Origin: Bacillota bacterium
Lineage (GTDB): Bacteria > Bacillota > Negativicutes > Sporomusales > CTSoil-080
Direction: 5' to 3'
Length of the DNA: 64,000 bases
Assembly: GCA_017889635.1 (NCBI GenBank)
Contig: JAGGAC010000002.1
Span: 1-64,000, forward strand
The notes below the pieces were generated by a model, which had not been told where the DNA came from, ran no database searches, and saw only the letters and a list, made by a program, of their open reading frames with translations. The position numbers and the translations under genes are program-made. This document shows positions 1-64,000 of the stretch, piece by piece. How positions within the stretch are numbered: position 1 is the first letter of the stretch; each line of letters opens with the position of its first letter.

Positions 1-46
1 CAACTAGTCAAATAACTAAATTAAAAACAATTTATGGAGGCATCTT

Positions 47-1159
47 ATGGATCCGCGAATCTCTACTTTAGCCCAAAACCTAATTCACTATTCTACGGCA
101 ATCAAACCCGGTGAAAAAATACTGCTTGAAATAGTCGATAGCGCCTTGCCGCTGGCCAAAGCACTTATTGATGAAGTATACCGCACAAACGGCATTCCTT
201 TTGTCACCATCAAGAACAGCCAACTACTGCGCAGCCTTGTCAGAGGCGCCTCAAAAGAACAACTACAGCTTGCCGGCCAATGGGAAGCAGAAAGAATGCA
301 AGCTATGGACGCCTACATTGCCGTTCGGGCCAGCGACAACATCAGTGAAATGTCTGACGTAAGCCCGCAGCAGCTGCAGCTATATCAACAATATTGGTCC
401 AAGCCAGTCCACACCGATATTCGCGTTCCTAACACCAAGTGGTGTGTACTCCGCTATCCCTCAAGCTCAATGGCCCAGCTCGCCAACATGAGCACCGAAG
501 CTTTCGAAGACTTCTTCTACCAAGTCTGCACCTTAGACTACGCAAAAATGTCCCAAGCAATGGACCCACTAGTAGAACTTATGGACCGTACCGACCGGGT
601 AAAAATAACCGGCCCAGAAACCGAACTTGTTTTCTCGATAAAAGGCCTTCCGAGTATTAAATGCTCCGGACTGCGCAACATCCCTGACGGCGAAGTTTAC
701 ACCGCGCCTGTAAAAGATTCGGTTGAAGGCGTAATTACCTATAACACACCATCAGCCTACCAGGGCGTAATTTACGAAAACGTCAAATTAGAATTTAAAA
801 ACGGCAAAATAGTCAACGCCACCGCCAACCACAGCGAAAGCCTGAATAAAATACTCGACACCGACGACGGCTCGAGATACATCGGCGAATTTGCCCTTGG
901 TGTTAACCCCTATATAACGAAACCAATGAAAGACACACTGTTTGACGAAAAAATCAGCGGCAGTTTTCATTTTACGCCGGGAAGCGCCTATGAAAAAGCC
1001 TTCAACGGTAATAAATCAGCCATTCACTGGGACCTTGTTGCTATTCAAACTCCGGAATACGGCGGTGGAGAAATCTGGTTTGATGACCGCCTGATTCGCA
1101 AAGATGGTCGATTTGTAACACCTGAGCTTGAGCAACTTAACCCTGAGCATCTTCGCTAA
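47..1159 (+). CDS. M29-family metallo-aminopeptidase (AmpS/PepS type)
   Basis: A cytosolic, metal-dependent exopeptidase that removes N-terminal residues from peptides. The 370-residue length fits family M29. The C-terminal half carries the family's metal-ligand pattern in order: a Glu in NIPDGEVYTAP, a Glu in IGEFALGVNP, His and Tyr in GSFHFTPGSAYE, and the closing His and Asp of IHWDLV. The ATG is preceded by GGAGG at a normal distance. It stands alone on the plus strand and converges on the spermidine synthase gene, with a shared hairpin terminator between them. The family assignment is firm; the natural substrate is unknown. Confidence 0.92.
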   Translation: MDPRISTLAQNLIHYSTAIKPGEKILLEIVDSALPLAKALIDEVYRTNGIPFVTIKNSQLLRSLVRGASKEQLQLAGQWEAERMQAMDAYIAVRASDNISEMSDVSPQQLQLYQQYWSKPVHTDIRVPNTKWCVLRYPSSSMAQLANMSTEAFEDFFYQVCTLDYAKMSQAMDPLVELMDRTDRVKITGPETELVFSIKGLPSIKCSGLRNIPDGEVYTAPVKDSVEGVITYNTPSAYQGVIYENVKLEFKNGKIVNATANHSESLNKILDTDDGSRYIGEFALGVNPYITKPMKDTLFDEKISGSFHFTPGSAYEKAFNGNKSAIHWDLVAIQTPEYGGGEIWFDDRLIRKDGRFVTPELEQLNPEHLR

Positions 1160-1181
1160 TATAATACGCATCCCCAAAATA

Positions 1182-1213
1182 CTAAGGCTGGTGATTTTCC
1201 TCACCAGCCTTAG
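1182..1213. terminator. bidirectional terminator hairpin between convergent genes
   Basis: Perfect 13-bp inverted repeat (1182-1194 and 1201-1213) around a 6-nt loop, between the stop codons of the aminopeptidase and spermidine synthase genes. It can stop transcription from both sides. Confidence 0.8.
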
Positions 1214-1214
1214 C

Positions 1215-2060
1215 TTACTTCAAAAGGTTTTGCACAAAATTAGGCAATGCAAAGCAACTCTTATGAAGCTCCTTATTATAATAACGCAGATTTAAATCAG
1301 AATCAGTGAATCCAGCTGTATCAACCTTTACCGGATCATACTTTTTCGAACCAATGGTAAAAGAATGGGTACCACCCGGATATAGTGGAATATGCGCTAA
1401 ATAAGTACGGGTAATTGGAAACAATGCTTTAATATCCTTATTCAGCCGACATAAAAGCTCCTGGTGGTAAAATGGCGACTCGGTTTGCTGAACAAAAAGT
1501 CCATCCGGCTTAAGCGCCTTATACACATCTTTATAAAAATTGTATGTAAACAAACCTTCCCCGGGACCGATCGGGTCTGAGCAATCAACAATAATAACAT
1601 CGTAAACATTCTCAGCAGCAGCCATATGGCCAATGCCATCGCCAATTTTCAGACTAACCTTAGGGTTGTCAGAAATAAGAGCGGCACTGATTTCCGGCAA
1701 ATACTTCTTGCTGACCTCAACAACAACTCCGTCAATCTCTACCATTTCCACCTGCTCAACTTGAGAATGCTTCACCACCTCGCGAACGCTTCCGCCGTCC
1801 CCGCCGCCGATAACTAGTACCTTTCTAGGATCAGGATGAGTAAATAAAGGCACATGGGCAATCATCTCATGATAGATATACTCATCAAAAATCGACGTCT
1901 GAAAAACGCCGTCCAAAACCAGCATACGCCCAAATTCATGGGTATCCACCACCGCCACATCCTGAAACTCAGATTTCCCCATATAAAGCGTTTCTTTAAC
2001 GCGGGCCGACATACTCAAATTCTTCGTTTGAAATTCGGAAAACCACAGTTCCAAAAACAT
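1215..2060 (-). CDS. speE: spermidine synthase (polyamine aminopropyltransferase)
   Basis: Transfers the aminopropyl group of decarboxylated S-adenosylmethionine to putrescine to make spermidine in the cytosol. The 281-residue protein shows the family layout: an N-terminal beta domain, then the nucleotide-binding loop VIGGGDGGSVREVVKH, the ligand stretch VEMVEIDGVVVEVSKKYLP, and the catalytic DCSDPIGPGEGLF loop. The ATG follows GGGAGG at a good distance. No speD or speA is adjacent, so it is probably monocistronic. Thermospermine synthases share this fold, but the length and motifs favour SpeE. Confidence 0.93.
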   Translation of the reverse strand: MFLELWFSEFQTKNLSMSARVKETLYMGKSEFQDVAVVDTHEFGRMLVLDGVFQTSIFDEYIYHEMIAHVPLFTHPDPRKVLVIGGGDGGSVREVVKHSQVEQVEMVEIDGVVVEVSKKYLPEISAALISDNPKVSLKIGDGIGHMAAAENVYDVIIVDCSDPIGPGEGLFTYNFYKDVYKALKPDGLFVQQTESPFYHQELLCRLNKDIKALFPITRTYLAHIPLYPGGTHSFTIGSKKYDPVKVDTAGFTDSDLNLRYYNKELHKSCFALPNFVQNLLK

Positions 2061-2179
2061 CGCCTCCCTAAAGTGTAACTATATGTTAATACCTTATAAC
2101 ACTATAATAGTATATTTTAACACAAATCAAATTAAATAGAAACCGCAAACAAACTTGTCCTCGGTTTACAATTCAGTGT

Positions 2180-3070
2180 TTACTTCAGCCTGGTTCGATT
2201 AACTATTTTCTTTGGCAACGTAAATCCATGTCCCTGCACTTCAATTGCGTCCTGTACTATCATAAACGCATTCGGATCAACAGAGTTAACAATATGCTTG
2301 ATTTTAGCAACTTGGATAAGCGTTACAACAATAAATACTATTTTTTTATCGCCTCCGGTAAACGCACCCTGGCCATATATAAAGGTAGCCCCTCTTCCAA
2401 CCGCCCGCATAAGTGCAGTTGCTATCTCTTCCGGATACTCCGACACAATAAACATCGTCTTCTTTGTATTGAAGCCATCAATAACTCTAGCACTAATTGT
2501 TGCCCCGACATACATTGCCACAAGCGTAAACATCGCCAGTTTAAACCCGAATAAAAATGCGGCAACAGTCATTAATATACAATTAATGAAAAAACCCACA
2601 TAGCTGATATTAATATCATAATATTTTTTGACCATTGCGCCGATAATGTCGCTACCGCCTAAACTGCCGTTAACTCTAAACACTAGTCCAGAGCCAAGAC
2701 CGGAAATAACCCCGCCATATATTGCCGCCAACATAGTATCATCAACAATGGCAAACGAAGCTAGTCCCCTGGTAAGATCAATCGCTACCGTAAATGCCAG
2801 TGTTCCATACAGGGCAAAAACACAGTATGACTTGTCCAGCAACCGATACGCTGCATAAAACAGCGGAATATTAAGCAACGCGTTAACACCGCCGATAGGA
2901 GAACCAGCTAAATAATGCATCATCATCGCCACACCGGCTATCCCACCGCTTAAGAGGTGGTGCGGCACCAAAAAAGCATTCATACCACTGGCTCCGATTA
3001 TACTGCCAATAGCCACTGCAGCATAACGCCAGCCCTTCTCCTGCCATGAAAAATTAGCATACTCTACCAA
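2180..3070 (-). CDS. YitT family membrane protein (DUF161 plus C-terminal DUF2179)
   Basis: A multi-pass inner-membrane protein of unknown function. About five hydrophobic segments fill the N-terminal two thirds, with repeated glycine-rich motifs (LSGGIAGVAMM, NGSLGGSDIIG). A soluble C-terminal domain of about 80 residues (MFIVSEYPEEIATAL onward) matches the DUF2179 portion typical of YitT. The reading frame is open to a GTG at 3085, but the Shine-Dalgarno GGAGG lies downstream of that codon and 7 nt before a TTG at 3070. The TTG start is therefore preferred. Substrate and role are not known for the family. Confidence 0.85.
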   Translation of the reverse strand: MVEYANFSWQEKGWRYAAVAIGSIIGASGMNAFLVPHHLLSGGIAGVAMMMHYLAGSPIGGVNALLNIPLFYAAYRLLDKSYCVFALYGTLAFTVAIDLTRGLASFAIVDDTMLAAIYGGVISGLGSGLVFRVNGSLGGSDIIGAMVKKYYDINISYVGFFINCILMTVAAFLFGFKLAMFTLVAMYVGATISARVIDGFNTKKTMFIVSEYPEEIATALMRAVGRGATFIYGQGAFTGGDKKIVFIVVTLIQVAKIKHIVNSVDPNAFMIVQDAIEVQGHGFTLPKKIVNRTRLK

Positions 3071-3180
3071 GCCGCACCCTCCCACCTAATAATATTTTAA
3101 AACTACTATTATAGGTTGCCTAGTTTTATAAAACCCCATGTAGCGCAAACAAATTCAATTTACCTTTACTATATTTCCCA

Positions 3181-3211
3181 ACAAAAAGAGCAGGGTAATA
3201 ATCCCTGCTCT
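3181..3211 (-). terminator. rho-independent terminator of the chemoreceptor gene
   Basis: Nine-bp perfect stem (3187-3195/3203-3211) with a 7-nt loop, followed on the minus strand by TTTTT. It lies just after the chemoreceptor stop codon. Confidence 0.85.
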
Positions 3212-3226
3212 CGGCTTAACTGTTGG

Positions 3227-5209
3227 TCAAATTGTAAATTTGGATACTGCGACCTGAAGTTCTTCCGCCAATTCAGCCAAACTGTAACTGGATGAGGCCA
3301 TCTCCTGCATTGTCGCTGACTGTTCCTCAGTAGCAGCGGAAACCGTTTGGGTCTGCCCTAGCGTTTCACGGCTAATATCTTGTACCGCTCGAACAGAATC
3401 AACTAACTGCTTACTGCCGGCGGTAATCTCGCCAATTGCAGCCGATATAGAGCTCACCCGGCCAAACATTTGTTCCACAGCAGCATTTATTTCCTGAAAA
3501 GCTTCCCCGGCACAACTAACCACCCGGTTACCCTTATTTACTTCCTCTGTTCCCTTGGCCATAGCCGCAACTGCCTGTTCCGTATCCTGCTGAATTCCGG
3601 TAATTAGCTCCGCAATCTCTTGCGCAGCTATCTGCGACTGTTCTGCAAGCTTTCGTACTTCCTCAGCTACCACCGCAAAACCGCGGCCTTGTTCGCCCGC
3701 CCGTGCGGCTTCAATAGCGGCATTCAATGCCAATAAATTAGTCTGCCCGGCAATTGCCGACATCGTCTCAATAATCTGGCCAATTCGCCTTGATTGCTCA
3801 CCCAACTTGGCAACAACTCCCGCCGAATTTGTCACCACATTCTCAATCTCAGCCATCTGATCTACTGCCGTTTCAATCGCCTCGCTGCCATTTCCAGCAG
3901 CTTCCCTAGCCTTACCGGCCATGTCAGCCGCCATCTTAGCATTGGCCGCAATATGATCAATCTTAGCTGAATTTCTTTCAACTATTGTCACAGCATCGGA
4001 TACAACACTTAACTGTTTTTCCGCCCCGGCAGCGACCTCGGCAATTGTCTCCGCCATCTTGCTGGAAACCTGGGCAGACTGGTCAGTGCCTGCATTTAGT
4101 TCCTGGCTTGAAGCAGCCAAAGTTTGCGCTTGTCCACTCACCTTGAAAATAAGTAACCGCAAGTGTTCTACCATCTCATTAAAGCTGTTAGCCAAAACAC
4201 CGGCTTCGTCTTTAGAATTAACCACAACCCGCTGTGTTAAATCTCCTGCCGCTACCTTGCCAACTCCTGCCACTAGGCTATTAATCGGACCGGTAATCGC
4301 TCTAGCCAGCCAAATGCTTCCAATAATCCCCAGTAGCAAAATGAGAAATGTCACCCCGCCAACTATCGCCACCAATCGATTTCGCTCAGCATTATACTGT
4401 TCAATATTCCGACCGGCAAAAAGTACGCCAACCGGTTTCCCATCCGGCCCCATTAGCGGCATATACGAAGTAATATATTCACTACCCAAAATATCTGCCT
4501 TTCCCGCATACTTTTGACCTTGGTTTAAAACCTTTTCGGCAATCTGAGAATTAAGTTTTGTTCCAACGACTCGCTGGCCATCTTTCAGGATAGTAGTAGA
4601 AACTCGCTCATCTCCGGCAAAAATTGTTACCTCGGTACTAAACATTTGTTTAACCCGATCGACACACTCGTCCTTGCTGGCCGCATAGCCGCCAGAAATC
4701 ACCCCGATAATCTGACCTTGCTCATTTTTTACCGGCGCTCCGGCTCTAGCAGAAAGCCTGATAACCGTTCCAGGCTCGATCGCTGAAAACGCAGTTCCGT
4801 TTAATGCGGACGAAACATTAGCTTGATTTAACACATTGTCGCCCTTTTTGGGATCGTGAGTTCGAACCAATACTACTCCACGCTCATCGGTAACGGTGAC
4901 AAAATCAAATTCAGCCTGCTTTGCCAAAGGGCCCACAGCCGCTAATATCGCCGCTGGATCTTTTGCTTCAACCGCCCGGATTACCGCCGGATTTCCAGCT
5001 GTAATGGCCGAATAATTTAAGGCGTTCTGCTTATAATCCTCCAACACCAAACGCAGGCCTTCCATGCCTTTTAAAGTCTCCTGTTCATGATTCTTCTCCA
5101 TGTTATCCGCAAAAAAGTATAAGGCCGGAGCAATTGATGCCAAAACGGCAACAATTATGAAACCGCTAACATACAGGATAAGCTTACCACCAATACCACG
5201 TATCGCCAC
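3227..5209 (-). CDS. methyl-accepting chemotaxis protein with periplasmic Cache sensor
   Basis: A transmembrane receptor that reports ligand binding to CheA/CheW and so to the flagellar motor. Order of parts in the 660 residues: membrane helix near 10-32; an extracytoplasmic sensor of about 240 residues that looks like a double Cache ([15 protein letters not shown], then [10 protein letters not shown] and [12 protein letters not shown]); a second membrane helix near 278-300; HAMP; then the long coiled-coil signalling domain with the conserved hairpin tip ([40 protein letters not shown]). The start is GTG behind GAGAGGGG. No che genes are nearby, so it is an orphan receptor. The ligand cannot be read from sequence. 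Confidence 0.95.
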
Positions 5210-5338
5210 TCACAATCCCCTCTCTCGGCAATATAAGCTTGGTTTTCCCAGCTAATATGCTGAGAAAAAACCATCTTATGTCATTATACACTTATATACC
5301 TTTTTTCGACAACATATGACATAAATAATATTAATTGG

Positions 5339-6106
5339 CTATTTAAATCGCCCGCAGCCAATCAAATCTTTTACTACCTCACCGGCTATAATCAGCCCGG
5401 CAACTGACGGCACAAATGCAATACTGCCGGGAATCTGCCTACGCTTAGTACATCTTGCACTGGACCCCTCCGGACAAATACAGCTATCGTGGCAGTTTGA
5501 ACACTCCTCCGTCAACGGCGTCAGCGGCTTTTCCCGTGAGTAGACCACTTTCAGGGAAGTAATATTGCGCCGCCGCAATTCGTAGCGCATCACCTTTGCC
5601 AACGGACAAACCGACGTGTCAAAAATATCGGCAATCTCAAATTTAGTTGGATCAAGCTTATTTCCTGCCCCCATCGCACTTATAATTGGTATGCCTTTTT
5701 CTTGGGCCCTTACAACCAAATCAATCTTCCCGGTAACAGTATCAATAGCGTCAACAATATAATCATAGTCGGAGTTTATAAGTGCCTCCGCTGCATCCGG
5801 CAGATAAAATTGCTGAAATACCGTAACCTCAGCCTCCGGGTTAATATCTCTTACCCGCTCCATCATCACTTCCACCTTGGGACGTCCCACAGTCTTCATG
5901 GTCGCATGAATCTGGCGGTTGAGATTTGTCAAACACACACAGTCATCATCTATCAACACCAGTTTACCTACCCCCGAACGAGCCAACCCTTCAACTACAA
6001 ACGAGCCAACGCCGCCGATCCCAAACACCGCAACCTTTTTCCCTGCCAATAACTCCAAAGCCGAAGCCCCAATCAAAAGTTCGGTGCGCGAAAATTGATT
6101 CAGCAT
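5339..6106 (-). CDS. tcdA: tRNA threonylcarbamoyladenosine dehydratase (TcdA/CsdL)
   Basis: An E1-like, ATP-dependent enzyme that cyclises t6A37 of tRNAs to ct6A. It has the ThiF/MoeB fold with GIGGVGSFV near the N-terminus, the acidic/Arg motif LTNLNRQ, and VDAIDTVTGK. The C-terminal part has TcdA-type cysteines (CSNCHDSCICP) and the closing SVAGLIIAGEVVKDLIG. An in-frame ATG at 6115 is directly abutted by GAGAGG; the fourth codon, at 6106, has proper spacing and is taken as the start. Other ThiF-family enzymes are the main alternative, but the length (about 255) and C-terminal signature favour TcdA. Confidence 0.9.
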   Translation of the reverse strand: MLNQFSRTELLIGASALELLAGKKVAVFGIGGVGSFVVEGLARSGVGKLVLIDDDCVCLTNLNRQIHATMKTVGRPKVEVMMERVRDINPEAEVTVFQQFYLPDAAEALINSDYDYIVDAIDTVTGKIDLVVRAQEKGIPIISAMGAGNKLDPTKFEIADIFDTSVCPLAKVMRYELRRRNITSLKVVYSREKPLTPLTEECSNCHDSCICPEGSSARCTKRRQIPGSIAFVPSVAGLIIAGEVVKDLIGCGRFK

Positions 6107-6134
6107 ACCATCCATCCTCTCAAGATCCTTTTAT

Positions 6135-6160
6135 GCAAAAACCCCCGGATACCGAGGGTT
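6135..6160 (-). terminator. rho-independent terminator of the Nramp-related gene
   Basis: Stem AACCCTCGG/CCGGGGGTT (one G-U pair) with a three-base loop, followed on the minus strand by a T run. It lies 20 nt after the transporter stop codon. Confidence 0.75.
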
Positions 6161-6178
6161 TGTTTCTATAGCAATTAT

Positions 6179-7450
6179 CTAACTTAGACCAAGCAGTTTG
6201 AAAAGCTGCTCTACCATGCCAGGCGCTACAACTGAAGCCAGCAATAAAATTGTAAGAACAATCAAAGTAATAGTAAACAGCCAGGCAATGGCATTATACC
6301 AACGAGAGTTCGTATACTCTCCCATCAGCCTTTTACTGCCGGCTATCAACACCATAAAAATAAGTATCGGCGGTAACAACACCCCGTTGATTACCTGCGT
6401 TGTCAACATTACTCGATACAACGACAATCCCGGCAAAAGCACCAGACAGGCACTGACAAAAATAATCACCGAATACAAACCGAAAAACACCGGCGCAGTC
6501 TTGTACTCTTTGCTTATACCCCTTTCAAAGCCAAAAGCTTCACACACCGCATAGGCAGTGCTCAGCGGCAAAACAAAGGCCGCCAGCATTGACGCTCCAA
6601 ACAAACCAAAAGAAAATAGCATTGCTGCATATCTTCCTGCAAGGGGCTCAAGCGCCACCGCAGCATCCTTAGCAGTCTCAATCGATATATTATTTACATA
6701 AAGCGTAGCAGCAGTAGCAACAATGATAAAGAAAGCAATAAGACCGGTAAAAAACGAACCAATTAATACATCTAAGCGAGTGTAGGCATAGTTTTTAGCG
6801 GTAATCCCTTTATCAACAACTGATGCTTGAACATAAAACTGGCCCCACGGAGTAATCGTCGTTCCAATAACCCCAACTGCCATTAAGAGAAATTCGGCAT
6901 CAGGGGAAAAGGTCGGCACAACCATAGCCGCAACAACAGTCTGCCATGGTGGATTAACCATAATTCCAGCCACTACATAACTTAGAAAAGTTACGCAGAG
7001 CATAAAAAAAATCTTTTCAGTTTTAGCGTAGTCAGCTTTAATCACCAGCCACCAAATCAAAAGTGCGCTGGCGGGGACCGAAAGGTACTTGCTGACCCCA
7101 AAAATTTCGAAACTTGTCGCAATACCCGAAAACTCTGATACAGTTGTACCGAGATTGGCTACTAATAATACAAGCATCGCGAAAAAAGCCCACTTTACAC
7201 CATACTCTTCCCTAATTAAATCTGATAAACCCCGCCCGGTAACCGCTCCGGTCCTGGCAGAAATTTCCTGGGCAATAGCTAATGCTACCGTACTTACAAG
7301 CATTATAAACAAGAGACCATAGCCATATTTTGCCCCAGCCGCGGCATAAGTTGTAATACCACCGGCATCATTATCAGCAAAGGCTGTTACTATCCCTGGC
7401 CCCATTGCCGCCAAAAGCAAGGTCAGTTTGGTACGAATTCTTTTACTCAT
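6179..7450 (-). CDS. Nramp-related transporter, probably for Mg2+ (NrMT type)
   Basis: An inner-membrane divalent-cation transporter of 423 residues with about 11 helices. The canonical Nramp metal site uses DPGN in helix 1 and MPH in helix 6. Here helix 1 reads ADNDAGG (D26, N27, D28) and helix 6 reads TTITPWGQFY, so the methionine that selects transition metals is missing. This pattern fits the Nramp-related magnesium transporters, a clade first linked to Mg2+ through M-box control. That is exactly the context here: an M-box riboswitch sits directly upstream. GGAGG precedes the ATG. Mg2+ as substrate is inferred from motif plus riboswitch. MntH-type Mn2+ uptake is less likely. Confidence 0.88.
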   Translation of the reverse strand: MSKRIRTKLTLLLAAMGPGIVTAFADNDAGGITTYAAAGAKYGYGLLFIMLVSTVALAIAQEISARTGAVTGRGLSDLIREEYGVKWAFFAMLVLLVANLGTTVSEFSGIATSFEIFGVSKYLSVPASALLIWWLVIKADYAKTEKIFFMLCVTFLSYVVAGIMVNPPWQTVVAAMVVPTFSPDAEFLLMAVGVIGTTITPWGQFYVQASVVDKGITAKNYAYTRLDVLIGSFFTGLIAFFIIVATAATLYVNNISIETAKDAAVALEPLAGRYAAMLFSFGLFGASMLAAFVLPLSTAYAVCEAFGFERGISKEYKTAPVFFGLYSVIIFVSACLVLLPGLSLYRVMLTTQVINGVLLPPILIFMVLIAGSKRLMGEYTNSRWYNAIAWLFTITLIVLTILLLASVVAPGMVEQLFKLLGLS

Positions 7451-7480
7451 CCGGTAGCACCTCCTTTATGTACAAATAGA

Positions 7481-7654
7481 AAAACCTTCCCCAAAAGGAA
7501 GGTCATTAAAAATCTGCTGACCTCCCCACTCGTTGAGTTTTAGCACTGCATAACGTAGAGTATTCCCCTCAGCCACATTAAGTAAAACCTTAATCCGGTA
7601 GTACCTGTTATAGCAGGAGCCTCACCTAACAGAGAAAAGCATTCTATTTATCTT
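7481..7654 (-). promoter_or_regulatory. M-box (ykoK) Mg2+ riboswitch with intrinsic terminator
   Basis: Read on the minus strand, the leader contains the hallmark GTTAGGTGAGGCTCCTG and, about 80 nt later, GCAGTGCTAAAACTC, both matching the B. subtilis mgtE M-box closely. A CTCTGTT/AACGAG closing stem bounds the aptamer at roughly 7529-7634. Downstream, CCTTCC/GGAAGG (7485-7502) followed by TTTTTC forms a terminator. GGAGGTCA can pair with TGACCTTCC as a competing antiterminator. Expected logic from the family: high Mg2+ stabilises the aptamer and termination, shutting off the transporter. Confidence 0.92.
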
Positions 7655-7660
7655 TATCTC

Positions 7661-7689
7661 ATTATATGATCTACGTAAATAAAGATCAA
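7661..7689 (-). promoter_or_regulatory. sigma-A-type promoter for the M-box transcript
   Basis: On the minus strand TTGATC and TATAAT are separated by 17 bp. This places the start of transcription a few bases before the M-box. Confidence 0.75.
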
Positions 7690-7735
7690 TCTTCAGCACT
7701 TAATAATAATCGAAAAATAACATTTACAGCAATAC

Positions 7736-8398
7736 TTAGTGAGCCTTCTTATGACGCATTTTTAACAAGTACCCGACCACCACAACGCCTACTGTCAGCG
7801 CAATTTCTATAACTAGCTCGTAAGGAGCAAGATATACATTCAGTGCCGCATCCTGGATCATCATTTTTCCGGCCGCCAAACCAAGCACAGCTGCTCCGGC
7901 GTAAATAACAACCGGAAAGCGATCCATTATTTTTAGGATGAAATGACTGCCAAAAACCACGAACGGTATGCTGACCGCCAGACCAACGATAATTACCAGC
8001 GCCTGGTGCCCGCCCCCCATGCCTGTTGCTGTACCTGCTATGGCCAATACATTATCAATACTCATTATTACATCAGCCATAATAATAACCTTTATCGCCT
8101 CCGGTAAAGAAACAGCCTGTTTGCAGTGTACTTCCTTCTTTTCGGCTGTAAGCTTTACTGCAATATAGAGAAGCGCCAACCCACCGATAAATTGTATGTA
8201 TGGTACACTAAGTAGCTCAGTTGCCACCAAAATTAATGCTATCCGAAACACTACCGCCCCTAGACTTCCCCATATCACCGCTTGTTTTCGTTTTTTTTGC
8301 GGCAGATTGCGACTAGCCAACGCAATAATAACTGCATTGTCACCAGCTAGCAGCAAATCCATTAAAATTACTCCGCCTAATGCCATAAATAGTTCCAC
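7736..8398 (-). CDS. TerC/YjbE/YkoY-family membrane protein, likely Mn2+ exporter
   Basis: A 220-residue inner-membrane protein with about seven helices and the two Asp-Asn motifs of the TerC family (LLAGDNAVIIAL near 16-27 and MSIDNVLAIAG near 111-121). The start is GTG behind AAAGGAGA. A yybP-ykoY riboswitch, which senses Mn2+, precedes it, and family members under such control (YkoY, Alx, MntP partners) relieve Mn2+ stress. Mn2+ export is therefore the best reading. The Mg2+ transporter gene downstream has its own promoter and leader, so the two are neighbours but separately controlled. Confidence 0.88.
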   Translation of the reverse strand: MELFMALGGVILMDLLLAGDNAVIIALASRNLPQKKRKQAVIWGSLGAVVFRIALILVATELLSVPYIQFIGGLALLYIAVKLTAEKKEVHCKQAVSLPEAIKVIIMADVIMSIDNVLAIAGTATGMGGGHQALVIIVGLAVSIPFVVFGSHFILKIMDRFPVVIYAGAAVLGLAAGKMMIQDAALNVYLAPYELVIEIALTVGVVVVGYLLKMRHKKAH

Positions 8399-8453
8399 TT
8401 AGCATTCTCCTTTACCTTTTCAAATTCTCAGGCCAGTCCCTCCATAACATAAG

Positions 8454-8580
8454 AAAAGACCTTTAGTATGACTAAGTCATACTAAAGGTCTCGCTATTGG
8501 CTGATGCAATAAAACCAACGACAAGGCCAGGTATTTCTACCGTGCTGGTGACCATGTCCTAAGCTACTCCCCTTTAGATA
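8454..8580 (-). promoter_or_regulatory. yybP-ykoY (Mn2+) riboswitch with terminator
   Basis: The minus strand shows AAAGGGGAGTAGC, then GGTCACCAGCACGG, then GCGAGACCTTTAG, the conserved blocks of this class in the right order. CTAAAGG at the 5' side pairs with CCTTTAG to close the aptamer. The same CCTTTAG forms the base of a 16-bp terminator stem (8458-8473/8475-8490) followed by TTTT. Aptamer closure and termination are thus mutually exclusive, which predicts that Mn2+ binding turns the gene on. Confidence 0.93.
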
Positions 8581-8586
8581 TATTAT

Positions 8587-8615
8587 ATAATACCCTAACT
8601 ATACACCAAAGTCAA
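8587..8615 (-). promoter_or_regulatory. sigma-A-type promoter for the yybP-ykoY leader
   Basis: TTGACT and TATTAT on the minus strand are separated by 17 bp, just upstream of the riboswitch. Confidence 0.65.
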
Positions 8616-8690
8616 TATGGAACACATTGTAAGGATGTTTCATATTATGTTAATAGATCGGCCATTTAAAATACCGGAGGTGAAATATTA

Positions 8691-9227
8691 ATGTATTATG
8701 ACGATTTTGATGACGATGATGACGATATGATGTGTAGCTGTGAACCGATGAAGACCTGTACATCGATGAAATCTTGTCATTCTATGAAATTCTGCGGTTC
8801 CTGCGAACCTATGAAATCTTGTTATTCCATGAAATCTTGCGAGTCCTGTGAACCTATGAAATCCTGTTGTTCCATGAAATCCTGCGAATCCTGTGAACCT
8901 ATGAAATCTTGTTATTCCATGAAATCTTGCGAATCCTGTGAACCTATGAAATCTTGTTATTCCATGAAATCTTGCGAATCCTGTGAACCTATGAAATCCT
9001 GTTATTCCATGAAATCCTGTCACTATATGAAATGTATGTCCTGTATGCATGCCCACAAATGTATGTCCAGCTGTTCCTGTGAACCTATGAAATCCTGTCA
9101 TTCCATGAAATCTTGCCACTATATGAAATGTATGTCCTGTATGCATGCCCACAAATGTATGTCCAGCTGTTCCTGTGAACCTATGAAATCCTGTCATTAT
9201 ATGAAATCCTGTCACTATATGAAATAA
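8691..9227 (+). CDS. repetitive Cys/Met-rich protein with acidic N-terminus
   Basis: I do not recognise this protein. The 178 residues contain 35 Cys and 29 Met. Residues 1-14 are almost all Asp, Tyr and Met. Residues 37-111 are five 15-residue repeats built on SCEPMKSCYSMKSCE. Residues 111-174 are two near-identical 32-residue repeats containing MSCMHAHKCMSSC, and the chain ends HYMK. Strand choice rests on a near-perfect Shine-Dalgarno (GGAGGTGA, 8676-8683) seven bases before the ATG. There is no signal peptide or membrane helix. The Cys/Met/His content suggests soft-metal (Cu+, Zn2+ or Cd2+) binding. The acidic leader plus repetitive Cys core also resembles a modified-peptide precursor, and the convergent neighbour is a YcaO gene. 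Function is inferred only. Confidence 0.72.
   Translation: MYYDDFDDDDDDMMCSCEPMKTCTSMKSCHSMKFCGSCEPMKSCYSMKSCESCEPMKSCCSMKSCESCEPMKSCYSMKSCESCEPMKSCYSMKSCESCEPMKSCYSMKSCHYMKCMSCMHAHKCMSSCSCEPMKSCHSMKSCHYMKCMSCMHAHKCMSSCSCEPMKSCHYMKSCHYMK
8799..9023 (+). repeat. five tandem 45-bp coding repeats
   Basis: Period of 45 bp encoding SCEPMKSCYSMKSCE five times, with only a few base changes (for example CC for CY in the second copy). The high DNA identity points to recent expansion or homogenisation. Confidence 0.9.
9021..9212 (+). repeat. two tandem 96-bp coding repeats
   Basis: Two nearly identical copies of a 32-codon unit starting HYMKCMSCMHAHKC. They directly follow the 45-bp repeats and reuse the same SCEPMKSC module. 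Confidence 0.9.
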
Positions 9228-9304
9228 ACTAATCCTACTAACATTTGAACAGCGAAACTTCATTGTGAGCTTCTACCATCATTAGCAAATGTTTTACACC
9301 ATAT

Positions 9305-9346
9305 ATAACTGAAAAGACCTGGCGTTAGCCAGGCCTTTTCAGTTAT
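9305..9346. terminator. bidirectional terminator between the Cys-rich gene and ycaO
   Basis: Nineteen-bp inverted repeat (9305-9323/9328-9346) with one mismatch and a 4-nt loop. A-rich and T-rich flanks within the arms suit termination in both directions. Confidence 0.8.
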
Positions 9347-9364
9347 AACAGCACCAAACCAAAG

Positions 9365-11185
9365 TCATACTAAAATCTTTAATCTGTCCTGACTAATGTC
9401 GCTGGCAGCATAGCAAGCTTTTAATACCTTATATACCTCTTCCATCGGCTGATACAAGCATCGACTTTGAAACAGACACGTTTTACAATTCCAGCAGTCA
9501 AACTGTCCGTTGCCGCCAACAACAGCTTCCCGATTTTCAAACTCATTAATAACTCCCTGGACAACTTCCGGCGAGTAGAAGGCCACTAGGCGGCTTAATG
9601 TTTCGGGTTCATCCAAACTGTCCAGCCTAGTTCCAAAGTAATCACGCACACACTTATAATAGCTAACTGCCGTTGGGTTTTTCGACACTTGCCTGATATA
9701 CCCCAGAAACCGATTAAAAGCTTCGCGAGCTTCTGCCGTCTTGCCGCTTTGATAGTAGAGTGCAGTAATAAATAAATCAACATTTGAATAATACCAGGGA
9801 ACAGCACTATCTTCCAGCGGTAGCGCAGCCATCTCCATAACCGTTGTCATCGCATCATAATTAATCCCCTGCAAAAATTTGATTATACTTTCTGCCCCTT
9901 CTACATCCAGCGCACCACTGTGCCTGACCAGCCGCTTGAAGTTGTTAAACTCAGCATAATCGCTAATCGCCTTAATATCGTCAAACTCTTCCATCTCACT
10001 CATCCCTGGTACAATAACATGATAACCGGGAAAGCCAAGAAACGACACATCACGTACATATAAACTGTAGCCGTTATTCTGAAGCAAGCCCTGAATATTT
10101 ACTAACAGCTCATGGTTAGTGCCTGCCTGGCACTCAACCAAACCGCTAAACTCATAACTATAACTTTGGCTAAAAAACTCGGCAGGGTAGACCCCTGAAC
10201 CGTTAATCATTATGCCCATAATATTATCCGGATCGTCAGCCTTAGAACAGTAGGCGAATTCTCTTACCCCGCGCATCGCTCTGATATCCTGCCCCTGTAG
10301 AAGCTCGGTAAGTGTTCGTTCCACCGCAATTTCAAATATCGGATGAGCACCGAATTTAACAAAATAACTTTGATCCCTCTTGTTGGTATAAATAATACCT
10401 ACTACCGGCAACCCCATCTCCAGGGAACAATCCTTAAGAATAACCTCAAACGGTCCGCTGGCTTCAATAGCAGTCATCATCGCTTCAATCTTCGGATAGC
10501 TTTCGGCCAACATTTCCCTTGGAATGGTTGGCGGCACAAGCTTCTCCTTAATAATGCGCTTATTTACATACCGTTCCATAATTTCTGACAGTCCTTGCAC
10601 CAGGGCCTCTTCCGGCGTATTGCCGGCACACATCCCATTCGACATGTACATTTTGGATATCATTTTTATAGGAATATAAGAAATATTTTTTGTCCCTAGG
10701 TTGCAGTATGGTAACGCAATTAAATCAGCAGCAATGGTCTCATAAGATACTCCCTGCCACAGCCGCATTAACTCGCACCGATCAATATCCGGAGCTAACC
10801 GCGCAAACTGGGTTAGTACCCATTCTTCGTCGCTGTTTAAGAAATCATCGATACTTAGCATTTTCTCATCCGGCGCATAATAAAAACCTAGATAATTAAA
10901 TGCCTCGGGCCTTAAATCTAGGCTCAAGCGATAAGTGGCTAGGTTTTCAAGTCTCTCCATCATTTCACCGTATGCACTGGCCAGAGCATACTGCCGGGTG
11001 GTTCCCTTTCCGTTGGTCATTAAGCTTGTATTTTCAATTTCGATGCTAACAGAATAAAATCCCTCAACCGAATTCTTCCATAATGTCTCAACCGTCAATA
11101 ATCCTAAGTCTCCTAATATACCCCTTATTTTATTAATAGTCTTCAGTGGGGTCTCGTCCTTATACTTTAAATCCGGTAAACCCAT
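9365..11185 (-). CDS. ycaO: YcaO-domain protein of the E. coli YcaO type, with C-terminal Cys cluster
   Basis: YcaO proteins use ATP to activate peptide backbone amides; known products are azolines, thioamides and amidines. The core motifs are clear: NGKGTTRQYALASAYGEMME near 57-76 and SNGMCAGNTPEEALVQGLSE near 181-200, then FGAHPIFEIAVERTLTELLQ. These follow E. coli YcaO almost block for block, as does the length (606 against 586), including a helical TPR-like C-terminal region. E. coli YcaO is linked to RimO-dependent methylthiolation of ribosomal protein S12, but its chemistry is unsettled. Unlike the E. coli protein as I recall it, this one ends with C564, C567, C570 and C576 (C-x2-C-x2-C-x5-C), a likely metal or Fe-S site. 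No RimO, E1-like partner or dehydrogenase is adjacent. Confidence 0.88.
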   Translation of the reverse strand: MGLPDLKYKDETPLKTINKIRGILGDLGLLTVETLWKNSVEGFYSVSIEIENTSLMTNGKGTTRQYALASAYGEMMERLENLATYRLSLDLRPEAFNYLGFYYAPDEKMLSIDDFLNSDEEWVLTQFARLAPDIDRCELMRLWQGVSYETIAADLIALPYCNLGTKNISYIPIKMISKMYMSNGMCAGNTPEEALVQGLSEIMERYVNKRIIKEKLVPPTIPREMLAESYPKIEAMMTAIEASGPFEVILKDCSLEMGLPVVGIIYTNKRDQSYFVKFGAHPIFEIAVERTLTELLQGQDIRAMRGVREFAYCSKADDPDNIMGIMINGSGVYPAEFFSQSYSYEFSGLVECQAGTNHELLVNIQGLLQNNGYSLYVRDVSFLGFPGYHVIVPGMSEMEEFDDIKAISDYAEFNNFKRLVRHSGALDVEGAESIIKFLQGINYDAMTTVMEMAALPLEDSAVPWYYSNVDLFITALYYQSGKTAEAREAFNRFLGYIRQVSKNPTAVSYYKCVRDYFGTRLDSLDEPETLSRLVAFYSPEVVQGVINEFENREAVVGGNGQFDCWNCKTCLFQSRCLYQPMEEVYKVLKACYAASDISQDRLKILV

Positions 11186-11293
11186 GTTTTCGCCTCACTT
11201 CCCCATACTAATACTAAATATGGGTATGTTACCTAACCCAATCTTTTTTAGTATATTCCCGGTTAGCGAAAGTTGTGTTCTTGTCTGGTCAAT

Positions 11294-11333
11294 AAAAAAA
11301 GTACAGGCATTTTACTTTTACAAATGCCTGTAC
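11294..11333 (-). terminator. rho-independent terminator after fhs
   Basis: Twelve-bp stem (11301-11312/11322-11333) followed on the minus strand by TTTTTTT, seven bases after the fhs stop codon. Confidence 0.88.
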
Positions 11334-11339
11334 CCTTTT

Positions 11340-13007
11340 TTAGAATAGCCCAGTAATGCGGCCATCATTGTCTATATCGATAACCTCGGCAGCCGGACGT
11401 TTAGGCAATCCCGGCATGGTCATAATATCGCCGGTAATCGCTACCAAGAAACCGGCACCAGCCGCTACCCGTACTTCTTTCACCGTAATAGTAAAATCTT
11501 TTGGGCGACCTAATTTAGATGGATCATCACTGAACGAATACTGGGTTTTTGCCATACAAACCGGTGTTTTATCAAACCCCATAGCCGTAAGCTCATCAAT
11601 CGTCTTTGCTGCAGCAGGTGAAAAATTCACCCCGGATGCCCCGTAGATTTTACCGGCAATAGCAAGAATTTTATCTCTAATCGGCTGATTAACATCATAA
11701 ATAAACTTGAAATTATTTGGCTTTTCCATAGCTGCCAGAACTTTATCCGCTAAGGCAAGGCCGCCTTCGCCCCCCTTCGCCCATACCTCGGAAACCGCCA
11801 CATCCGCGCCAATATCCTGACATATCTTAACTAAAAGCTCAAGCTCGCTCTTAGTATCGGTCGGAAAAGCGTTAACCGCCACCACCACAGGCAAACCGAA
11901 ACTTTGGATATTTTCAATATGCTTAGCCAGGTTGTCCAGACCTTTCTCCAAAGCACGAAGATTTTCAGTTCCCAATTCAGCTTTAGGTACTCCGCCATGC
12001 ATCTTTAGAGCCCTAACGGTCGCAACAATAACAACTGCATCAGGTTTAAAACCGGCAAAGCGGCATTTGATGTCAAGAAATTTCTCAGCGCCAAGGTCAG
12101 CGCCAAAACCTGCCTCTGTAACAAGAACGTCAGCCAGCTTAAGGGCAAACTTAGACGCCATAATAGTATTACAACCATGAGCAATATTGGCAAACGGCCC
12201 ACCATGAACAAAAGCCGGCGTGTTTTCCAAGGTTTGTACCAGATTAGGCTTAATAGCATCCTTAAACAATACCGTAAGCGCTCCGGCTACCTTGAGATCA
12301 GCAACAGTAATTGGCCTATTGTCAAAGGTATAACCGATGACAATCCGATTAATTCGAGCCTTAAGATCAGTTAAATCAGACGCTAGACAGAGAATAGCCA
12401 TAAACTCAGACGCAACAGTAATATCAAAGCCGCTTTCCCGCGGCATACCATTAACCTTTCCGCCAAGTCCAACCACGACCTGTCGAAGCGCCCGATCATT
12501 CAGGTCAACAACCCGCCGAAAAGTAACCCGCCGCGGGTCAATGCCAAGTTCATTGCCATGATGAATATGATTGTCAATAACCGCCGCCAAAAGATTATGA
12601 GCGGTAGTAACGGCATGAATATCACCAGTAAAATGCAGGTTTATATCTTCCATGGGAACAACCTGTGCATAACCGCCGCCCGCGGCTCCGCCTTTTACGC
12701 CAAAACAGGGGCCAAGCGACGGTTCTCTAAGCGCAATAACCGTTTTTTTGCCCATTTTGTGAAGTGCATCACCAAGACCAACAGTTGTAGTGGTTTTTCC
12801 TTCCCCGGCAGGAGTCGGATTGATTGCCGTAACCAATATTAGCTTCCCGTCAGGGCGGGATTTAATCTTATCCCAAACCTTGAGCGAAACCTTTGCCTTG
12901 TACTTTCCGTAGAGTTCAAGGTCATCCTCGGTCAATCCAAGCTGCTCCGCCACCACAGTAATCGGCAGCATCTCAGCTGCCTGTGCAATTTCAACATCGC
13001 TTTTCAT
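11340..13007 (-). CDS. fhs: formate-tetrahydrofolate ligase
   Basis: ATP-dependent synthesis of 10-formyl-tetrahydrofolate from formate, the entry to the methyl branch of the Wood-Ljungdahl pathway. The 555-residue length is typical. The P-loop region [18 protein letters not shown] (near 65-82), [20 protein letters not shown], and the C-terminal [15 protein letters not shown] are hallmark stretches. GGAGG precedes the ATG. It is the last gene of a probable operon with corrinoid methyl-transfer genes, 23 nt after the preceding stop. That places formate and methyl-corrinoid entry of one-carbon units under shared control. Confidence 0.97.
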
Positions 13008-13030
13008 TCAGATACCTCCATCAACTACAT

Positions 13031-13420
13031 TTATGGCCTAAATAAATTATGAGCTTTAAACTCAGCATCAGCTAGTGATTTCTGCACAACTTTCATGACA
13101 GCTTCCTTGCTGTGCCCGAAAACCAGAACATTAAGCTCTAGTACCAATTCTCTAATTAAGCTGCCTGCATCAACTACAGCGTCTTCAGACATCGTTTTTA
13201 CATCCACGCGATCCATTCTCGTCAAAGAAAGAAATATATAATCCTCTGATGCAGCCAACTTAGCCAGTAGCTTAATATGTCCTAAGATTACGCCATTATT
13301 CGAAAGCGGCTGACCGATACTAAGTAAAAATTTCTTTAATACAGCTTCAACGTCTGACCTCTTTATCGGTCTAGCAACACTCACCGGAATGGATTGGCTA
13401 AAAACAGCAGCTTTATTCAT
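13031..13420 (-). CDS. small protein of unknown function in the C1 operon
   Basis: I do not recognise this 129-residue protein. It is soluble, with alternating helix and strand segments and no Cys, His-rich or membrane motifs. Its ATG overlaps the stop codon of the CobW-like GTPase by 4 nt (ATGA), and GGAGG lies ten bases before it, so it is translationally coupled to that GTPase. Context suggests a partner of the GTPase or of corrinoid activation, but nothing in the sequence proves this. Confidence 0.75.
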   Translation of the reverse strand: MNKAAVFSQSIPVSVARPIKRSDVEAVLKKFLLSIGQPLSNNGVILGHIKLLAKLAASEDYIFLSLTRMDRVDVKTMSEDAVVDAGSLIRELVLELNVLVFGHSKEAVMKVVQKSLADAEFKAHNLFRP

Positions 13421-14004
13421 GCCCGTAATACCTCCGCAAGCACTTTAGGCGGCAGTTTGTTTAGCGCACAGGCAGTTAAGAGAGGAACCGAACCAGCAAT
13501 TTTTTTTACAGACTCAATTGTATCAGACAACTCAAAGCCCGCAAGATCAATCTTATTTATAATAACAAGGTCACTCTTCGCGATCTGACTTTCCATCAGC
13601 GGTTCCAGCACTGCTAAAAGCTCGGGCCAACGTCCGGCATCGACAATAGTAATAGTTTTAATCGAACTAATCAGATGATATTTCCCTATAAAATCGGCTA
13701 CTTTACTTGGCACAGCGATGCCAGTCATCTCTATTATTAACCAATCTGGGTTAATAGTCTTATGAATTTCGGCAACCGCAGTAACTAGATCGCTTGTTAT
13801 CTGACAACACACGCACCCGCCAAACAACGGCCTTACCTCAATGCCGCTAGTTTTCAACAGCTTATCGTCGACACCGGCTTCACCTATTTCATTTTCAATA
13901 ATTGCCACCGTTTCAGCTTGAACTTCAGTAATTTGTTTTGCTACCTCTAATATTGTCGAGGTTTTTCCCGATCCCAGAAACCCCCCGAAAAGCAAGAGCC
14001 GCAT
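13417..14004 (-). CDS. CobW/UreG-type G3E GTPase
   Basis: A P-loop GTPase of the G3E family, which delivers metals or cofactors to target enzymes. It has a Walker A (GGFLGSGKTS, residues 7-16), the CobW signature GGCVCC (62-67) whose cysteines bind metal, and a guanine-specificity NKID. At 195 residues it is short: it lacks the C-terminal domain usual in CobW/ZNG proteins, and the 129-residue protein translated next may supply that part. It starts 6 nt after the RACo gene. A role in assembling or reactivating the corrinoid system is inferred from position; zinc delivery to the methyltransferase is an alternative. Confidence 0.85.
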   Translation of the reverse strand: MRLLLFGGFLGSGKTSTILEVAKQITEVQAETVAIIENEIGEAGVDDKLLKTSGIEVRPLFGGCVCCQITSDLVTAVAEIHKTINPDWLIIEMTGIAVPSKVADFIGKYHLISSIKTITIVDAGRWPELLAVLEPLMESQIAKSDLVIINKIDLAGFELSDTIESVKKIAGSVPLLTACALNKLPPKVLAEVLRA

Positions 14005-14010
14005 TAGTTT

Positions 14011-15831
14011 TTACACCTCATTTTGCACCTCAGAAAATTGTAAATTACGCAAAAACAATTCTTGAAACTCAGGCTCGGCTGCCAATTCAATATAATTCGC
14101 TTTCCGTGATATATTGTGACAACGATCAAGGTTCTTCTTTGAAAGCAGTGCCTTAACCGCGCCAACGCCTGCGGCGTTACCCACCGGAATAATCTGCTCT
14201 CTGCTGAATCCTGGCAAAAGCCCAATCACAAGCGCACTGTCAATATCAATATAATTTCCCAAAGCCCCGGCAAGAAAAACAGGCATTTTCTCTCCCACCG
14301 CCACCTTGGTCATTAATATTTCAATACCTGAACAAATAGCCGATTTTACAAGTTGAATTTGCCGAATATCCGACTGGGTAATCGAAATATCGACCCCGGT
14401 AGCACTTTTTGCACCTTCAACAAGAACAAACTCCCATTTATCATCTTTTTTCTTCAACCGTCGTGCCAACTCCGGTGGTAAATTATCTGCGATCCGGTAA
14501 TTAAATCGGCCTGTTGCGGTAATAATTTTCTTCTTAATAAGTTCAGCAACAGCCTTGACAATGCCTGAACCGCAAATACCGCTCGGTTTCCCGTCACCAA
14601 TAGTTTTAAACCATACTATATCGGCAATAACAACATTTTCTATAGCACCAGCAGAAGCCCGCATTCCATCACGGATATGCGCCCCCTCAAAAGCCGGCCC
14701 GGCAGCAGTTGAACAAGCAAAGAATCGGTCCCTGTTACCAATAACAATTTCTCCGTTTGTGCCCAAATCTACCAGCAGCCCTTCAGTCAACAACTCATCC
14801 TGATTAACAGCCAGCATAGCAGCCGTTGTGTCGGGCCCGATAAAACTGGCAATTCCCGGCAGCACTACCACTTTCCCCACTTTGCTGATATTTATGCCAA
14901 TTTCGTCAGGCGAAAAAGGCCCAACACTATTGAACAATGCCGCAAACGGTTTAGCCGCCAAACTCGCTGGTGAAAGTTCCATTAAAAGATGGGTCATGGT
15001 TGTATTTCCGGCAATTGTTGCGGCATAAATATTCGCTGGTGGCACCCTCGCAACATCACATAGTTTAGTAATAATCCGGTTAAGACACTTCCTGATTGCC
15101 GCAGCCTGGCTAGCCAAACCCGCCGGAGTTGATGCGGCACTAATCCGGGAAATTACATCCGCCCCAAACGCCGCCTGGGGGTTGTTTTCTGAAATAGTTG
15201 CAATTACCTTCCGGGCATTAACATTAACAAGAAAGCCGGCCACCGTAGTTGTTCCAATATCAAAGGCAACACCAAACAGTGCGTCTCTTGTATCACCGGC
15301 TTCGACTGCAACAATCTCGCCGTCAACCAAAACCACCGTAATTTCTTTCCTGCGAAGTTCAACCAGATTCGCGAGCTGTTTTAATACCCCGCGAGTAGTA
15401 ATAGGTTGCTCATCACCCAGTGCCTGGCAAAGCATTTCTTGCAGCGAATAATGTTTCTCCACAGAAGGATACTGCAATCTTACTACCGCCTTTCTAAGAA
15501 GCGGCTGTCCTTCAGGCTCGAACCCTAGCGAAATAATGCCTTTATCGGTTGCCATAGACTGCTTTATTCTTATTACAACATCCGTACGCGGATAAACTTG
15601 ACAAGCCAAATACACATTATTGCCAACAGGCGCTGCTTCTTTTCCATCCGAGTCAACCACTTGGCCGCCGGTTACCTGAATTTTGCATTTACCGCAGGTT
15701 CCTCGGCCCGCGCAGTTAGCTTCAATAAAAACCTCGCCTTCTGTAAGCGCAGCTAACAAACTTTTATTACCATAGCAAGGTACAACCTCGGTTTCGCCCT
15801 CAATAATTAGTTTAAAAGCTTCATCAGACAC
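14011..15831 (-). CDS. reductive activator of corrinoid proteins (RACo-like, 2Fe-2S plus ASKHA domain)
   Basis: Uses ATP and a low-potential electron to return inactive Co(II) corrinoid protein to Co(I). Residues 1-90 are a plant-type [2Fe-2S] ferredoxin domain with C40, C46, C49 and C77. A linker follows, then the DUF4445/ASKHA ATPase region (FGVAFDIGTTTVAGFLVN, GLLVDLGTNGEIVIG, GICGSGIVKAVAELI). The 606-residue length matches RACo. The start is GTG behind GGGGCG. It lies between the corrinoid-protein gene and a CobW-like GTPase gene, as expected for the repair enzyme of this methyl-transfer system. Confidence 0.93.
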   Translation of the reverse strand: MSDEAFKLIIEGETEVVPCYGNKSLLAALTEGEVFIEANCAGRGTCGKCKIQVTGGQVVDSDGKEAAPVGNNVYLACQVYPRTDVVIRIKQSMATDKGIISLGFEPEGQPLLRKAVVRLQYPSVEKHYSLQEMLCQALGDEQPITTRGVLKQLANLVELRRKEITVVLVDGEIVAVEAGDTRDALFGVAFDIGTTTVAGFLVNVNARKVIATISENNPQAAFGADVISRISAASTPAGLASQAAAIRKCLNRIITKLCDVARVPPANIYAATIAGNTTMTHLLMELSPASLAAKPFAALFNSVGPFSPDEIGINISKVGKVVVLPGIASFIGPDTTAAMLAVNQDELLTEGLLVDLGTNGEIVIGNRDRFFACSTAAGPAFEGAHIRDGMRASAGAIENVVIADIVWFKTIGDGKPSGICGSGIVKAVAELIKKKIITATGRFNYRIADNLPPELARRLKKKDDKWEFVLVEGAKSATGVDISITQSDIRQIQLVKSAICSGIEILMTKVAVGEKMPVFLAGALGNYIDIDSALVIGLLPGFSREQIIPVGNAAGVGAVKALLSKKNLDRCHNISRKANYIELAAEPEFQELFLRNLQFSEVQNEV

Positions 15832-15885
15832 AATAGCTTACGCCCCTGTCCGGCTTTTTCATTTATAGCCTTTTCACTAAACAGC

Positions 15886-16515
15886 TTAATTAACGCCAAC
15901 GGCCCTTTTAGAAAATTCCACTGCATCGTAAGCGTTCTTGCAATAGCCGTCTGCGCCGCAGTATTGGGCGACGGTTTCGTCTACCGGACCGCCACCAACT
16001 AGTATCGTTGCCCCAGGATCAACTCCCCTGACAGCAGCAACCGTTTCTTTCATCACGTCAAAAGCAGTCGTCAAGAGACAACACAAACCGACAACCTTTG
16101 GCTTATGTTCTTTTACCGCTTCAACAAATGCTGCTATCGGTGCATCCACACCGACATCAACAACTTTAAAGCCATTACAATTCAAAATAGTTGCAACAAT
16201 GTTTTTGCCGATATCGTGAATATCATCTTTTACTGTTCCTAAAACCATAGTGCCAATAGCCTTTGAACCGCCGCCCGCCGCCAAAGCGTCACTTAATTCC
16301 TTTGATGCAGTACTAAAAACTTCGGCAGACATAATGAGTTCAGACAGATAGTATTCGCCGGCCTCGTAAAGCTTGCCTACCGCCTCCATACCCCTTTGCA
16401 ACTGCCCCAGAACCTCAACTGCCGGAATACCTGCGCTAAGCTGCGCTTTAACCTCAGCCAGTACCAAATCTTCATCAAGTTCAGTCATTGCCTTTACTAA
16501 ATCGACCTTTGCCAC
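15886..16515 (-). CDS. methyltransferase corrinoid protein (MttC/MtbC-like)
   Basis: A small protein that carries the methyl group on a cobamide between two methyltransferases. An N-terminal four-helix cap of about 85 residues is followed by a Rossmann-type B12 domain. The cobalt-ligating DxHxxG motif is visible as D98-x-H100-x-x-G103 within GTVKDDIHDIGKNIV, and the downstream VGLCCLLTTAFD and ILVGGGPV contact the nucleotide tail. The start is GTG behind GGAGGCGG. It is cotranscribed with the pterin-binding methyltransferase upstream and RACo downstream. Confidence 0.94.
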   Translation of the reverse strand: MAKVDLVKAMTELDEDLVLAEVKAQLSAGIPAVEVLGQLQRGMEAVGKLYEAGEYYLSELIMSAEVFSTASKELSDALAAGGGSKAIGTMVLGTVKDDIHDIGKNIVATILNCNGFKVVDVGVDAPIAAFVEAVKEHKPKVVGLCCLLTTAFDVMKETVAAVRGVDPGATILVGGGPVDETVAQYCGADGYCKNAYDAVEFSKRAVGVN

Positions 16516-16556
16516 ACTACCGCCTCCTTAATCTCGCCTTCTTCGCCAACCTCTTT

Positions 16557-17357
16557 TCAGTCATATAAGCCTTTCCGGTGCGACTTGAGGTACTTATTAC
16601 AAAATTTATCTTTGCCGAGTAAGGCCTGTGAAGCATAAATCATTCCCATCATCGCCTTATCAACAGGATTTAGAATATAGCCATCCATTCCCATGGTCAT
16701 GGTCTGAATTACAAACAGCCGATTGAGTATAGCCCGGTTTGGCAGGCCATAAGAAATGTTACTTAAACCACAGATAAAATGCACAGCCGGATACTTTGCC
16801 CTAATCATGCCGATAGCTTCCAGAACTTCAACCCCATGTTTATCATTGGCACTTAAAGGCTTAACCAAGGGATCAAGATAAATATCATCCTGGGTAATGC
16901 CGTCCTTTTCCAGCGATTCGACTAAAAACGAGGCAATTCGCAGCCTGTCCGCAGCTGACTTAGGCATTCCCGCGTCTTCAATACACAGTGCCACAATTTT
17001 AGCCCTAAACTCCTTAACCAGCGGCAAAACAGCCGTATACCGCTTCTCCTCAGCGCTCAACGAATTAATTACCGGCTGATAAGAGCCTTTCAGCAGACTA
17101 AGACCGACCTTGAGGGCCGCTTCATCCGGGCTATCGATACACAATGGTATATCAGTAACTTCCTGGACAGCCTCCACCAACCACTTCATTATTTCCAGCT
17201 CCTGGCCAACAAGATTACCGCAGTTTATATCCAAATAATCGGCCCCTACTTCTTCCTGTTCCTTCGCCACTTGTTGTATGTAGGCGGCGTTCCTTGCTTC
17301 AACCGCATCACGAATAACCTTGCGGCTGGTATTAATAAGTTCCCCAATAATCAACAT
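16557..17357 (-). CDS. methyltetrahydrofolate:corrinoid methyltransferase (MtgA/AcsE-like)
   Basis: Moves a methyl group between tetrahydrofolate and the corrinoid protein. The 266-residue TIM barrel shows the pterin-binding residues of this family: CIDSPDE, PVINSLSAEE, YLDPLVKPLS and GLSNISYGLPNRAILN. GGGGGCGG precedes the ATG. It is the first gene of the operon. No substrate-specific (MttB- or MtaB-like) methyltransferase is present in the window, so the methyl donor or acceptor must come from elsewhere or from the carbonyl branch. An MtgA-like role in methylamine, betaine or methoxy-compound use is as likely as a direct Wood-Ljungdahl role. Confidence 0.92.
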   Translation of the reverse strand: MLIIGELINTSRKVIRDAVEARNAAYIQQVAKEQEEVGADYLDINCGNLVGQELEIMKWLVEAVQEVTDIPLCIDSPDEAALKVGLSLLKGSYQPVINSLSAEEKRYTAVLPLVKEFRAKIVALCIEDAGMPKSAADRLRIASFLVESLEKDGITQDDIYLDPLVKPLSANDKHGVEVLEAIGMIRAKYPAVHFICGLSNISYGLPNRAILNRLFVIQTMTMGMDGYILNPVDKAMMGMIYASQALLGKDKFCNKYLKSHRKGLYD

Positions 17358-17372
17358 CCGACCGCCCCCTTA

Positions 17373-17398
17373 ATGTCTATATATGTATGTATAGACAT
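17373..17398 (-). promoter_or_regulatory. inverted repeat upstream of the C1 operon, candidate operator
   Basis: Perfect 9-bp arms ATGTCTATA (17373-17381) and TATAGACAT (17390-17398) separated by 8 bp, 16 bp before the first ATG of the operon. The 17-bp centre-to-centre spacing fits a dimeric repressor. An RNA hairpin in the leader is the alternative. Confidence 0.45.
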
Positions 17399-17468
17399 AT
17401 CATAGCTTAGCTTTTTTCACCAGTCAATAATTCCCTATTAATGAGACCTGTAACCCACCAATAAAATG

Positions 17469-18152
17469 CTATTTTACTATAAGCGGCAGAAAAAACGGAG
17501 CTATTGCCGAAGTTAACACCCCGGCAAGCGCCATCGCCATTCCGGCCATCGCGCCCTGTTGCTCGCCTTCCATAAGCGCCATCGCTGTTCCCTGCCCGTG
17601 AGAAACGGTGCCCAAAGACAAACCACGCGCCACTGGATCAGTGATTTTTAGCCAAGTTAATAAATCTCTGCCCAAAACCGAGCCAAAGGTGCCTGTGGCA
17701 ACAACAAACGCCGCCGCAAGTGCCGGATTGCCTCCCGCAATTCTGGAAATCTCCACCGCAAATGGAATGGTAACCGATTTTGACGCAATAGAGATAATTA
17801 CCTCCCTAGGCAATCCACCACACATTGTAATCGCCACTGCGGTAACCACAGAAACAAGCGAACCGGCACTAATCCCCACCACTATAGCCAAGCCATACTT
17901 TTTAAGAAGCGGCCGGTTTTTATATAATGGTACCGCCAGAGCCACCGTCGCCGGCCCCAATAAAAAAGTCATAATATCACCGCCGATGGCGTAAGTTTCG
18001 TAAGGTATGCCCAAAGTCACCAACGTAATAATGACAATTGCCGTACTAATAATAACAATATTCAATAGCGGACTGCCGAAACGCAAAAACAAATAACGGC
18101 TGAACCAGTAGGCCGCAATAGTAAGAACAATGGTAAAGAATATTACTAACAA
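17469..18152 (-). CDS. lrgB: LrgB/CidB family membrane protein
   Basis: Partner of LrgA in a membrane system linked to murein-hydrolase control and, in several bacteria and plastids, to export of pyruvate or glycolate. The 227 residues form about seven helices with family motifs LLGPATVALAVPLY, SKSVTIPFAVEIS, GTFGSVLGRDLL and GTVSHGQGTAMAL. The start is TTG behind AGGGGGGA and overlaps the lrgA stop by 7 bp, so the two are translationally coupled. Confidence 0.93.
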   Translation of the reverse strand: MLVIFFTIVLTIAAYWFSRYLFLRFGSPLLNIVIISTAIVIITLVTLGIPYETYAIGGDIMTFLLGPATVALAVPLYKNRPLLKKYGLAIVVGISAGSLVSVVTAVAITMCGGLPREVIISIASKSVTIPFAVEISRIAGGNPALAAAFVVATGTFGSVLGRDLLTWLKITDPVARGLSLGTVSHGQGTAMALMEGEQQGAMAGMAMALAGVLTSAIAPFFLPLIVK

Positions 18153-18514
18153 CTTTTATCCCCCCTATGGATTAACTGAACTACATATCCAACCACAAAA
18201 AAAGGAATGACCGCACCTAATACAATTGCTAGAGCTAATATAAGGCCATAATTATAAAAAACTTCGCCCCAATTCATTAACCCTACGGCGTAAGGCACAA
18301 AAAAGAATAGCATATGTTTGAGTAATAGGCTGGCCCCGTCTTCTACATACTCAAGCTTTATCAGCCCGCTAAATAATAGCCCAAATAATAAAGCCATTCC
18401 GATTACATTTCCCGGGATCTTTATGCCTGTTAATAACGTAATCTGATTACCAAGCCAGTAAATTATCCATAACAGGATAATCTGACCCACTACTTTTAAA
18501 ACTTTCACCAACAC
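18146..18514 (-). CDS. lrgA: LrgA/CidA family holin-like membrane protein
   Basis: A small four-helix membrane protein acting with LrgB. Motifs IPGNVIGMALLFGLLFSG and LLLKHMLFFFVPYAVGLMNW are typical. The frame opens at a GTG at 18550, but the strong GAGGAGG lies after that codon and just before codons 13-15 (GTG, TTG, GTG). Starting at 18514 gives a normal LrgA length of about 122. A perfect 20-bp palindrome lies just upstream. Confidence 0.9.
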   Translation of the reverse strand: MLVKVLKVVGQIILLWIIYWLGNQITLLTGIKIPGNVIGMALLFGLLFSGLIKLEYVEDGASLLLKHMLFFFVPYAVGLMNWGEVFYNYGLILALAIVLGAVIPFFVVGYVVQLIHRGDKSC

Positions 18515-18569
18515 TTTCTCCTCCTCATCCCCGAACATGATCTGTCCCACTTAGCAATTAGACGCCGCA

Positions 18570-18589
18570 TTTCGCTATATATAGCGAAA
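18570..18589. promoter_or_regulatory. perfect 20-bp palindrome upstream of lrgAB
   Basis: TTTCGCTATA is followed directly by its reverse complement, between the glgA terminator and lrgA. Probably an operator for a dimeric regulator of lrgAB. It could also prolong the glgA terminator region. No cognate regulator is adjacent. Confidence 0.45.
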
Positions 18590-18633
18590 AATGCCGTCGC
18601 TGAGTTTACACTGTAAAGCTCGCGAACGGCATT
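18590..18633 (-). terminator. rho-independent terminator after glgA
   Basis: Long imperfect stem pairing AATGCCGT with ACGGCATT and inner TTTACA with TGTAAA, followed on the minus strand by TTTTT. It lies 23 nt after the glgA stop codon. Confidence 0.7.
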
Positions 18634-18656
18634 ATGTCCCACAAATTTTAAGCCAG

Positions 18657-20201
18657 CTAAATTTGTACTTCACTTAAACTAGCTTGCACAGTCATTTCCT
18701 CAGGAGACAACGTCATTGCCGCCAACTTACTCCAGTCGGCTAAAGCAATGTCTTCCTTTTCATCTTTTGCAAGCAGCCGGCCATACATATCCAAATACTT
18801 TTCCGCCGACCGCCGCCAACTATAATCAGCCGCCATACCATTTTGGACAATCTTCCGCCACACCGACTGATCATTAAAAAGAGACAAGGCTTTTTCAATA
18901 GTATACAACATATCATGAGCATTGTAAGCAGTAAAACTAAAACCATTCCCTAGTCCAGTCTCTTCACTAAACGGCTGAACAGTTTCTTTCAGCCCGCCTG
19001 TCGCACGTACAATAGGGACAGCACCATACCGCATTGCAATTAACTGGCTGATTCCGCAAGGCTCAAACAAGGATGGCATCAGATAAATGTCAGCCCCGGC
19101 ATAAAGCTGATGGGCAAAAGCCTCGTCAAAAAAAATATTAGCGGAAATTTTATCAGGATAGCGGCTCATCGCCCACCGGACCATATCCTCATAATACGCC
19201 TCACCGGTACCTAGAATAACCAGTTCCATATTAAGCGCCATCAATTCTTCCAGCACTCCGGCAATAAGATCAAGCCCCTTAGCAGCTACCAGTCTGGAAG
19301 CAATACCAACCACCGGGATCTTAGGATCAACCGGCAAGTTCAGCCGTTCCTGCAGCCTAAGCTTATTTTCCGCTTTTCGTTCAATAGAAGCCCAGCTATA
19401 TGGCGAAATAATATAGTCATCATGCTCCGGGTCATAATATGTATCATCAATACCATTCAGAATACCATATACATCGGCCTGACGGCTCCGTAAAACACCG
19501 TCAAGCTGCTTGCCACCCTCATAGGTCGTAATTTCCCACGCATAGGTCTCACTTACAGTAGTAATGGCATCAGCAAAAACAATTCCGGCCTTCAAAAAAT
19601 TCGCGGCCCCATAGAATTCAAGTCTTTCGCCAGTAAAATAATAATCTTCACTTAACCCAAGGATATCCCCAACCACTTCCCGATCAAAAATCCCCTGGTA
19701 CTGCAGGTTGTGGATAGTAGTAATGGTACGCAACCTCCTGTATTCCGGCAAATGGGAATAATGGGCCTTTAAGAGTACCGGCAACACAGCAGTCTGCCAG
19801 TCATGACAATGGATTATCTCCGGCGAAAAGTCAAGATATGGTAATAATTCCAGCACAGCGCGGCAAAAAAACGCAAATCGTTCCGCATCATCATAATAAC
19901 CATAATAACCGGGCCGCTTAAAATAATACTCATTGTCGACAAAATAGTACACCATGCCGTCCTGTTCCAGTTTTTGCAAGCCACAATGCTGCATACGCCA
20001 CCCGACATAAGTATGGGTATCATGAAGATGAACAATTTTTTCACGCCACTCGCCTGGAATGTCACCATACTTTGGCAAAATAACGCGGACATCTCCCCCC
20101 TGCCGATTTAGCTCCTTAGGCAACGATCCAGCTACTTCTCCCAGCCCACCGGTCTTTACAAACGGAATTGCCTCTGATGCAACAAACAAAACCGACCTCA
20201 T
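18657..20201 (-). CDS. glgA: glycogen (starch) synthase, GT5 family
   Basis: Extends alpha-1,4-glucan chains using ADP-glucose. The N-terminal KTGGLGEVAGSLP (K16 to P28) binds the donor. The C-terminal half has FEPCGISQLIAMRYGAVPIV and RATGGLKETV, the retaining-GT-B motif. At 514 residues it is slightly longer than E. coli GlgA because of an extended C-terminus. It stands alone: no glgB, glgC or glgP is in the window, and both sides have terminators. Confidence 0.95.
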   Translation of the reverse strand: MRSVLFVASEAIPFVKTGGLGEVAGSLPKELNRQGGDVRVILPKYGDIPGEWREKIVHLHDTHTYVGWRMQHCGLQKLEQDGMVYYFVDNEYYFKRPGYYGYYDDAERFAFFCRAVLELLPYLDFSPEIIHCHDWQTAVLPVLLKAHYSHLPEYRRLRTITTIHNLQYQGIFDREVVGDILGLSEDYYFTGERLEFYGAANFLKAGIVFADAITTVSETYAWEITTYEGGKQLDGVLRSRQADVYGILNGIDDTYYDPEHDDYIISPYSWASIERKAENKLRLQERLNLPVDPKIPVVGIASRLVAAKGLDLIAGVLEELMALNMELVILGTGEAYYEDMVRWAMSRYPDKISANIFFDEAFAHQLYAGADIYLMPSLFEPCGISQLIAMRYGAVPIVRATGGLKETVQPFSEETGLGNGFSFTAYNAHDMLYTIEKALSLFNDQSVWRKIVQNGMAADYSWRRSAEKYLDMYGRLLAKDEKEDIALADWSKLAAMTLSPEEMTVQASLSEVQI

Positions 20202-20340
20202 TATCTACATCCTTTCTAGTGCTCGCAACCGGGCACAACGCACCGGAAGACTTCTCCTAGTATTGCCATTTAAACGCTAGTTTTTACAAACATTTTAGCT
20301 TTCTTCATAATATATTAGTTATTTTTCGTATTGGAACCGG

Positions 20341-20379
20341 CAAAAGACGTCAAATCAGTCATTGAACTGATTTGACGTC
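20341..20379 (-). terminator. rho-independent terminator downstream of the 104-residue gene
   Basis: Perfect 14-bp stem (20346-20359/20366-20379), 6-nt loop, followed on the minus strand by TTTTG. Confidence 0.7.
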
Positions 20380-20407
20380 GCATAACCTGGTAATTTATCG
20401 GTAATAC

Positions 20408-20470
20408 AGAAGGCAGAAATGTTTTTAAAACTACACCAACTTTGTAGCTTTAAAAACATTTCTGCCTTCT
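20408..20470. repeat. long perfect inverted repeat
   Basis: Perfect 22-bp arms (20408-20429 and 20449-20470) with a further 5-bp inner stem. No T run follows on either strand. It lies in the 320-bp gap between glgA and the next gene upstream, beside a normal terminator. It may be a second transcription-stop or RNA-stabilising hairpin. Nothing else is seen in this gap beyond the glgA promoter region. Confidence 0.7.
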
Positions 20471-20521
20471 GCCGGTTCTATTACATTGCACAATATAATG
20501 GTTTACCAATACCGCCAACAG

Positions 20522-20836
20522 TTATTTTCCCCTTTCGCCATCAACATCAAGCCAGCTTCTCTTATCTGCCAATACTATCTCTATCGGCTTATTTTTCTTT
20601 TCTCCCCCCAGCCATGTCGCAGCCTCATCATGGCTTTCGGAATTTACTATGTTCCTATTTTGCATCGCCTTAGAATCAACTGGCACTGACAAGAAAGCAA
20701 ACTTATCCGTAATGCTTAGCGATTCATTCATAGAGTCTGCTGCATACACGATTGCTGCGACAGGGGCGATCATGATCATAAAAGTAGTAGTTAAGCTTAA
20801 AATCCAATGAGTTAAATATCTTAACACTTTCTTCAT
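20522..20836 (-). CDS. small membrane-anchored or secreted protein, unknown
   Basis: I do not recognise this 104-residue protein. An N-terminal Lys-Lys start is followed by a long hydrophobic stretch (ILSLTTTFMIMIAPVAAIVY) ending in a possible signal-peptidase site after VYAA. A polar tail of about 65 residues follows, without Cys. AGGAGG lies 6 nt before the chosen ATG; an in-frame ATG two codons earlier is too close to it. The gene follows the histidine kinase gene by about 130 nt on the same strand, so it might belong to that regulon. Confidence 0.6.
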   Translation of the reverse strand: MKKVLRYLTHWILSLTTTFMIMIAPVAAIVYAADSMNESLSITDKFAFLSVPVDSKAMQNRNIVNSESHDEAATWLGGEKKNKPIEIVLADKRSWLDVDGERGK

Positions 20837-20969
20837 GGTCATCCTCCTTTCTCTAGTTTACATATTTAGTTTCCATGATGCATCTTTATTATGCCGGAAA
20901 ACTTTTAAATTTCTTTTAAAAAACGCTACAACTGGCACAGAAATAATTGCCAAAACTGCTTTAAAGCTC

Positions 20970-22229
20970 TCAACTTCTGTTCATCGGAAGATAGATGGTA
21001 AACCGGGACCCTTTTCCGGGTTCGCTTTCCACGACAATTTTTCCCTTATGTTTTTCAACAATCCATTTAGCTATCGCCAGCCCCAGCCCTGTACCACCGC
21101 TTTCTCGGGATCTCGCCTTGTCGCCGCGGAAAAAGCGATCAAATATTTTCGGCAAATGCTCTGGCACTATTCCAGAGCCCGTATCTTCAACGCTGATTAG
21201 AATACTCTTATCAGCCCTTGAGCAATAAATTCTGATTTGTCCGCCTTGAGACGTATATTTAAAGGCATTGTCCAACAGAATTACAACCAATTGATGAAGC
21301 CGTTCTTTATCTGCTAAGAGTTCTAAATTTGGATTAGCCATTACATTAAGACTAATACCCTTTATTTCTTCCATTGGCCGAAATCGAGCGACAGCCTCGG
21401 CAATAATTTTGCTTATATTAACCGGTTCAAGATGCAGTTCAGCCTTATTAGCATCTGTTCTAGCCAAGGTTAGAAGATTAGCGATAAGCTTGGTCATTCG
21501 CGTTGATTCTTCGATTATCGTGTCGATCCGATTGCGTTCTTGCTCGATGGTGCGTTCCGGATGCCGCAGCATTAATTCGGCATTACTATAAATCCCCGTA
21601 ATCGGAGACCGAAGTTCATGTGACGCATCAGAAACAAACTGCTGCTGTCTTAACCAGGCCGCCTGAATTGGAATCATTGCCCGTTTAGCCAATAAATATC
21701 CGGCAATGATTATCGCAAACATACTAACTAAAGTGCCAACAACGGTAATAACAAGAAAGCTTCTTAACAACTCTACTTCCGGATCAACCACACTTATGGC
21801 AATCACCGCCTGAACTAACATTTCTCCATCCACATTATAAATATTGTCTGCATAACAATAAGGTACGTTTGCCATACGAAAAGTGTGACCATCATATTCT
21901 CTGGTCTCAACCGTTCCGGCGTTTACTGTTGCAGCAATTTTTTCGAGATTTTCCAGCTCTGCAGGCTGAAAGTGAATGGGATTGAGAATCCGTCCATCGG
22001 TGCCGCGCAGCAATATAAAAATTCGAGGATCGAACAGCGGCCGCCCACTTGGTACAATTCGCCCATTTACAAGTCGTATCGATTTCGCCTGAGACAGCAT
22101 AACCCCATCAATTCTGTTGAACAATCGCGAGTATAGATAGCTATATAGTATTGCCATGAAGATTATAAAAATCAAAAGAAAAACAAGTGAATTAAGGACA
22201 GTCAGCTTACGCCTAGTGTTTAGAAACAT
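20970..22229 (-). CDS. sensor histidine kinase
   Basis: Membrane sensor of a two-component pair. Residues 1-30 contain the first membrane helix, 40-155 an extracytoplasmic domain, about 157-182 the second helix, then a HisKA dimerisation domain with phospho-acceptor H204 (SDASHELRSPI). The HATPase domain shows LLDNAFKY (N box), VEDTGSGIVPEH (G1) and GGTGLGLAIAKWIVE (G2). Its ATG overlaps the response-regulator stop (TAATG). The signal is unknown; the layout resembles EnvZ/PhoR-class kinases. Confidence 0.95.
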   Translation of the reverse strand: MFLNTRRKLTVLNSLVFLLIFIIFMAILYSYLYSRLFNRIDGVMLSQAKSIRLVNGRIVPSGRPLFDPRIFILLRGTDGRILNPIHFQPAELENLEKIAATVNAGTVETREYDGHTFRMANVPYCYADNIYNVDGEMLVQAVIAISVVDPEVELLRSFLVITVVGTLVSMFAIIIAGYLLAKRAMIPIQAAWLRQQQFVSDASHELRSPITGIYSNAELMLRHPERTIEQERNRIDTIIEESTRMTKLIANLLTLARTDANKAELHLEPVNISKIIAEAVARFRPMEEIKGISLNVMANPNLELLADKERLHQLVVILLDNAFKYTSQGGQIRIYCSRADKSILISVEDTGSGIVPEHLPKIFDRFFRGDKARSRESGGTGLGLAIAKWIVEKHKGKIVVESEPGKGSRFTIYLPMNRS

Positions 22230-22906
22230 TATAACCTCTCCTTAAGCATAAAACCGGTCCCTCGCACAGTATGAATTAGCTTGTCTAATCCTCGCGGCGC
22301 AAGTTTCTTCCTTAAATAATGGATATATACATCAACACTGCTAGCCGTAGTATCAGAATCAAAGCCCCAAATCCTGTCAAACAGTTGTTCCCTTGTGACA
22401 ACCTGTTCTTTGTTCAACATCAGAAATTCCAGAACCTCATATTCCTTGGTGCTTAGTCCCAGCGGCTCATCAGCAATAAACCCATCACGTTCCTTACTGT
22501 TTAACAAAATACCCCCATAACTTAATCGGCCTCTTGTAACAAGGTTTCCTTTGCGCCGCAATACCGCCTTGATTCTCGCTAACAATTCCCTCATCGCATA
22601 AGGCTTTACTAAATAATCGTCGGCCCCTGCTTCAAGACCGGCAACACGATCATCCACACTATCCACAGCCGTAAGCAGTAATATCGGAGTAGTTGAACCG
22701 CTAGCTCTTAATCTTTTTATAATCTCTAACCCGCTGATCCCAGGTAACATAACATCCAATACTAGCATGTCATGGATTCCCTGCTGTGCCGCGAATAGTC
22801 CGTCATCACCATTTGATACCGCATCAACAACATACTCTTCCTCTATTAATAGTGAAACAAGAGCTTCTCTTACCACCTTGTCATCTTCCACAACCAGAAT
22901 TCTCAT
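22229..22906 (-). CDS. OmpR/PhoB-family response regulator
   Basis: DNA-binding partner of the kinase encoded next. The receiver domain has the acidic pair near E7-D9, phospho-acceptor D51 (LVLDVMLPG) and the switch Lys in YLVKPYAMREL. A winged-helix effector follows (TKEYEVLEFLMLNKEQVVTR, RGTGFMLKERL). AGGAGG precedes the ATG. It is the first gene of the pair and is divergent from the secreted CAP-domain gene, a plausible target. Confidence 0.95.
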   Translation of the reverse strand: MRILVVEDDKVVREALVSLLIEEEYVVDAVSNGDDGLFAAQQGIHDMLVLDVMLPGISGLEIIKRLRASGSTTPILLLTAVDSVDDRVAGLEAGADDYLVKPYAMRELLARIKAVLRRKGNLVTRGRLSYGGILLNSKERDGFIADEPLGLSTKEYEVLEFLMLNKEQVVTREQLFDRIWGFDSDTTASSVDVYIHYLRKKLAPRGLDKLIHTVRGTGFMLKERL

Positions 22907-23168
22907 TTACAGCAGCCTCCTGTTTAAGCCTCAGCGATTAGTATGATATAATGCCAAGTCATAAATTCCATACCTACCGATATTCCGCGCTCCAATAAGC
23001 ACTTAATACTCAGTAACACATTTTCCCTTCTCTCCTAACCCCCGCTTATTGCCTGAACCAGTTAACATGACAAAACCTGCCATACCTAAACTTGCAGGAT
23101 ATTTTACGAAAAAAGCAAATATTTATAGCGTATTCAAGTTAACATAAAACAAAAAGGTAGGTGCTAAC

Positions 23169-23837
23169 ATGATACAGCGCTCAATAAAAAAATCACTAGT
23201 TACCGGCATCATCGCCCTTGCAGTTCTCAGCACATCAATTGTTACCGCCGCTGCTGCAACTCCTGTTTACTATTCTGCTAACTATTCAGTTAAACAACTT
23301 ACCACCAGCAACGGCGGAACTGTCCGAATCAGATACATTATTCCGCGTTTCCGTTATAACGGACAGACTGTCACTTATACCACGCCAAAGCAAACTTCAG
23401 GTTCAACCGGTACTTCGAATTCAACCACCCAACCCCAGACCGGCAGCACAAACTACACTTCTGAAGAACAACAAGCTCTCGCACTCCTTAACGCCGATCG
23501 GGCAGCAAATGGTCTGCCGGCATTAAAACTCAACTCTCAGTTAACAGCTTTAGCAGAAAGCTATGTAAAAGACATGATTAGCCGGGGCTTTTTTGCCCAT
23601 AACAACCCCGAAGGCCTATCACCATTTGATCGGATGCGTCAGGCTGGTATAAGTTATCGGTATGCCGGCGAAAACCTGGCCATAAACGCAAGCGTTACCG
23701 GAGCTGAATCAGCATTAATGAATAGTTCAGGCCATCGCGCCAACATTCTAAATGCCAACTACACTCAAGTAGGTATTGGCGTAGCACGCAGCAGCAGCGG
23801 CATGGTGTACGTTGCTCAAGAGTTTATCGGCCTGTAA
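23169..23837 (+). CDS. secreted CAP/SCP-domain protein (YkwD-like)
   Basis: An exported protein of the cysteine-rich secretory/PR-1 superfamily. A signal peptide covers roughly residues 1-30 (IIALAVLSTSIVTAAAATP). A low-complexity Thr/Ser/Gln linker of about 30 residues follows, then a CAP domain from about 96 to the end (LNADRAANGLPALKLN, FFAHNNPEGLSPFDRM, AGENLA, SSGHRANILNANYTQVGIGV). Spore-coat and wall-associated members are common in spore formers, but biochemical function is unclear. The ATG has AGGTAGGTG upstream. It is divergent from the two-component operon across about 260 bp. Confidence 0.92.
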   Translation: MIQRSIKKSLVTGIIALAVLSTSIVTAAAATPVYYSANYSVKQLTTSNGGTVRIRYIIPRFRYNGQTVTYTTPKQTSGSTGTSNSTTQPQTGSTNYTSEEQQALALLNADRAANGLPALKLNSQLTALAESYVKDMISRGFFAHNNPEGLSPFDRMRQAGISYRYAGENLAINASVTGAESALMNSSGHRANILNANYTQVGIGVARSSSGMVYVAQEFIGL

Positions 23838-23886
23838 AAAGACTTTCCCCTATATCGTTGCAGTCATAACCCCCAGAGGTGATATG

Positions 23887-24108
23887 ATGCCGCTGAAAGT
23901 TTTCACCTTTGCTTTAAAGTTACTGTTCAATAAGCAGCTGATCACTGCCATCAATATTTTGGCTAACCTCAGCGCCAATAAAGTTTTCATTTCACTAATA
24001 AAATACCACAATTGGCACCGGAAACTCCTTATACGTAATGGTATAAGTTTAATCGCTCGAATCGCCATGAACCCTTGGTGCCGGTTGGTATACTGGCGGG
24101 TAAAATGA
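23887..24108 (+). CDS. possible small basic protein
   Basis: A 73-codon frame starting MPLKVFTFALKL, with an unusually good Shine-Dalgarno (GAGGTGAT) 7 nt ahead of the second of two ATGs. It is rich in Lys, Arg, Leu and Ile, has no recognisable domain, and ends just before a terminator that could serve it. A reading frame on the opposite strand covers the same bases. It may be only a chance frame in the trailer of the CAP gene. Confidence 0.3.
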   Translation: MPLKVFTFALKLLFNKQLITAINILANLSANKVFISLIKYHNWHRKLLIRNGISLIARIAMNPWCRLVYWRVK

Positions 24109-24117
24109 TTATTATTT

Positions 24118-24169
24118 AAAAAGCTTAGTCAGAAGGGTTTTGTTTGACCTTCTTCTGACTAAGCTTTTT
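24118..24169. terminator. bidirectional terminator hairpin
   Basis: Eighteen-bp arms (24118-24135/24152-24169) flanked by A and T runs, between the plus-strand CAP region and the minus-strand redox operon. Confidence 0.85.
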
Positions 24170-24176
24170 CTCTGAC

Positions 24177-24632
24177 CTACTCGCGGCACAGCACGACCCG
24201 TACAGCCATCCGCTCCTTTAATTTATAGCTTCCCGCTAACGAAATAACCTCGGGATTATAGGAAGTAAGTTCCGCCACATTCGTTTTGGTATCAAGATTG
24301 ATATGAAAATCCTTGTTACTATTACCGAAGCAAGCAATATCTTCGCTAATCTTCTCTGGTAACGCCCCAAGCGGCTCCCAGTCTATCTGAATAAACCCGT
24401 CTTTCTTTTGGCCAACGAGCGTATCAAATACTGGCCGGTGAATCAAGGTGCGATACGAACCGTGATCAATTGTTTGCACTACTTCACCGCCAGTGTACCA
24501 TGGCGATACTTTTACCCCAGTAGCATTAACAAGTTTTGCCGCCAGAAAAGTTCCGCCCATCAGCGCAGCCAGTGCGACAAAAGTCATCAAGACTGCAACC
24601 ATATAGGCAAAAGCCCCCTTTAACCGTATCAT
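24177..24632 (-). CDS. membrane-anchored protein of unknown function in a redox operon
   Basis: I do not recognise this 151-residue protein. It has one N-terminal membrane helix (about 8-34) and an exported domain of about 115 residues with a single Cys near the C-terminus and another mid-chain. GGAGG lies upstream of the ATG, 13 nt after the stop of the NapH-like gene. Position as the last gene of a three-gene operon suggests an extracytoplasmic partner of that redox system. Confidence 0.7.
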   Translation of the reverse strand: MIRLKGAFAYMVAVLMTFVALAALMGGTFLAAKLVNATGVKVSPWYTGGEVVQTIDHGSYRTLIHRPVFDTLVGQKKDGFIQIDWEPLGALPEKISEDIACFGNSNKDFHINLDTKTNVAELTSYNPEVISLAGSYKLKERMAVRVVLCRE

Positions 24633-24645
24633 CTCTTTCCCTCCC

Positions 24646-25821
24646 TCAAAACATGCTGCCGGTAGTTACTAACTTCAGCACTCGTACCATAGCTCCGTAA
24701 ACCATCCCGCCACCAACGGCGGTGGCAAAGATAAACGCCGGGTATAAAAACAATAATCTGGCACTCTCTGCACTTGCCGACACCGAAGTTCCCTTAATAT
24801 GAAATCTTATCGCTTGCCTGGGGCAGATATCCACGCACTTGCCGCACTTAGTGCAGGAAAGTAGCGTCTTACCCTCCCGGATACTTGCTTCATCCAACGA
24901 AAACGTAGGGCAACCTTTGCTGCACCTATTACAGTCCACACACTTTTCCCTGTCGATGCGGATATCAAAAATGTTGAATTTATTTGTAACCGACTGAAAT
25001 GCGGCAAAAGGACAAAACAGCCCACACTGAATACGGCGACCGGTAATAATCGGCAGAACAACTACCAGGGCAAGAAATAACGTTACAAATATAACGGTTT
25101 GAATAAGAGTTTTAAATGAAGTTATTGCTCCAAACTCAGTAACAGTCTTAAACGGACACAGCCACTCGCAATAGGTCGGCGACAGCGTCAGTGCTGAGGT
25201 CAGTACTATCCCCAGCAGCACCGCCCAAGGCAAGTAGGTCCACTTAGTATCAATATCACTAATAACAGGTTTCTTGCAGAGACGGGAAAATCCCTCATCC
25301 AGCCCGCCATAAAAACACACCCAACTGCACCAGCCGCGGCCAAGCGCCACCGACGCTCCCAGCCACAACACCACCATGCCGGCGATACTGGCAAACCGGT
25401 TTAAAAGTGTTCCCGGAAATATAATTGTTTTAGTTAAAGCAGCTGGAATAATAACCATCGGAATAACCAAGTGACAAAAAGGAGTATCACCGTCAATAAT
25501 GTTAGCCTCATTTAGCACCATACTGCCCCGAACTTCAAGCAGGTTAGCACCAAATGAAATTATAAAAGCAAACGCTGCCGTAATAAAAAAAACTGACCGA
25601 TAACGGTGCACTTTTCCGGTGTAAAGCATGAGAAAAAACAGGCCATTACAAAATATATATGTCAGACCAAGCGCAATTCTTTGCAACGGTTCTGTCGGAA
25701 AGCTCCCATGCGAAAGCATCATAGCCGAAAGAAGCAGCATTGGTATTGTACAAAGCAGCGCTTTTAATGGCTGAAATGCTGCGGGCGCAGGTAAAACTCG
25801 GTTCATCAAACCATTACTCAT
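24646..25821 (-). CDS. NapH/NosR-like membrane iron-sulfur protein
   Basis: A polytopic membrane protein (391 residues, about six helices) with the paired Cys motifs of the NapH/NosR/CcoG group on membrane loops (RGWCSWVCFYGGLD, CEWLCPFKT, GLFCPFAAFQS) and two C-terminal [4Fe-4S] ferredoxin motifs (CVDCNRCSKGCPTF, CTKCGKCVDICP). Such proteins pass electrons between the quinone pool or cytosol and exported partners. Its start overlaps the upstream DsbD-like gene by 4 nt. No nap or nos catalytic gene is near, so the electron acceptor is unknown. Confidence 0.85.
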   Translation of the reverse strand: MSNGLMNRVLPAPAAFQPLKALLCTIPMLLLSAMMLSHGSFPTEPLQRIALGLTYIFCNGLFFLMLYTGKVHRYRSVFFITAAFAFIISFGANLLEVRGSMVLNEANIIDGDTPFCHLVIPMVIIPAALTKTIIFPGTLLNRFASIAGMVVLWLGASVALGRGWCSWVCFYGGLDEGFSRLCKKPVISDIDTKWTYLPWAVLLGIVLTSALTLSPTYCEWLCPFKTVTEFGAITSFKTLIQTVIFVTLFLALVVVLPIITGRRIQCGLFCPFAAFQSVTNKFNIFDIRIDREKCVDCNRCSKGCPTFSLDEASIREGKTLLSCTKCGKCVDICPRQAIRFHIKGTSVSASAESARLLFLYPAFIFATAVGGGMVYGAMVRVLKLVTTGSMF

Positions 25822-26453
25822 AAAAAATTCATTCCTCCTACAAACATGATAATGCCGGTATACAGGTAGTAGATGGCGGTAATAACCGCCGCCATCTTGC
25901 CGATGATCCGAAGCGTCGGCAAACCTTTAAACGCGCCAAGCAGCGGTGCCGGGATAAAATAAAGTGTCGTGCCTAAAAAAAAGCTGAAAAAAAACAGCAA
26001 ACTTTGACTAAGATTATTTAGCTCACAGGCACTGGCGAGCGCCAGGAGAAACGCTGGACACAGATTGAGTCCGGTAAAAAACCCTAGGCTAACCGCCATT
26101 AAGGCCGGCCATCTCCCCAGTATACGATTTACAGACGCATTAAATGACCGCCCAGCACAGGGTGCGCTATTGTTTCTCAAGCCGTAAAATGCCAAAGCCA
26201 TCGCCAAAACAATGTATACAAGGCCAAGCAGGCTCTCGTAGTCGACGTTTGGAATAATAACAAATTGATTAAGCGCCCAAGCTACTACAGCAAAAATAAG
26301 ATAACCGCAAAGCCTTCCGCCCAGAAATTGACAAAGAATAACGCCGCTTTGCCTGATGCCTTTTCCTTCGCCAAGTAAATAAGGAACAAGCGTCGGCGCA
26401 CAATAAGCCAGACATACCGCTCCAGTGGATAACCCTAACAAAAACCCCTGCAT
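25818..26453 (-). CDS. DsbD/CcdA-like membrane protein (TauE/SafE-annotated group)
   Basis: About six membrane helices in 211 residues. Two helices carry a Cys next to Pro (CLAYCAPTLVPYLL and LNLCPAFLLAL), the arrangement used by CcdA and the DsbD core to move reducing equivalents across the membrane. An in-frame TTG at 26477 lies before the GGAGAGG ribosome site, so the ATG at 26453 is taken as the start. Coupled by a 4-nt overlap to a NapH-like Fe-S protein, it may form an electron conduit to an exported thiol or metal centre. True sulfite export is less likely. Confidence 0.75.
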   Translation of the reverse strand: MQGFLLGLSTGAVCLAYCAPTLVPYLLGEGKGIRQSGVILCQFLGGRLCGYLIFAVVAWALNQFVIIPNVDYESLLGLVYIVLAMALAFYGLRNNSAPCAGRSFNASVNRILGRWPALMAVSLGFFTGLNLCPAFLLALASACELNNLSQSLLFFFSFFLGTTLYFIPAPLLGAFKGLPTLRIIGKMAAVITAIYYLYTGIIMFVGGMNFL

Positions 26454-26570
26454 ACCAAACTCTCCTCTCCACTTCAAGCCATAGCTTTATACCTATTATA
26501 TATATGGCAATATTAAAAAGACCATTAGCCTGTGATAACAGGTCGAATTCGCCGCATAAGATGCAGTAGA

Positions 26571-26613
26571 CAAAAAAATAGACCCCCTAGCTTAACGCCA
26601 ACACTCAGGGGTC
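26571..26613 (-). terminator. rho-independent terminator of the LytTR operon
   Basis: Stem GACCCCT/GGGGGTC with a large loop, followed on the minus strand by TATTTTTTTG. It lies directly after the stop of the membrane-protein gene. Confidence 0.75.
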
Positions 26614-26618
26614 ATACA

Positions 26619-27041
26619 TTAGCAATTCTGTTTTTGGCTTAAATCGGCTTGCTTTTTTCTTAGTCTTTCATTTAATTTAACAGCATATTTTATGTTAAAA
26701 TATGCTGTTACCAGGCCCAGCGTTTCAGTAATCGCCAGTAAGATGCCGAAGCGGAGCAAGGACACGCCAAATATATCACTGACCATAGCAATGCCTAATG
26801 CAATAATTATAAAAGTCAGCCCCAAACCACGGTAAAGATTGAACCTGAAGTAATAGCCAAACATATGCCCGGTAAAACGACAGACAGTGCCAATAATCAC
26901 ACCAATGAAAGCACTATGCAATATATATACCAACATTTCCGGCTGATAGCTATCCATTACGATACTAGAAAGACAAACAAGCACGCCAATAAATGCCGAA
27001 GCCAGTGCATTAATTAGATAGCCTATAATGGCTGCCCTCAT
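26619..27041 (-). CDS. membrane partner of a LytTR regulator (DUF3021-like)
   Basis: A 140-residue protein with four hydrophobic helices (about 5-25, 37-57, 66-88 and 95-120) and a basic Lys/Gln-rich tail. GGGGGGA precedes the ATG. The gene starts 19 nt after the LytTR gene's stop. The pairing of a stand-alone LytTR transcription factor with a small membrane protein that restrains it is the LytTR Regulatory System arrangement known from streptococci. The assignment rests on context and topology. Confidence 0.7.
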   Translation of the reverse strand: MRAAIIGYLINALASAFIGVLVCLSSIVMDSYQPEMLVYILHSAFIGVIIGTVCRFTGHMFGYYFRFNLYRGLGLTFIIIALGIAMVSDIFGVSLLRFGILLAITETLGLVTAYFNIKYAVKLNERLRKKQADLSQKQNC

Positions 27042-27060
27042 ACTTTCCCCCCGTTTCCGA

Positions 27061-27609
27061 TCACAATTCCAAGAAATCCTTGAAATTCCTGACATAGTTT
27101 CTGGCTACCTCAATCTCATGTTTATTCTTAAGTTTGAGCAGTAACCTTGACCCAAACCAGGGAATGATTTCCGCCACACTCATGATATTAACCAAGATCG
27201 ATTTGCCCACTCTGATAAAGCCCTGCTCATATAAATTAGTCTCTAATTCATAAAGCTTGCTTTTTATCCGAAATTTATCATTGGCGGTAAAGCAATAAAT
27301 GTTATTTCCCTCGGCCTCAAAATACATAATATCTTCGTAAGCTAAAATCTCATATTTTTCACTGTCAAGCCGGCGAGCACTGATTATATTTTTAGACGTT
27401 TCTGGCTTTTTCGCCAGTAAATCCAGTAGCTCGATAAGCTCATTCAAAGCTTTATATTCAAAAACAATGCTAAGCCCTTGCGCTGGATACTCACAGCCCT
27501 TTTCCACCAACGTAACCTTAGCATCTCGGCTCAGAAAAATACCTCTGGCCTTCAAAAGTTCGGCAAGCACGCCCTCCAGCGCTTCAGAGCAAACCAGATT
27601 AATCAACAT
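27061..27609 (-). CDS. LytTR-family transcriptional regulator without receiver domain
   Basis: A 182-residue regulator. The C-terminal 100 residues are a LytTR DNA-binding domain (EDIMYFEAEGNNIYCFT, FIRVGKSILVNIMSVAEI, YVRNFKDFLEL). The N-terminal 80 residues do not look like a response-regulator receiver. GAGGCGAGGA lies before the chosen ATG; the open frame extends 14 codons further up without a ribosome site. With the next gene it forms a probable LytTR Regulatory System that autoregulates its own promoter. Confidence 0.85.
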   Translation of the reverse strand: MLINLVCSEALEGVLAELLKARGIFLSRDAKVTLVEKGCEYPAQGLSIVFEYKALNELIELLDLLAKKPETSKNIISARRLDSEKYEILAYEDIMYFEAEGNNIYCFTANDKFRIKSKLYELETNLYEQGFIRVGKSILVNIMSVAEIIPWFGSRLLLKLKNKHEIEVARNYVRNFKDFLEL

Positions 27610-27610
27610 A

Positions 27611-27952
27611 TTAAATCCTCGCCTCATGCCGGTCAGCCGCCAAAGCATCACAGCTTAGTGATAACCAATAATATTCGCAGCCCTTATAAAAAATCCTCCC
27701 CAACTTATACCGACTAGAAGTCATGACCTCCGGCAAGCCGGAGGTCATGATTTCGAATAGTTTAGTCAACGCAAAATATAGTTCAATATCAAATTTCTTA
27801 ATCTGCGCTTTCTCAGTTATGATTATTGAAAACTGTTTCGCCGTATATCGTAGAAGCAAATTATTGCTCACCAGCCGATCATGCCACTTACCTATAAAGT
27901 AATCCTTATCTTCAACCATAACATTAAATGTGTTTATAAATGCTTGGTGCAA
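27611..27952 (-). CDS. hypothetical protein upstream of the LytTR gene
   Basis: Up to 113 codons from a TTG at 27952, or 102 from an ATG at 27919, with no good ribosome site for either. No domain is recognised, though amino-acid use is protein-like (alternating charged and hydrophobic residues). Its stop lies one base before the LytTR start, which favours a real coupled gene. A perfect 14-bp inverted repeat inside the frame is unusual for coding DNA. Confidence 0.45.
   Translation of the reverse strand: MHQAFINTFNVMVEDKDYFIGKWHDRLVSNNLLLRYTAKQFSIIITEKAQIKKFDIELYFALTKLFEIMTSGLPEVMTSSRYKLGRIFYKGCEYYWLSLSCDALAADRHEARI
27721..27750. repeat. perfect inverted repeat with 2-nt loop
   Basis: Arms of 14 bp (27721-27734/27737-27750), GC-rich, no T run. 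It may be an operator or RNA structure affecting the LytTR gene about 110 bp downstream. Confidence 0.5.
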
Positions 27953-27998
27953 AACCCCATCATCACTATGCTTACTTTACATCCCTTTTCGCCTTTGG

Positions 27999-28618
27999 CT
28001 AACTCCATAACTGATGAATGCCTATCACTATCAATAATAAACCAGAAATTACGGTAGCCCAATACCCTAATCTTTCAGCAGCGTATTTTTCTCCCAAATA
28101 ACTACCTACAAGTATAGTGATAAAACTAACTACCCCGGCTAAGGCTGCTTCCAATAAGGACGATATGCAAATCCGCCTGCTGATGCATTTACCGATAGTG
28201 CTATCCCAAGCAATACCGCTTCCCACGGGCCAACATCTCTTGAGCTATCAATATCTACCCGTTCCGGGTAACGCAATATTTCCGTAGGCCCGACATAGAT
28301 TTTTATGCTAAACAACTGCAAATTCATAATTGGTTGCTTAGCTTTTAATGCGGAAACTACCGGCTGCAAAAGAATCCATACCACTACTCCACATAGCAGG
28401 AAGACGCCTATAAGGTTAGCTATTTGGGAACTTAAATAAACACAAGATATTTCACCAACTTGGGCTGATAGCCATGTCACGCTAAAAGATATTACGGCAA
28501 TTATCAGATTTGCCCAATGAGAAACCTTAATCTTCTGAATACCGTATGCAATACCTACACCAAGATTATCCAAATTAGTTGCTGAAGCAATAATAACACT
28601 AAGCAATACATAACCCAA
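27999..28618 (-). pseudogene. ytaF: ytaF-like sporulation membrane protein, frameshifted
   Basis: Two adjacent frames together make one YtaF-sized membrane protein of about 205 residues. The first frame runs from a TTG start (GGGAGG 8 nt upstream) through NLDNLGVGIAYGIQKIKVS to ALSVNASAGGFA, then goes off-frame and stops at 28139. The second frame continues with SSLLEAALAGVVSFITILVG and ends LLLIVIGIHQLW. The shift lies between about 28145 and 28165. YtaF is a membrane protein of spore formers. A sequencing error cannot be excluded, and a programmed shift is unlikely because no slippery run is seen. Confidence 0.75.
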
Positions 28619-28902
28619 GTTCTATACCTCCCACGAATTGTGGGGCCTTTACTGAATCTCAGGCCCACATCATCTGCCTCAACTTGTGTAACATCATTCG
28701 TGCTTAAGCTCTCGCGCGCTTCATTCCCAATATTTTTCACATATTCAAAACCAGAAAGAATTCCCGCTATTCCTGTTACCGCTACCGCCCTCAGCCCCTT
28801 TCTCACCCCCGGAATAGCCAGTGCTAGCGTTACACCGCCTACAACTAAACCAAATGGAGCTGCCCGTTCCAAGATCCGCGAACCATAGCGTAACATAACC
28901 AT
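28555..28902 (-). CDS. small protein, resembles DUF5132-type metal-ATPase-associated proteins
   Basis: A 115-residue protein with a glycine-rich hydrophobic segment (APFGLVVGGVTLALAIPGV), then an amphipathic stretch (GILSGFEYVKNIGNEARESL) and a hydrophobic tail. The resemblance to DUF5132 proteins, which often sit beside heavy-metal P-type ATPase genes, is by eye only. GGGAGAG precedes the ATG at 28902. Its last 64 bases overlap the ytaF-like gene in another frame, so the tail may be read-through after loss of the original stop. The ATPase relic nearby fits a decayed metal-transport cluster. Confidence 0.5.
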   Translation of the reverse strand: MVMLRYGSRILERAAPFGLVVGGVTLALAIPGVRKGLRAVAVTGIAGILSGFEYVKNIGNEARESLSTNDVTQVEADDVGLRFSKGPTIRGRYRTWVMYCLVLLLLQQLIWIILV

Positions 28903-29226
28903 AATACACTCTCCCATCGCAAATTATCTCCAACCTATTATTACAGCAAATCCCCCCCTATGCACAAGCTCAAAAAAGTTTTCGTGTCAATAGAAGTCTA
29001 ACTGCAATTTCCATCCATGCCAAGCAGTAAACTTAATATCAAAACTACAAACAACTAACATAACCAGATTTTTCTTTATAAAATTCGGTAATTCTCTCTA
29101 AAACTACTAATTTTGCTATAATATGTAACTTGCGCCATTTTCTATAATTTAGTAATGTTGTAATAGCAATATATAACCTTTCTTACATTATAATTTACTA
29201 AAGAAAGAGAGGGGGCAAACATTTCA
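28903..29226. other. AT-rich intergenic region
   Basis: No coding frame, hairpin or clear promoter was identified. A GAGGGGG ribosome-site-like run near 29208-29214 serves the following small plus-strand frame. Confidence 0.5.
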
Positions 29227-29460
29227 ATGATTGATAAGGCAAATCATTGGGACCTTAGGTTGAACCACTCCACCGGCAGTAAATCACGCCTTCTTTTTTC
29301 CAGTGTCAACCACCAGCATCTTATCGACATTACACTGCAATCTTCAATCGCCGAACAAGTAATCACGCGCGTCCTGGCAAACAATTGGAACGCAGAGGAA
29401 TTAATTAACTATCTAAATTCTGAAGTAGTAGCTAATGAACATGCTTTAGCCATTTCATAA
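29227..29460 (+). CDS. small hypothetical protein
   Basis: A 77-residue, soluble, roughly neutral protein with no recognised domain and a predicted helical C-terminal half (AEQVITRVLANNWNAEELIN). GAGGGGG lies about 11 nt before the ATG. It is one of the few plus-strand genes and sits in a decayed region. It could be a real orphan or a chance frame. Confidence 0.4.
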   Translation: MIDKANHWDLRLNHSTGSKSRLLFSSVNHQHLIDITLQSSIAEQVITRVLANNWNAEELINYLNSEVVANEHALAIS

Positions 29461-29499
29461 GTGCTCAAGACACTGGTGTGAATTATATTCCAATCCGCT

Positions 29500-30402
29500 T
29501 CAATCCAAATTACTGCACCAAGTTGCTACGAAAAAGCCACGTCCTCCACAAGTAAGACGTGGCTTTTTTTCGTAGCGGATTGCCTTGCGAATATTGGCGT
29601 ATATTGACCGTCCCTCTTCCGACTCAAACGGATTCTCTAAGATTCGTATATATTCCTTCTCTAAATCCGCTTGCCAAACTCCCGCCTTAGCGGCAGCCAC
29701 TATGATAGCCCCGTCCGTTGGATCTCCGTCTATTTGCCAACCAGAAGCTTTATGATTATCTAACGATATAACCTTTCCGTGACCAGCAGTTTTGCCATGC
29801 ACCAATTTAGCATTGTTACATAATACTCCTGTCACCAGCATCGGCATAATATCGGCATCATTCTTGGGATCAGCAAACACCCCGCAGCATTTGAATTTAT
29901 CGCTTGGTGATACCCATTCATCCGCACTAAACTTTTTTTCCACTGCAACAACTTCCTTGACCTCGGGAAACGCTGCGGTAATAACGCTGGTCTTATCCAT
30001 TATAATAGTATCAGCCTTACTGATGGTTTCGAAATATCTTGCATCCTTAACATATACTCCGTCACGCGCCGCAACCCCTAACGCCGCACCTACTGCAGTG
30101 TGCTTTGAAAGAGCCACTGCGATTGGACACCCAGCAATCAATACCGCCAAACTCCGCGCCACATCATGCGTTAGCAAATAAGTTAATACCGCAATTCCTA
30201 CACTCCACGGAACCAGCTTATCAGCATAATAATCTGTCGTAAAAGTGGCCGCTCGCCTCGGTGTATCAACAACTTCTCCCTCAATTGCTATTGTCTTCCC
30301 TTGATCCTTAGCCACATTATTACCAGCAGCCAAACTCGAACCACAGCCGGACTCTTCAGCAAGAGTATTCCTAATAGCGATATTTGTTCGGCCTTGCATC
30401 AC
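29500..30402 (-). pseudogene. decayed P-type metal ATPase relic
   Basis: The 300-codon frame retains ATPase pieces: a membrane segment with the ion-binding GCPIAVAL, a catalytic loop IIMDKTSVITAAF where DKTGTLT is expected, and DGDPTDGAIIVAAAK of the nucleotide domain. The phosphorylation motif is altered (GT replaced by SV). The whole actuator domain is missing, and the N domain (RILENPFESE) runs straight into the distal GRSIYANIRKAIRY, so an internal deletion removed the hinge region. The C-terminus reads through a terminator hairpin. A working enzyme is not credible. Confidence 0.85.
29525..29576. terminator. terminator hairpin at the end of the ATPase relic
   Basis: Long arms (29525-29543/29556-29576) including GCCACGTC/GACGTGGC flanked by A and T runs. 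It works on either strand and lies between the small plus-strand gene and the relic. Confidence 0.75.
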
Positions 30403-31015
30403 ATGTCAAAAAAGATTGCTTAGATGCACAATTCCCAATCTTTTCCACTCAATTCAGGTAGTATTTTCGAACTCATGCTTTGCTATACAAAATGAACGAT
30501 ATAACTTTTCAAAAAATTAAGCTTATCACCATCATTATTGCCACCTTAAAATCTCCGGATAAACACAACAATAAAAGCAAAGCCTCAAGCTTTGCTGCAA
30601 ACCTTCCCATTCTCTCACCCGATCAAGCGTTGCTGCTTCTTCCTGCAATGCTTATATTTCACCTGATTATTGACCTTGGCTATTTCTTTCTCGTAATGAA
30701 GCTCCCAAACGATGTCATATAATTCGTAAAAACCGGTGGCCGCCACGCGGCATGCACCCATCACCAATTTTTGTTGCACCATATTTATAATGCCGCTAAT
30801 CCGAGCGATCATCGCCTGACGACTTCACAAATAATTTTGCTTGGAATCGCAATCGACCATTTTTAAAAGACCTGCCCCTGGTTCCACTTTCTTCGCAAGC
30901 TTTCCAACTAATAAAGGTACTTTTAACTGGTCAACATATTTCTGATAAGCTTGATTAATTACTTTCACTGCGCTCGCTATAATGTTTATCGTCCTCAGAT
31001 ATTCTTGTATTTTCC
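30403..31015. other. gene-poor stretch with a possible 65-codon remnant
   Basis: About 600 bp without a convincing gene. A minus-strand frame at 30615-30812 (containing VMGACRVAATGFYELYDIVW) has protein-like composition but no good ribosome site. It may be a fragment from the same decayed metal-ATPase cluster. Nothing else was identified. Confidence 0.35.
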
Positions 31016-31666
31016 CTAACGGATTTCAGTTATTCTAACAATATATTTTGAATGCGGCAAGTATTCAACATGATATAGCTTCCCTTCAAAAAAATTTCTA
31101 TGAATTGAACCACGAAAGCCTTCTTCAAACGATTTTTCATTATTAAAATGACTAATGCCGCCTTCAAATTGAATGCCGTTTATCATTACATCATCTGATT
31201 CTTTTACACACTTACTTGGAACAAGCTTCAATACCCCATCCATTTTTGCATAATCATGCTGCACCGAATGAGGAATATCAGCTATCAGATTGTTCAGGTT
31301 CTTAAAGGATGTTACTGAAAACATAAGTATCAGAAACAGCGCAACCAAGAAAATTACCATCTGTTTTAATAACGCTTTATTTAATGCAATATACTTAATT
31401 CCAACATTAAAATTATATATCAACCCCTGAATTCGAAAAAAAACTATCAAAAGCATAAACAGGAGAATTAATAATAATGAACCATACAAATTATAAATAA
31501 TATTTTGGATAATGTATGTAGTAGGCTCTCCTATTATAAAAATGAAAAATACCAAAACTAAGGGAGTAAAAGGAATAATTATCATTATAAATATGATCAA
31601 AATAAACACAATAACAAAATTCCTGAATTCAAAAAGCCCCTTTTTAAATTTATTAATGTCGAGCAT
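31016..31666 (-). CDS. membrane protein of unknown function
   Basis: I do not recognise this 216-residue protein. Four very hydrophobic Ile/Leu/Phe-rich helices occupy about residues 16-115, followed by an extracytoplasmic or cytosolic domain of about 90 residues with a single Cys. Its base composition is more AT-rich than the flanking housekeeping genes, which with the surrounding relics suggests acquired DNA. No ribosome site stands out. Confidence 0.6.
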   Translation of the reverse strand: MLDINKFKKGLFEFRNFVIVFILIIFIMIIIPFTPLVLVFFIFIIGEPTTYIIQNIIYNLYGSLLLILLFMLLIVFFRIQGLIYNFNVGIKYIALNKALLKQMVIFLVALFLILMFSVTSFKNLNNLIADIPHSVQHDYAKMDGVLKLVPSKCVKESDDVMINGIQFEGGISHFNNEKSFEEGFRGSIHRNFFEGKLYHVEYLPHSKYIVRITEIR

Positions 31667-31874
31667 ATATATCTATCATTCTCCCTCTTAAATCAATGAG
31701 CTATATTCCGACATTAATCCCTTTTTTGAAAATATATTGTAGAATCACCCAGAAATTCCTGTGCTTTTCTATTCTATCAATTGGTTAGCTTAAATAGCAA
31801 TTAATAATTCTTTAAACTTATGTTAAGGTATCCGAAAAAACCATTCTTATCTTTTCCAGAACTTCCGTCACCGT

Positions 31875-32124
31875 TCACCAGTCTAGACTGCCAAACCACC
31901 GTCCCGGCTCCTTTGCCGCCGCACTATCACCAGGGCTCTCTGTTCCAGCAAGAAGCTGATTCAAGTGTAAATCCATCTCCTCAATAATTGATCCAATCAA
32001 CCTGACAGAATCGTCTTCTGTTATAAGAACTTCGATCTTTAAGGGAAGTTTTAGTTGATTATTTTTTGCATAATAAAGCTGTTGCACTAAGCATGCTATT
32101 TTTTTGCTTAGTGCAACAGCCCCT
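31875..32124 (-). mobile_element. IS1182-like transposase remnant with one terminal repeat
   Basis: The minus strand begins GGGGCTGTTGCACTAAG, an IS1182-type end, then a GTG-started frame whose first 40 residues (NNQLKLPLKIEVLITEDDSV) match the N-terminus of IS1182-family transposases. The frame stops after 70 codons and the rest of the transposase and the other end are absent. A perfect 16-bp inverted repeat (32078-32093/32105-32120) overlaps the start. The element is dead. Confidence 0.7.
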
Positions 32125-32127
32125 TTT

Positions 32128-32379
32128 TTAAAATATCTTCAACCGAGTCCAGGAAATCCCCGCCAAAAGCTTATCCTTGGATTGTTGACTTCGTTTTTTG
32201 ATATACCCGAAAAACTCACCGAGAAATTCTTCCCAGACTTTAACTACCTCAGCCTTATCTTTAGCTGATTGGGCCCGAAGTTCGATGCTCAAATCTATTG
32301 CTTCGTGCAACTCCTTCGTAATACCAGCAATTTTCCCCTGTAAAGCTTCCACGGTAGCCAAATATTCCACAGTAGCCAA
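32128..32379 (-). CDS. small helical protein of unknown function
   Basis: An 83-residue, highly charged, almost entirely helical protein with a likely coiled coil (KIAGITKELHEAIDLSIELR). It has no Cys and no membrane helix. It lies 16 nt after the preceding 118-codon gene, so the two form a pair. A phasin-like role is imaginable given the nearby crotonyl-CoA-forming genes, but the sequence does not establish it. The IS relic abuts its 3' end. Confidence 0.5.
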   Translation of the reverse strand: MATVEYLATVEALQGKIAGITKELHEAIDLSIELRAQSAKDKAEVVKVWEEFLGEFFGYIKKRSQQSKDKLLAGISWTRLKIF

Positions 32380-32395
32380 CTAAATCCCCCCAATA

Positions 32396-32752
32396 TTACT
32401 CACTATCCGGTCCTATAGGTACACCCGTTTCAGCAGCCCCAGTTGCGATAGGTTCTTCTACAATTCCAGCGTCAATCGATTGCTTAAGGTTTTCAAATTG
32501 AGCTTCGCTAACAAGATCTTCAATGTCTTCCCTGACTCCGCTAAACAAACCCTTTACCTGCTCGGAAAGCGCTATGACTCCTTGCACAGTTATTTCATCA
32601 TGCCTTTCAAATTTCGGAAACCGCCTATTGTTCGGTCCTTCCCACAATGTATATATCCATCGTGGTAGTATAACCTCTGCTGACTTCTGACAGTTCAGCC
32701 ACACATCACTGTATGGGTTGATGTTTCCAGATTCATATCTACAGCATCTCAA
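32396..32752 (-). CDS. hypothetical protein paired with the 83-residue helical protein
   Basis: A 118-residue protein from a TTG start with GGGGAG six bases upstream. The N-terminal 55 residues have three Cys and several Trp; the rest is acidic and helical (EQVKGLFSGVREDIEDLVSE). No family is recognised. It is separated by a terminator from the CC/Se-like gene upstream, so it probably has its own promoter. Confidence 0.5.
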   Translation of the reverse strand: MRCCRYESGNINPYSDVWLNCQKSAEVILPRWIYTLWEGPNNRRFPKFERHDEITVQGVIALSEQVKGLFSGVREDIEDLVSEAQFENLKQSIDAGIVEEPIATGAAETGVPIGPDSE

Positions 32753-32890
32753 TCAGATCTCCCCAGGTAAGAACGCTACTTTCACTCCATATATCTGCTA
32801 CATTTACACCGCCGCTTCGGATAGTTTCGGGCTTCGTTTTATTTCGCAAACTCACCCAGCTGACAAGCAAGCGCCCATGCTTGGCGCACT

Positions 32891-32929
32891 AAAAGTACCC
32901 TTCGCATTTTTTCAGCGAAGGGTACTTTT
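32891..32929. terminator. terminator after the 4-hydroxybutyrate operon
   Basis: Perfect 15-bp arms (32891-32905/32915-32929) ending in A/T runs, 17 nt beyond the stop of the CC/Se-like gene. It marks the probable end of the sigma-54 operon. Confidence 0.8.
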
Positions 32930-32945
32930 CTTTGTCCATTCCCAA

Positions 32946-33281
32946 TCAACTAATTGTAACCGAGACACCTTGTGCCCCTTCAATTTCCAGCCAATCCAAC
33001 AGCAAAAAGCTTTTTAAGTAAATGCGAATTTCCCGGTAACCTTCTTTGACCTTGAGATTTGCCGGATAATATACCTTTACTGAGCCCACTTGCTGAACTT
33101 GGTAGTTTGCCTTCTCGTTATTGGGCGGATTACCAACCAATACGCTTGGTACGTAACTACCTGTTATTTGTTTGTCTGAACAAGCGCACCCGCCCAAGGC
33201 CGACTCGAATTTTAGCTGAACGGTAACCGCGCCAGACCTTTTATCAAGATATCGAGCCGCCGACTGATCAATATTAAACAT
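32946..33281 (-). CDS. HesB-like small protein of the CC/Se-motif type
   Basis: A 111-residue protein with an Fe-S biogenesis (HesB/IscA-like) look: an N-terminal helix, VTVQLKFESALGGCACSD with two close cysteines (C-x-C), and a beta-rich C-terminus. CC/Se-motif proteins of this size carry CC or a selenocysteine at the same place. AGGTAGG precedes the ATG, 33 nt after the CoA-transferase gene, so it is probably the last gene of that operon. It may help mature or repair the oxygen-sensitive dehydratase cluster. The family call is by pattern only. Confidence 0.6.
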   Translation of the reverse strand: MFNIDQSAARYLDKRSGAVTVQLKFESALGGCACSDKQITGSYVPSVLVGNPPNNEKANYQVQQVGSVKVYYPANLKVKEGYREIRIYLKSFLLLDWLEIEGAQGVSVTIS

Positions 33282-33314
33282 ATTAACCTACCTTTCAGCA
33301 CCATACCTTACCAG

Positions 33315-34619
33315 CTAAAACACGCCCCTATTCTTAGCCTCAGCGATCAAAATTTCTCTAAACTCCGGATGGCTGACAGCAATAAGGGCCCGAGCGCGCT
33401 CGCGCAGACTTTTGCCTCTGAGCTCAGCAATACCATACTCAGTCACCACATAGTGGATATCATTGCGGGAGGTCGAAACGGCAGATCCAAGATCAAGTTC
33501 ACAAGCAATACGAGATATCTTTCCCCCAGCAGCCGTCGATGGAAGGGCAATAATCGACTTTCCGCCGCACGAGCGGCTGGCACCTCGGACAAAGTCCACT
33601 TGACCGCCGATACCGCTAAACTGTTTAATTCCAATCATTTCTGCGTTAACTTGGCCCATTAAATCTACCTGCAATGCCGAATTAATTGACATCATCTTCT
33701 CATGCTGGCCTATAATATACGGATCATTAACATAATCCACCGGATACAGTTCAACATCCGGATTATTATCAACGAAATCATATAATTTGCGCGTTCCCAT
33801 CAGGAAAGTCGCCGTAAACTTCCCGGGGTTAATAGTTTTTTTTCGGTTAGTGATAACCCCAGCCTCAGCCAAGAAAACCACGCCATCAGAAAACATTTCT
33901 GAATGAATACCTAAATCCCTTTTTTCTTTTAGGAATAGCAACACCGCATCAGGTATCGCTCCAATACCAAGCTGCATTGTTGCCCCATCCGGTATCAAAC
34001 TGGCAACGTTTTCTCCAATCTTCTTTTCCACTTCACCTACTTGTGGTGGCTTTAGTTCAATTAGTGGTTCATCATTTTCCACTATGTAGGAGAATTCGTC
34101 CAACGCTATTTTCGCCCCGCCCGTCCGCGGCAAAAAACTATTCATCTGAGCTATTACTATCCGCGCTTCCTGGGCAGCCGACATTGTATAATCGACAGAC
34201 ACCCCGTAACTGCAAAACCCGTCTTTATCCGGCGGAGTAACCTGCAATAAAACTACATCCACAGGCAACACTTTATTTTTAAACAACCGGGGAACTTCGG
34301 AAAAGAAGCAAGGAGTATAGTCACCCCGTTTTTCTTCCACTGCTTTTCTGGTTGATGCCCCAACAAAAAATGCATTATGGCGAAAACTCTTTTCCATGCC
34401 AGGCTGAGTATATTTAGCTGGCCCCATTGCCACCATATGGACGATTTCGACATCGCTCAATTCCGGTGCCCTAGCAACTAATGCTTCAACTAACGCTGAT
34501 GGTTCGCCGCACGCATGACCAATTACAACTCTGTCCCCTGACTTTACACTACTTAACGCCTGCTCCGCTGAAACCAATCTATCGCGATAATGATTTCTCC
34601 AGTTGTTCAAAGTAATCAC
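33315..34619 (-). CDS. abfT: 4-hydroxybutyrate/butyrate-type CoA-transferase (Cat2/AbfT group)
   Basis: Transfers CoA from acetyl-CoA or butyryl-CoA to 4-hydroxybutyrate or a related acid. The 434 residues fit the acetyl-CoA hydrolase/transferase family: ADP/CoA-binding LGIGAIPDAVLLFL, catalytic Glu in IHSEMFSDGV, and GGKSIIALPSTA and YVVTEYGIAELRGKSLRERA near the end. The start is GTG inside the overlap with the upstream CGGCN gene. Sitting in one operon with 4-hydroxybutyryl-CoA dehydratase, 4-hydroxybutyrate activation is the best role. Other short-chain acids cannot be excluded. Confidence 0.88.
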   Translation of the reverse strand: MITLNNWRNHYRDRLVSAEQALSSVKSGDRVVIGHACGEPSALVEALVARAPELSDVEIVHMVAMGPAKYTQPGMEKSFRHNAFFVGASTRKAVEEKRGDYTPCFFSEVPRLFKNKVLPVDVVLLQVTPPDKDGFCSYGVSVDYTMSAAQEARIVIAQMNSFLPRTGGAKIALDEFSYIVENDEPLIELKPPQVGEVEKKIGENVASLIPDGATMQLGIGAIPDAVLLFLKEKRDLGIHSEMFSDGVVFLAEAGVITNRKKTINPGKFTATFLMGTRKLYDFVDNNPDVELYPVDYVNDPYIIGQHEKMMSINSALQVDLMGQVNAEMIGIKQFSGIGGQVDFVRGASRSCGGKSIIALPSTAAGGKISRIACELDLGSAVSTSRNDIHYVVTEYGIAELRGKSLRERARALIAVSHPEFREILIAEAKNRGVF

Positions 34620-34905
34620 TCACTTTCCCGCTAATTAGAAAGCTTAGTTCCTCAGCAGTCACAGCCATAGCATTCAAAGTATTGCCGGCAACTACGACAC
34701 CGGGAGTATCACTGCCGCTGTAACGGTGCGCGCAATTAGCACTACAGCCGCTTAAGTATACGATTAAATCTACCTCTGCACTATTATAAACAACAATATA
34801 ACCATCGGGCGTTAAATAGTCTTCAACTTCCTCGGCGATACGTTTTCGATCAATTCGGGGATTGCACCCGCCACAAAAACTAATGCTAATACGTCTTTTG
34901 ATCAT
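34579..34905 (-). CDS. CGGCN-motif small protein
   Basis: A 108-residue protein starting five bases after the NifU-like gene. It begins MIKRRISISFCGGCNPRIDR and has a second Cys pair (SGCSANCAH) in the middle, giving four cysteines suited to a metal site. I know similar CGGCN-PRxDR proteins only as uncharacterised neighbours in anaerobe clusters. Its 3' end overlaps the CoA-transferase start by 41 nt, so translation is coupled. A redox or Fe-S repair role for the neighbouring dehydratase is a guess. Confidence 0.7.
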   Translation of the reverse strand: MIKRRISISFCGGCNPRIDRKRIAEEVEDYLTPDGYIVVYNSAEVDLIVYLSGCSANCAHRYSGSDTPGVVVAGNTLNAMAVTAEELSFLISGKVSDYFEQLEKSLSR

Positions 34906-34909
34906 GATT

Positions 34910-35188
34910 CTATCTATCTCGACGCAAAATCGCCAGCGCCGAATCAATTAATTCGTCACTAACCTGGTGTACCGGCACAACGCCTTTAATCTCTGGGCAC
35001 ACTTCTTTCAGTGATGCTTCGACTATCTCAGACAATGTTAGGTGGGCTCCGGGGCATGTACTACATGCCCCGGTCAACTTAACTTTGACAATTCCATCAG
35101 CAGTTACTTCCAATAACTTAATATCGCCATTATGCTCATTAAGTTTAGGCCGCACTTTTTGTTTAATTATTTCTTCAAGCCTTTTCAT
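34910..35188 (-). CDS. NifU C-terminal-domain protein (Nfu-like)
   Basis: A 92-residue Fe-S carrier with the Nfu scaffold pattern: KLLEVTADGIVKVKLTGACS followed by the CxxC of ACSTCPGAHLTL. It assembles or delivers [4Fe-4S] clusters. GGTGAAG lies before the ATG, 20 nt after the dehydratase stop. Its dedicated place between AbfD and the CoA-transferase suggests it services the labile AbfD cluster. Confidence 0.9.
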   Translation of the reverse strand: MKRLEEIIKQKVRPKLNEHNGDIKLLEVTADGIVKVKLTGACSTCPGAHLTLSEIVEASLKEVCPEIKGVVPVHQVSDELIDSALAILRRDR

Positions 35189-35207
35189 GTCTTCACCTTA
35201 TCACTAA

Positions 35208-36668
35208 CTATTTACCGGCTTGTGGAATACCGGCAATTGCTTTAGCCAGCTCTTTCTTCTGGGCTAAATTGCCCTGACGCGCAATCATAATCCGCTGAGC
35301 CTGAGGCGAACCTGCGCCATGCATCGATTCGGTGCGATAACCGACCGCTGCCGTTCCCAGCGTCAGATTTTCAATTAGCCGCAGAATACGCATCCGATGC
35401 TCGGTTGGAACTGACGCTACACCCTTAAAGTATTTTTCAACAACCTTGCCGATTTCAGGGTTACGGAAGTCTTTCTCTGACGGCATGGTAACCATTAATC
35501 CTCCGGCGATATCCTCAGCCAGTCGGGCAATTTCATAGGGAAAACGGGTAACATTTTGTTTACATACATTTGCTAGCAAGAGATCGATCAAATATGTGCC
35601 TGAAGCTGTTTTACAGCCTTCCGCCGAACAGGCTATGCCGCAAGCATAAAGAGTTTCGTTCAAATGCATCATTTCAATAAGTTTGTCTTTTACATGTGAT
35701 GCCTTAGCCGCTCCGTTATAGTCGGCTGCCAGAGCAGTCGCACCAATAAGCACATCCCCGACACCGACTTTACAGCCGCCATAGCTTTGACGATGGTACC
35801 CGGCAAACCGCTCTACCAGCAAACCACTAAATTCATACTCACCGCACATAAATACATTTTCCCAAGGAATAAACACATCATCAAATACCATTAGCGCTTC
35901 ATGGCCGCCGAACTGTTTATTACCAACATCAATGTCGCCACCCTCAAGTTTACGGGTATCACAAGACTGGCGTCCATAGATGTAGAATATCCCATCGGCA
36001 TCAGCCGGAGCGACGAAAGAAACCGCGTAATCAGCATCTTCCTGCCCCATCGAAATTGTCGGCATTACCAAAATCCAATGTGAGTTTATCGCCCCGGTTT
36101 GATGAGCTTTGGCACCGCGGACGACAATACCGTCAGCATTTTTTTCTACCACATGCACAAAAAGATCGGCATCGGCCTGCTTACTTGGAGACAGACTACG
36201 ATCTCCCTTAGGGTCGGTCATTGCGCCGTCAACAGTCCAGTCCTCTTCCTGCATCGTTGTCAAAAATTTAATAAACCGGTCATGATAATTAGTGCCAAGC
36301 TTTTGGTCCATTTCAAAGGTCGTGCTATCAACAGCATTGATGGCATCCATGCCTACGCAGCGTTGGAAACAAGCCGCCGTCTTCTGCCCTAAAAGTCGTT
36401 GCATCTTAACCTTTTTTACCAAATCAGCCGAACTTTGATGCAAATGACAGAATCGGTTAATCGTCTTGCCTGTAATATGAGACGTAGCAGTCATAAGATC
36501 CTTATACTCTGGCTTTTGGGCTAATTCATAGGTTGCTTTAACAGCATTCATTGATGGTCTGATAATTGGGTTATCCACCGGGTTTTCCACCAGTTCACCT
36601 TGCAAATACACCTTCAAATTGAGTTTTCTTAAGCTCTCTTCATACTGTTCGGGAGTTTTTAATGTCAT
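35208..36668 (-). CDS. abfD: 4-hydroxybutyryl-CoA dehydratase / vinylacetyl-CoA isomerase
   Basis: A flavin and [4Fe-4S] radical enzyme converting 4-hydroxybutyryl-CoA to crotonyl-CoA. The 486-residue length matches. Cluster ligands are visible: C100 and C104 (AACFQRCVG), H292 and C299 (YHRQSYGGCK), matching the C99/C103/H292/C299 set of the Clostridium aminobutyricum enzyme. The flavin-binding region of the acyl-CoA dehydrogenase-like fold is intact (GAINSHWILVMPT). GGAGG precedes the ATG. It follows a permease gene and precedes Fe-S helper genes and a CoA-transferase in a sigma-54-driven operon. Confidence 0.95.
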   Translation of the reverse strand: MTLKTPEQYEESLRKLNLKVYLQGELVENPVDNPIIRPSMNAVKATYELAQKPEYKDLMTATSHITGKTINRFCHLHQSSADLVKKVKMQRLLGQKTAACFQRCVGMDAINAVDSTTFEMDQKLGTNYHDRFIKFLTTMQEEDWTVDGAMTDPKGDRSLSPSKQADADLFVHVVEKNADGIVVRGAKAHQTGAINSHWILVMPTISMGQEDADYAVSFVAPADADGIFYIYGRQSCDTRKLEGGDIDVGNKQFGGHEALMVFDDVFIPWENVFMCGEYEFSGLLVERFAGYHRQSYGGCKVGVGDVLIGATALAADYNGAAKASHVKDKLIEMMHLNETLYACGIACSAEGCKTASGTYLIDLLLANVCKQNVTRFPYEIARLAEDIAGGLMVTMPSEKDFRNPEIGKVVEKYFKGVASVPTEHRMRILRLIENLTLGTAAVGYRTESMHGAGSPQAQRIMIARQGNLAQKKELAKAIAGIPQAGK

Positions 36669-36705
36669 TATAAAGACCTCCTAAAAATATTTTGATTATT
36701 AAAAA

Positions 36706-38121
36706 TTACCCCTCACTACCAATCCGGCTATTAAATACAGGGTCTTTGGTTTTATTGTAGTTGTTCCAATTGCGGAAGAAATCTTTACCATATACTAGAA
36801 TACAAAGCACCACGCCAACGCCAAAGGCATACCCAGCGCCGCGGGAAATCAATACCCCGGCGACAATACCGGCCACACCAAGATCATTAAACGTACGGGC
36901 CTTCAGTATACCGACTCTGACAGCCACATACCCTTGTACCAGCATCGTAAGCGACAGGGCAATCGGTAATATCGGCTTCACCAGTGTAACGATCGGAGCC
37001 AGGAAATAACCGGTAAAAGTCCCCCACCGGAAAGAAGCAACTCCGCCAAACAGGCTGTCCATAGCCTCGCGGCCATGTTTATAACGTTCGCAAGTAACTA
37101 CTTGCATAGCAGCCCACAGCGGTCCGCACATTGAAAGATCTGGTCCGGCAACAGACATCGCGATGTTCCGCAGCCCACAGATAATATTGTTGCGATTGGC
37201 ATCGTAATGAACATTTTCATCGCCGTTTCTAAATTCCCGAGCTTCATCAATAAGCGCTTCCGCCTGAATTAGCTCGCCGAACAGTACAACATAAACGGCG
37301 GCAACCAAAGGCGCAGCTTGCATAAATAAAGCAAGTGGCGGGAAACCGATACGGGCAGAGAATGGAGTCCATTCAGTCCACAAGGTATAAAACTGCGGAA
37401 TAGTAAAGCCCCATTTAATATCAGGCCACGGCAATTCGCCAACCAGCGGCGCAATAAATATTGCTAAAACCAGCGCCGGCAATAGGCCAAGATCAGATAT
37501 ATATTTGAGAATTATATTTTTTGACCGTAAACTTTTAAAGCTGTTGGAGAACAAAATGAAGAAGGCAAAACCGATAGCAATAGTAATAGTCCACGGATAC
37601 TTATCAAAACGCCCCCCCTGCTCAAACACCAACCGAACAGCAGCAATGCCTGCCCCCAGCAGAATCCCAGATTTTAATGCATCAGGTACTAGATCAACAA
37701 ACTTTTTCGCCAGACCTGTCGAACCAAGAAGTAAGGCAAATATCCCTAATTCCATTTCAAAGGCGATAAGAGCATGCATCCTGGGTACGCCTTCCGGGAA
37801 GGTTTTCAGCCATAACAATAAAAGCGGAATCGCTGGCGTAATCCATCCTGGAACTACCGGATCACCTAAATGAGAGTGCCATAAATAGAAAAATCCATTA
37901 AGAATAACAATTGTTATCGCTACTTCAAACGGCATACCTAAGTATTCTTGCAACACCGGAATAATACCGAGACATACCGCGCACATCATTAACCCCTGAA
38001 TAAAATCAGGAACCTCAAACCGATAATGGATAAACGGCAGCCTTATTTGGAACGGTCCTAGCGGAATATGCGGCTGAGCTTGTCCAAATTCGCGCTTGTA
38101 AACAGGTCCTAACCATTTCAA
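36706..38121 (-). CDS. multi-pass permease, probably for the operon substrate
   Basis: A 471-residue membrane protein with about 12-14 helices. It loosely resembles xanthine/uracil and SulP-type permeases (WITPAIPLLLLWL, VPDALKSGILLGAGIAAVRL, SVAGPDLSMCGPLWAAM). The start is TTG with GAGAGGA upstream, and it is the first gene after the sigma-54 promoter. Position suggests uptake of 4-hydroxybutyrate or a precursor such as gamma-aminobutyrate or succinate semialdehyde derivatives. Substrate is not readable from sequence. Confidence 0.75.
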   Translation of the reverse strand: MKWLGPVYKREFGQAQPHIPLGPFQIRLPFIHYRFEVPDFIQGLMMCAVCLGIIPVLQEYLGMPFEVAITIVILNGFFYLWHSHLGDPVVPGWITPAIPLLLLWLKTFPEGVPRMHALIAFEMELGIFALLLGSTGLAKKFVDLVPDALKSGILLGAGIAAVRLVFEQGGRFDKYPWTITIAIGFAFFILFSNSFKSLRSKNIILKYISDLGLLPALVLAIFIAPLVGELPWPDIKWGFTIPQFYTLWTEWTPFSARIGFPPLALFMQAAPLVAAVYVVLFGELIQAEALIDEAREFRNGDENVHYDANRNNIICGLRNIAMSVAGPDLSMCGPLWAAMQVVTCERYKHGREAMDSLFGGVASFRWGTFTGYFLAPIVTLVKPILPIALSLTMLVQGYVAVRVGILKARTFNDLGVAGIVAGVLISRGAGYAFGVGVVLCILVYGKDFFRNWNNYNKTKDPVFNSRIGSEG

Positions 38122-38228
38122 TTAAATCATCCTCTCTCAATTTATCAATAACTCTATTGGGAGATGGCGGCTGCGCTCTTCTTCCCCTCCTTTAACCGTT
38201 TGATAAGAATATTCACAATATTCTTATC

Positions 38229-38243
38229 GCAATTTATGTGCCA
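38229..38243 (-). promoter_or_regulatory. sigma-54 promoter of the 4-hydroxybutyrate operon
   Basis: On the minus strand TTGGCAC-ATAAA-TTGC has the invariant GG and GC exactly 10 bp apart (-24/-12). It lies about 108 bp before the permease start. Confidence 0.9.
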
Positions 38244-38249
38244 ACCTCA

Positions 38250-38303
38250 TAAAAAAAGTCGAGGCCCCTAGTTCTCTCGGTTCTAGGAGCCTCGACTTTT
38301 TTT
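38250..38303. terminator. terminator between the regulator gene and the sigma-54 promoter
   Basis: AGTCGAGGC/GCCTCGACT stem extended by CTAG pairing, flanked by A7 and T7 runs. It insulates the operon from transcription of the regulator gene upstream. Confidence 0.85.
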
Positions 38304-38318
38304 GCGTTCAGTAGCTTA

Positions 38319-38411
38319 TTGTGCAAAATTGCAACACAAAAGCGTTTAATCATCTTACTAAGATTATAATACATACCTGTGCAGAATTGCAACGCTGTGC
38401 GAAATTGCACA
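38319..38411. promoter_or_regulatory. three activator-binding repeats (UAS) for the sigma-54 regulator
   Basis: Three copies of a near-palindrome of the form TGTGCAnAATTGCA at 38320-38335, 38378-38393 and 38396-38411. The last two are 18 bp apart and the first is 58 bp nearer the promoter. They lie about 80-170 bp upstream of the -24/-12 promoter, the usual range for enhancer-binding proteins. Confidence 0.8.
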
Positions 38412-38543
38412 TAATTACTTTTTATCCACTGAGTAACCCGTTCGCGTGCTCCATTCTCTACAGGCTAGAGCACGCGAACGGCTAATTCCCTGGATAATTC
38501 GACTAAAATTTAGCTGGGGTTAAAACCCCACCTGAATTAAGTC

Positions 38544-39986
38544 TCATTTATCAGTCAGACCATATTTAACTGCTTTGCGAAAAGCGGTAGTTCGATCAAT
38601 TTCAAGCACTTCCGCAACTTTATTCCACGAGCCATGCTCACGAAAAGCCTCTTCTAAGAGCAGTTTCTCAGTATGGGCAACAGCCTCCTTGAGACCAGTA
38701 CCGATCTTAGGCAGCACACGCCCATGAAGTACCGAATTAGGTACTGAAGCAACTGTAAGTTCATTTTCCGGAGTAGTAACCATCATTCTCTCAATAACAT
38801 TCTCCAACTCCCGCACATTCCCTGGCCAGGAATACTCAACTAATGCATCAATCACCTGCGGCATAACGCTCTTGGTATAGCCAAAACTTTTATTAAATTT
38901 ATCAATAAAATGCATTATCAATAGCGGAATATCCTCTTTGCGGTCACGTAGCGGCGGAATCGGAATCGGCACAACCATCAGCCGATAATATAAGTCCTCC
39001 CTAAAAGTCCCCTCCTGAACCATCCGGACTAAATCCCGATGCGTCGCAGCTACAATTCTAACTTCAACGTTGATTGGCACACTACCGCCAACCCTAGTAA
39101 CCGTCTTATCCTGAATTGCCCGCAGCAGTTTTACCTGCAGAAAAGGCGGCAGTTCACCGATCTCATCAAGAAACAAAGTGCCCTTGTTGGCCAATTCAAA
39201 CAAGCCTGGTTTTCCTTCTTTTCTCGCGCCGGTAAATGCTCCCCGTTCATACCCAAATAACTCGGACTCCATTAAATTATCAGGAATCGCACCACAATTA
39301 ATTTTAATAAACGGCTTGTCGCTCCCCCGGCCTTCCCGATGAATAAGCTTTGCAATCAATTCCTTCCCGGTGCCGGATTCACCAGTAATTAACACCGTAG
39401 AACTAACGTTAGCAACCTTTACCGCCAATTCCACTACCGGCGCCATAGCCCGGCTCCGAAAAATAATGTCAGCACTTTTAAGCTGAAGCGACCGGAGATG
39501 AGACAATTCGGTTTGATATTTCAACGTCTCGGCTACCGTTTGCGATAATTTTTTCTGGAGATTATTAAGCTCAGTAACATCCCGTACATTAGTTACAACC
39601 CGAAATATACCGCCTTCTTTATCAAAAATCGGATTACCAGTAACCAGAATATGTTTATTATTGCGTTTTACAATCTGATTAATGGTAACACTCTCGCGCC
39701 GTTCCAGCACCAACAGCGTTACAGATTGATCATAAATCCCGTCTGCAACCAATTGGGCCATGTTCCTGCCAAGAATCTCATCAGCTCTAATCCCACTTAT
39801 CCGTTCGTAGGCCGCATTAACCCTCAGCACTATGCCATTGCCATCGGTAATAAAAATGCCATCATAAGATGAATTAATAATCGCTTCCTGCTCGGCAATT
39901 AATTCCCTGATCAAACTACCTTGTGCTAAGAGTCCGCTACCATCATCCGCTCTTCTATTCTTACCACCGGAAACTACCATTTTCAT
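38544..39986 (-). CDS. PAS-domain sigma-54-dependent transcriptional activator
   Basis: An enhancer-binding protein of 480 residues. A PAS domain (about 30-150; NSSYDGIFITDGNGIVLRVN) is followed by a coiled linker, an AAA+ domain with Walker A GESGTGKE, the GAFTGA loop contacting sigma-54 (YERGAFTGARKEG), LFLDEIGELP, and a Fis-type helix-turn-helix at the end (WNKVAEVLEIDRTTAFRKAV). GGAGG precedes the ATG. It is adjacent to the sigma-54 promoter and its repeats, so it almost certainly controls the 4-hydroxybutyrate operon. The PAS ligand is unknown. Confidence 0.95.
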   Translation of the reverse strand: MKMVVSGGKNRRADDGSGLLAQGSLIRELIAEQEAIINSSYDGIFITDGNGIVLRVNAAYERISGIRADEILGRNMAQLVADGIYDQSVTLLVLERRESVTINQIVKRNNKHILVTGNPIFDKEGGIFRVVTNVRDVTELNNLQKKLSQTVAETLKYQTELSHLRSLQLKSADIIFRSRAMAPVVELAVKVANVSSTVLITGESGTGKELIAKLIHREGRGSDKPFIKINCGAIPDNLMESELFGYERGAFTGARKEGKPGLFELANKGTLFLDEIGELPPFLQVKLLRAIQDKTVTRVGGSVPINVEVRIVAATHRDLVRMVQEGTFREDLYYRLMVVPIPIPPLRDRKEDIPLLIMHFIDKFNKSFGYTKSVMPQVIDALVEYSWPGNVRELENVIERMMVTTPENELTVASVPNSVLHGRVLPKIGTGLKEAVAHTEKLLLEEAFREHGSWNKVAEVLEIDRTTAFRKAVKYGLTDK

Positions 39987-40174
39987 GCCGCCTCCGTATT
40001 AAAGCTCGAACTAATGTATTATTATATGCTTTTTTAGCCAAAAGAAAAAGCCCTTTTCCGCCGTTTTTGCGAAAACAGGACTTAAGCTACTCACAAGCTT
40101 TCTATTGCCTCAACTAGTGCCGAACATTAATATATTTAAGTTGTTGATTAAAGAATTCAATTTTTTTTGCAAGA

Positions 40175-40669
40175 TTACTTAAAAAGCTTAACTTCTACTT
40201 TCTTTTGCTCCGCTAAATTTCTTATATCATCTCTATATTCTTTTGTAAGCTTAATAATTTCCTGCTGCTTTTGCGTTAAAGTTTCCAATTGCTCCTTAGT
40301 CGGCTTATCTGCGTTAAGCATATTGGTAATCTCATTAAATACGTATGTGCTATTATCCAGCATCTTCAAATATTTATCATGAATGGCCTGAACTTCCTTC
40401 GTCTTAGGTTTATAGCCTTTTTGCTTTTCAGCAAACTCCGTCAATTTCCCATTAGCATCAGAGAACATTTTTACTACTTCTGCTTTGTCTTTTGCAGTAT
40501 TAGACATATTGCTCATAAGGTCTAATGAAAAATTCTCCGCCTCTTTTTGTACACTCATTTCAAAATTCAGATACTCCTCTAAGTCACTCTTTACAGGATC
40601 ACTGCCACAGCCAACCATAAGTAAAAGAATCAGTACCATAAAAGCCACTAAAATTTTTCTGTTTTGCAT
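40175..40669 (-). CDS. lipoprotein of unknown function
   Basis: A 164-residue protein with a type II signal peptide ending in the lipobox LMVGC (Cys near residue 21), then a charged helical domain rich in Lys and Glu. AGGAGG lies before the ATG at 40669; five further codons upstream are in frame but lack a site. No family is recognised. Three 21-bp direct repeats lie in its promoter region, so it is probably regulated. Confidence 0.75.
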   Translation of the reverse strand: MQNRKILVAFMVLILLLMVGCGSDPVKSDLEEYLNFEMSVQKEAENFSLDLMSNMSNTAKDKAEVVKMFSDANGKLTEFAEKQKGYKPKTKEVQAIHDKYLKMLDNSTYVFNEITNMLNADKPTKEQLETLTQKQQEIIKLTKEYRDDIRNLAEQKKVEVKLFK

Positions 40670-40710
40670 AATATCCTCCCACATCTTTACATTTCTCTAA
40701 TCACAACTTA

Positions 40711-40771
40711 GTCATAATTTCTCAAAACTTAATCATAATTTCACAAAACTTGGTCATAATTTCACAAAAGC
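40711..40771. repeat. three 21-bp direct repeats upstream of the lipoprotein gene
   Basis: Copies begin at 40711, 40732 and 40753 and share GTCATAATTTCACAAAACTT with few changes. The period equals two helical turns, as for cooperative binding of a regulator on one DNA face. Confidence 0.7.
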
Positions 40772-40801
40772 AATTTGTATTATTTATATTTAAGCTCGGC
40801 G

Positions 40802-41539
40802 TTAGCCCAAAGCATGCTTTCTTTCTTGTGTTAGGTTTATGTATTCTAAATTAAGAAAAAGAACGGTGCTCGCTACGTTATAAAAAGCATATGCTAAGCT
40901 GGCACAAGTATCTGTAATTATTCCACCACACTCCGGCAAAAAGTTCTCAGCAGCTCCCAAAATTGATGCAATTACTGCATATATTATGCCTACAGCAAGT
41001 AACTTCCAAAATACTCTCCACCAGCGGCCTTTTACTAAAGATTTACTATAATCCAAGGCCTTTTTTCCTCCTACATCTCTTAATACCACCACTTGCAGTA
41101 CAAAGGTGTAGTATATTGACCAAATTATTCCCGGTATTACTAAAAACAAGGTAAGTCCCACTATTATTAAACCACCTAAGAAACTCGACCCAACAAGGCT
41201 TCCCAGCCGAAAAAAAGCTTGACGTAAAGCCGTCATCCAATTTAATTCACTTTTATCGTTTTTTATAGCATGCTCTACAATCAAAACAATGGCCATTTGC
41301 GCAATAAAAGCGATTATAACAAGCACAAAAATGCCTAAAAACAATTCCACAATATTTGCAATAGACAAATCTGGATTTCTAGTAATATATTCAGCATAAA
41401 AGTATCCAGCAATATTCATCGGAAGATAAACGAGCAACGTAATAAGGATAATTGCAGTAATTTGTTGACTATAAACCGCCCAGCCATCCTTTATAATATC
41501 ACCTAACCCTAATTCTCTTTCCTTGATATCATCAAACAC
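40802..41539 (-). CDS. membrane protein resembling YciC / GDPD membrane-domain proteins
   Basis: A 245-residue integral membrane protein with about six helices and the start pattern common in this group (LGLGDIIKDGWAVYSQQITA). It has repeated VIPGIIWSIYYTFVLQVVVL-like segments and a soluble break around a conserved Asp-Tyr-Ser-Lys-Ser-Leu-Val-Lys. The start is GTG with AGAGGTGAT upstream. Function unknown. It may be involved in membrane homeostasis; the lipoprotein gene follows after 130 nt. Confidence 0.65.
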   Translation of the reverse strand: MFDDIKERELGLGDIIKDGWAVYSQQITAIILITLLVYLPMNIAGYFYAEYITRNPDLSIANIVELFLGIFVLVIIAFIAQMAIVLIVEHAIKNDKSELNWMTALRQAFFRLGSLVGSSFLGGLIIVGLTLFLVIPGIIWSIYYTFVLQVVVLRDVGGKKALDYSKSLVKGRWWRVFWKLLAVGIIYAVIASILGAAENFLPECGGIITDTCASLAYAFYNVASTVLFLNLEYINLTQERKHALG

Positions 41540-41754
41540 TAAATTATCACCTCTAATTACAGTTTATATCTCATCTCACCGAATAGCGCTAAAATTTTCG
41601 CAGCCTATACATGAAATGCCAAAGTCAGCTTTTGCAGTACTTGCGTTATTATTTTTACACATATCAGTAATTTTATCAACCAGTTTTTTCCTATTTTTTT
41701 CGACATTTTTCCCCCTTGTATTTTTTATAAAAATGTTTCTAAATTATGTAAGTG

Positions 41755-41805
41755 TATAAAAATAACCCTTTAAGCAGGTATCCTTTCCCACCCCTGCTTA
41801 AAGGG
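41755..41805 (-). terminator. rho-independent terminator of the fructose operon
   Basis: Perfect 13-bp stem (41766-41778/41793-41805) followed on the minus strand by TTATTTTTATA, 30 nt after the HPr-like stop. Confidence 0.88.
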
Positions 41806-41836
41806 TATTAACGCTCTTAAAAGTTAATTTTCTAAC

Positions 41837-42103
41837 CTATTCTTCACCAAACTTACTATTGATAAGATCAAGTAGCGCTTGTGCCGCAGACACTTCGTCT
41901 TCTCCTTCAGTCTCAATTATTATTTGTGAACCACATTCAACCCCCAGGGTCATTAAGCCTAAAATACTTTTACCAGCAACACTCATTCCTTTTTCATTCT
42001 TAACCATAACCTTAGCCTTAAACTCATTTGCTTTTTCGACAAAGAGTTGCGCTGGCCTAAGATGAAAACCGGCTGAATTTTTTATTATACCTGTTACGCT
42101 TGT
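41837..42103 (-). CDS. HPr-family phosphocarrier protein
   Basis: An 88-residue PTS phosphocarrier. H15 in NSAGFHLRPAQ is the site phosphorylated by Enzyme I, and KSILGLMTLG holds the regulatory Ser (S47) where Firmicute HPr has S46. AGGAGG precedes the ATG at 42103, 14 nt after the EIIA stop. As the last gene of the fructose operon it may be a dedicated fructose HPr; whether a general ptsH exists elsewhere is unknown. No Enzyme I gene is in the window. Confidence 0.9.
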   Translation of the reverse strand, partial: TSVTGIIKNSAGFHLRPAQLFVEKANEFKAKVMVKNEKGMSVAGKSILGLMTLGVECGSQIIIETEGEDEVSAAQALLDLINSKFGEE

Positions 42104-42116
42104 CATAATTTTCCTC

Positions 42117-42569
42117 CTATATCGCTTGCAATACTTGATAAAGTTCAGCCGTTGAATTAACTGCCAGCATTTTTTCTCGGAACTCCGCATGAACCAGTTT
42201 ACGTGACAAAGCAATCAGGATTTTTATATGGGCATCACCGGCAGCTTCTTCCGGCACACCAATCAGGAATACTAGCTGCACCGGCTTCCCATCCAACGAA
42301 TTCCACTCCACAGGCGACTTCAATCTTGCAAAAGCTAGCCCTGGTGTTTGCACGCCGCTGGATTTACCATGCGGAATGGCTACCCCAAATCCGATACCTG
42401 TTGACCCCTTGTGTTCCCGTTCCGCCACTGCAGCAATATATACATCTTTATTACTCAAAATCCCCGCCTTCTCCATGCCTCCCGCCATTGCCTGTAAACA
42501 TTCTTCCTGGCTAGACGCTTCCAGTCCAATAAATACAGTCTCATCTGTTATAATATCCAGTAATTCCAT
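42117..42569 (-). CDS. PTS fructose-type EIIA component
   Basis: A cytosolic phosphotransfer protein of 150 residues of the mannitol/fructose EIIA (PTS_IIA 2) family. The phosphorylated His is H67 in GFGVAIPHGKS. GGAGA is properly spaced from the ATG at 42569, while the in-frame ATG at 42578 abuts it. The gene lies between the IIBC permease and HPr genes, so the three components of a FruB/FruA-type system are separate polypeptides here. Confidence 0.92.
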   Translation of the reverse strand: MELLDIITDETVFIGLEASSQEECLQAMAGGMEKAGILSNKDVYIAAVAEREHKGSTGIGFGVAIPHGKSSGVQTPGLAFARLKSPVEWNSLDGKPVQLVFLIGVPEEAAGDAHIKILIALSRKLVHAEFREKMLAVNSTAELYQVLQAI

Positions 42570-42616
42570 TATGACCATCTCCTATTCTCTAAGTTTGCCA
42601 CCCAAAAGTATTACAC

Positions 42617-43990
42617 TTAGACTTCAGCCTTTTTCTTTTTTACCACACTAAGGATTAATGCAGTTACCACCGTTCCGGCTATCAACGAGATGACATACAT
42701 CCCTAGATTTCCAACTGCATTAGGTATCATAAGGACAAAAATCCCACCGTGTGGAGCCCGCAGAGTGGCTCCAAAGGCCATTGACAATGCGCCCGTAACT
42801 GCTGAACCAATCATAATTGAAGGAATAACCCGAAAGGGATCAGCGGCAGCAAAAGGAATAGCCCCTTCGGTTATAAACGAAATACCCAGTACTCCGGCAG
42901 CCTTTCCTGCCTCCCGCTCTTCCGCCGAAAACTTCCTTGGTGCCAAAAGTGTCGCCAGCCATATCCCGAGCGGCGGCGTCATTCCAGCAGCCATAACCGC
43001 AGCAATCGGTCCATAAAAACCAGTTCCCAGGAGACCTATTGCAAAGGTATAAGCAGCTTTATTTACCGGCCCTCCCATATCAAAAGCCATCATTGCCCCC
43101 AGAACCAGTCCTAAGAGGGCGGCATTTCCTGCCCCAAGATTAGCTAGCCAGCCACTAAACCCGTCCATAATCGCCTTTACAGGAGTACCAACAACATAAA
43201 TCATCAGCAACCCAACAACAGCACTGCCAACGAAAGGAATAATTAGTATGGGCAATAGACCAGCAAAATTCTTGGGTAATTTTATATAAGTTTTCATAAA
43301 TTGTACAACATAGCCGGCTAGAAATCCCGCTATAATCCCGCCAAGAAAACCCGCTCCAGTTTTTGTTGCCAACATTCCGCCAATTAGCCCTGGAGCAAGG
43401 CCAGGCTTCTCAGCAATCGAAAATGCAATAAAACCTGCTAACATAGGTACCATCAAAGCAAAAGCCGATCCTCCGCCAATGGTCATCAGCGCTTCAGCCA
43501 GTGTTCCTTGTTCCTTAAACGCTTCAATACCAAATATAAAGGATACCGCAATCATGAGACCACCCGCAACAACAATCGGTAACATATAAGAAACACCAGT
43601 CATCAGATGTTTATACGGTCCGGTTACTTGAAAACTTCTCTCTTCCCGGTTTTTCACTGCCTGGTCAATAACCTTCGGAGTTGTAGGCGGGAGCGCCATT
43701 GCCTGGTCAATAACCTTGCCTGGATCTTTAATTGCTTCACCGATAGCAACTTTCAATATCGCCTTACCATCAAAACGCGCTTCCCCCACATCAGTTTCTG
43801 CCGCAATAATGATTGCATACGCCTCAGCAATATCTGCCTCACTTAATTCATTCTCGACTCCAACAGCACCGCGAGTTTCAATTTTAATGTCAACTTGCTT
43901 TTCTACCGCCGCCTGTCCAAGCGCCTCAGCGGCCATATAAGTATGGGCGATACCGGTTGGACACGCCGTAACCGCTAAAATCTTTTTCAC
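42617..43990 (-). CDS. fruA: PTS fructose-specific EIIBC permease
   Basis: Imports fructose and phosphorylates it to fructose 1-phosphate. Residues 1-100 form the IIB domain with phospho-Cys C10 (AVTACPTGIAHTYMAAEALG). A linker with TGPYKHLMTGVSYMLP leads into the roughly nine-helix IIC domain (FDMGGPVNKAAYTFAIGLLG, FAAADPFRVIP). It has no fused IIA. It is located between the 1-phosphofructokinase and EIIA genes of the operon. Confidence 0.95.
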   Translation of the reverse strand: MKKILAVTACPTGIAHTYMAAEALGQAAVEKQVDIKIETRGAVGVENELSEADIAEAYAIIIAAETDVGEARFDGKAILKVAIGEAIKDPGKVIDQAMALPPTTPKVIDQAVKNREERSFQVTGPYKHLMTGVSYMLPIVVAGGLMIAVSFIFGIEAFKEQGTLAEALMTIGGGSAFALMVPMLAGFIAFSIAEKPGLAPGLIGGMLATKTGAGFLGGIIAGFLAGYVVQFMKTYIKLPKNFAGLLPILIIPFVGSAVVGLLMIYVVGTPVKAIMDGFSGWLANLGAGNAALLGLVLGAMMAFDMGGPVNKAAYTFAIGLLGTGFYGPIAAVMAAGMTPPLGIWLATLLAPRKFSAEEREAGKAAGVLGISFITEGAIPFAAADPFRVIPSIMIGSAVTGALSMAFGATLRAPHGGIFVLMIPNAVGNLGMYVISLIAGTVVTALILSVVKKKKAEV

Positions 43991-44038
43991 ATAAAACCCT
44001 CCTCACACTTAAATTCTTATTTAATAACAACCGCTTAA

Positions 44039-44980
44039 TTAGTTCTGCCTTTCAGCCTGTACCTTATCAAGAAACTGTTCCACCTCCGCAAGATTGCACA
44101 CCTCGGTTCCCGGTTTTGCCGCCGTTGCGCTTCCTGCAGCGGTAACCCACCGCGCCATTTCTGCCAAAGAATACTGTTTCAACAAGGAATACACTAATAC
44201 CCCAACCATTGAGTCCCCAGCCCCGACAGTACTTTTGGGCACTATCGGGCTAACGCTTACACGATAGGCCTCTTTTTTGTTCATTACCAGAGCCCCTTTG
44301 GCTCCCATGGAGACAATTACAATTTCTACGCCCTTAGCGGTAATTTCTCGGGCGGCTTGAACAACCGCTTGATCATCCGTTAACTTCCGCCCAACTAAAT
44401 TCTCCAACTCAACTAAATTGGGCTTTATCGCAAAGGGCTTGGCTGCAATTCCGAGCCGAAGCGCTGCATCATCAGCATCAAGCACCGTTTTAACACCTTT
44501 ACTATGAGCCATTTCAATCAACTCACCGTAAATACTACTCTCTACCTTTGGCGGCAGGCTACCTCCCAACACAAGATAACAAGCTTCATCCAGCAGCACC
44601 ATAAGCTTGTCCTTGAATGCGTCTAGTTCAATCCTTCCGACCGCAAAACCCGCCTCATTAATCTCTGTCGTAATATTCAAGCCAGCGTCAACAATTTTCA
44701 GATTTGTTCTTGTTTCGCCAGATATTGGAATAAAACTATCAGTAATATTTTCCGTTGCCAAATACTTTTGCAGTATCTGACCATCAGCGCCAGCAATCAA
44801 GCCAGCTGCCTTAACCGCTACGCCACATCCAGCTAATACCTTGGCGACATTAATCCCTTTGCCACCCGGATCGGTTCGTGCACTACGAACACGATTTAAG
44901 CCTCCAACCTCCAATTTATCAACAACAACCGTCTTATCCAGCGCCGGATTTAAGGTAACTGTAACTACATATGGCTTCAT
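44039..44980 (-). CDS. fruK: 1-phosphofructokinase
   Basis: Phosphorylates fructose 1-phosphate to fructose 1,6-bisphosphate. The 313-residue PfkB-family kinase has the N-terminal DPGGKGINVAKVLAGCG and the C-terminal catalytic TVGAGDSMVGVLVY with the general-base Asp. AGGAGGAG precedes the ATG, 12 nt after the regulator gene. The closely related tagatose-6-phosphate kinase is excluded by context. Confidence 0.95.
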   Translation of the reverse strand: MKPYVVTVTLNPALDKTVVVDKLEVGGLNRVRSARTDPGGKGINVAKVLAGCGVAVKAAGLIAGADGQILQKYLATENITDSFIPISGETRTNLKIVDAGLNITTEINEAGFAVGRIELDAFKDKLMVLLDEACYLVLGGSLPPKVESSIYGELIEMAHSKGVKTVLDADDAALRLGIAAKPFAIKPNLVELENLVGRKLTDDQAVVQAAREITAKGVEIVIVSMGAKGALVMNKKEAYRVSVSPIVPKSTVGAGDSMVGVLVYSLLKQYSLAEMARWVTAAGSATAAKPGTEVCNLAEVEQFLDKVQAERQN

Positions 44981-44992
44981 GCCAATCTCCTC

Positions 44993-45730
44993 CTACGTTT
45001 GAACCGTATATACAGCAATGCCTTCCTCTTCTAATCTGGCAAGCATTTCTTTTTGTGCTTTATCATCAATAATGCAAGCATCTATTTGCGATAAATCAGC
45101 AAATTTGGCAAATGCCACCCTTCCAACTTTTGTATGATCAGTTAATAGAATAACTTGTTTTGCAATCTTAATCATTTTAGCTTTTGTTGCTGCTTCAACA
45201 ATATTCGGGGTCGTCAAACCGCCTTCCAGATCAAGTCCATTTGTCGCCATAAACGCTTTATCGACATTAAGGATCCCAAGAGCCTGTTCAGCGATTGGCC
45301 CGACCATCGCCAAGGTGTTTTTCCTCAACGTTCCACCTATAATAATGACTTCAATTCCCCTAACCCCTTGCAGGGCCTGCGCTAAAATAATCGAATTTGT
45401 TACAACTTTTAACTCAGAGAAACGGTTGAGTTCCTTGGCCATATATAAAGTCGTAGTCCCGGAATCAATAAGCAAAGTATCGCCATTCTGAATAAAATTG
45501 GCCGCTTTTCTTGCAATAGCTTCCTTTTCCTTTCGGAATCGATCTTCTCTTTCTCCAAAAGAAGGCTCTAAATTAACATCATCCAGACAAACTGCCCCAC
45601 CATGCGTCCGTTTCAGAAGTTTAGCATCCTCAAGCTCCTGCAAATCCCTGCGAATTGTTGATTCCGAAACCTGAAAATGCTGCCGGAGATATTCGACGAT
45701 TTTTAGTTTTCGTTCTTCTTCATACAGCAT
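44993..45730 (-). CDS. fruR: DeoR-family transcriptional repressor of the fructose operon
   Basis: A DNA-binding repressor relieved by a phosphosugar, normally fructose 1-phosphate. An N-terminal helix-turn-helix (VSESTIRRDLQELEDAKLLK) is followed by the DeoR sensor domain (LIDSGTTTLYMAKEL, MATNGLDLEGGLTTPN). The usual DeoR N-terminus (MLYEEERKLKI) fits a start at 45730. An ATG nine codons earlier has no ribosome site and lies within the operator region's leader. It is the first gene of the operon and is preceded by its own phased repeats. Confidence 0.92.
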   Translation of the reverse strand: MLYEEERKLKIVEYLRQHFQVSESTIRRDLQELEDAKLLKRTHGGAVCLDDVNLEPSFGEREDRFRKEKEAIARKAANFIQNGDTLLIDSGTTTLYMAKELNRFSELKVVTNSIILAQALQGVRGIEVIIIGGTLRKNTLAMVGPIAEQALGILNVDKAFMATNGLDLEGGLTTPNIVEAATKAKMIKIAKQVILLTDHTKVGRVAFAKFADLSQIDACIIDDKAQKEMLARLEEEGIAVYTVQT

Positions 45731-45760
45731 AACTATTTTACCTGCTCTTTCAGTCATGTT

Positions 45761-45800
45761 TCATGATCACTTTTGATTGTTTTTGATCATTTATGATTAT
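45761..45800 (-). promoter_or_regulatory. FruR operator: four 10-bp direct repeats
   Basis: On the plus strand four consecutive decamers (45761, 45771, 45781, 45791) share a TTTTGATnAT-like core at exact 10-bp spacing, directly downstream of the -10 box. The location and phasing fit a DeoR-family tetramer or octamer blocking transcription start. Confidence 0.7.
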
Positions 45801-45804
45801 TAAG

Positions 45805-45833
45805 ATTATATTCTGACTATTCTTTAATGTCAA
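45805..45833 (-). promoter_or_regulatory. consensus sigma-A promoter of the fructose operon
   Basis: TTGACA and TATAAT on the minus strand with a 17-bp spacer, a perfect match to consensus. Confidence 0.9.
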
Positions 45834-45933
45834 TACATCACTATTGATTTATTATTCTCCCAATCCACTCTGCCAATCGTACATAGCTGTTCGTTCATCT
45901 AAAACTCACATTAAAAATTGAAGACTAAAAACA

Positions 45934-45976
45934 GATAAGGAGCTAGCCTAAACATGTTTTAGACTAACCCCTTATC
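45934..45976 (-). terminator. rho-independent terminator downstream of the tautomerase-like gene
   Basis: Long stem with G-U pairs (GATAAGG...CCTTATC) around a short loop, followed on the minus strand by TGTTTTT. It probably ends the long hydrogenase/molybdoenzyme transcript. The rest of the 45.73-46.05 kb gap is the fructose promoter/operator. Confidence 0.7.
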
Positions 45977-46045
45977 CGCCCCATAAAAATCAACCATCTA
46001 AAATTCTCCACACCGCCCTCAAAGTAACAGCCTTCCTTAAACTGC

Positions 46046-46270
46046 CTAATATATGCACATCGAATTTGAGTATTGCTTGGCCTGACCATTACACATTACT
46101 AAGACTGAGGTATCCTCCGGTGCATCAGGAGAATTTTGCCAAACAATGACCTTAACCGTCTCCTCACAACACTCAGAGTGCCTGCAAATAACTTCCGCCA
46201 CTTCTTTCGCAATCTCGGACTTTTTTTCCATTCCTAGAGTTTTTCCCAGATGAATTTGGACTAGCGCCAT
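46046..46270 (-). CDS. 4-oxalocrotonate tautomerase-like protein lacking Pro1
   Basis: A 74-residue protein with the beta-alpha-beta layout of 4-OT subunits (LGKTLGMEKKSEIAKEVAEV, then VKVIVWQNSPDAPE). The family's catalytic base is an N-terminal Pro exposed after Met removal. Here the sequence begins Met-Ala-Leu-Val, so that base is missing and tautomerase activity is doubtful. The tail has extra Cys residues (HSECCEET). AGGAGG lies upstream of the ATG, 116 nt after the hydrogenase cytochrome gene. Confidence 0.7.
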   Translation of the reverse strand: MALVQIHLGKTLGMEKKSEIAKEVAEVICRHSECCEETVKVIVWQNSPDAPEDTSVLVMCNGQAKQYSNSMCIY

Positions 46271-46386
46271 TTTTATACCTCCTATTAACGTTCTGGACTG
46301 CCGTAAACATTTCAGTAATAGCCTCATGATTTTGGCATCCTCAATTGCCGTTCCTGCTATCTAGACTCTGCCTTAGGTACTGCGCC

Positions 46387-47151
46387 TTACCCGGAATGTG
46401 GCCGTGAATCTCGAGCAATGTTATCCCAATACCTAACCAGGCTATCCTCTTCTGTCGCTATTTCTCCCAGATCCACAGGTTGATGCGCTAAAAACTTTAC
46501 TCCAGAAAACATACTTGAAATCTCTCCTTCGCGTTCCATAAAATCGGCACGCACCGCCATATAAATATGAACAACGGCAAAAATAATAATTAGCCAGGCA
46601 ACATAATGATGAATAAGATGTACGTAGTATTCATTAATCAAAAGGCTGTTTACAAGCGAGAAACTCTGGCCCCAGATACTCTTCGGATCTACCATAACAT
46701 ACATGGTAAACCCGGTAATGGCTTCAATTCCTATTAAAAAATACACCCCCAAGTAGGACATGCGTGCCAAAGGATTACGTAAATAAGGCTTATGTGAAGC
46801 CCTTAGTAACATATAATGCAGCATAATATCCATAGTCCACGCCCAATGCTGTTTGGTCCAAAATCTAGGCAACAAGCGATCGCCCTTATTTACGACAAAG
46901 CCATAAACTCTAAGAACGAAAGCACAAACCAGTATAAATGCAGCTGCAAAATGAATAAAGCGAACCGTTTCCATCGACAACCGTTCACTAAATGCGTAAG
47001 TTGGTTCCAGGCCCTGACTGCCAATAAAAAACGGATTACCAATATATAGGCCGGTAAAAAACAAGACAACTATGCTCATAACCATCAGCCAATGGAATAT
47101 CCTAAGCCATGGACTATACACATAGTATGCTTTTAACTGCCCATCACTCAT
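46387..47151 (-). CDS. [NiFe]-hydrogenase cytochrome b subunit
   Basis: A di-haem membrane cytochrome that passes electrons from the exported hydrogenase to the quinone pool. The 254 residues contain four to five helices with the family His pattern (WLRIFHWLMVMSIVVLFFTG, RFIHFAAAF, HHYVAWLIIIFAVVHIYMAV). The start overlaps the large-subunit stop by 4 nt. With the small and large subunits it makes a complete group 1 uptake hydrogenase. Confidence 0.93.
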   Translation of the reverse strand: MSDGQLKAYYVYSPWLRIFHWLMVMSIVVLFFTGLYIGNPFFIGSQGLEPTYAFSERLSMETVRFIHFAAAFILVCAFVLRVYGFVVNKGDRLLPRFWTKQHWAWTMDIMLHYMLLRASHKPYLRNPLARMSYLGVYFLIGIEAITGFTMYVMVDPKSIWGQSFSLVNSLLINEYYVHLIHHYVAWLIIIFAVVHIYMAVRADFMEREGEISSMFSGVKFLAHQPVDLGEIATEEDSLVRYWDNIARDSRPHSG

Positions 47152-49064
47152 CGGCCTCCCCCCTTAACAATTGCGTACGGATCGGTATCAACCATGCCAA
47201 CCTCATTTCCTGCTGCATCATAAAGATGGGTAGCGCAGGCAACACACGGATCAAAAGCATGAATGGCTTTCAAAATCTCTAGCGGCTGATCGGCCACCTT
47301 AACTTTTGTATCAATCATACTGGCCTCATAAGCACCGTATCCGGCCTGGCTGTCACGCGGACATGCATTCCAGGTAGTCGGAACAATTGCCTGATAGTTG
47401 GCAATTTTCGCGTTTTTAATTACCACCCAATGACCAAGAGCACCACGCGGAGCTTCATGTAGCCCTACACCTTGCGCTTCTTTTGGCCAACTTGACGGTT
47501 CCCATTTTTCAGTGCTAGCAACCGCAGTATCACCGCTTCGGATGTTTTTAACAAGTTTTGCAAAATAGTACTTGTTGATATAAGCATGAAGTTGAGCCTC
47601 CAGCCCCCGTACGACGCTGCGGCCAACAGTTGACAACAGCCAGTTTTCTGGCGGCAGGCTCAATACTCTTGATACCGACTCAACCTGATCGACGACCATC
47701 TTCTCTGCCCAGGTAGGCTCAATAATGCCTTTCTTAACCTTAGTATATATTATGATATAACGAGCCAACGGGCCGACTTCCGCGCTTTTCCCCCGCCATT
47801 TCGGCGTCTTCAGCCAAGAATATTTTCCTGCTTCATCAAGATATATCCAGCTATCTTTATTGCCTTCCTTCGGACCAGTATACTGCGCCTCAGTAATACC
47901 ATCCCATGGATGGAAATTACTTTTCCCTTGCGGATAGCTATACCAAGAGTGTTCCACGCCTTCGGCCAAAATAGCAGGATCGGCATAATCCCTCCCCTCC
48001 AGATTATAGAAAACAGCACTGGCCAAACCTTGGCCGAAGTTTTCCACCACTCCGTTAGAACGCAGCAGAAGTTTTTTGTGAAAGTCGCCATTAGCAATCC
48101 CATTATATGGTTCATCAGGAAAGTCACCGTAACCAAGAACTCTCTCCTTAGCCAGTCCGCCGCCGTCAGTATAGCCTTTCTTTACATATATATCGCCAAT
48201 TGCCAACAAATCAGGCAGATAAAAATAGTTAATAAGGTTGATGCCAAGACTTATAGAAGCATCCACCACCGCCAGACGTTCGCTGTTGACTGAAGCATTC
48301 ATGTCGCTGAACGATATAGAACAGGGCATACCGCCGACAATATAGTGTGGATGAGGATTTTTCCCGCCAAAAATGACGTGGGCGCCTACCAGTTCCCTTT
48401 GCCGGTCCAAGAGGTTAAGATAGTGAGCAATAGCCATGAGGTGTACTTCCGGAGCAAGTAACTTATAATCCTGATGATCCCACCAATGGCTGGCGAAAAT
48501 GCCGAGTTGACCGCTTGCCACAATCTGCCCGACCTTTTGCTGCACTGTTTTGAAATACAGCGTGGTTGCTTTTGGAAATTCTTTGGGATAGGCGTCAAAC
48601 GCCAAACCTACCGGCCCACTTAGCGGTAGCCGATACTTTTCCAATACTGCGTTTTGCAGTTCAACCGTACTTGCTGGATCTGCCTTGAGAGCTTCCAACG
48701 GACTGACCCAATCCAAAGCATGGAGATGATAAAAATGAATCAGATGATCTTGGGCATTTTGAGTAGCAGCCATAATATTGCGGATGTAGTTAGCATTTTT
48801 CGGAATTTCAATTCCTAGCGCATCTTCGACAGCACGCAGAGAAGCCAACGCATGGACTGTTGTGCAAACCCCGCAGATTCGTTGAACAAACGCCCAAGCA
48901 TCTCTGGGGTCACGCCCTTGGACAATTAATTCAATACCTCGCCAGGCAGTTCCACTTGACAGCGCATCCTCAACCTTGCCACTGCTTTCATCAACTTTTA
49001 TCTCAAGCCGTAAGTGCCCTTCAATACGACTTACTGGATCAATCACAACTCGTTTCACGCTCAT
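47148..49064 (-). CDS. [NiFe]-hydrogenase large subunit
   Basis: Carries the Ni-Fe(CN)2CO active site for H2 oxidation. The N-terminal CxxC is in RICGVCTTVHALAS and the C-terminal pair in FDPCVACATH. Residues after that His (LYDAAGNEVGMVDTDPYAIV onward, 25 residues) are the tail removed by a maturation protease; it is longer than the roughly 15-residue tails of HyaB/HybC. No hyp or protease gene is nearby. It overlaps both neighbours by 4 nt. The 638-residue length is normal for membrane-bound group 1 enzymes. Confidence 0.96.
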   Translation of the reverse strand: MSVKRVVIDPVSRIEGHLRLEIKVDESSGKVEDALSSGTAWRGIELIVQGRDPRDAWAFVQRICGVCTTVHALASLRAVEDALGIEIPKNANYIRNIMAATQNAQDHLIHFYHLHALDWVSPLEALKADPASTVELQNAVLEKYRLPLSGPVGLAFDAYPKEFPKATTLYFKTVQQKVGQIVASGQLGIFASHWWDHQDYKLLAPEVHLMAIAHYLNLLDRQRELVGAHVIFGGKNPHPHYIVGGMPCSISFSDMNASVNSERLAVVDASISLGINLINYFYLPDLLAIGDIYVKKGYTDGGGLAKERVLGYGDFPDEPYNGIANGDFHKKLLLRSNGVVENFGQGLASAVFYNLEGRDYADPAILAEGVEHSWYSYPQGKSNFHPWDGITEAQYTGPKEGNKDSWIYLDEAGKYSWLKTPKWRGKSAEVGPLARYIIIYTKVKKGIIEPTWAEKMVVDQVESVSRVLSLPPENWLLSTVGRSVVRGLEAQLHAYINKYYFAKLVKNIRSGDTAVASTEKWEPSSWPKEAQGVGLHEAPRGALGHWVVIKNAKIANYQAIVPTTWNACPRDSQAGYGAYEASMIDTKVKVADQPLEILKAIHAFDPCVACATHLYDAAGNEVGMVDTDPYAIVKGGGR

Positions 49065-50158
49065 GGCCTCCTTTCCTCTTCAGGCTTACTTTGACGCTGC
49101 CGTTTATATTTCTCTACCACCGATAATGCACCATGCGCCACAACACCCGCCACTGCCACTCCGGTAGCGACCGCCCCAATAGTGTCAGCATTTGCAATCG
49201 TAGCCGATATTGGGATGTTTGGTAAACGCTCGTAAAACTGGTCATTATCCCAAAAACCATTGTTGCTGCAGCCAATACAACCATGACCTGACTGAATTGG
49301 GTAAGACAAACCGTTCCACCAGCGCATATTTCCACAAGAATTATAAGTTGCAGGACCTCTACATCCCACTTTGTACAAGCACCAACCAGCCTTTGCACCT
49401 GCGTCATCAAACCGTTCCGCGAACATACCTGAATCGAAGAAAGGGCGCCGATAACATGTATCGTGAATCCGATTACCATAAAACTGCTTAGGCCGCCCAC
49501 TAGTGTCCAGCGGCGGCAATTGACCAAACAATGCAAAGTGCATGATTACCGCAGTCATTACCTCCGGAATCGGTGGACAGCCCGGCACCTTTACTATTGT
49601 TGTGCCGCCTACAATCTGGCTTACCGCAACCGTATTTGTCGGATTCGGCTTTGCTGATTGAATCCCACCCCAAGCCGAACAAGAGCCATATTCAACAATT
49701 GCCGCAGCACCTGCGGCCGCTTCTTTAAGCACAGTAACAAAAGGTCTGCCGCCTACCATACAGTAAATCCCATTCTCAGCAAGCGGCACGCCTCCCTCAA
49801 CAGCCAGGATATACTGGCCGGCGTATTTCTCTATTATCTCTTTAAAATGCTGCTCAAATGGTTCCCCGGCAGCAGCACTCAGACAATCATCATACTCCAC
49901 GGAAATCATATTCAATATTACATCTGAAGCCAGCGGGGTTTGCGACCTGAGAAAGGACTCATCGCAGCCGGTACACTCATGGCCATGCAGCCAGATGACC
50001 ACCGGTAGGTTTTTCTCTTCAGCAGCCGCGACTACTTCCGTACATTTTAATGGCGACAACCCCAATAGGCCTGTTATCATCGCACAGGTCTTAAGAAATG
50101 ACCGTCGGCTTAAACCCCGCTTTTGAAAAAGCTCCCACAAAGAATTGTTTGTTTGCAA
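49061..50158 (-). CDS. [NiFe]-hydrogenase small subunit with Tat signal
   Basis: The Fe-S electron-transfer subunit. A twin-arginine signal (LSRRSFLKTC) sits near residue 20, sending the folded heterodimer across the membrane. The proximal cluster motif is GHECTGCDESFLR, distal ligands lie in CYRRPFFDSGMFAERF and CLYKVGCRGPATYNSC, and a medial/distal cluster motif in GHGCIGCSNNGFWD. A C-terminal membrane helix (AVATGVAVAGVVAHGAL) anchors it to the cytochrome subunit. The open frame begins at a TTG at 50182, but GGGGAGG lies after it and 8 nt before the TTG at 50158, which is chosen. Confidence 0.95.
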   Translation of the reverse strand: MQTNNSLWELFQKRGLSRRSFLKTCAMITGLLGLSPLKCTEVVAAAEEKNLPVVIWLHGHECTGCDESFLRSQTPLASDVILNMISVEYDDCLSAAAGEPFEQHFKEIIEKYAGQYILAVEGGVPLAENGIYCMVGGRPFVTVLKEAAAGAAAIVEYGSCSAWGGIQSAKPNPTNTVAVSQIVGGTTIVKVPGCPPIPEVMTAVIMHFALFGQLPPLDTSGRPKQFYGNRIHDTCYRRPFFDSGMFAERFDDAGAKAGWCLYKVGCRGPATYNSCGNMRWWNGLSYPIQSGHGCIGCSNNGFWDNDQFYERLPNIPISATIANADTIGAVATGVAVAGVVAHGALSVVEKYKRQRQSKPEEERRP

Positions 50159-50192
50159 CCCATTCGCCTCCCCACAAAACAATTAACAACCA

Positions 50193-51170
50193 TCACCCAC
50201 CAATCTGGAACATACTCCGTTCAAAAGCCGGATAGCCACTAGCCCGGCAGAGGGTGTGGCCTTCAGGCTTTTCCTGGACAGCTTCATGGAAAATTTCGGC
50301 CAGTTCGCTATCACTGGCCCCACTGCGCAGCGGTGTTTTAATGTCAATTTCTTTATTTGAAAGTAAACATGGTTTTAACCTACCGTCGGCAGTCAGCCTT
50401 AGACGATTACAAGCGGTGCAAAAATGATCGGAAATCGGAGTTATGAAACCAAAAGTGCCTTTCGCTTTAGGGAATTGATAGTATCTCGCCGGACCGCAAC
50501 CTCGAACAGCAACAGTTGGCTTTAACATTTCTCGTCCCGCCAAGCTTAGTAACTTTTGTACTGTCGCCACATCAAATCCATTAATGCATCGGCCGCCAAT
50601 AGGCATGTACTCGATAAACCTGACTGCGATTGGCTGATGATAAACAAGCTCGATAAAATAAACTAGGTCCTTTTCACTTAACGCCTCAGTTAAAACAACA
50701 TTAAGCTTAACCGGGGTGAGTCCAGCCTCCAAAGCGCTATCAATTCCGGCCAGAGTGTCCTCTAGCCGACCGCACGTAGTTATTCTGGCGAAACTGGCCG
50801 GATTAACGGTGTCAAGACTGATATTGACCCGGTGTAATCCGGCCTCTTTTAATTCGCGAGCCAGCGGCGGCAACAAACTGCCGTTTGTGGTCAACGACAA
50901 ATCATCGATCACCCCTAACGCCGTAATTGCTGCCACAAAGTCACCAATTCCCTTTCTAACCAGCGGTTCGCCCCCCGTCAAGCGGACACTGGTTATCCCT
51001 TCTTTATTAAATACCGTAATTAACCGCAGTAATTCTTCATAGCTAAGAATTTCCGAATGGTCTAACCAAGCCCTGCCATGAGGCGGCATACAGTATACGC
51101 ACCGAAAGTTACAGCGATCAGTCACAGACAAACGCAGATAATTAACTTTGCGATTATGGCGATCAAGCAT
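50193..51170 (-). CDS. moaA: GTP 3',8-cyclase (molybdenum cofactor biosynthesis)
   Basis: A radical SAM enzyme for the first step of molybdopterin synthesis. SAM-cluster cysteines are C20, C24 and C27 (CNFRCVYCMPP). The C-terminal second cluster is in HFCTACNRLRLTADGRLKPC. The 325-residue length is typical, though it ends FQIGG rather than the usual MoaA GG tail with extra residues. It lies between molybdoenzyme genes and hydrogenase genes in the same transcription unit, consistent with making cofactor for the molybdoenzyme. Confidence 0.94.
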   Translation of the reverse strand: MLDRHNRKVNYLRLSVTDRCNFRCVYCMPPHGRAWLDHSEILSYEELLRLITVFNKEGITSVRLTGGEPLVRKGIGDFVAAITALGVIDDLSLTTNGSLLPPLARELKEAGLHRVNISLDTVNPASFARITTCGRLEDTLAGIDSALEAGLTPVKLNVVLTEALSEKDLVYFIELVYHQPIAVRFIEYMPIGGRCINGFDVATVQKLLSLAGREMLKPTVAVRGCGPARYYQFPKAKGTFGFITPISDHFCTACNRLRLTADGRLKPCLLSNKEIDIKTPLRSGASDSELAEIFHEAVQEKPEGHTLCRASGYPAFERSMFQIGG

Positions 51171-51220
51171 ATTGGCCCCCCCACAAAATAGATCGTTTAC
51201 AAATCGCGTATACGCCTTAC

Positions 51221-52183
51221 CTAACCCGCCTTACCAACCAAACTCCCCTGACAACTGCTTCCTGATCCGGCAATACATGAAAAACAATGAGATCCTAATT
51301 CGATCGGTTGATTAAGCAGATCTTCGGGACAGATATCGCCGATATAATTATCTTGAAGAACAAGGGGCATATTTAATGCTTGATTGAAGTCGCAGTCGAA
51401 TAACCGCCCTAACCAGTCAACGCTAACCATGCTCCGACACATTACCTTCTCCAGATTAGCTGAATTAGAATTATCAACAAGCACTTTCATATAACCTTCC
51501 AGCTCGCCCTGCTTTTCAAGTTGGCTGCGAAAACGGCCAATCGGAGCATTAGTAATTGTATAAAGACTATTAAATGTTATCCCGTGTTTTTTCCCCAAGC
51601 TCTCCTTATATGCTCTTTCGAGCTCGCTCTGCTGCTCCGGTAAAAAACCGTTTCCAGGATTATACACCAGATGCAACTTGAGATTATCCTTGCCATACCC
51701 CAGACAGTTTAGCATCTTAAGTACGGCAATATTTTTCTGATAAACGCCACTACCACGCTGGAATTCCACATTTTCCTCCAAATAACATGGCATAGAAGCA
51801 ATAAGTTCAACATTGTTTCTGGCAAAAAACTCAGGCAGATGCTCATACTCATCGCTATCCAAAATTGCCAGATTTGTTCGTAATATGATCCTGCTTACTA
51901 AGCCTTGCTGCCTTAAGAGCCTGATAAAATCCGGCAACTCTGGGTTTACTTCCGGTGCTCCGCCGGTAATATCAACCTCTGTTATTCCCGCACGCGCAAT
52001 AAACCGAATACAGTCTTCAATAACAGGTAAACTCATTAGCTCTTGGCGTTTAGGACCAGCTTCAATATGACAATGTCTGCAACTTAAATTGCATTTATAA
52101 CCAAGGTTAACCTGTAAAAGACGAAGCTCATCTTTAACCAACGACTGGCCGGCCTTTTTTACATACTCATGGAAACTCTGCAT
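51221..52183 (-). CDS. ArsS-like radical SAM enzyme (DUF3641 C-terminal domain)
   Basis: A radical SAM enzyme with C31, C35 and C38 (YKCNLSCRHCHIEAGP). The C-terminal domain ends HCFSCIAGSGSSCQGSL, the Cys-rich tail typical of the group annotated as arsenosugar-biosynthesis radical SAM protein ArsS. ArsS proteins are proposed to join a 5'-deoxyadenosyl group to dimethylarsenite. No arsM methyltransferase is present here, so the arsenic link is inferred from family naming only. GAGGAG lies before the ATG. A DUF2064 transferase, another member of arsenosugar clusters, is encoded at the start of this operon. Confidence 0.8.
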   Translation of the reverse strand: MQSFHEYVKKAGQSLVKDELRLLQVNLGYKCNLSCRHCHIEAGPKRQELMSLPVIEDCIRFIARAGITEVDITGGAPEVNPELPDFIRLLRQQGLVSRIILRTNLAILDSDEYEHLPEFFARNNVELIASMPCYLEENVEFQRGSGVYQKNIAVLKMLNCLGYGKDNLKLHLVYNPGNGFLPEQQSELERAYKESLGKKHGITFNSLYTITNAPIGRFRSQLEKQGELEGYMKVLVDNSNSANLEKVMCRSMVSVDWLGRLFDCDFNQALNMPLVLQDNYIGDICPEDLLNQPIELGSHCFSCIAGSGSSCQGSLVGKAG

Positions 52184-52223
52184 TTCAGTTCAGCTCCTCA
52201 CATCGTATTCACAACCAGTCAGC

Positions 52224-53012
52224 CTATAGTTCAAACACCATCCCGTCATATCCGACTAAAACCCCGGGATGCTGAACCGCTACCGCTGTTAGTTCTTCGT
52301 TAATAACCGGGCGGCTATAGTGAATCGACAAATGGGTAAAGACAGTTTGCCGAGCATTAACTGCAAGGCCAAGATTAATTGCCTGGTCCACTGACATATG
52401 GGCTTCAGGAAACCAATTCTCGCCGTAAAAAGTTGCGTCTACAATTAACCAGTCTACAGCTGCTACGCTTCTGGCCGTCTCCGCAGGAAGAGCGGCAGTA
52501 TCCGGAAAATAAGCCAACCTTTTAGTACCAGACTCTACAAGAAAGCCGGCAGTCTCAATTCCATGGCAGGCAGGCAACGGCGTAATTGACAAATTACCAA
52601 TAAAATAACGTTTACCGAACTTCCATGATTCAACGCGAAAGACATCAGTCAGATTGGGAAAAGCATCGTCAAACGCATTTTTGGCACTTGCAGGCAAATA
52701 CAGCGGCAACCGTTCCTTACGTTTCAGCTTTACATAGTACTCCAGTTCGCCTAACCCACCAAAATGGTCATAATGCCAATGGGTAAGAAAGATATAATCA
52801 ATTTGATTTATCTTTTCCCTAAGAAGTTGGACTCTTAGGTCCGGCGGTGTGTCAACCAAAATATTGCTATCTTCCGAAGTTATCATCGCCCCACTGCGCG
52901 TTCTTCCATATACCGGGTTTTCAAGTGCTTCCCGGCAGCCTGGGCATTCGCAAAAAAAGGACGGAGTCCCTGGCCCCGCACCAGTACCAAGCAGCTTAAA
53001 CCTTCTCGCCAT
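52224..53012 (-). CDS. PhnP-like metallo-beta-lactamase-fold phosphodiesterase
   Basis: Closely follows PhnP, which opens 5-phosphoribosyl 1,2-cyclic phosphate: N-terminal zinc-site C21-x-C23-x2-C26 (FFCECPGCREAL), GRTRSGAMI, the HxHxDH motif (H78, H80, D82, H83), LPACHG, FPDTAALP, VFTHLSIHYS and closing VGYDGMVFEL. GGAGG precedes the ATG at 53012; the longer open frame upstream overlaps the GNAT gene and lacks a site. No phosphonate lyase genes are present, so it probably acts on another cyclic or ribosyl phosphate made in this operon. Confidence 0.85.
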   Translation of the reverse strand: MARRFKLLGTGAGPGTPSFFCECPGCREALENPVYGRTRSGAMITSEDSNILVDTPPDLRVQLLREKINQIDYIFLTHWHYDHFGGLGELEYYVKLKRKERLPLYLPASAKNAFDDAFPNLTDVFRVESWKFGKRYFIGNLSITPLPACHGIETAGFLVESGTKRLAYFPDTAALPAETARSVAAVDWLIVDATFYGENWFPEAHMSVDQAINLGLAVNARQTVFTHLSIHYSRPVINEELTAVAVQHPGVLVGYDGMVFEL

Positions 53013-53037
53013 GTATCTCAGCCTCCTTGATCCTAGG

Positions 53038-53514
53038 CTAGTTTTGCGAAATTGCCCCAGAAAAAACCATAGCCTGAGGACTGCATGCAGTTTTGTCAGG
53101 ACACGCCTCACACTGTTGGTCAAAGGGAGGCATAAGTAAACTAAAATCACAAACCTCGTACCCACATTTTTTGTAGAAGGTTACCGCCTGGCCCTTTGCA
53201 ACTGTTGTAATCCGATACAAGCCACCAGGAATACCTAATGATTCGCGACAATACTGCCATGGAAACTCGCTAAGCTTACTTATTAGTTGCTCTCCGATGC
53301 CATTGCCACGTTCTTCTTTCGCAACAGCAAGCACTAAAAGGTGAAAAAAACCATCATCTAATTCAATCACTCTTCCCACAGCCATAATCTTGCTACCGTC
53401 CTTCAAAAGGACATGCTCGACGGCTTCTCCGGCAAGACTCATGCCAGTCTCAGCAAGAAGATTTTGCATTTCTTCCTCATCTTCGATTTCAGCAAAAGCA
53501 AATACTTGACCCAA
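53038..53514 (-). CDS. GNAT-family acetyltransferase with Cys-containing tail
   Basis: A 158-residue acetyl-CoA-dependent transferase. Motif A (LVLAVAKEERGNGIGEQLIS) and the motif B region ending TFYKKCGYEVCDF are clear. The C-terminal CEACPDKTACSP adds three cysteines not typical of the fold and may bind a metal. A GTG at 53523 opens the frame, but GAGGTG precedes a TTG at 53514 at better spacing. Acceptor substrate unknown; position between the molybdoenzyme anchor and the PhnP-like hydrolase suggests a small-molecule tailoring role. Confidence 0.8.
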   Translation of the reverse strand: MGQVFAFAEIEDEEEMQNLLAETGMSLAGEAVEHVLLKDGSKIMAVGRVIELDDGFFHLLVLAVAKEERGNGIGEQLISKLSEFPWQYCRESLGIPGGLYRITTVAKGQAVTFYKKCGYEVCDFSLLMPPFDQQCEACPDKTACSPQAMVFSGAISQN

Positions 53515-53538
53515 TTTTAGCACCTCACAAAATAAGCT

Positions 53539-54495
53539 TCATTTCTTCAGCCAAGCGGCTTTTTTCTCCCAGCATTTTTCCAGCATTACCGCCAACCGAG
53601 CCACTTCTCGATCACTAACGACTTCTTGTTCCTCACCGGGAAGAGCAATTCGTATCGCCGCCTGCAAGAAGATGCTGCGAAAACAAAAGGCACCAAAGAG
53701 AACTAGAACCGCTGCCAGTACCTCACTAAGGGGCTCACGGCTCAAAAGAACAAGCACCAATGGTATTACCGTTCCCAGAGCGATTACTCCACCCCAAAAT
53801 ACTATTCGGTAGTTGCCATAAAGTATGTTAGCTGCACTTTTCTTCGCTTCTACTGCTCCAGTCAGCCAAATCCCCCGAATATAACCAGTTAGCACTACAA
53901 ATTGAAGAATAAGAACTACTAACAAACTAGCACTAAGGGTGGCTGTATACTGATTATAGCCAAGTCCGAACAATACTAGCACAATGATCACCCCTGCGAG
54001 CCCAGTAGCCGCGCCACTAATGAGAAACAATCCCACCAAGCCGCCGCCGCTCCAAAAGGTGCGGCCTCTGGCTTCAGCCAATTCAAGCCCAGGATACGCG
54101 ACCAACCCCAAAGAGGCGATAATCCCCAGCCCAGCCACCGCCTTCCTCAACAGACTAAGGTCAGCCCAAGGAATGAAATCGAAGAAAAAAGTAGCGTAAA
54201 TAAAACCCAGTGCTAAAAAAGAGCTTAGAAGATACGATCCCATGCACATTATCGACGAAGGCCGGGCATAAACCAAATACGCCTTAAAAATCTTTGTCAG
54301 TTCCACCATCAAAAACAGTGAACCAATTCCTGCAGCTACTACAGCTATCAAACTTACCCAGCCATTAACCTGACTGACTATCTTTGTGCCCATAAGATCG
54401 GATACGGCTGCAACACTAAACATCATGGCGCCCATTGCCGCCAAAAATAAATATCCTATCGCCAAAACGCCCCAATATTCCTGTTTCTGTTCCAT
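53539..54495 (-). CDS. DmsC/NrfD-type membrane anchor of a molybdoenzyme
   Basis: A quinone-linked membrane subunit of 318 residues with about eight helices and few loops. It links the quinone pool to the adjacent Fe-S subunit. The start pattern (EYWGVLAIGYLFLAAMGAMM) and helix spacing fit the DmsC/NrfD group. AGGAGG precedes the ATG at 54495. It lies 11 nt after the ferredoxin-subunit gene in catalytic, Fe-S, anchor order. Direction of electron flow is inferred from the hydrogenase in the same unit. Confidence 0.82.
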   Translation of the reverse strand: MEQKQEYWGVLAIGYLFLAAMGAMMFSVAAVSDLMGTKIVSQVNGWVSLIAVVAAGIGSLFLMVELTKIFKAYLVYARPSSIMCMGSYLLSSFLALGFIYATFFFDFIPWADLSLLRKAVAGLGIIASLGLVAYPGLELAEARGRTFWSGGGLVGLFLISGAATGLAGVIIVLVLFGLGYNQYTATLSASLLVVLILQFVVLTGYIRGIWLTGAVEAKKSAANILYGNYRIVFWGGVIALGTVIPLVLVLLSREPLSEVLAAVLVLFGAFCFRSIFLQAAIRIALPGEEQEVVSDREVARLAVMLEKCWEKKAAWLKK

Positions 54496-54506
54496 AACCA
54501 CTCCTC

Positions 54507-55049
54507 CTATGGCATGATATAGTAAATCGACGGCTTTGTTCCGAGATGAGCATAAAGCGGTTGGGCATTGTCTTTTCTGACCAACCTTACAATTTCGCTG
54601 TTAGGATCGTCAAGATCGCCCACATTTCTAGCCTTAAGCTGGCAAGTCTCCACACATCTTGTAACCTCGCCTTGTTCCAGGCGACTAAAACACAACGTGC
54701 ACTTTTCCACCGCTCCGGTTTTCTTGTTCATATGCCGTACCCCATAAGGACAGACAAGCATACAAAACTGACATCCCACGCACTTGTCAGAATTAATAGC
54801 CACAATTCCATCCAATCGCCGATGGCTTGCCCCTGAGGGGCAGCCGTCCACACACGGTGCCTCGGCACAATGCATACAAGCTATCGGGATATTATACGAA
54901 GTCAGATTTGGATATTCCCCTTCCGGCCCGACCTTAAAAATCTTGCAATATCTAAGTGCAAGCGGCAAATTGTTTTCATTTTGACATGCTATCGTACAGG
55001 CGTGACAACCAACGCATTTTCTGAGATCAATAAGCATTCCCCAGCGCAT
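54507..55049 (-). CDS. 4Fe-4S ferredoxin subunit (DmsB/PsrB-like)
   Basis: An electron-transfer subunit of 180 residues with four [4Fe-4S] cluster motifs in the DmsB pattern: CVGCHACTIACQNENNLP, CMHCAEAPCVDGCPSGA, CVGCQFCMLVCPYGV and KCTLCFSRLEQGEVTRCVET. It has no signal sequence. It overlaps the catalytic-subunit stop by one base (TGATG). Confidence 0.94.
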   Translation of the reverse strand: MRWGMLIDLRKCVGCHACTIACQNENNLPLALRYCKIFKVGPEGEYPNLTSYNIPIACMHCAEAPCVDGCPSGASHRRLDGIVAINSDKCVGCQFCMLVCPYGVRHMNKKTGAVEKCTLCFSRLEQGEVTRCVETCQLKARNVGDLDDPNSEIVRLVRKDNAQPLYAHLGTKPSIYYIMP

Positions 55050-57244
55050 CAGTCTTCCCCCTCAGCTTTGGAAATCCGACACATAACCGCCCGGGTGCAC
55101 CAACTGCCACAGGCTTCATCACATGTATTCGGATCATCATCCAAGCACACATTGATATTTGATTCAAAAGCCCCCATAAGTTCAGGATCAATCAGTGCTT
55201 TTTCTGGAAACCACCAGCCGCGTTCTGCCTGAACAACGTCTGGTGCCACCGCATTGGTAATGAGAGCTTTTTGCTTTATCCGTCCAGTCGGTGTTTCAAT
55301 CCAAACCCAGTCGGTTGCTTTGATACCGAACTTATCGGCCAACACAGGGTTTATTGCTACTCTAGGATAAGGCTTCATCAACCGTATTCTGGTAATTTCC
55401 CGGTGCTCGGAGTGAAAGAATGGCATAAAACCGCCTCCAGCAATAAGCGTCAAAGGGTAATCGTCCGCTAGTTCCGGCTTGGCCTCGCTGCTAAACGGCG
55501 GCTCAACATAATGCGGCAATGGATCATAGCCGAGTTTTTCAAGAATAGAACTCTTCAGCTCCACCTTGCCAGAAGGCGTCGCCAGACCCCGTTCCTGATA
55601 TTTTCGGTACTCCCTAGGTGCAAAAGCCATACGGTAACACTGGACGAATTCTTCATAGGTTTCGACATCTAACCCGATTGGCTCCAGACGATATTTAAAC
55701 ACTTCCTCATCACTTTTCCACGGCCAGTACTCCGCCTGCCCAAGCCGGCAACCAATTTCCCGCCAAAAGTCAACATCAGTTTTGCGTTCAAACATCGGTT
55801 CAATAGCCCGCTCAGATGCAATAAGCCAGTCGGACACGCCATAAGTAGTAGTCATTACCGGCCGTTCCAACCAGGATGCCGCAGGTAATACATAATCAGC
55901 CAAAAGCGCCGATGGCGTCATCCAGTAATCCATTACCACCAAAAGATCAAGACTCTTTAGCGCCTGATAAACAAGCTTGGAGTTAGCATAAGAAATAAGC
56001 GGATTGTTAGCAAGTACAATACAAGCCTTCACCGGATATGGCTTACTGCTGACCATTGACCGAAACAAAACAGGTGCATTAGCCTCACAGAACCATTCAG
56101 CTGGAATGCTTTTCCCCCACACCCGCACCATATTGTCGGTCAATATTTGATAGCCCGGCCAGGTGTTAAGTTTGAACTTGTCAGCTCCTAGTTGTTTTGC
56201 CCGCTGCTCCTCAGACAATAGGTCGTTGAGTTCCATTTCCCAGTCGGTAATAAAGTCAGGATGCGGCCCAGGCATAACATCGCCACCAGGAACGTCCAAG
56301 TTACCACATATCACCCTAAGTGCTGCTCTCGCTTGAGCCCCAGCACTACTGCCTCTTCCAAACTGGTCAGTGGCAACTCCCCATTGAATACAAGCGGGTT
56401 TGGCTGCGGCATATATTTGCGCTGCTTCTCTAATAAGCTCCGCCGAAATACCAGTTTTTTCTGCAGCCCATTCAGGAGTATATTCCTCAATCCGTTCACT
56501 CAATTCTTCAAACCCAACCGTCCACTCATTGACAAACTCAAAATCGTACAACCCCTCCTCAATTATGACATTTAACCACGCCAACGCCAGCGCGTTGTCT
56601 GCTCCTGGCCTAATTGGCAGCCAAAGGTCTGCCTTAGCCGCCGTCTCACTAAAAACAGGGTCAATTACAATAATCTTAGTCCCGTTAGCCTTAGCCTGAA
56701 GCAAGCCGCGCATTTCTGGCAAATAAGAAACAGCCGGATTATGACCCCAAATGACAACACAGCGAGAATTCATTATCTCCGGATCAAAGGCAGCCCAGCC
56801 GTAAGACGCGGCTTCTATCAAAAAATTGGGAATCCAGCATACAGGAGCGGTATGTGCTATATTGGGACTTCCGAACAAATTGAAAAAGCGTCGGCGAGCA
56901 AAATCGTCAGTTCTGTTAGTTCCCCCGAGCGAACTGAGCGTCTCAGCACCGTAAGTATTTTTTAGTTCAGTCAATCTAGCCGCAATTCCGTCCAAAGCTT
57001 CTTCCCAACTTACCCGTTCAAATTGCCCTGACCCTCGTTTTCCTACCTGTTTTAGCGGATAGTTTAGCCGGTTAGGATGATTAAGGTGATCTAATGCCGA
57101 AACTCCGCGCGGGCATTGCGCTCCTTGATTGAAGGGATGCTCCGGATCACCAGTAACTTTTGTTATCACCCCATTCTCCACGCTAGCCAACATGCCGCAA
57201 TTCATATGGCAAAAATGGCATGCAACCTTCTTAACCTCACTCAT
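55049..57244 (-). CDS. molybdopterin oxidoreductase catalytic subunit, substrate unknown
   Basis: A DMSO-reductase-superfamily enzyme of 731 residues. C9, C12, C16 and C44 bind the N-terminal [4Fe-4S] cluster. C136 in HTAPVCWIPN is at the expected place for the Mo ligand, which puts it with the Cys-ligated polysulfide/thiosulfate reductase, formate or nitrate-type branch. No Tat signal is present, so the enzyme is predicted to face the cytoplasm, unlike DmsA or PsrA. GGAGGGA precedes the ATG. The genes around it (DUF169-ferredoxin, GNAT, PhnP-like, ArsS-like, DUF2064) do not match any reductase operon I know. Substrate cannot be named. Confidence 0.9.
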   Translation of the reverse strand: MSEVKKVACHFCHMNCGMLASVENGVITKVTGDPEHPFNQGAQCPRGVSALDHLNHPNRLNYPLKQVGKRGSGQFERVSWEEALDGIAARLTELKNTYGAETLSSLGGTNRTDDFARRRFFNLFGSPNIAHTAPVCWIPNFLIEAASYGWAAFDPEIMNSRCVVIWGHNPAVSYLPEMRGLLQAKANGTKIIVIDPVFSETAAKADLWLPIRPGADNALALAWLNVIIEEGLYDFEFVNEWTVGFEELSERIEEYTPEWAAEKTGISAELIREAAQIYAAAKPACIQWGVATDQFGRGSSAGAQARAALRVICGNLDVPGGDVMPGPHPDFITDWEMELNDLLSEEQRAKQLGADKFKLNTWPGYQILTDNMVRVWGKSIPAEWFCEANAPVLFRSMVSSKPYPVKACIVLANNPLISYANSKLVYQALKSLDLLVVMDYWMTPSALLADYVLPAASWLERPVMTTTYGVSDWLIASERAIEPMFERKTDVDFWREIGCRLGQAEYWPWKSDEEVFKYRLEPIGLDVETYEEFVQCYRMAFAPREYRKYQERGLATPSGKVELKSSILEKLGYDPLPHYVEPPFSSEAKPELADDYPLTLIAGGGFMPFFHSEHREITRIRLMKPYPRVAINPVLADKFGIKATDWVWIETPTGRIKQKALITNAVAPDVVQAERGWWFPEKALIDPELMGAFESNINVCLDDDPNTCDEACGSWCTRAVMCRISKAEGED

Positions 57245-57247
57245 TCC

Positions 57248-58222
57248 CTACATCCCTCCAATTTGAAAGTTCTTGCGCATTTTCAACTGGATGGCTTTCT
57301 CAGGACACTGCCCAACGCAGGTATAACAGGCACAGCACCCAGTCTCCCGGCTTTTCCGAGCCTTTTGGGTTTCAGCAGTACCAGTCACCTCAAGCATAGC
57401 CTCAGGGCAAAAGGCCGCGCATAACCCGCACCCTTTGCATCGCTTTTTATCAATAATTATTTCAACCGTTTCACCCGCCACCTCATCAGGCTTAGATACA
57501 CAATCCATAACCGGTGGTAAATAAATACGCCGCCTTGCTTCAGGAATACTTTTAGATGAAAGGTTTTTCAAGGCGTCGGCTATGATTTCAAGCTGACAAT
57601 AAGGCACCGATACATAAACTTCAAAATCTTCAATATCGCTAGAAGCCCGCGCACCGTAGCAACCGAATGAAATGTTCATTGTTTGGCTTTTTATTACCTG
57701 AACCGTAAGATCGGCGCAGGTAGAATTGTAACCGGAAGTATGAAAAGTCTGCCTTTCGCCGGTAGAATAAGTAGTTGCAGCACATAACCACATTGCCTGC
57801 TCCGGCCATAAAGTAAAAATTACCACATCTGGTATAAAGGTCGCTGCTTCTAAAGGAGCCACCAAAGTCGCCGTATACGTCCCGGCAGTAAATTCCGGCC
57901 TAGCAGCAATCATTTTTTTTGCACATTCGAGGTTAGGCAGTTTCTTAAATAAAAGATAGAGCTCTCCGGAACGCAGTTTCGGAGACATAGGAACAATCCC
58001 CATAATTGCTGCTCCATCCGGACAAGCATGACAACGCGGCGGAATATACATACTATTGCCCCGTCTGGCAATAGCGATAGACTGGCAATGCCGAATACGA
58101 GTTGATGGTTCGAAAACCCCCTCTGGTATTCTTTCACCTGGCCGCATTAGTCTGACAGCAACCGGCGACCACCTAAGCGTAAGCGTGCTTCTAAACGCCT
58201 CAGCTAGTTCAGAGTTTTGCAT
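57248..58222 (-). CDS. DUF169 protein fused to a two-cluster ferredoxin domain
   Basis: Residues 1-230 are DUF169 (WSPVAVRLM near the start, CQSIAIARRG, and RCHACPDGAAIMG with several Cys), a family of unknown function. The C-terminal 80 residues are a bacterial-type ferredoxin with CKGCGLCAAFCPEAM and CCACYTCVGQCPEKAI. The start is taken at 58222, where GGGAGA is 9 nt upstream; an in-frame ATG at 58252 lies 3 nt after the preceding gene and is an alternative. It starts just before the molybdoenzyme gene and probably supplies or takes electrons in that pathway. Confidence 0.85.
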   Translation of the reverse strand: MQNSELAEAFRSTLTLRWSPVAVRLMRPGERIPEGVFEPSTRIRHCQSIAIARRGNSMYIPPRCHACPDGAAIMGIVPMSPKLRSGELYLLFKKLPNLECAKKMIAARPEFTAGTYTATLVAPLEAATFIPDVVIFTLWPEQAMWLCAATTYSTGERQTFHTSGYNSTCADLTVQVIKSQTMNISFGCYGARASSDIEDFEVYVSVPYCQLEIIADALKNLSSKSIPEARRRIYLPPVMDCVSKPDEVAGETVEIIIDKKRCKGCGLCAAFCPEAMLEVTGTAETQKARKSRETGCCACYTCVGQCPEKAIQLKMRKNFQIGGM

Positions 58223-58255
58223 CGTCGATATTCTCCCATCATTATCTTTCATAGC

Positions 58256-59077
58256 TTACCGCCGGGGAGGCGGCGCCGATGCTCCTAACCCTAGTTCTTC
58301 CAGCATTTTGATTATATTAACTGGCATCAGCACCTCTTTATCGTAGCAAGCTGCTAATTGAATGCCTTTTACTACCGGAATCATACTTGCTAAATCAACA
58401 GGAATATCAACATCAGGTACCATTTCCACAAAAGCAAATGGTATCTTCCCGGCCTCGGCCTTATCTACTACCATATCCAGCGCCGTAATCCCCTCCTGAT
58501 TGTAAAAAACCCGCTCAAAATTGAAGGGCGTAGTATAGGTATAGCCAATAATAGAAAATCCGCCCTCTTGACAAGCCCCCTCAACAACTGCAGCCCCAAC
58601 TTCTTCATCCGCTTTTTTTGCTGCCACCAAGCTGTTACTGCTTAATGCAAGCCGTGTTAACTTATTAACCGCTTGCCGGACAATTGCAGGCTGCAAACCA
58701 GGAAGATCACCGCCAACAATAACCACGCCATCAGCCAAGCGGTTTTCGTCATCCTTCTTCAAAATGTAGTCAGCAGCATATTGCATACATTCGTCAAACG
58801 TACCGCCATGATCACAATAAATCCCCTTGATCTTCTCCGGCTCAGCAACACCAGTTAAGAGCTCATCTAAATAATCCCGATCACCGTCAGAATTATAACA
58901 AATCCATACATCGCCACTTCTTGCTGCAGTGCAACTATTAATAACATCCAGCAAACAAGCCTCATAAAAGCTTTGTGCTTCCTCCGGCGTCAGCACTCCC
59001 CCCCTTTGGGTTGTCAGCCTGGTCTTAGTCTCGCCCGCCTTGGGAACCTTTGTAAATACAACAATGGCATTACGCAT
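58256..59077 (-). CDS. DUF2064 glycosyltransferase-like protein (TIGR04282 type)
   Basis: A 273-residue nucleotide-sugar-transferase-fold protein. The N-terminal VVFTKVPKAGETKTRL is the family signature, with the acidic metal site in VVIVGGDLPGLQPAIVRQA. Family members are annotated as arsenosugar-biosynthesis glycosyltransferases when found with ArsM/ArsS, and resemble CofC-like nucleotidyltransferases. AGGAGG precedes the ATG. It is the first gene after the sigma-54 promoter and shares the operon with an ArsS-like enzyme. Confidence 0.83.
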   Translation of the reverse strand: MRNAIVVFTKVPKAGETKTRLTTQRGGVLTPEEAQSFYEACLLDVINSCTAARSGDVWICYNSDGDRDYLDELLTGVAEPEKIKGIYCDHGGTFDECMQYAADYILKKDDENRLADGVVIVGGDLPGLQPAIVRQAVNKLTRLALSSNSLVAAKKADEEVGAAVVEGACQEGGFSIIGYTYTTPFNFERVFYNQEGITALDMVVDKAEAGKIPFAFVEMVPDVDIPVDLASMIPVVKGIQLAACYDKEVLMPVNIIKMLEELGLGASAPPPRR

Positions 59078-59240
59078 AAAATTTTTCCTCCTAGTTAGAT
59101 ATAACGGACTATTGCAACTTAATATTTGACGGAAAAAGGCTTTCGTATTGAGAAATACAAAAGCACTTGATACTTATAAGGTTTCCCCCTTCCCAATATG
59201 CAGAGAATATAACCTTCAGAACACTTTACGTATTAATTGT

Positions 59241-59255
59241 TGCAATATTCGTGCC
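59241..59255 (-). promoter_or_regulatory. sigma-54 promoter of the hydrogenase/molybdoenzyme operon
   Basis: On the minus strand TGGCACG-AATA-TTGCA matches the -24/-12 consensus, with GG and GC 10 bp apart. It lies about 165 bp before the DUF2064 start. It implies an enhancer-binding protein, possibly the one at 38.5 kb or one outside the window. Confidence 0.88.
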
Positions 59256-59397
59256 ATTTACGTTATACTAGTCTAACAGCCAAATAGCCCTAGCAATTAC
59301 TTATCCCGCAGAAAATTTCCTCAAATGATTATTTTCATTTTGATACATTTTTTCCCATTCTTACAACACTCAGTATTGCGGTTACTAACTTAAATAC

Positions 59398-59423
59398 AAA
59401 AAAGACTTAGCCATAGCCAAGTC
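59398..59423 (-). terminator. rho-independent terminator after the AEC transporter gene
   Basis: Eight-bp stem GACTTGGC/GCTAAGTC (one G-U) with a 4-nt loop, followed on the minus strand by TTTTTT. Confidence 0.78.
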
Positions 59424-59459
59424 CTTGTGATACATGCATCTTATTATTGCCAATAGTGT

Positions 59460-60374
59460 TCATCCAACCAAGAAGGTTGCACTATCAAGCCATACTAAAA
59501 AGAAACTTATCAGTATTGTTATATTAGTCAAAGTCCCAACAAATTGGACATTATAATCAAATTCTAGCGCATAGCTTATTGTTATTGTTGGTATCGGCAG
59601 TAAAAAAGCAATAAGCGCTGTATATCTAACCATAGGTTCAAACGGCAACAGATAGAAAAACACTGCTCCAGCCGCTAGTCCAATTAAATACCTAAACGCT
59701 AAAACCTTAACCATACTTTTTAAATATGCTGTATCAAAGGAAAAGCTCAGATACATTCCCAAAAGCAGTAGTGACAATGGTGTATTAGCTTTTCCTAAAA
59801 TCTGCAATCCGTCAATTACCGGCTTAGGAAAATGGATACCAACAACCGCAACTCCAAAAGAAACAATATATGCTAGCAACGAAACTGACTTTAAGCTCTT
59901 TTTTAAAGCTCCGACCAACCCCACAGCCTTATCAGCCGAGAAATAGCCTGCTATTATGTAGGATACGCCAAATACTATTATAGAATTACCTACATCAAAC
60001 ATGCCAAAGTATTTAATACCTTCCTGACCCCATATAGCCTCTACCAATGGGAAAGCAAACAATCCGACATTTACTCCGGGAATTAGCATCGAAAGCATTC
60101 CTCTGGTATCATGCTCCTCCTTGCCAAAAGCAACTCCCCCCACCAGCGCCATCAAGATACCATACAAAATACCGGTAATGGTAACCAAAATAAGTGAAAG
60201 GTCAATATTAATGGTACTAAAGGTAACTATAATCAGCGCTGGCAACGTAATATTGAATATTATCCTTGATAGACCTTCTCCATCCTCTTTTTTGAGCAAA
60301 TCCAGTCTTTTTAGAAAATAACCCAATAAAATTATTGCCAGCGAAAAAACAAATTGCGCATTAATATTATTCAT
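59460..60374 (-). CDS. AEC-family (auxin efflux carrier) transporter
   Basis: A 304-residue secondary transporter with about ten helices. The family's gate motifs are recognisable (IIFNITLPALIIVTFS, LIPGVNVGLFAFPLVEA, GVSYIIAGYF). Bacterial members carry malonate, malate or other carboxylates. AGGGAGC lies before the ATG. It is flanked by terminators, so it is probably monocistronic. Substrate unknown. Confidence 0.9.
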   Translation of the reverse strand: MNNINAQFVFSLAIILLGYFLKRLDLLKKEDGEGLSRIIFNITLPALIIVTFSTINIDLSLILVTITGILYGILMALVGGVAFGKEEHDTRGMLSMLIPGVNVGLFAFPLVEAIWGQEGIKYFGMFDVGNSIIVFGVSYIIAGYFSADKAVGLVGALKKSLKSVSLLAYIVSFGVAVVGIHFPKPVIDGLQILGKANTPLSLLLLGMYLSFSFDTAYLKSMVKVLAFRYLIGLAAGAVFFYLLPFEPMVRYTALIAFLLPIPTITISYALEFDYNVQFVGTLTNITILISFFLVWLDSATFLVG

Positions 60375-60583
60375 TACTATTTGCTCCCTAGTCTTCTACG
60401 ATTTTTGCACCAGCCATTTCCATAGACAGCACCTTTTAATTTTAACGCATTTCACTGTCAAAATATAGGCCAGTGTTAAAACACAAATAATTTGCTCTAT
60501 TTGAAAGCTTTACATTCTAAAAACACTAATAGCACTGCAACGCTCTGCAGTGCTATTTAGCTGCTGTGCCGTAAATACCTATT

Positions 60584-60865
60584 TTATGGTTCGCTTAGTG
60601 GCGTATCTGGTGGACTTTTCGGCGGAGTATTCCATTTGCAGGGCTTTTGTACACCATCTTTAGGAGAAATCTTATGTTTATCACAGGGATTTACGCAAGG
60701 CAATCCGCTATAAGAACACATAACGGCAGTTCGCTCAGGAAGAACAGCTCCACACTTTTTGCAAATTTTCCAGTTAGCAAAATTATGGGCATTGCAAACA
60801 GGACACCTTATTATTCGAAGCGGAGGCTTACACTTTCCACAAAAGGGGTTACATACCCAACACAT
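60584..60865 (-). CDS. double zinc-ribbon protein with Cys-rich C-terminal region
   Basis: A 93-residue protein starting MCWVCNPFCGKCKPP. A zinc ribbon (CPVCNAHNFANWKICKKCGA) is followed by a second Cys group (CSYSGLPCVNPCDKH) and a Pro-rich tail. AGAAGGTGTGAT precedes the ATG. It shares the CPxCxxxN-x-CKKCGA core with two shorter proteins encoded just upstream, so the three are paralogues by duplication. Likely a metal-binding accessory to the neighbouring molybdoenzyme; no function is known. Confidence 0.75.
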   Translation of the reverse strand: MCWVCNPFCGKCKPPLRIIRCPVCNAHNFANWKICKKCGAVLPERTAVMCSYSGLPCVNPCDKHKISPKDGVQKPCKWNTPPKSPPDTPLSEP

Positions 60866-60956
60866 ATCACACCTTCTTTTGTTTATACGCCACAACTCTT
60901 TAACATGCTGAAAGATTCGCCATTCTTTGCTAACAGCGAATCTTCCAGCATACTGA

Positions 60957-61085
60957 TTATTTTTTCTCTGGTTCCGGCATATCTGCGCCGCATTTTTTGC
61001 ATTTCTTATTTTTCGGGGGATTAAAAGTTTTGCAAGCAGGACACTGGGTCATTAGTTTACTTAATTCCGGTGGTCTAAAGCACAT
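60957..61085 (-). CDS. 42-residue zinc-ribbon protein
   Basis: Starts MCFRPPELSKLMTQ, then a single zinc ribbon CPACKTFNPPKNKKCKKCGA and an acidic end. GGAGGAA precedes the ATG. Very similar in protein and DNA to the 46-residue gene 29 bp upstream, a recent tandem duplication. Confidence 0.72.
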   Translation of the reverse strand: MCFRPPELSKLMTQCPACKTFNPPKNKKCKKCGADMPEPEKK

Positions 61086-61114
61086 AAAAGATTCCTCCTT
61101 TTTTCCGTCTTTGG

Positions 61115-61255
61115 TTAGGACTTCTTCGGCATATCTGCTCCACATTTTTTGCATTTTATATTTTTAGGGGAATTAAAGGCCTTGCAGGCCGGGCATCGCG
61201 CCACCAGTTTATTGGCATCCGGTGGCACAAATCCGCCTTTATCGTTACTACACAT
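61115..61255 (-). CDS. 46-residue zinc-ribbon protein
   Basis: Found by translating the gap between annotated genes. It starts MCSNDKGGFVPPDANK, then CPACKAFNSPKNIKCKKCGA and ends DMPKKS. It lies 27 nt after the ferredoxin-subunit gene, with AGGGGCGG upstream of the ATG. The paralogue that follows has the same Met-Cys start, the Pro-Pro pair, the same four-Cys ribbon and the same GADMP ending. Confidence 0.72.
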   Translation of the reverse strand: MCSNDKGGFVPPDANKLVARCPACKAFNSPKNIKCKKCGADMPKKS

Positions 61256-61282
61256 GGAGGTCTACCGCCCCTTTCAATGATG

Positions 61283-61633
61283 TTATTTTGAATACAGCAC
61301 CATTTTTGGTTTTTCTGCCAACTTCTTGGCAAGCTCCTCAACTGGGCCATAGTACATAATTCCACTCTGGCAGTGGTGAACACAAGTCGGCTTACGGCCT
61401 TCGGCAACCCGTTTTTCGCAGAGATTGCATAGTGATGTTGGAACCGGAAGATAGCTCCATTCCCATTTACCGCTAGGGTTCTGACGGGGCCCGTCTTCAA
61501 GCACTTTAATCCCATACTCCCCAGGTTTTAGGCCTAACTCCTTCTTGCACGCCACTTCACAGGTATGGCAATTAGTACAATATTCATAGTCAATTAATAG
61601 TCCATAGCGGGCATTGTCCTCACCTTTTTGCAT
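61283..61633 (-). CDS. short 4Fe-4S subunit of the second molybdoenzyme
   Basis: A 116-residue electron-transfer subunit resembling the N-terminal half of DmsB-type proteins. Cysteines 19, 22, 25 and 29 (CTNCHTCEVACKKE) and the later CNLCEKRVAEGRKPTCVHHC fit two [4Fe-4S] clusters rather than four. GGGGGGA precedes the ATG. It overlaps the catalytic gene's end by 14 nt. No membrane anchor follows, so the complex is probably soluble. Confidence 0.88.
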   Translation of the reverse strand: MQKGEDNARYGLLIDYEYCTNCHTCEVACKKELGLKPGEYGIKVLEDGPRQNPSGKWEWSYLPVPTSLCNLCEKRVAEGRKPTCVHHCQSGIMYYGPVEELAKKLAEKPKMVLYSK

Positions 61634-63947
61634 AGCTAAATCCCCCCATCCTTGTTACTATTTCGGTTGGCGAAACTCGATCATTTTCCGGCGTCACTTT
61701 GTAAACCTTGCAGACAGTAGACTTATAGGGAGCACCATAATGGGTAGGACCATGCACGCCCATAGTTGTGAGATTATTAATATTGCTGTCAAATACCCCA
61801 TACAGAGTAGGTTCTGCCCCTTCTTTTTCCGGGAACCACCACCCGTGTTCGCCGCGTACAACTTTAGGATCAAGCCCAATGTTAAATCTAGCCTTCTGTT
61901 TGCATCTGCCGCGCCGATTCTCAAGCCATACCCAATCCCCCTCATTTATACCCAATTCTTTTGCTGTTTGAGGATTGATATCCATCATCGGATCGGGATG
62001 AATCTCTCGCATAGTAGGTAGTTGCCGATGCTCAGAATGAAAGCAGCCCCACAAACGGTTACCAGTGGTAAGAATCAGAGGAAATTCCCTCATCAGCTCA
62101 GGTGTAGTGTAAGGCCCCTCGACTGGCTCAATATGTTTTGGCAACATATCAAACCCCCAGACATCAAACAGTGGTGAGGTAAATTCATATAGACCTGTCG
62201 GAGTAACAAATCCAGGCTGCCCATCACTCCGCAGCAAGCCTTTTTCGTGTTTTTGATAGGTGTAATCCCAGTCCCAGAAGTCGTTAACCCGTTCCACCAG
62301 CGTGTCAAAATCATAATCAACACCGCCGTCCTCTTTGAGCAGTTGGGTCAGATATTCATTTACATCCTTGTACTTATCAAATCGGTCAGGCCTAATTCGT
62401 TTACCTAAATCAAGCACAATTTCCTCATCAGATTTACTCTGTTCATATTGCTCGGCTCCCCTAGCAATAGACCTGAGCGGAGTCCACCAGGCTCTAAAGC
62501 TGTCACGCTCAACGCTCATTGCCGCAGGCAAAACAAGATCAGCGAAAGCTACTGCCGATGGAGTCATAAAGAGATCTACCACTACACAAAATGGTACTTT
62601 CTTCATTGCAGCATAAACGCGCGGAGCCTCGCCCGCCATATTAGCTATTGGGTTAGTTCCCTGGAGCCAAAGCATCTGTACCGGATATGGGCGACCAGTC
62701 TCCAAACATTCTAAAAGTTTATCCGGGGGAATAAAGGGGGTATAACCAGATTCATGGATTGGGGATTCATAGGTACCGATTCGCTTCAATAGCATTTCTT
62801 CCGGTATATACTCAATAGCACTGCCATATTTTTTGCTGCGATTATAGGCGTAGCGTTGAATAATATTTCCACCAGGCACATCAATATTGCCGGTAAGAGC
62901 CATCAAATCAGTAATAGCACCTGAAGCTTCCATCGCTGCCATCTGCATATCAATAGCCAACCCCCACTGAATGGCCGCCGGTTTGGCTTTTGCATACATA
63001 CGGGCCGCTTCAACAATCTGGTCTTTGGGAATCCAGGTAATATCAGCGACTTTCTCCGGCGGATATTCCTTTACCCGCTCCACCAAATCCTCAAACCCAT
63101 AAGTCCAATTTTCAACAAAATCATGATCATAGAGATCTTCATTAATAATTACATTAAGAAAACCAAGCGCCAGCGCAGCGTCTGTGCCAGGTCTTCCCCT
63201 CAGCCAAATATCCGCTTTAGCTGCCAGCCAGGTCAAAGCCGGATCAACAACTATAAGTTTTGTACCCAGTCGCATCATATCTACGATCCAGTGCCCCATA
63301 AAGCCGTCTCCGTTTGAGACAAGCGGATTATTGCCCCAAACCACAATTACCTCAGGCTTCTTCCACTCAGAATTCTTCTCGCGCAGGGGATGCGTCTGCG
63401 AACAGTCACTAATTACACAGTCGCCCAACTTTATTAAGTTAGCCGTCATACGGGGCTGATAACAAGAATCGCCGCTTAGGAACCCAAAGCAAAGGTTGGG
63501 ACTACCAAAAATAGCTCTAGTAATTACCGCCGGCTGCCACATGGAATTTCTACCCGTTCCCACTAAGGTAGCAATGCTTTCTACGCCGTGATTATCTTTA
63601 ATTTCATTATATTTAGCCTCGATAATATCATAAGCTTCATCCCAGGTAATCCGCTGCCATTTATTATCACCCTTTTCCCCAACCCGTTTCAAAGGCCATT
63701 TTAAACGATCATTGCTGTATACCTGCTCAATCATATTTATGCATCGCAAACATAATCTACCGCGGTTAAATGGAGCATTGGGGTCGCCCTCAATTTTTTC
63801 CAGCTTACCGTTTTTACTGTACAATAGCACCCCACAACCATTATGACAGCCCGGAGCGGTCCATACCGAAGTGCGCGTTACTGTATACTCGCCTTCCTGC
63901 CATCTGGCTTCGGTTCTATACAGTTCCATGTTAAAGTCTTCGAACAC
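61620..63947 (-). CDS. molybdopterin oxidoreductase, second enzyme, substrate unknown
   Basis: A DMSO-reductase-superfamily catalytic subunit of 775 residues. The N-terminal cluster region is unusual: C34-x3-C38 (APGCHNGCG) and then C66-x2-C69 (GRLCLRC), instead of C-x2-C-x3-C followed by one distant Cys. C153 or C162 (NLCFGFLSGDSCYQPR) could ligate Mo or W. No Tat signal. The start is GTG behind AAGGAGG. It may be an oxidoreductase or a non-redox member such as acetylene hydratase or transhydroxylase. The downstream small Fe-S subunit argues for electron transfer. Confidence 0.88.
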   Translation of the reverse strand: MFEDFNMELYRTEARWQEGEYTVTRTSVWTAPGCHNGCGVLLYSKNGKLEKIEGDPNAPFNRGRLCLRCINMIEQVYSNDRLKWPLKRVGEKGDNKWQRITWDEAYDIIEAKYNEIKDNHGVESIATLVGTGRNSMWQPAVITRAIFGSPNLCFGFLSGDSCYQPRMTANLIKLGDCVISDCSQTHPLREKNSEWKKPEVIVVWGNNPLVSNGDGFMGHWIVDMMRLGTKLIVVDPALTWLAAKADIWLRGRPGTDAALALGFLNVIINEDLYDHDFVENWTYGFEDLVERVKEYPPEKVADITWIPKDQIVEAARMYAKAKPAAIQWGLAIDMQMAAMEASGAITDLMALTGNIDVPGGNIIQRYAYNRSKKYGSAIEYIPEEMLLKRIGTYESPIHESGYTPFIPPDKLLECLETGRPYPVQMLWLQGTNPIANMAGEAPRVYAAMKKVPFCVVVDLFMTPSAVAFADLVLPAAMSVERDSFRAWWTPLRSIARGAEQYEQSKSDEEIVLDLGKRIRPDRFDKYKDVNEYLTQLLKEDGGVDYDFDTLVERVNDFWDWDYTYQKHEKGLLRSDGQPGFVTPTGLYEFTSPLFDVWGFDMLPKHIEPVEGPYTTPELMREFPLILTTGNRLWGCFHSEHRQLPTMREIHPDPMMDINPQTAKELGINEGDWVWLENRRGRCKQKARFNIGLDPKVVRGEHGWWFPEKEGAEPTLYGVFDSNINNLTTMGVHGPTHYGAPYKSTVCKVYKVTPENDRVSPTEIVTRMGGFSYAKR

Positions 63948-64000
63948 CTCTAACTCCTCCTTATTCCTTTGATCCCATAGGCTAAATGTAAAAATTTTTA

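Follow-up and report, generated by a model that had tools for sequence, protein, structure and literature searches.

A pair of neighbouring genes in the stretch of DNA analysed here (the window; 64,000 nt, positions 1-64,000 of contig JAGGAC010000002.1, Bacillota bacterium; Negativicutes; Sporomusales; CTSoil-080) encodes a protein with Cys or Met at every third position and a YcaO enzyme. The reading that we somewhat favour is that of a spore-coat protein that serves as the substrate of this YcaO, with thioamide formation as the leading chemistry. As judged from the sequences, the architecture of this YcaO is a familiar one and its partner is of a new kind.

The repeat gene (8691-9227, forward strand), as read from its open reading frame and composition counts, encodes a 178-residue Cys/Met-triplet protein with an acidic N-terminus, MYYDDFDDDDDD, and exactly 35 Cys and 29 Met. 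Five 45-nt repeat units at 8802-9026 of the forward strand (unit sequence CEPMKSCYSMKSCES) specify the 15 residues CEPMKSC[YC]SMKSC[EH][SY], and they are overlapped by a second family at 8979-9170 of the same strand, in which two 96-nt units are 97% identical, contain KCMSCMHAHKCMSSC and are followed by a partial third copy up to 9227. Successive Cys/Met residues are spaced by exactly 3 residues in 43 of 63 cases, and the 51 Cys/Met pairs at distance +3 compare with a mean of 22.3 and a maximum of 34 in 10,000 residue shuffles, a regularity that exceeds what composition alone gives. Variation among the 15-residue units spares every Cys/Met position of the register. The protein has no match in Pfam or NCBIfam. 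Its gene is preceded by the ribosome-binding site GGAGGTGA (8676-8683, forward strand), and akin GAGGTG sites lie upstream of most related repeat genes. An open reading frame on the opposite strand (8688-9263) was rejected as a gene, since it is no more than the repeat gene's antisense shadow. A hairpin terminator (9304-9348; -28.9 kcal/mol, z -8.2) separates the repeat gene from the convergent ycaO, and domain searches found no protease, exporter or dehydrogenase gene adjoining the pair. An earlier note, made from the letters of the window, had already given the residue counts, the acidic start, the two repeat families, the convergent arrangement with its terminator and the lack of such neighbours, and all of these proved correct on recount and search, the counts exactly so.

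The ycaO gene (9365-11185, reverse strand) encodes 606 residues with a YcaO superfamily domain (PF02624, E 8e-52), which retains the ATP/Mg-binding residues, and with a C-terminal cluster of the cysteines C564, C567 and C570. Among proteins of solved structure, E. coli YcaO matches it best; the two are about 26% identical, and the match covers residues 7-543, almost the full length. The predicted model matches the fold of 4q86 (E 5e-27) at a pLDDT of only 68.7, and with moderate confidence this suggests an E. coli-type architecture including the C-terminal region. In E. coli numbering, K9, E75, E78, N187, E191, E199, E202, R203, R286 and E290 are conserved. Against NF040716, the equivalog model of the uL16-modifying E. 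coli enzyme, the window YcaO scores 296 bits at a cut-off of 700, so that a classification as S12/uL16 YcaO would be misplaced. TfuA was found in none of 23 genomes. A pairing of an acidic enzyme with a basic substrate, as in E. coli, recurs only in part and was dropped as inconsistent, with the pI ranging from 4.75 to 8.5 for YcaO and from 4.1 to 8.6 for the repeat proteins. Upstream of ycaO, genes of one-carbon metabolism follow at 11340-15831 of the reverse strand (formate-tetrahydrofolate ligase, CobW-like and RACo-type corrinoid activator genes). A group II intron D1-D4 match lies at 32635-32720 of the reverse strand.

When 60 relatives were searched with each of the two proteins, the two genes turned out to be adjacent, with their 3' ends facing each other, in eight genomes, and in a ninth relative (G035) on separate contigs; reading the loci of relatives added the pairs of G011, G018 and G046. 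Matches in G031, G049 and G019 are repeat proteins of other kinds rather than triplet proteins. When named genomes were scanned with a YcaO alignment, 78 loci emerged, and on reading their flanks a triplet gene was seen next to ycaO in Sporomusa, Propionispora, Lucifera, several Clostridium, Alkaliphilus and others. In a maximum-likelihood tree of the enzymes, on which the triplet-gene labels were set by reading flanks, one supported clade (98/97) that unites Negativicutes and Clostridia has an adjacent triplet gene in 22 of its 26 members, and the label changes only 3 times over the tree, compared with a mean of 18.4 after shuffling. The four members without such a neighbour are Pelosinus, where the contig ends at this point, two Tepidibacter and L068; the latter three and also G113 were counted against the pairing. 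A mechanical repeat test gave a positive result close to ycaO at 15 of the 79 loci and for none of 2,974 open reading frames more than 3 kb away from it; its thresholds were strict, so that several clear cases were missed, and L050 and L054 were flagged through another frame of the same repeat. The order of the two genes is not fixed, as C. gasigenes and C. uliginosum have the triplet gene upstream of ycaO and on its strand and Alkaliphilus likewise has it upstream, and a comparison of the locus neighbourhoods revealed no other widely conserved neighbour and no conserved protease or exporter near the pair. Since the pair stays together while order, strand and flanks change, the repeat gene and ycaO are almost certainly functionally linked. 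The earlier note had proposed a new type of YcaO substrate and a check of the neighbours of E. coli-type YcaO genes; that check, with its 22 of 26 clade members, and the mechanical test bear out the linkage, and the substrate part of the proposal stands as the best reading.

Several further observations concern these loci. A gene of the ylbF/YmcA family directly precedes ycaO in six of them (L048, L049, L057, L061, L063 and L067; PF06133 in the four tested). In one genome (G014:C1, 316476-317750; L041/L036) an IS3-type insertion splits ycaO next to an intact triplet gene, and in Lutibacter sp. B2 (L074) ycaO is broken into several frames and a triplet gene was found neither adjacent nor elsewhere in the genome. 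The outgroup loci L071, L072, L075 and L076 carry two YcaO-family genes in tandem and a methyltransferase-like gene. No relative was found in the viral contigs searched. A WKB codon pattern for Cys/Met triplets was dropped as too permissive, because its control counts over 60 genomes often reached the number of matches.

In 21 linked repeat proteins, Cys and Met occupy one common register. Of their pooled 978 Cys/Met residues, 763 are followed by Cys or Met at +3, compared with a shuffled mean of 325; a small residue stands in front (Ser 44%, Gly 14%, Pro 9%, Cys 9%, Ala 7%) and a polar one behind (Gln, Lys, His, Asp). Across these proteins the common rule is thus Cys or Met at every third position after a small residue, and not Cys as such. 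While the Negativicutes proteins contain both Cys and Met, the Clostridium versions contain mainly Met, some of them up to 64 Met with 0-3 Cys, and because of these versions, such as that of C. uliginosum with 55 Met and no Cys in 170 residues, Cys is ruled out as the common target, which it had been taken to be in the initial interpretation. The layout of an acidic leader and a core, also assumed there, does not hold either, since the acidic stretch, found at the N-terminus in Negativicutes, lies at the C-terminus of several Clostridium proteins and is therefore not a classical leader. Of the features of a RiPP precursor, the repeat gene has the adjacent enzyme and the repetitive sequence, with an acidic end that switches termini and no adjoining leader peptidase.

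These compositions also bear on the chemistry. Classical YcaO chemistry would suggest a cyclodehydratase that makes thiazolines or oxazolines at Cys and Ser of the repeats, the -18 Da option of the earlier note, and the Negativicutes versions, in which Ser precedes 77% of the in-register Cys, are rich in the Ser-Cys pairs that would suit it. Yet the pair is kept in C. uliginosum, whose protein has 8 Ser and neither Cys nor Thr, and in C. gasigenes, with 3 Cys, 1 Thr and 4 Ser in 219 residues; because Cys, Ser and Thr are this scarce in some members, azoline formation is not the shared chemistry. The conserved neighbours of YcaO include neither a dehydrogenase nor an E1/ocin-ThiF partner, and the nearest characterised enzyme is a thioamide maker (PMC13063428), so that we regard a cyclodehydratase as improbable. 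Thioamidation, unlike azoline formation, needs no side chain of Cys, Ser or Thr, as seen from the M82A variant of uL16, which is still modified by E. coli YcaO (PMC13063428).

A sporulation context, which had been missing from the initial interpretation, is suggested by the promoters. We take AC-N16/17-CATAnnnT to be the sigma-K consensus of Bacillus. A match precedes the repeat gene at 8622-8650 of the forward strand (-35 AC at 8622-8623, 17 nt, -10 CATATTATG at 8641-8649), which places this gene in a sigma-K regulon by consensus match only, and AC-N17-AATATACTA, with one departure from the consensus, precedes ycaO at 11249-11276 of the reverse strand. Of the linked repeat genes, 15 of 21 have the site at a distance of 31-46 bp from the start codon, compared with 10 of 193 control genes, and SpoIVA is encoded in all 13 YcaO-positive relatives and in 30 of 48 others; the p values for the two comparisons (Fisher p 3e-12, with a shuffle mean of 0.5 of 21, and 0.006, respectively) disregard shared ancestry and thereby overstate the strength. 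A relaxed form of the site is found upstream of ycaO, or of a leading ylbF, in 13 of 27 clade members and 9 of 238 controls, whereas sigma-E-like sites were found upstream of none of the 27. In the genome of the window, AC-N17-CATATTATGT has 11 matches compared with 1 for the reversed control. Only this longer form was used as evidence, because the shorter AC-N17-CATATANTA was not enriched (18 matches, 27 for its reversed control). Eight of the 11 matches precede Cys-rich repeat genes with an acidic start, namely the window gene and seven others (L152, L153, L157, L158, L160, L161 and L162), which have an EWEDPxIEDY-like start and repeats of CFPRQ, CSPRQ, CYPRQ or GCRPRYY. A radical SAM/SPASM gene (L154; G000:C36, ~1738) also lies behind AC-N17-CATATTATGT and is followed by a Cys-rich CxP-type open reading frame; its product may be the second RiPP-like enzyme of the putative coat regulon. 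Taken at the level of promoters and gene content, the pair very probably belongs to a spore-coat context, and we infer that the repeat protein itself resides in the coat.

Whether such a coat protein goes with YcaO was approached from the reverse side in a sample of 195 Clostridiales genomes, six of which have a YcaO of this kind. Strict Met-triplet genes occur in 5 of these six and in 1 of the 189 YcaO-negative genomes (p 1.6e-8, with no correction for relatedness), and in the lone case (G081, L219) the contig breaks off about 140 bp beyond the gene, on the flank expected to carry ycaO. The remaining Met-rich matches in YcaO-negative clostridia (L201, L204, L213 and others) belong to a Met-Met type, exemplified by MMPMDQMMGMNP, and some of these proteins have a sigma-K-like site; Tepidibacter has a gene of this type away from its ycaO. 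In the family of the window, G001 encodes a short related protein (L012; KCMYCMHAPICMTDC compared with KCMSCMHAHKCMSSC) behind a sigma-K-like site and has no YcaO. Homologues without ycaO, named in the earlier note as a ground for giving up the substrate idea, thus give a mixed picture: similar proteins do occur without the enzyme, and the strict triplet track is, in the genomes compared, the feature that goes with YcaO. As L012, L219, the Met-Met type and the CxPRQ family all occur without YcaO, a coat role is not in itself YcaO-dependent, and it is plausible for the related proteins on the basis of their sequences.

The main rival to our reading, although rather unlikely, is an unmodified structural or metal-sequestering coat protein, with a metallothionein-like lattice or disulfide cross-links, whose YcaO would be linked otherwise, for example by acting on uL16 or another coat protein of the regulon. 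The Cys/Met-rich coat-like genes that share the promoter without a YcaO of their own in the genome of the window, and the Met-rich proteins of YcaO-negative clostridia, would fit it. MxxM and CxxC spacings suit soft metals, and their presence here agrees with metal sequestration. However, only strict triplet proteins are paired in this way, and the pairing persists where flanks, order and orientation have changed, and an enzyme for uL16 would need no triplet neighbour, with E. coli ycaO having none (PMC13063428). A variant would combine both ideas, in that thioamides or azoles together with the thioethers and thiols of Met and Cys give the spore a buried store or catalyst shell of soft metals such as copper, comparable in principle to copper-binding RiPPs. 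Density and spacing of the sulfur ligands speak for it, and so do the Nramp-like and TerC-family genes that adjoin the pair in the window, though these recur in only four loci; as neither a metal transporter nor a chaperone is a widely conserved companion of the pair, we consider it very unlikely. The Nramp-family transporter gene (6179-7450) has an M-box magnesium riboswitch upstream, at 7518-7640 of the reverse strand.

We therefore return to the coat protein as YcaO substrate. In the proposed mechanism the pair would be a late mother-cell sporulation module, and the 178-residue protein a repetitive protein of the spore surface with Cys or Met at every third position. YcaO, made late in the mother cell, would bind the triplet protein, activate backbone amides with ATP and swap oxygen for sulfur at many repeats before or during coat assembly. 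The site may be the Cys/Met itself or the preceding small residue, with E. coli YcaO acting on Met82 of uL16 as the model, and the coat polymer could thereby become protease-resistant, soft-metal-binding or UV-absorbing. The repeat protein is probably the substrate of the neighbouring YcaO; for thioamidation as its chemistry, which is argued by analogy, the case is evenly balanced. The E. coli enzyme, the chemistry of which had been called unsettled in the earlier note, is now reported to be a thioamide synthase that converts the backbone at uL16 Met82 with ATP, Mg and sulfide and without TfuA, requires folded uL16 and leaves short loop peptides unmodified in vitro (PMC13063428). Because of this need for a folded protein, a low-complexity substrate would need another mode of recognition. 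MCR and uL16 are the only two characterised thioamidated proteins described in that study, the authors of which state that further YcaO substrates are still undiscovered (PMC13063428).

It is tentatively conceivable, if somewhat doubtful, that the pair represents a class of spore-coat polymers whose chains each bear tens of backbone thioamides, put in along a triplet track by a dedicated, sulfur-transferring YcaO. If true, protein thioamidation would gain a third kind, and for the first time one that yields a structural biomaterial; YcaO chemistry would extend to spore structure, and the repetitive substrate would allow the relation of modification density and function to be dissected. A literature search, with most subscription papers outside its scope, found nothing that links YcaO to spore coats or sporulation. 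The radical SAM/SPASM gene that shares the promoter in the window genome hints that spore coats may be a hiding place of RiPP-like chemistry. The pair offers a testable YcaO-substrate candidate in the culturable genera Sporomusa and Clostridium.

Cys-rich proteins of the spore surface are familiar from C. difficile CdeC and Bacillus CotY/CotZ, which share the Cys-richness and the link to spores with the triplet proteins but lack the strict triplet register. The CxPRQ genes of the window genome share the promoter and the acidic start with the repeat gene, again without a strict triplet register, and no YcaO was found beside them in the stretches read. With E. coli YcaO (PDB 4q84-4q86) the window enzyme has in common the architecture with its C-terminal helical region, the ATP-site residues and the stand-alone occurrence without TfuA, and the E. 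coli target residue is a Met, as also borne by the window repeats; it differs in the low identity, in the NF040716 score and in having a repetitive sporulation-type gene as partner, whereas no small substrate gene adjoins ycaO in E. coli. The methanogen YcaO-TfuA system shares the ATP-dependent backbone thioamidation of a protein, McrA, by a YcaO, as is here proposed, but its catalytic core aligns only in part (6pe3), and there is no TfuA in the genomes considered here. Thioamide and azole RiPPs likewise have a small repetitive gene adjoining YcaO, and the present pair departs from them in lacking a conserved protease or exporter and a fixed acidic leader and in having a sporulation-type promoter and a structural-looking product.
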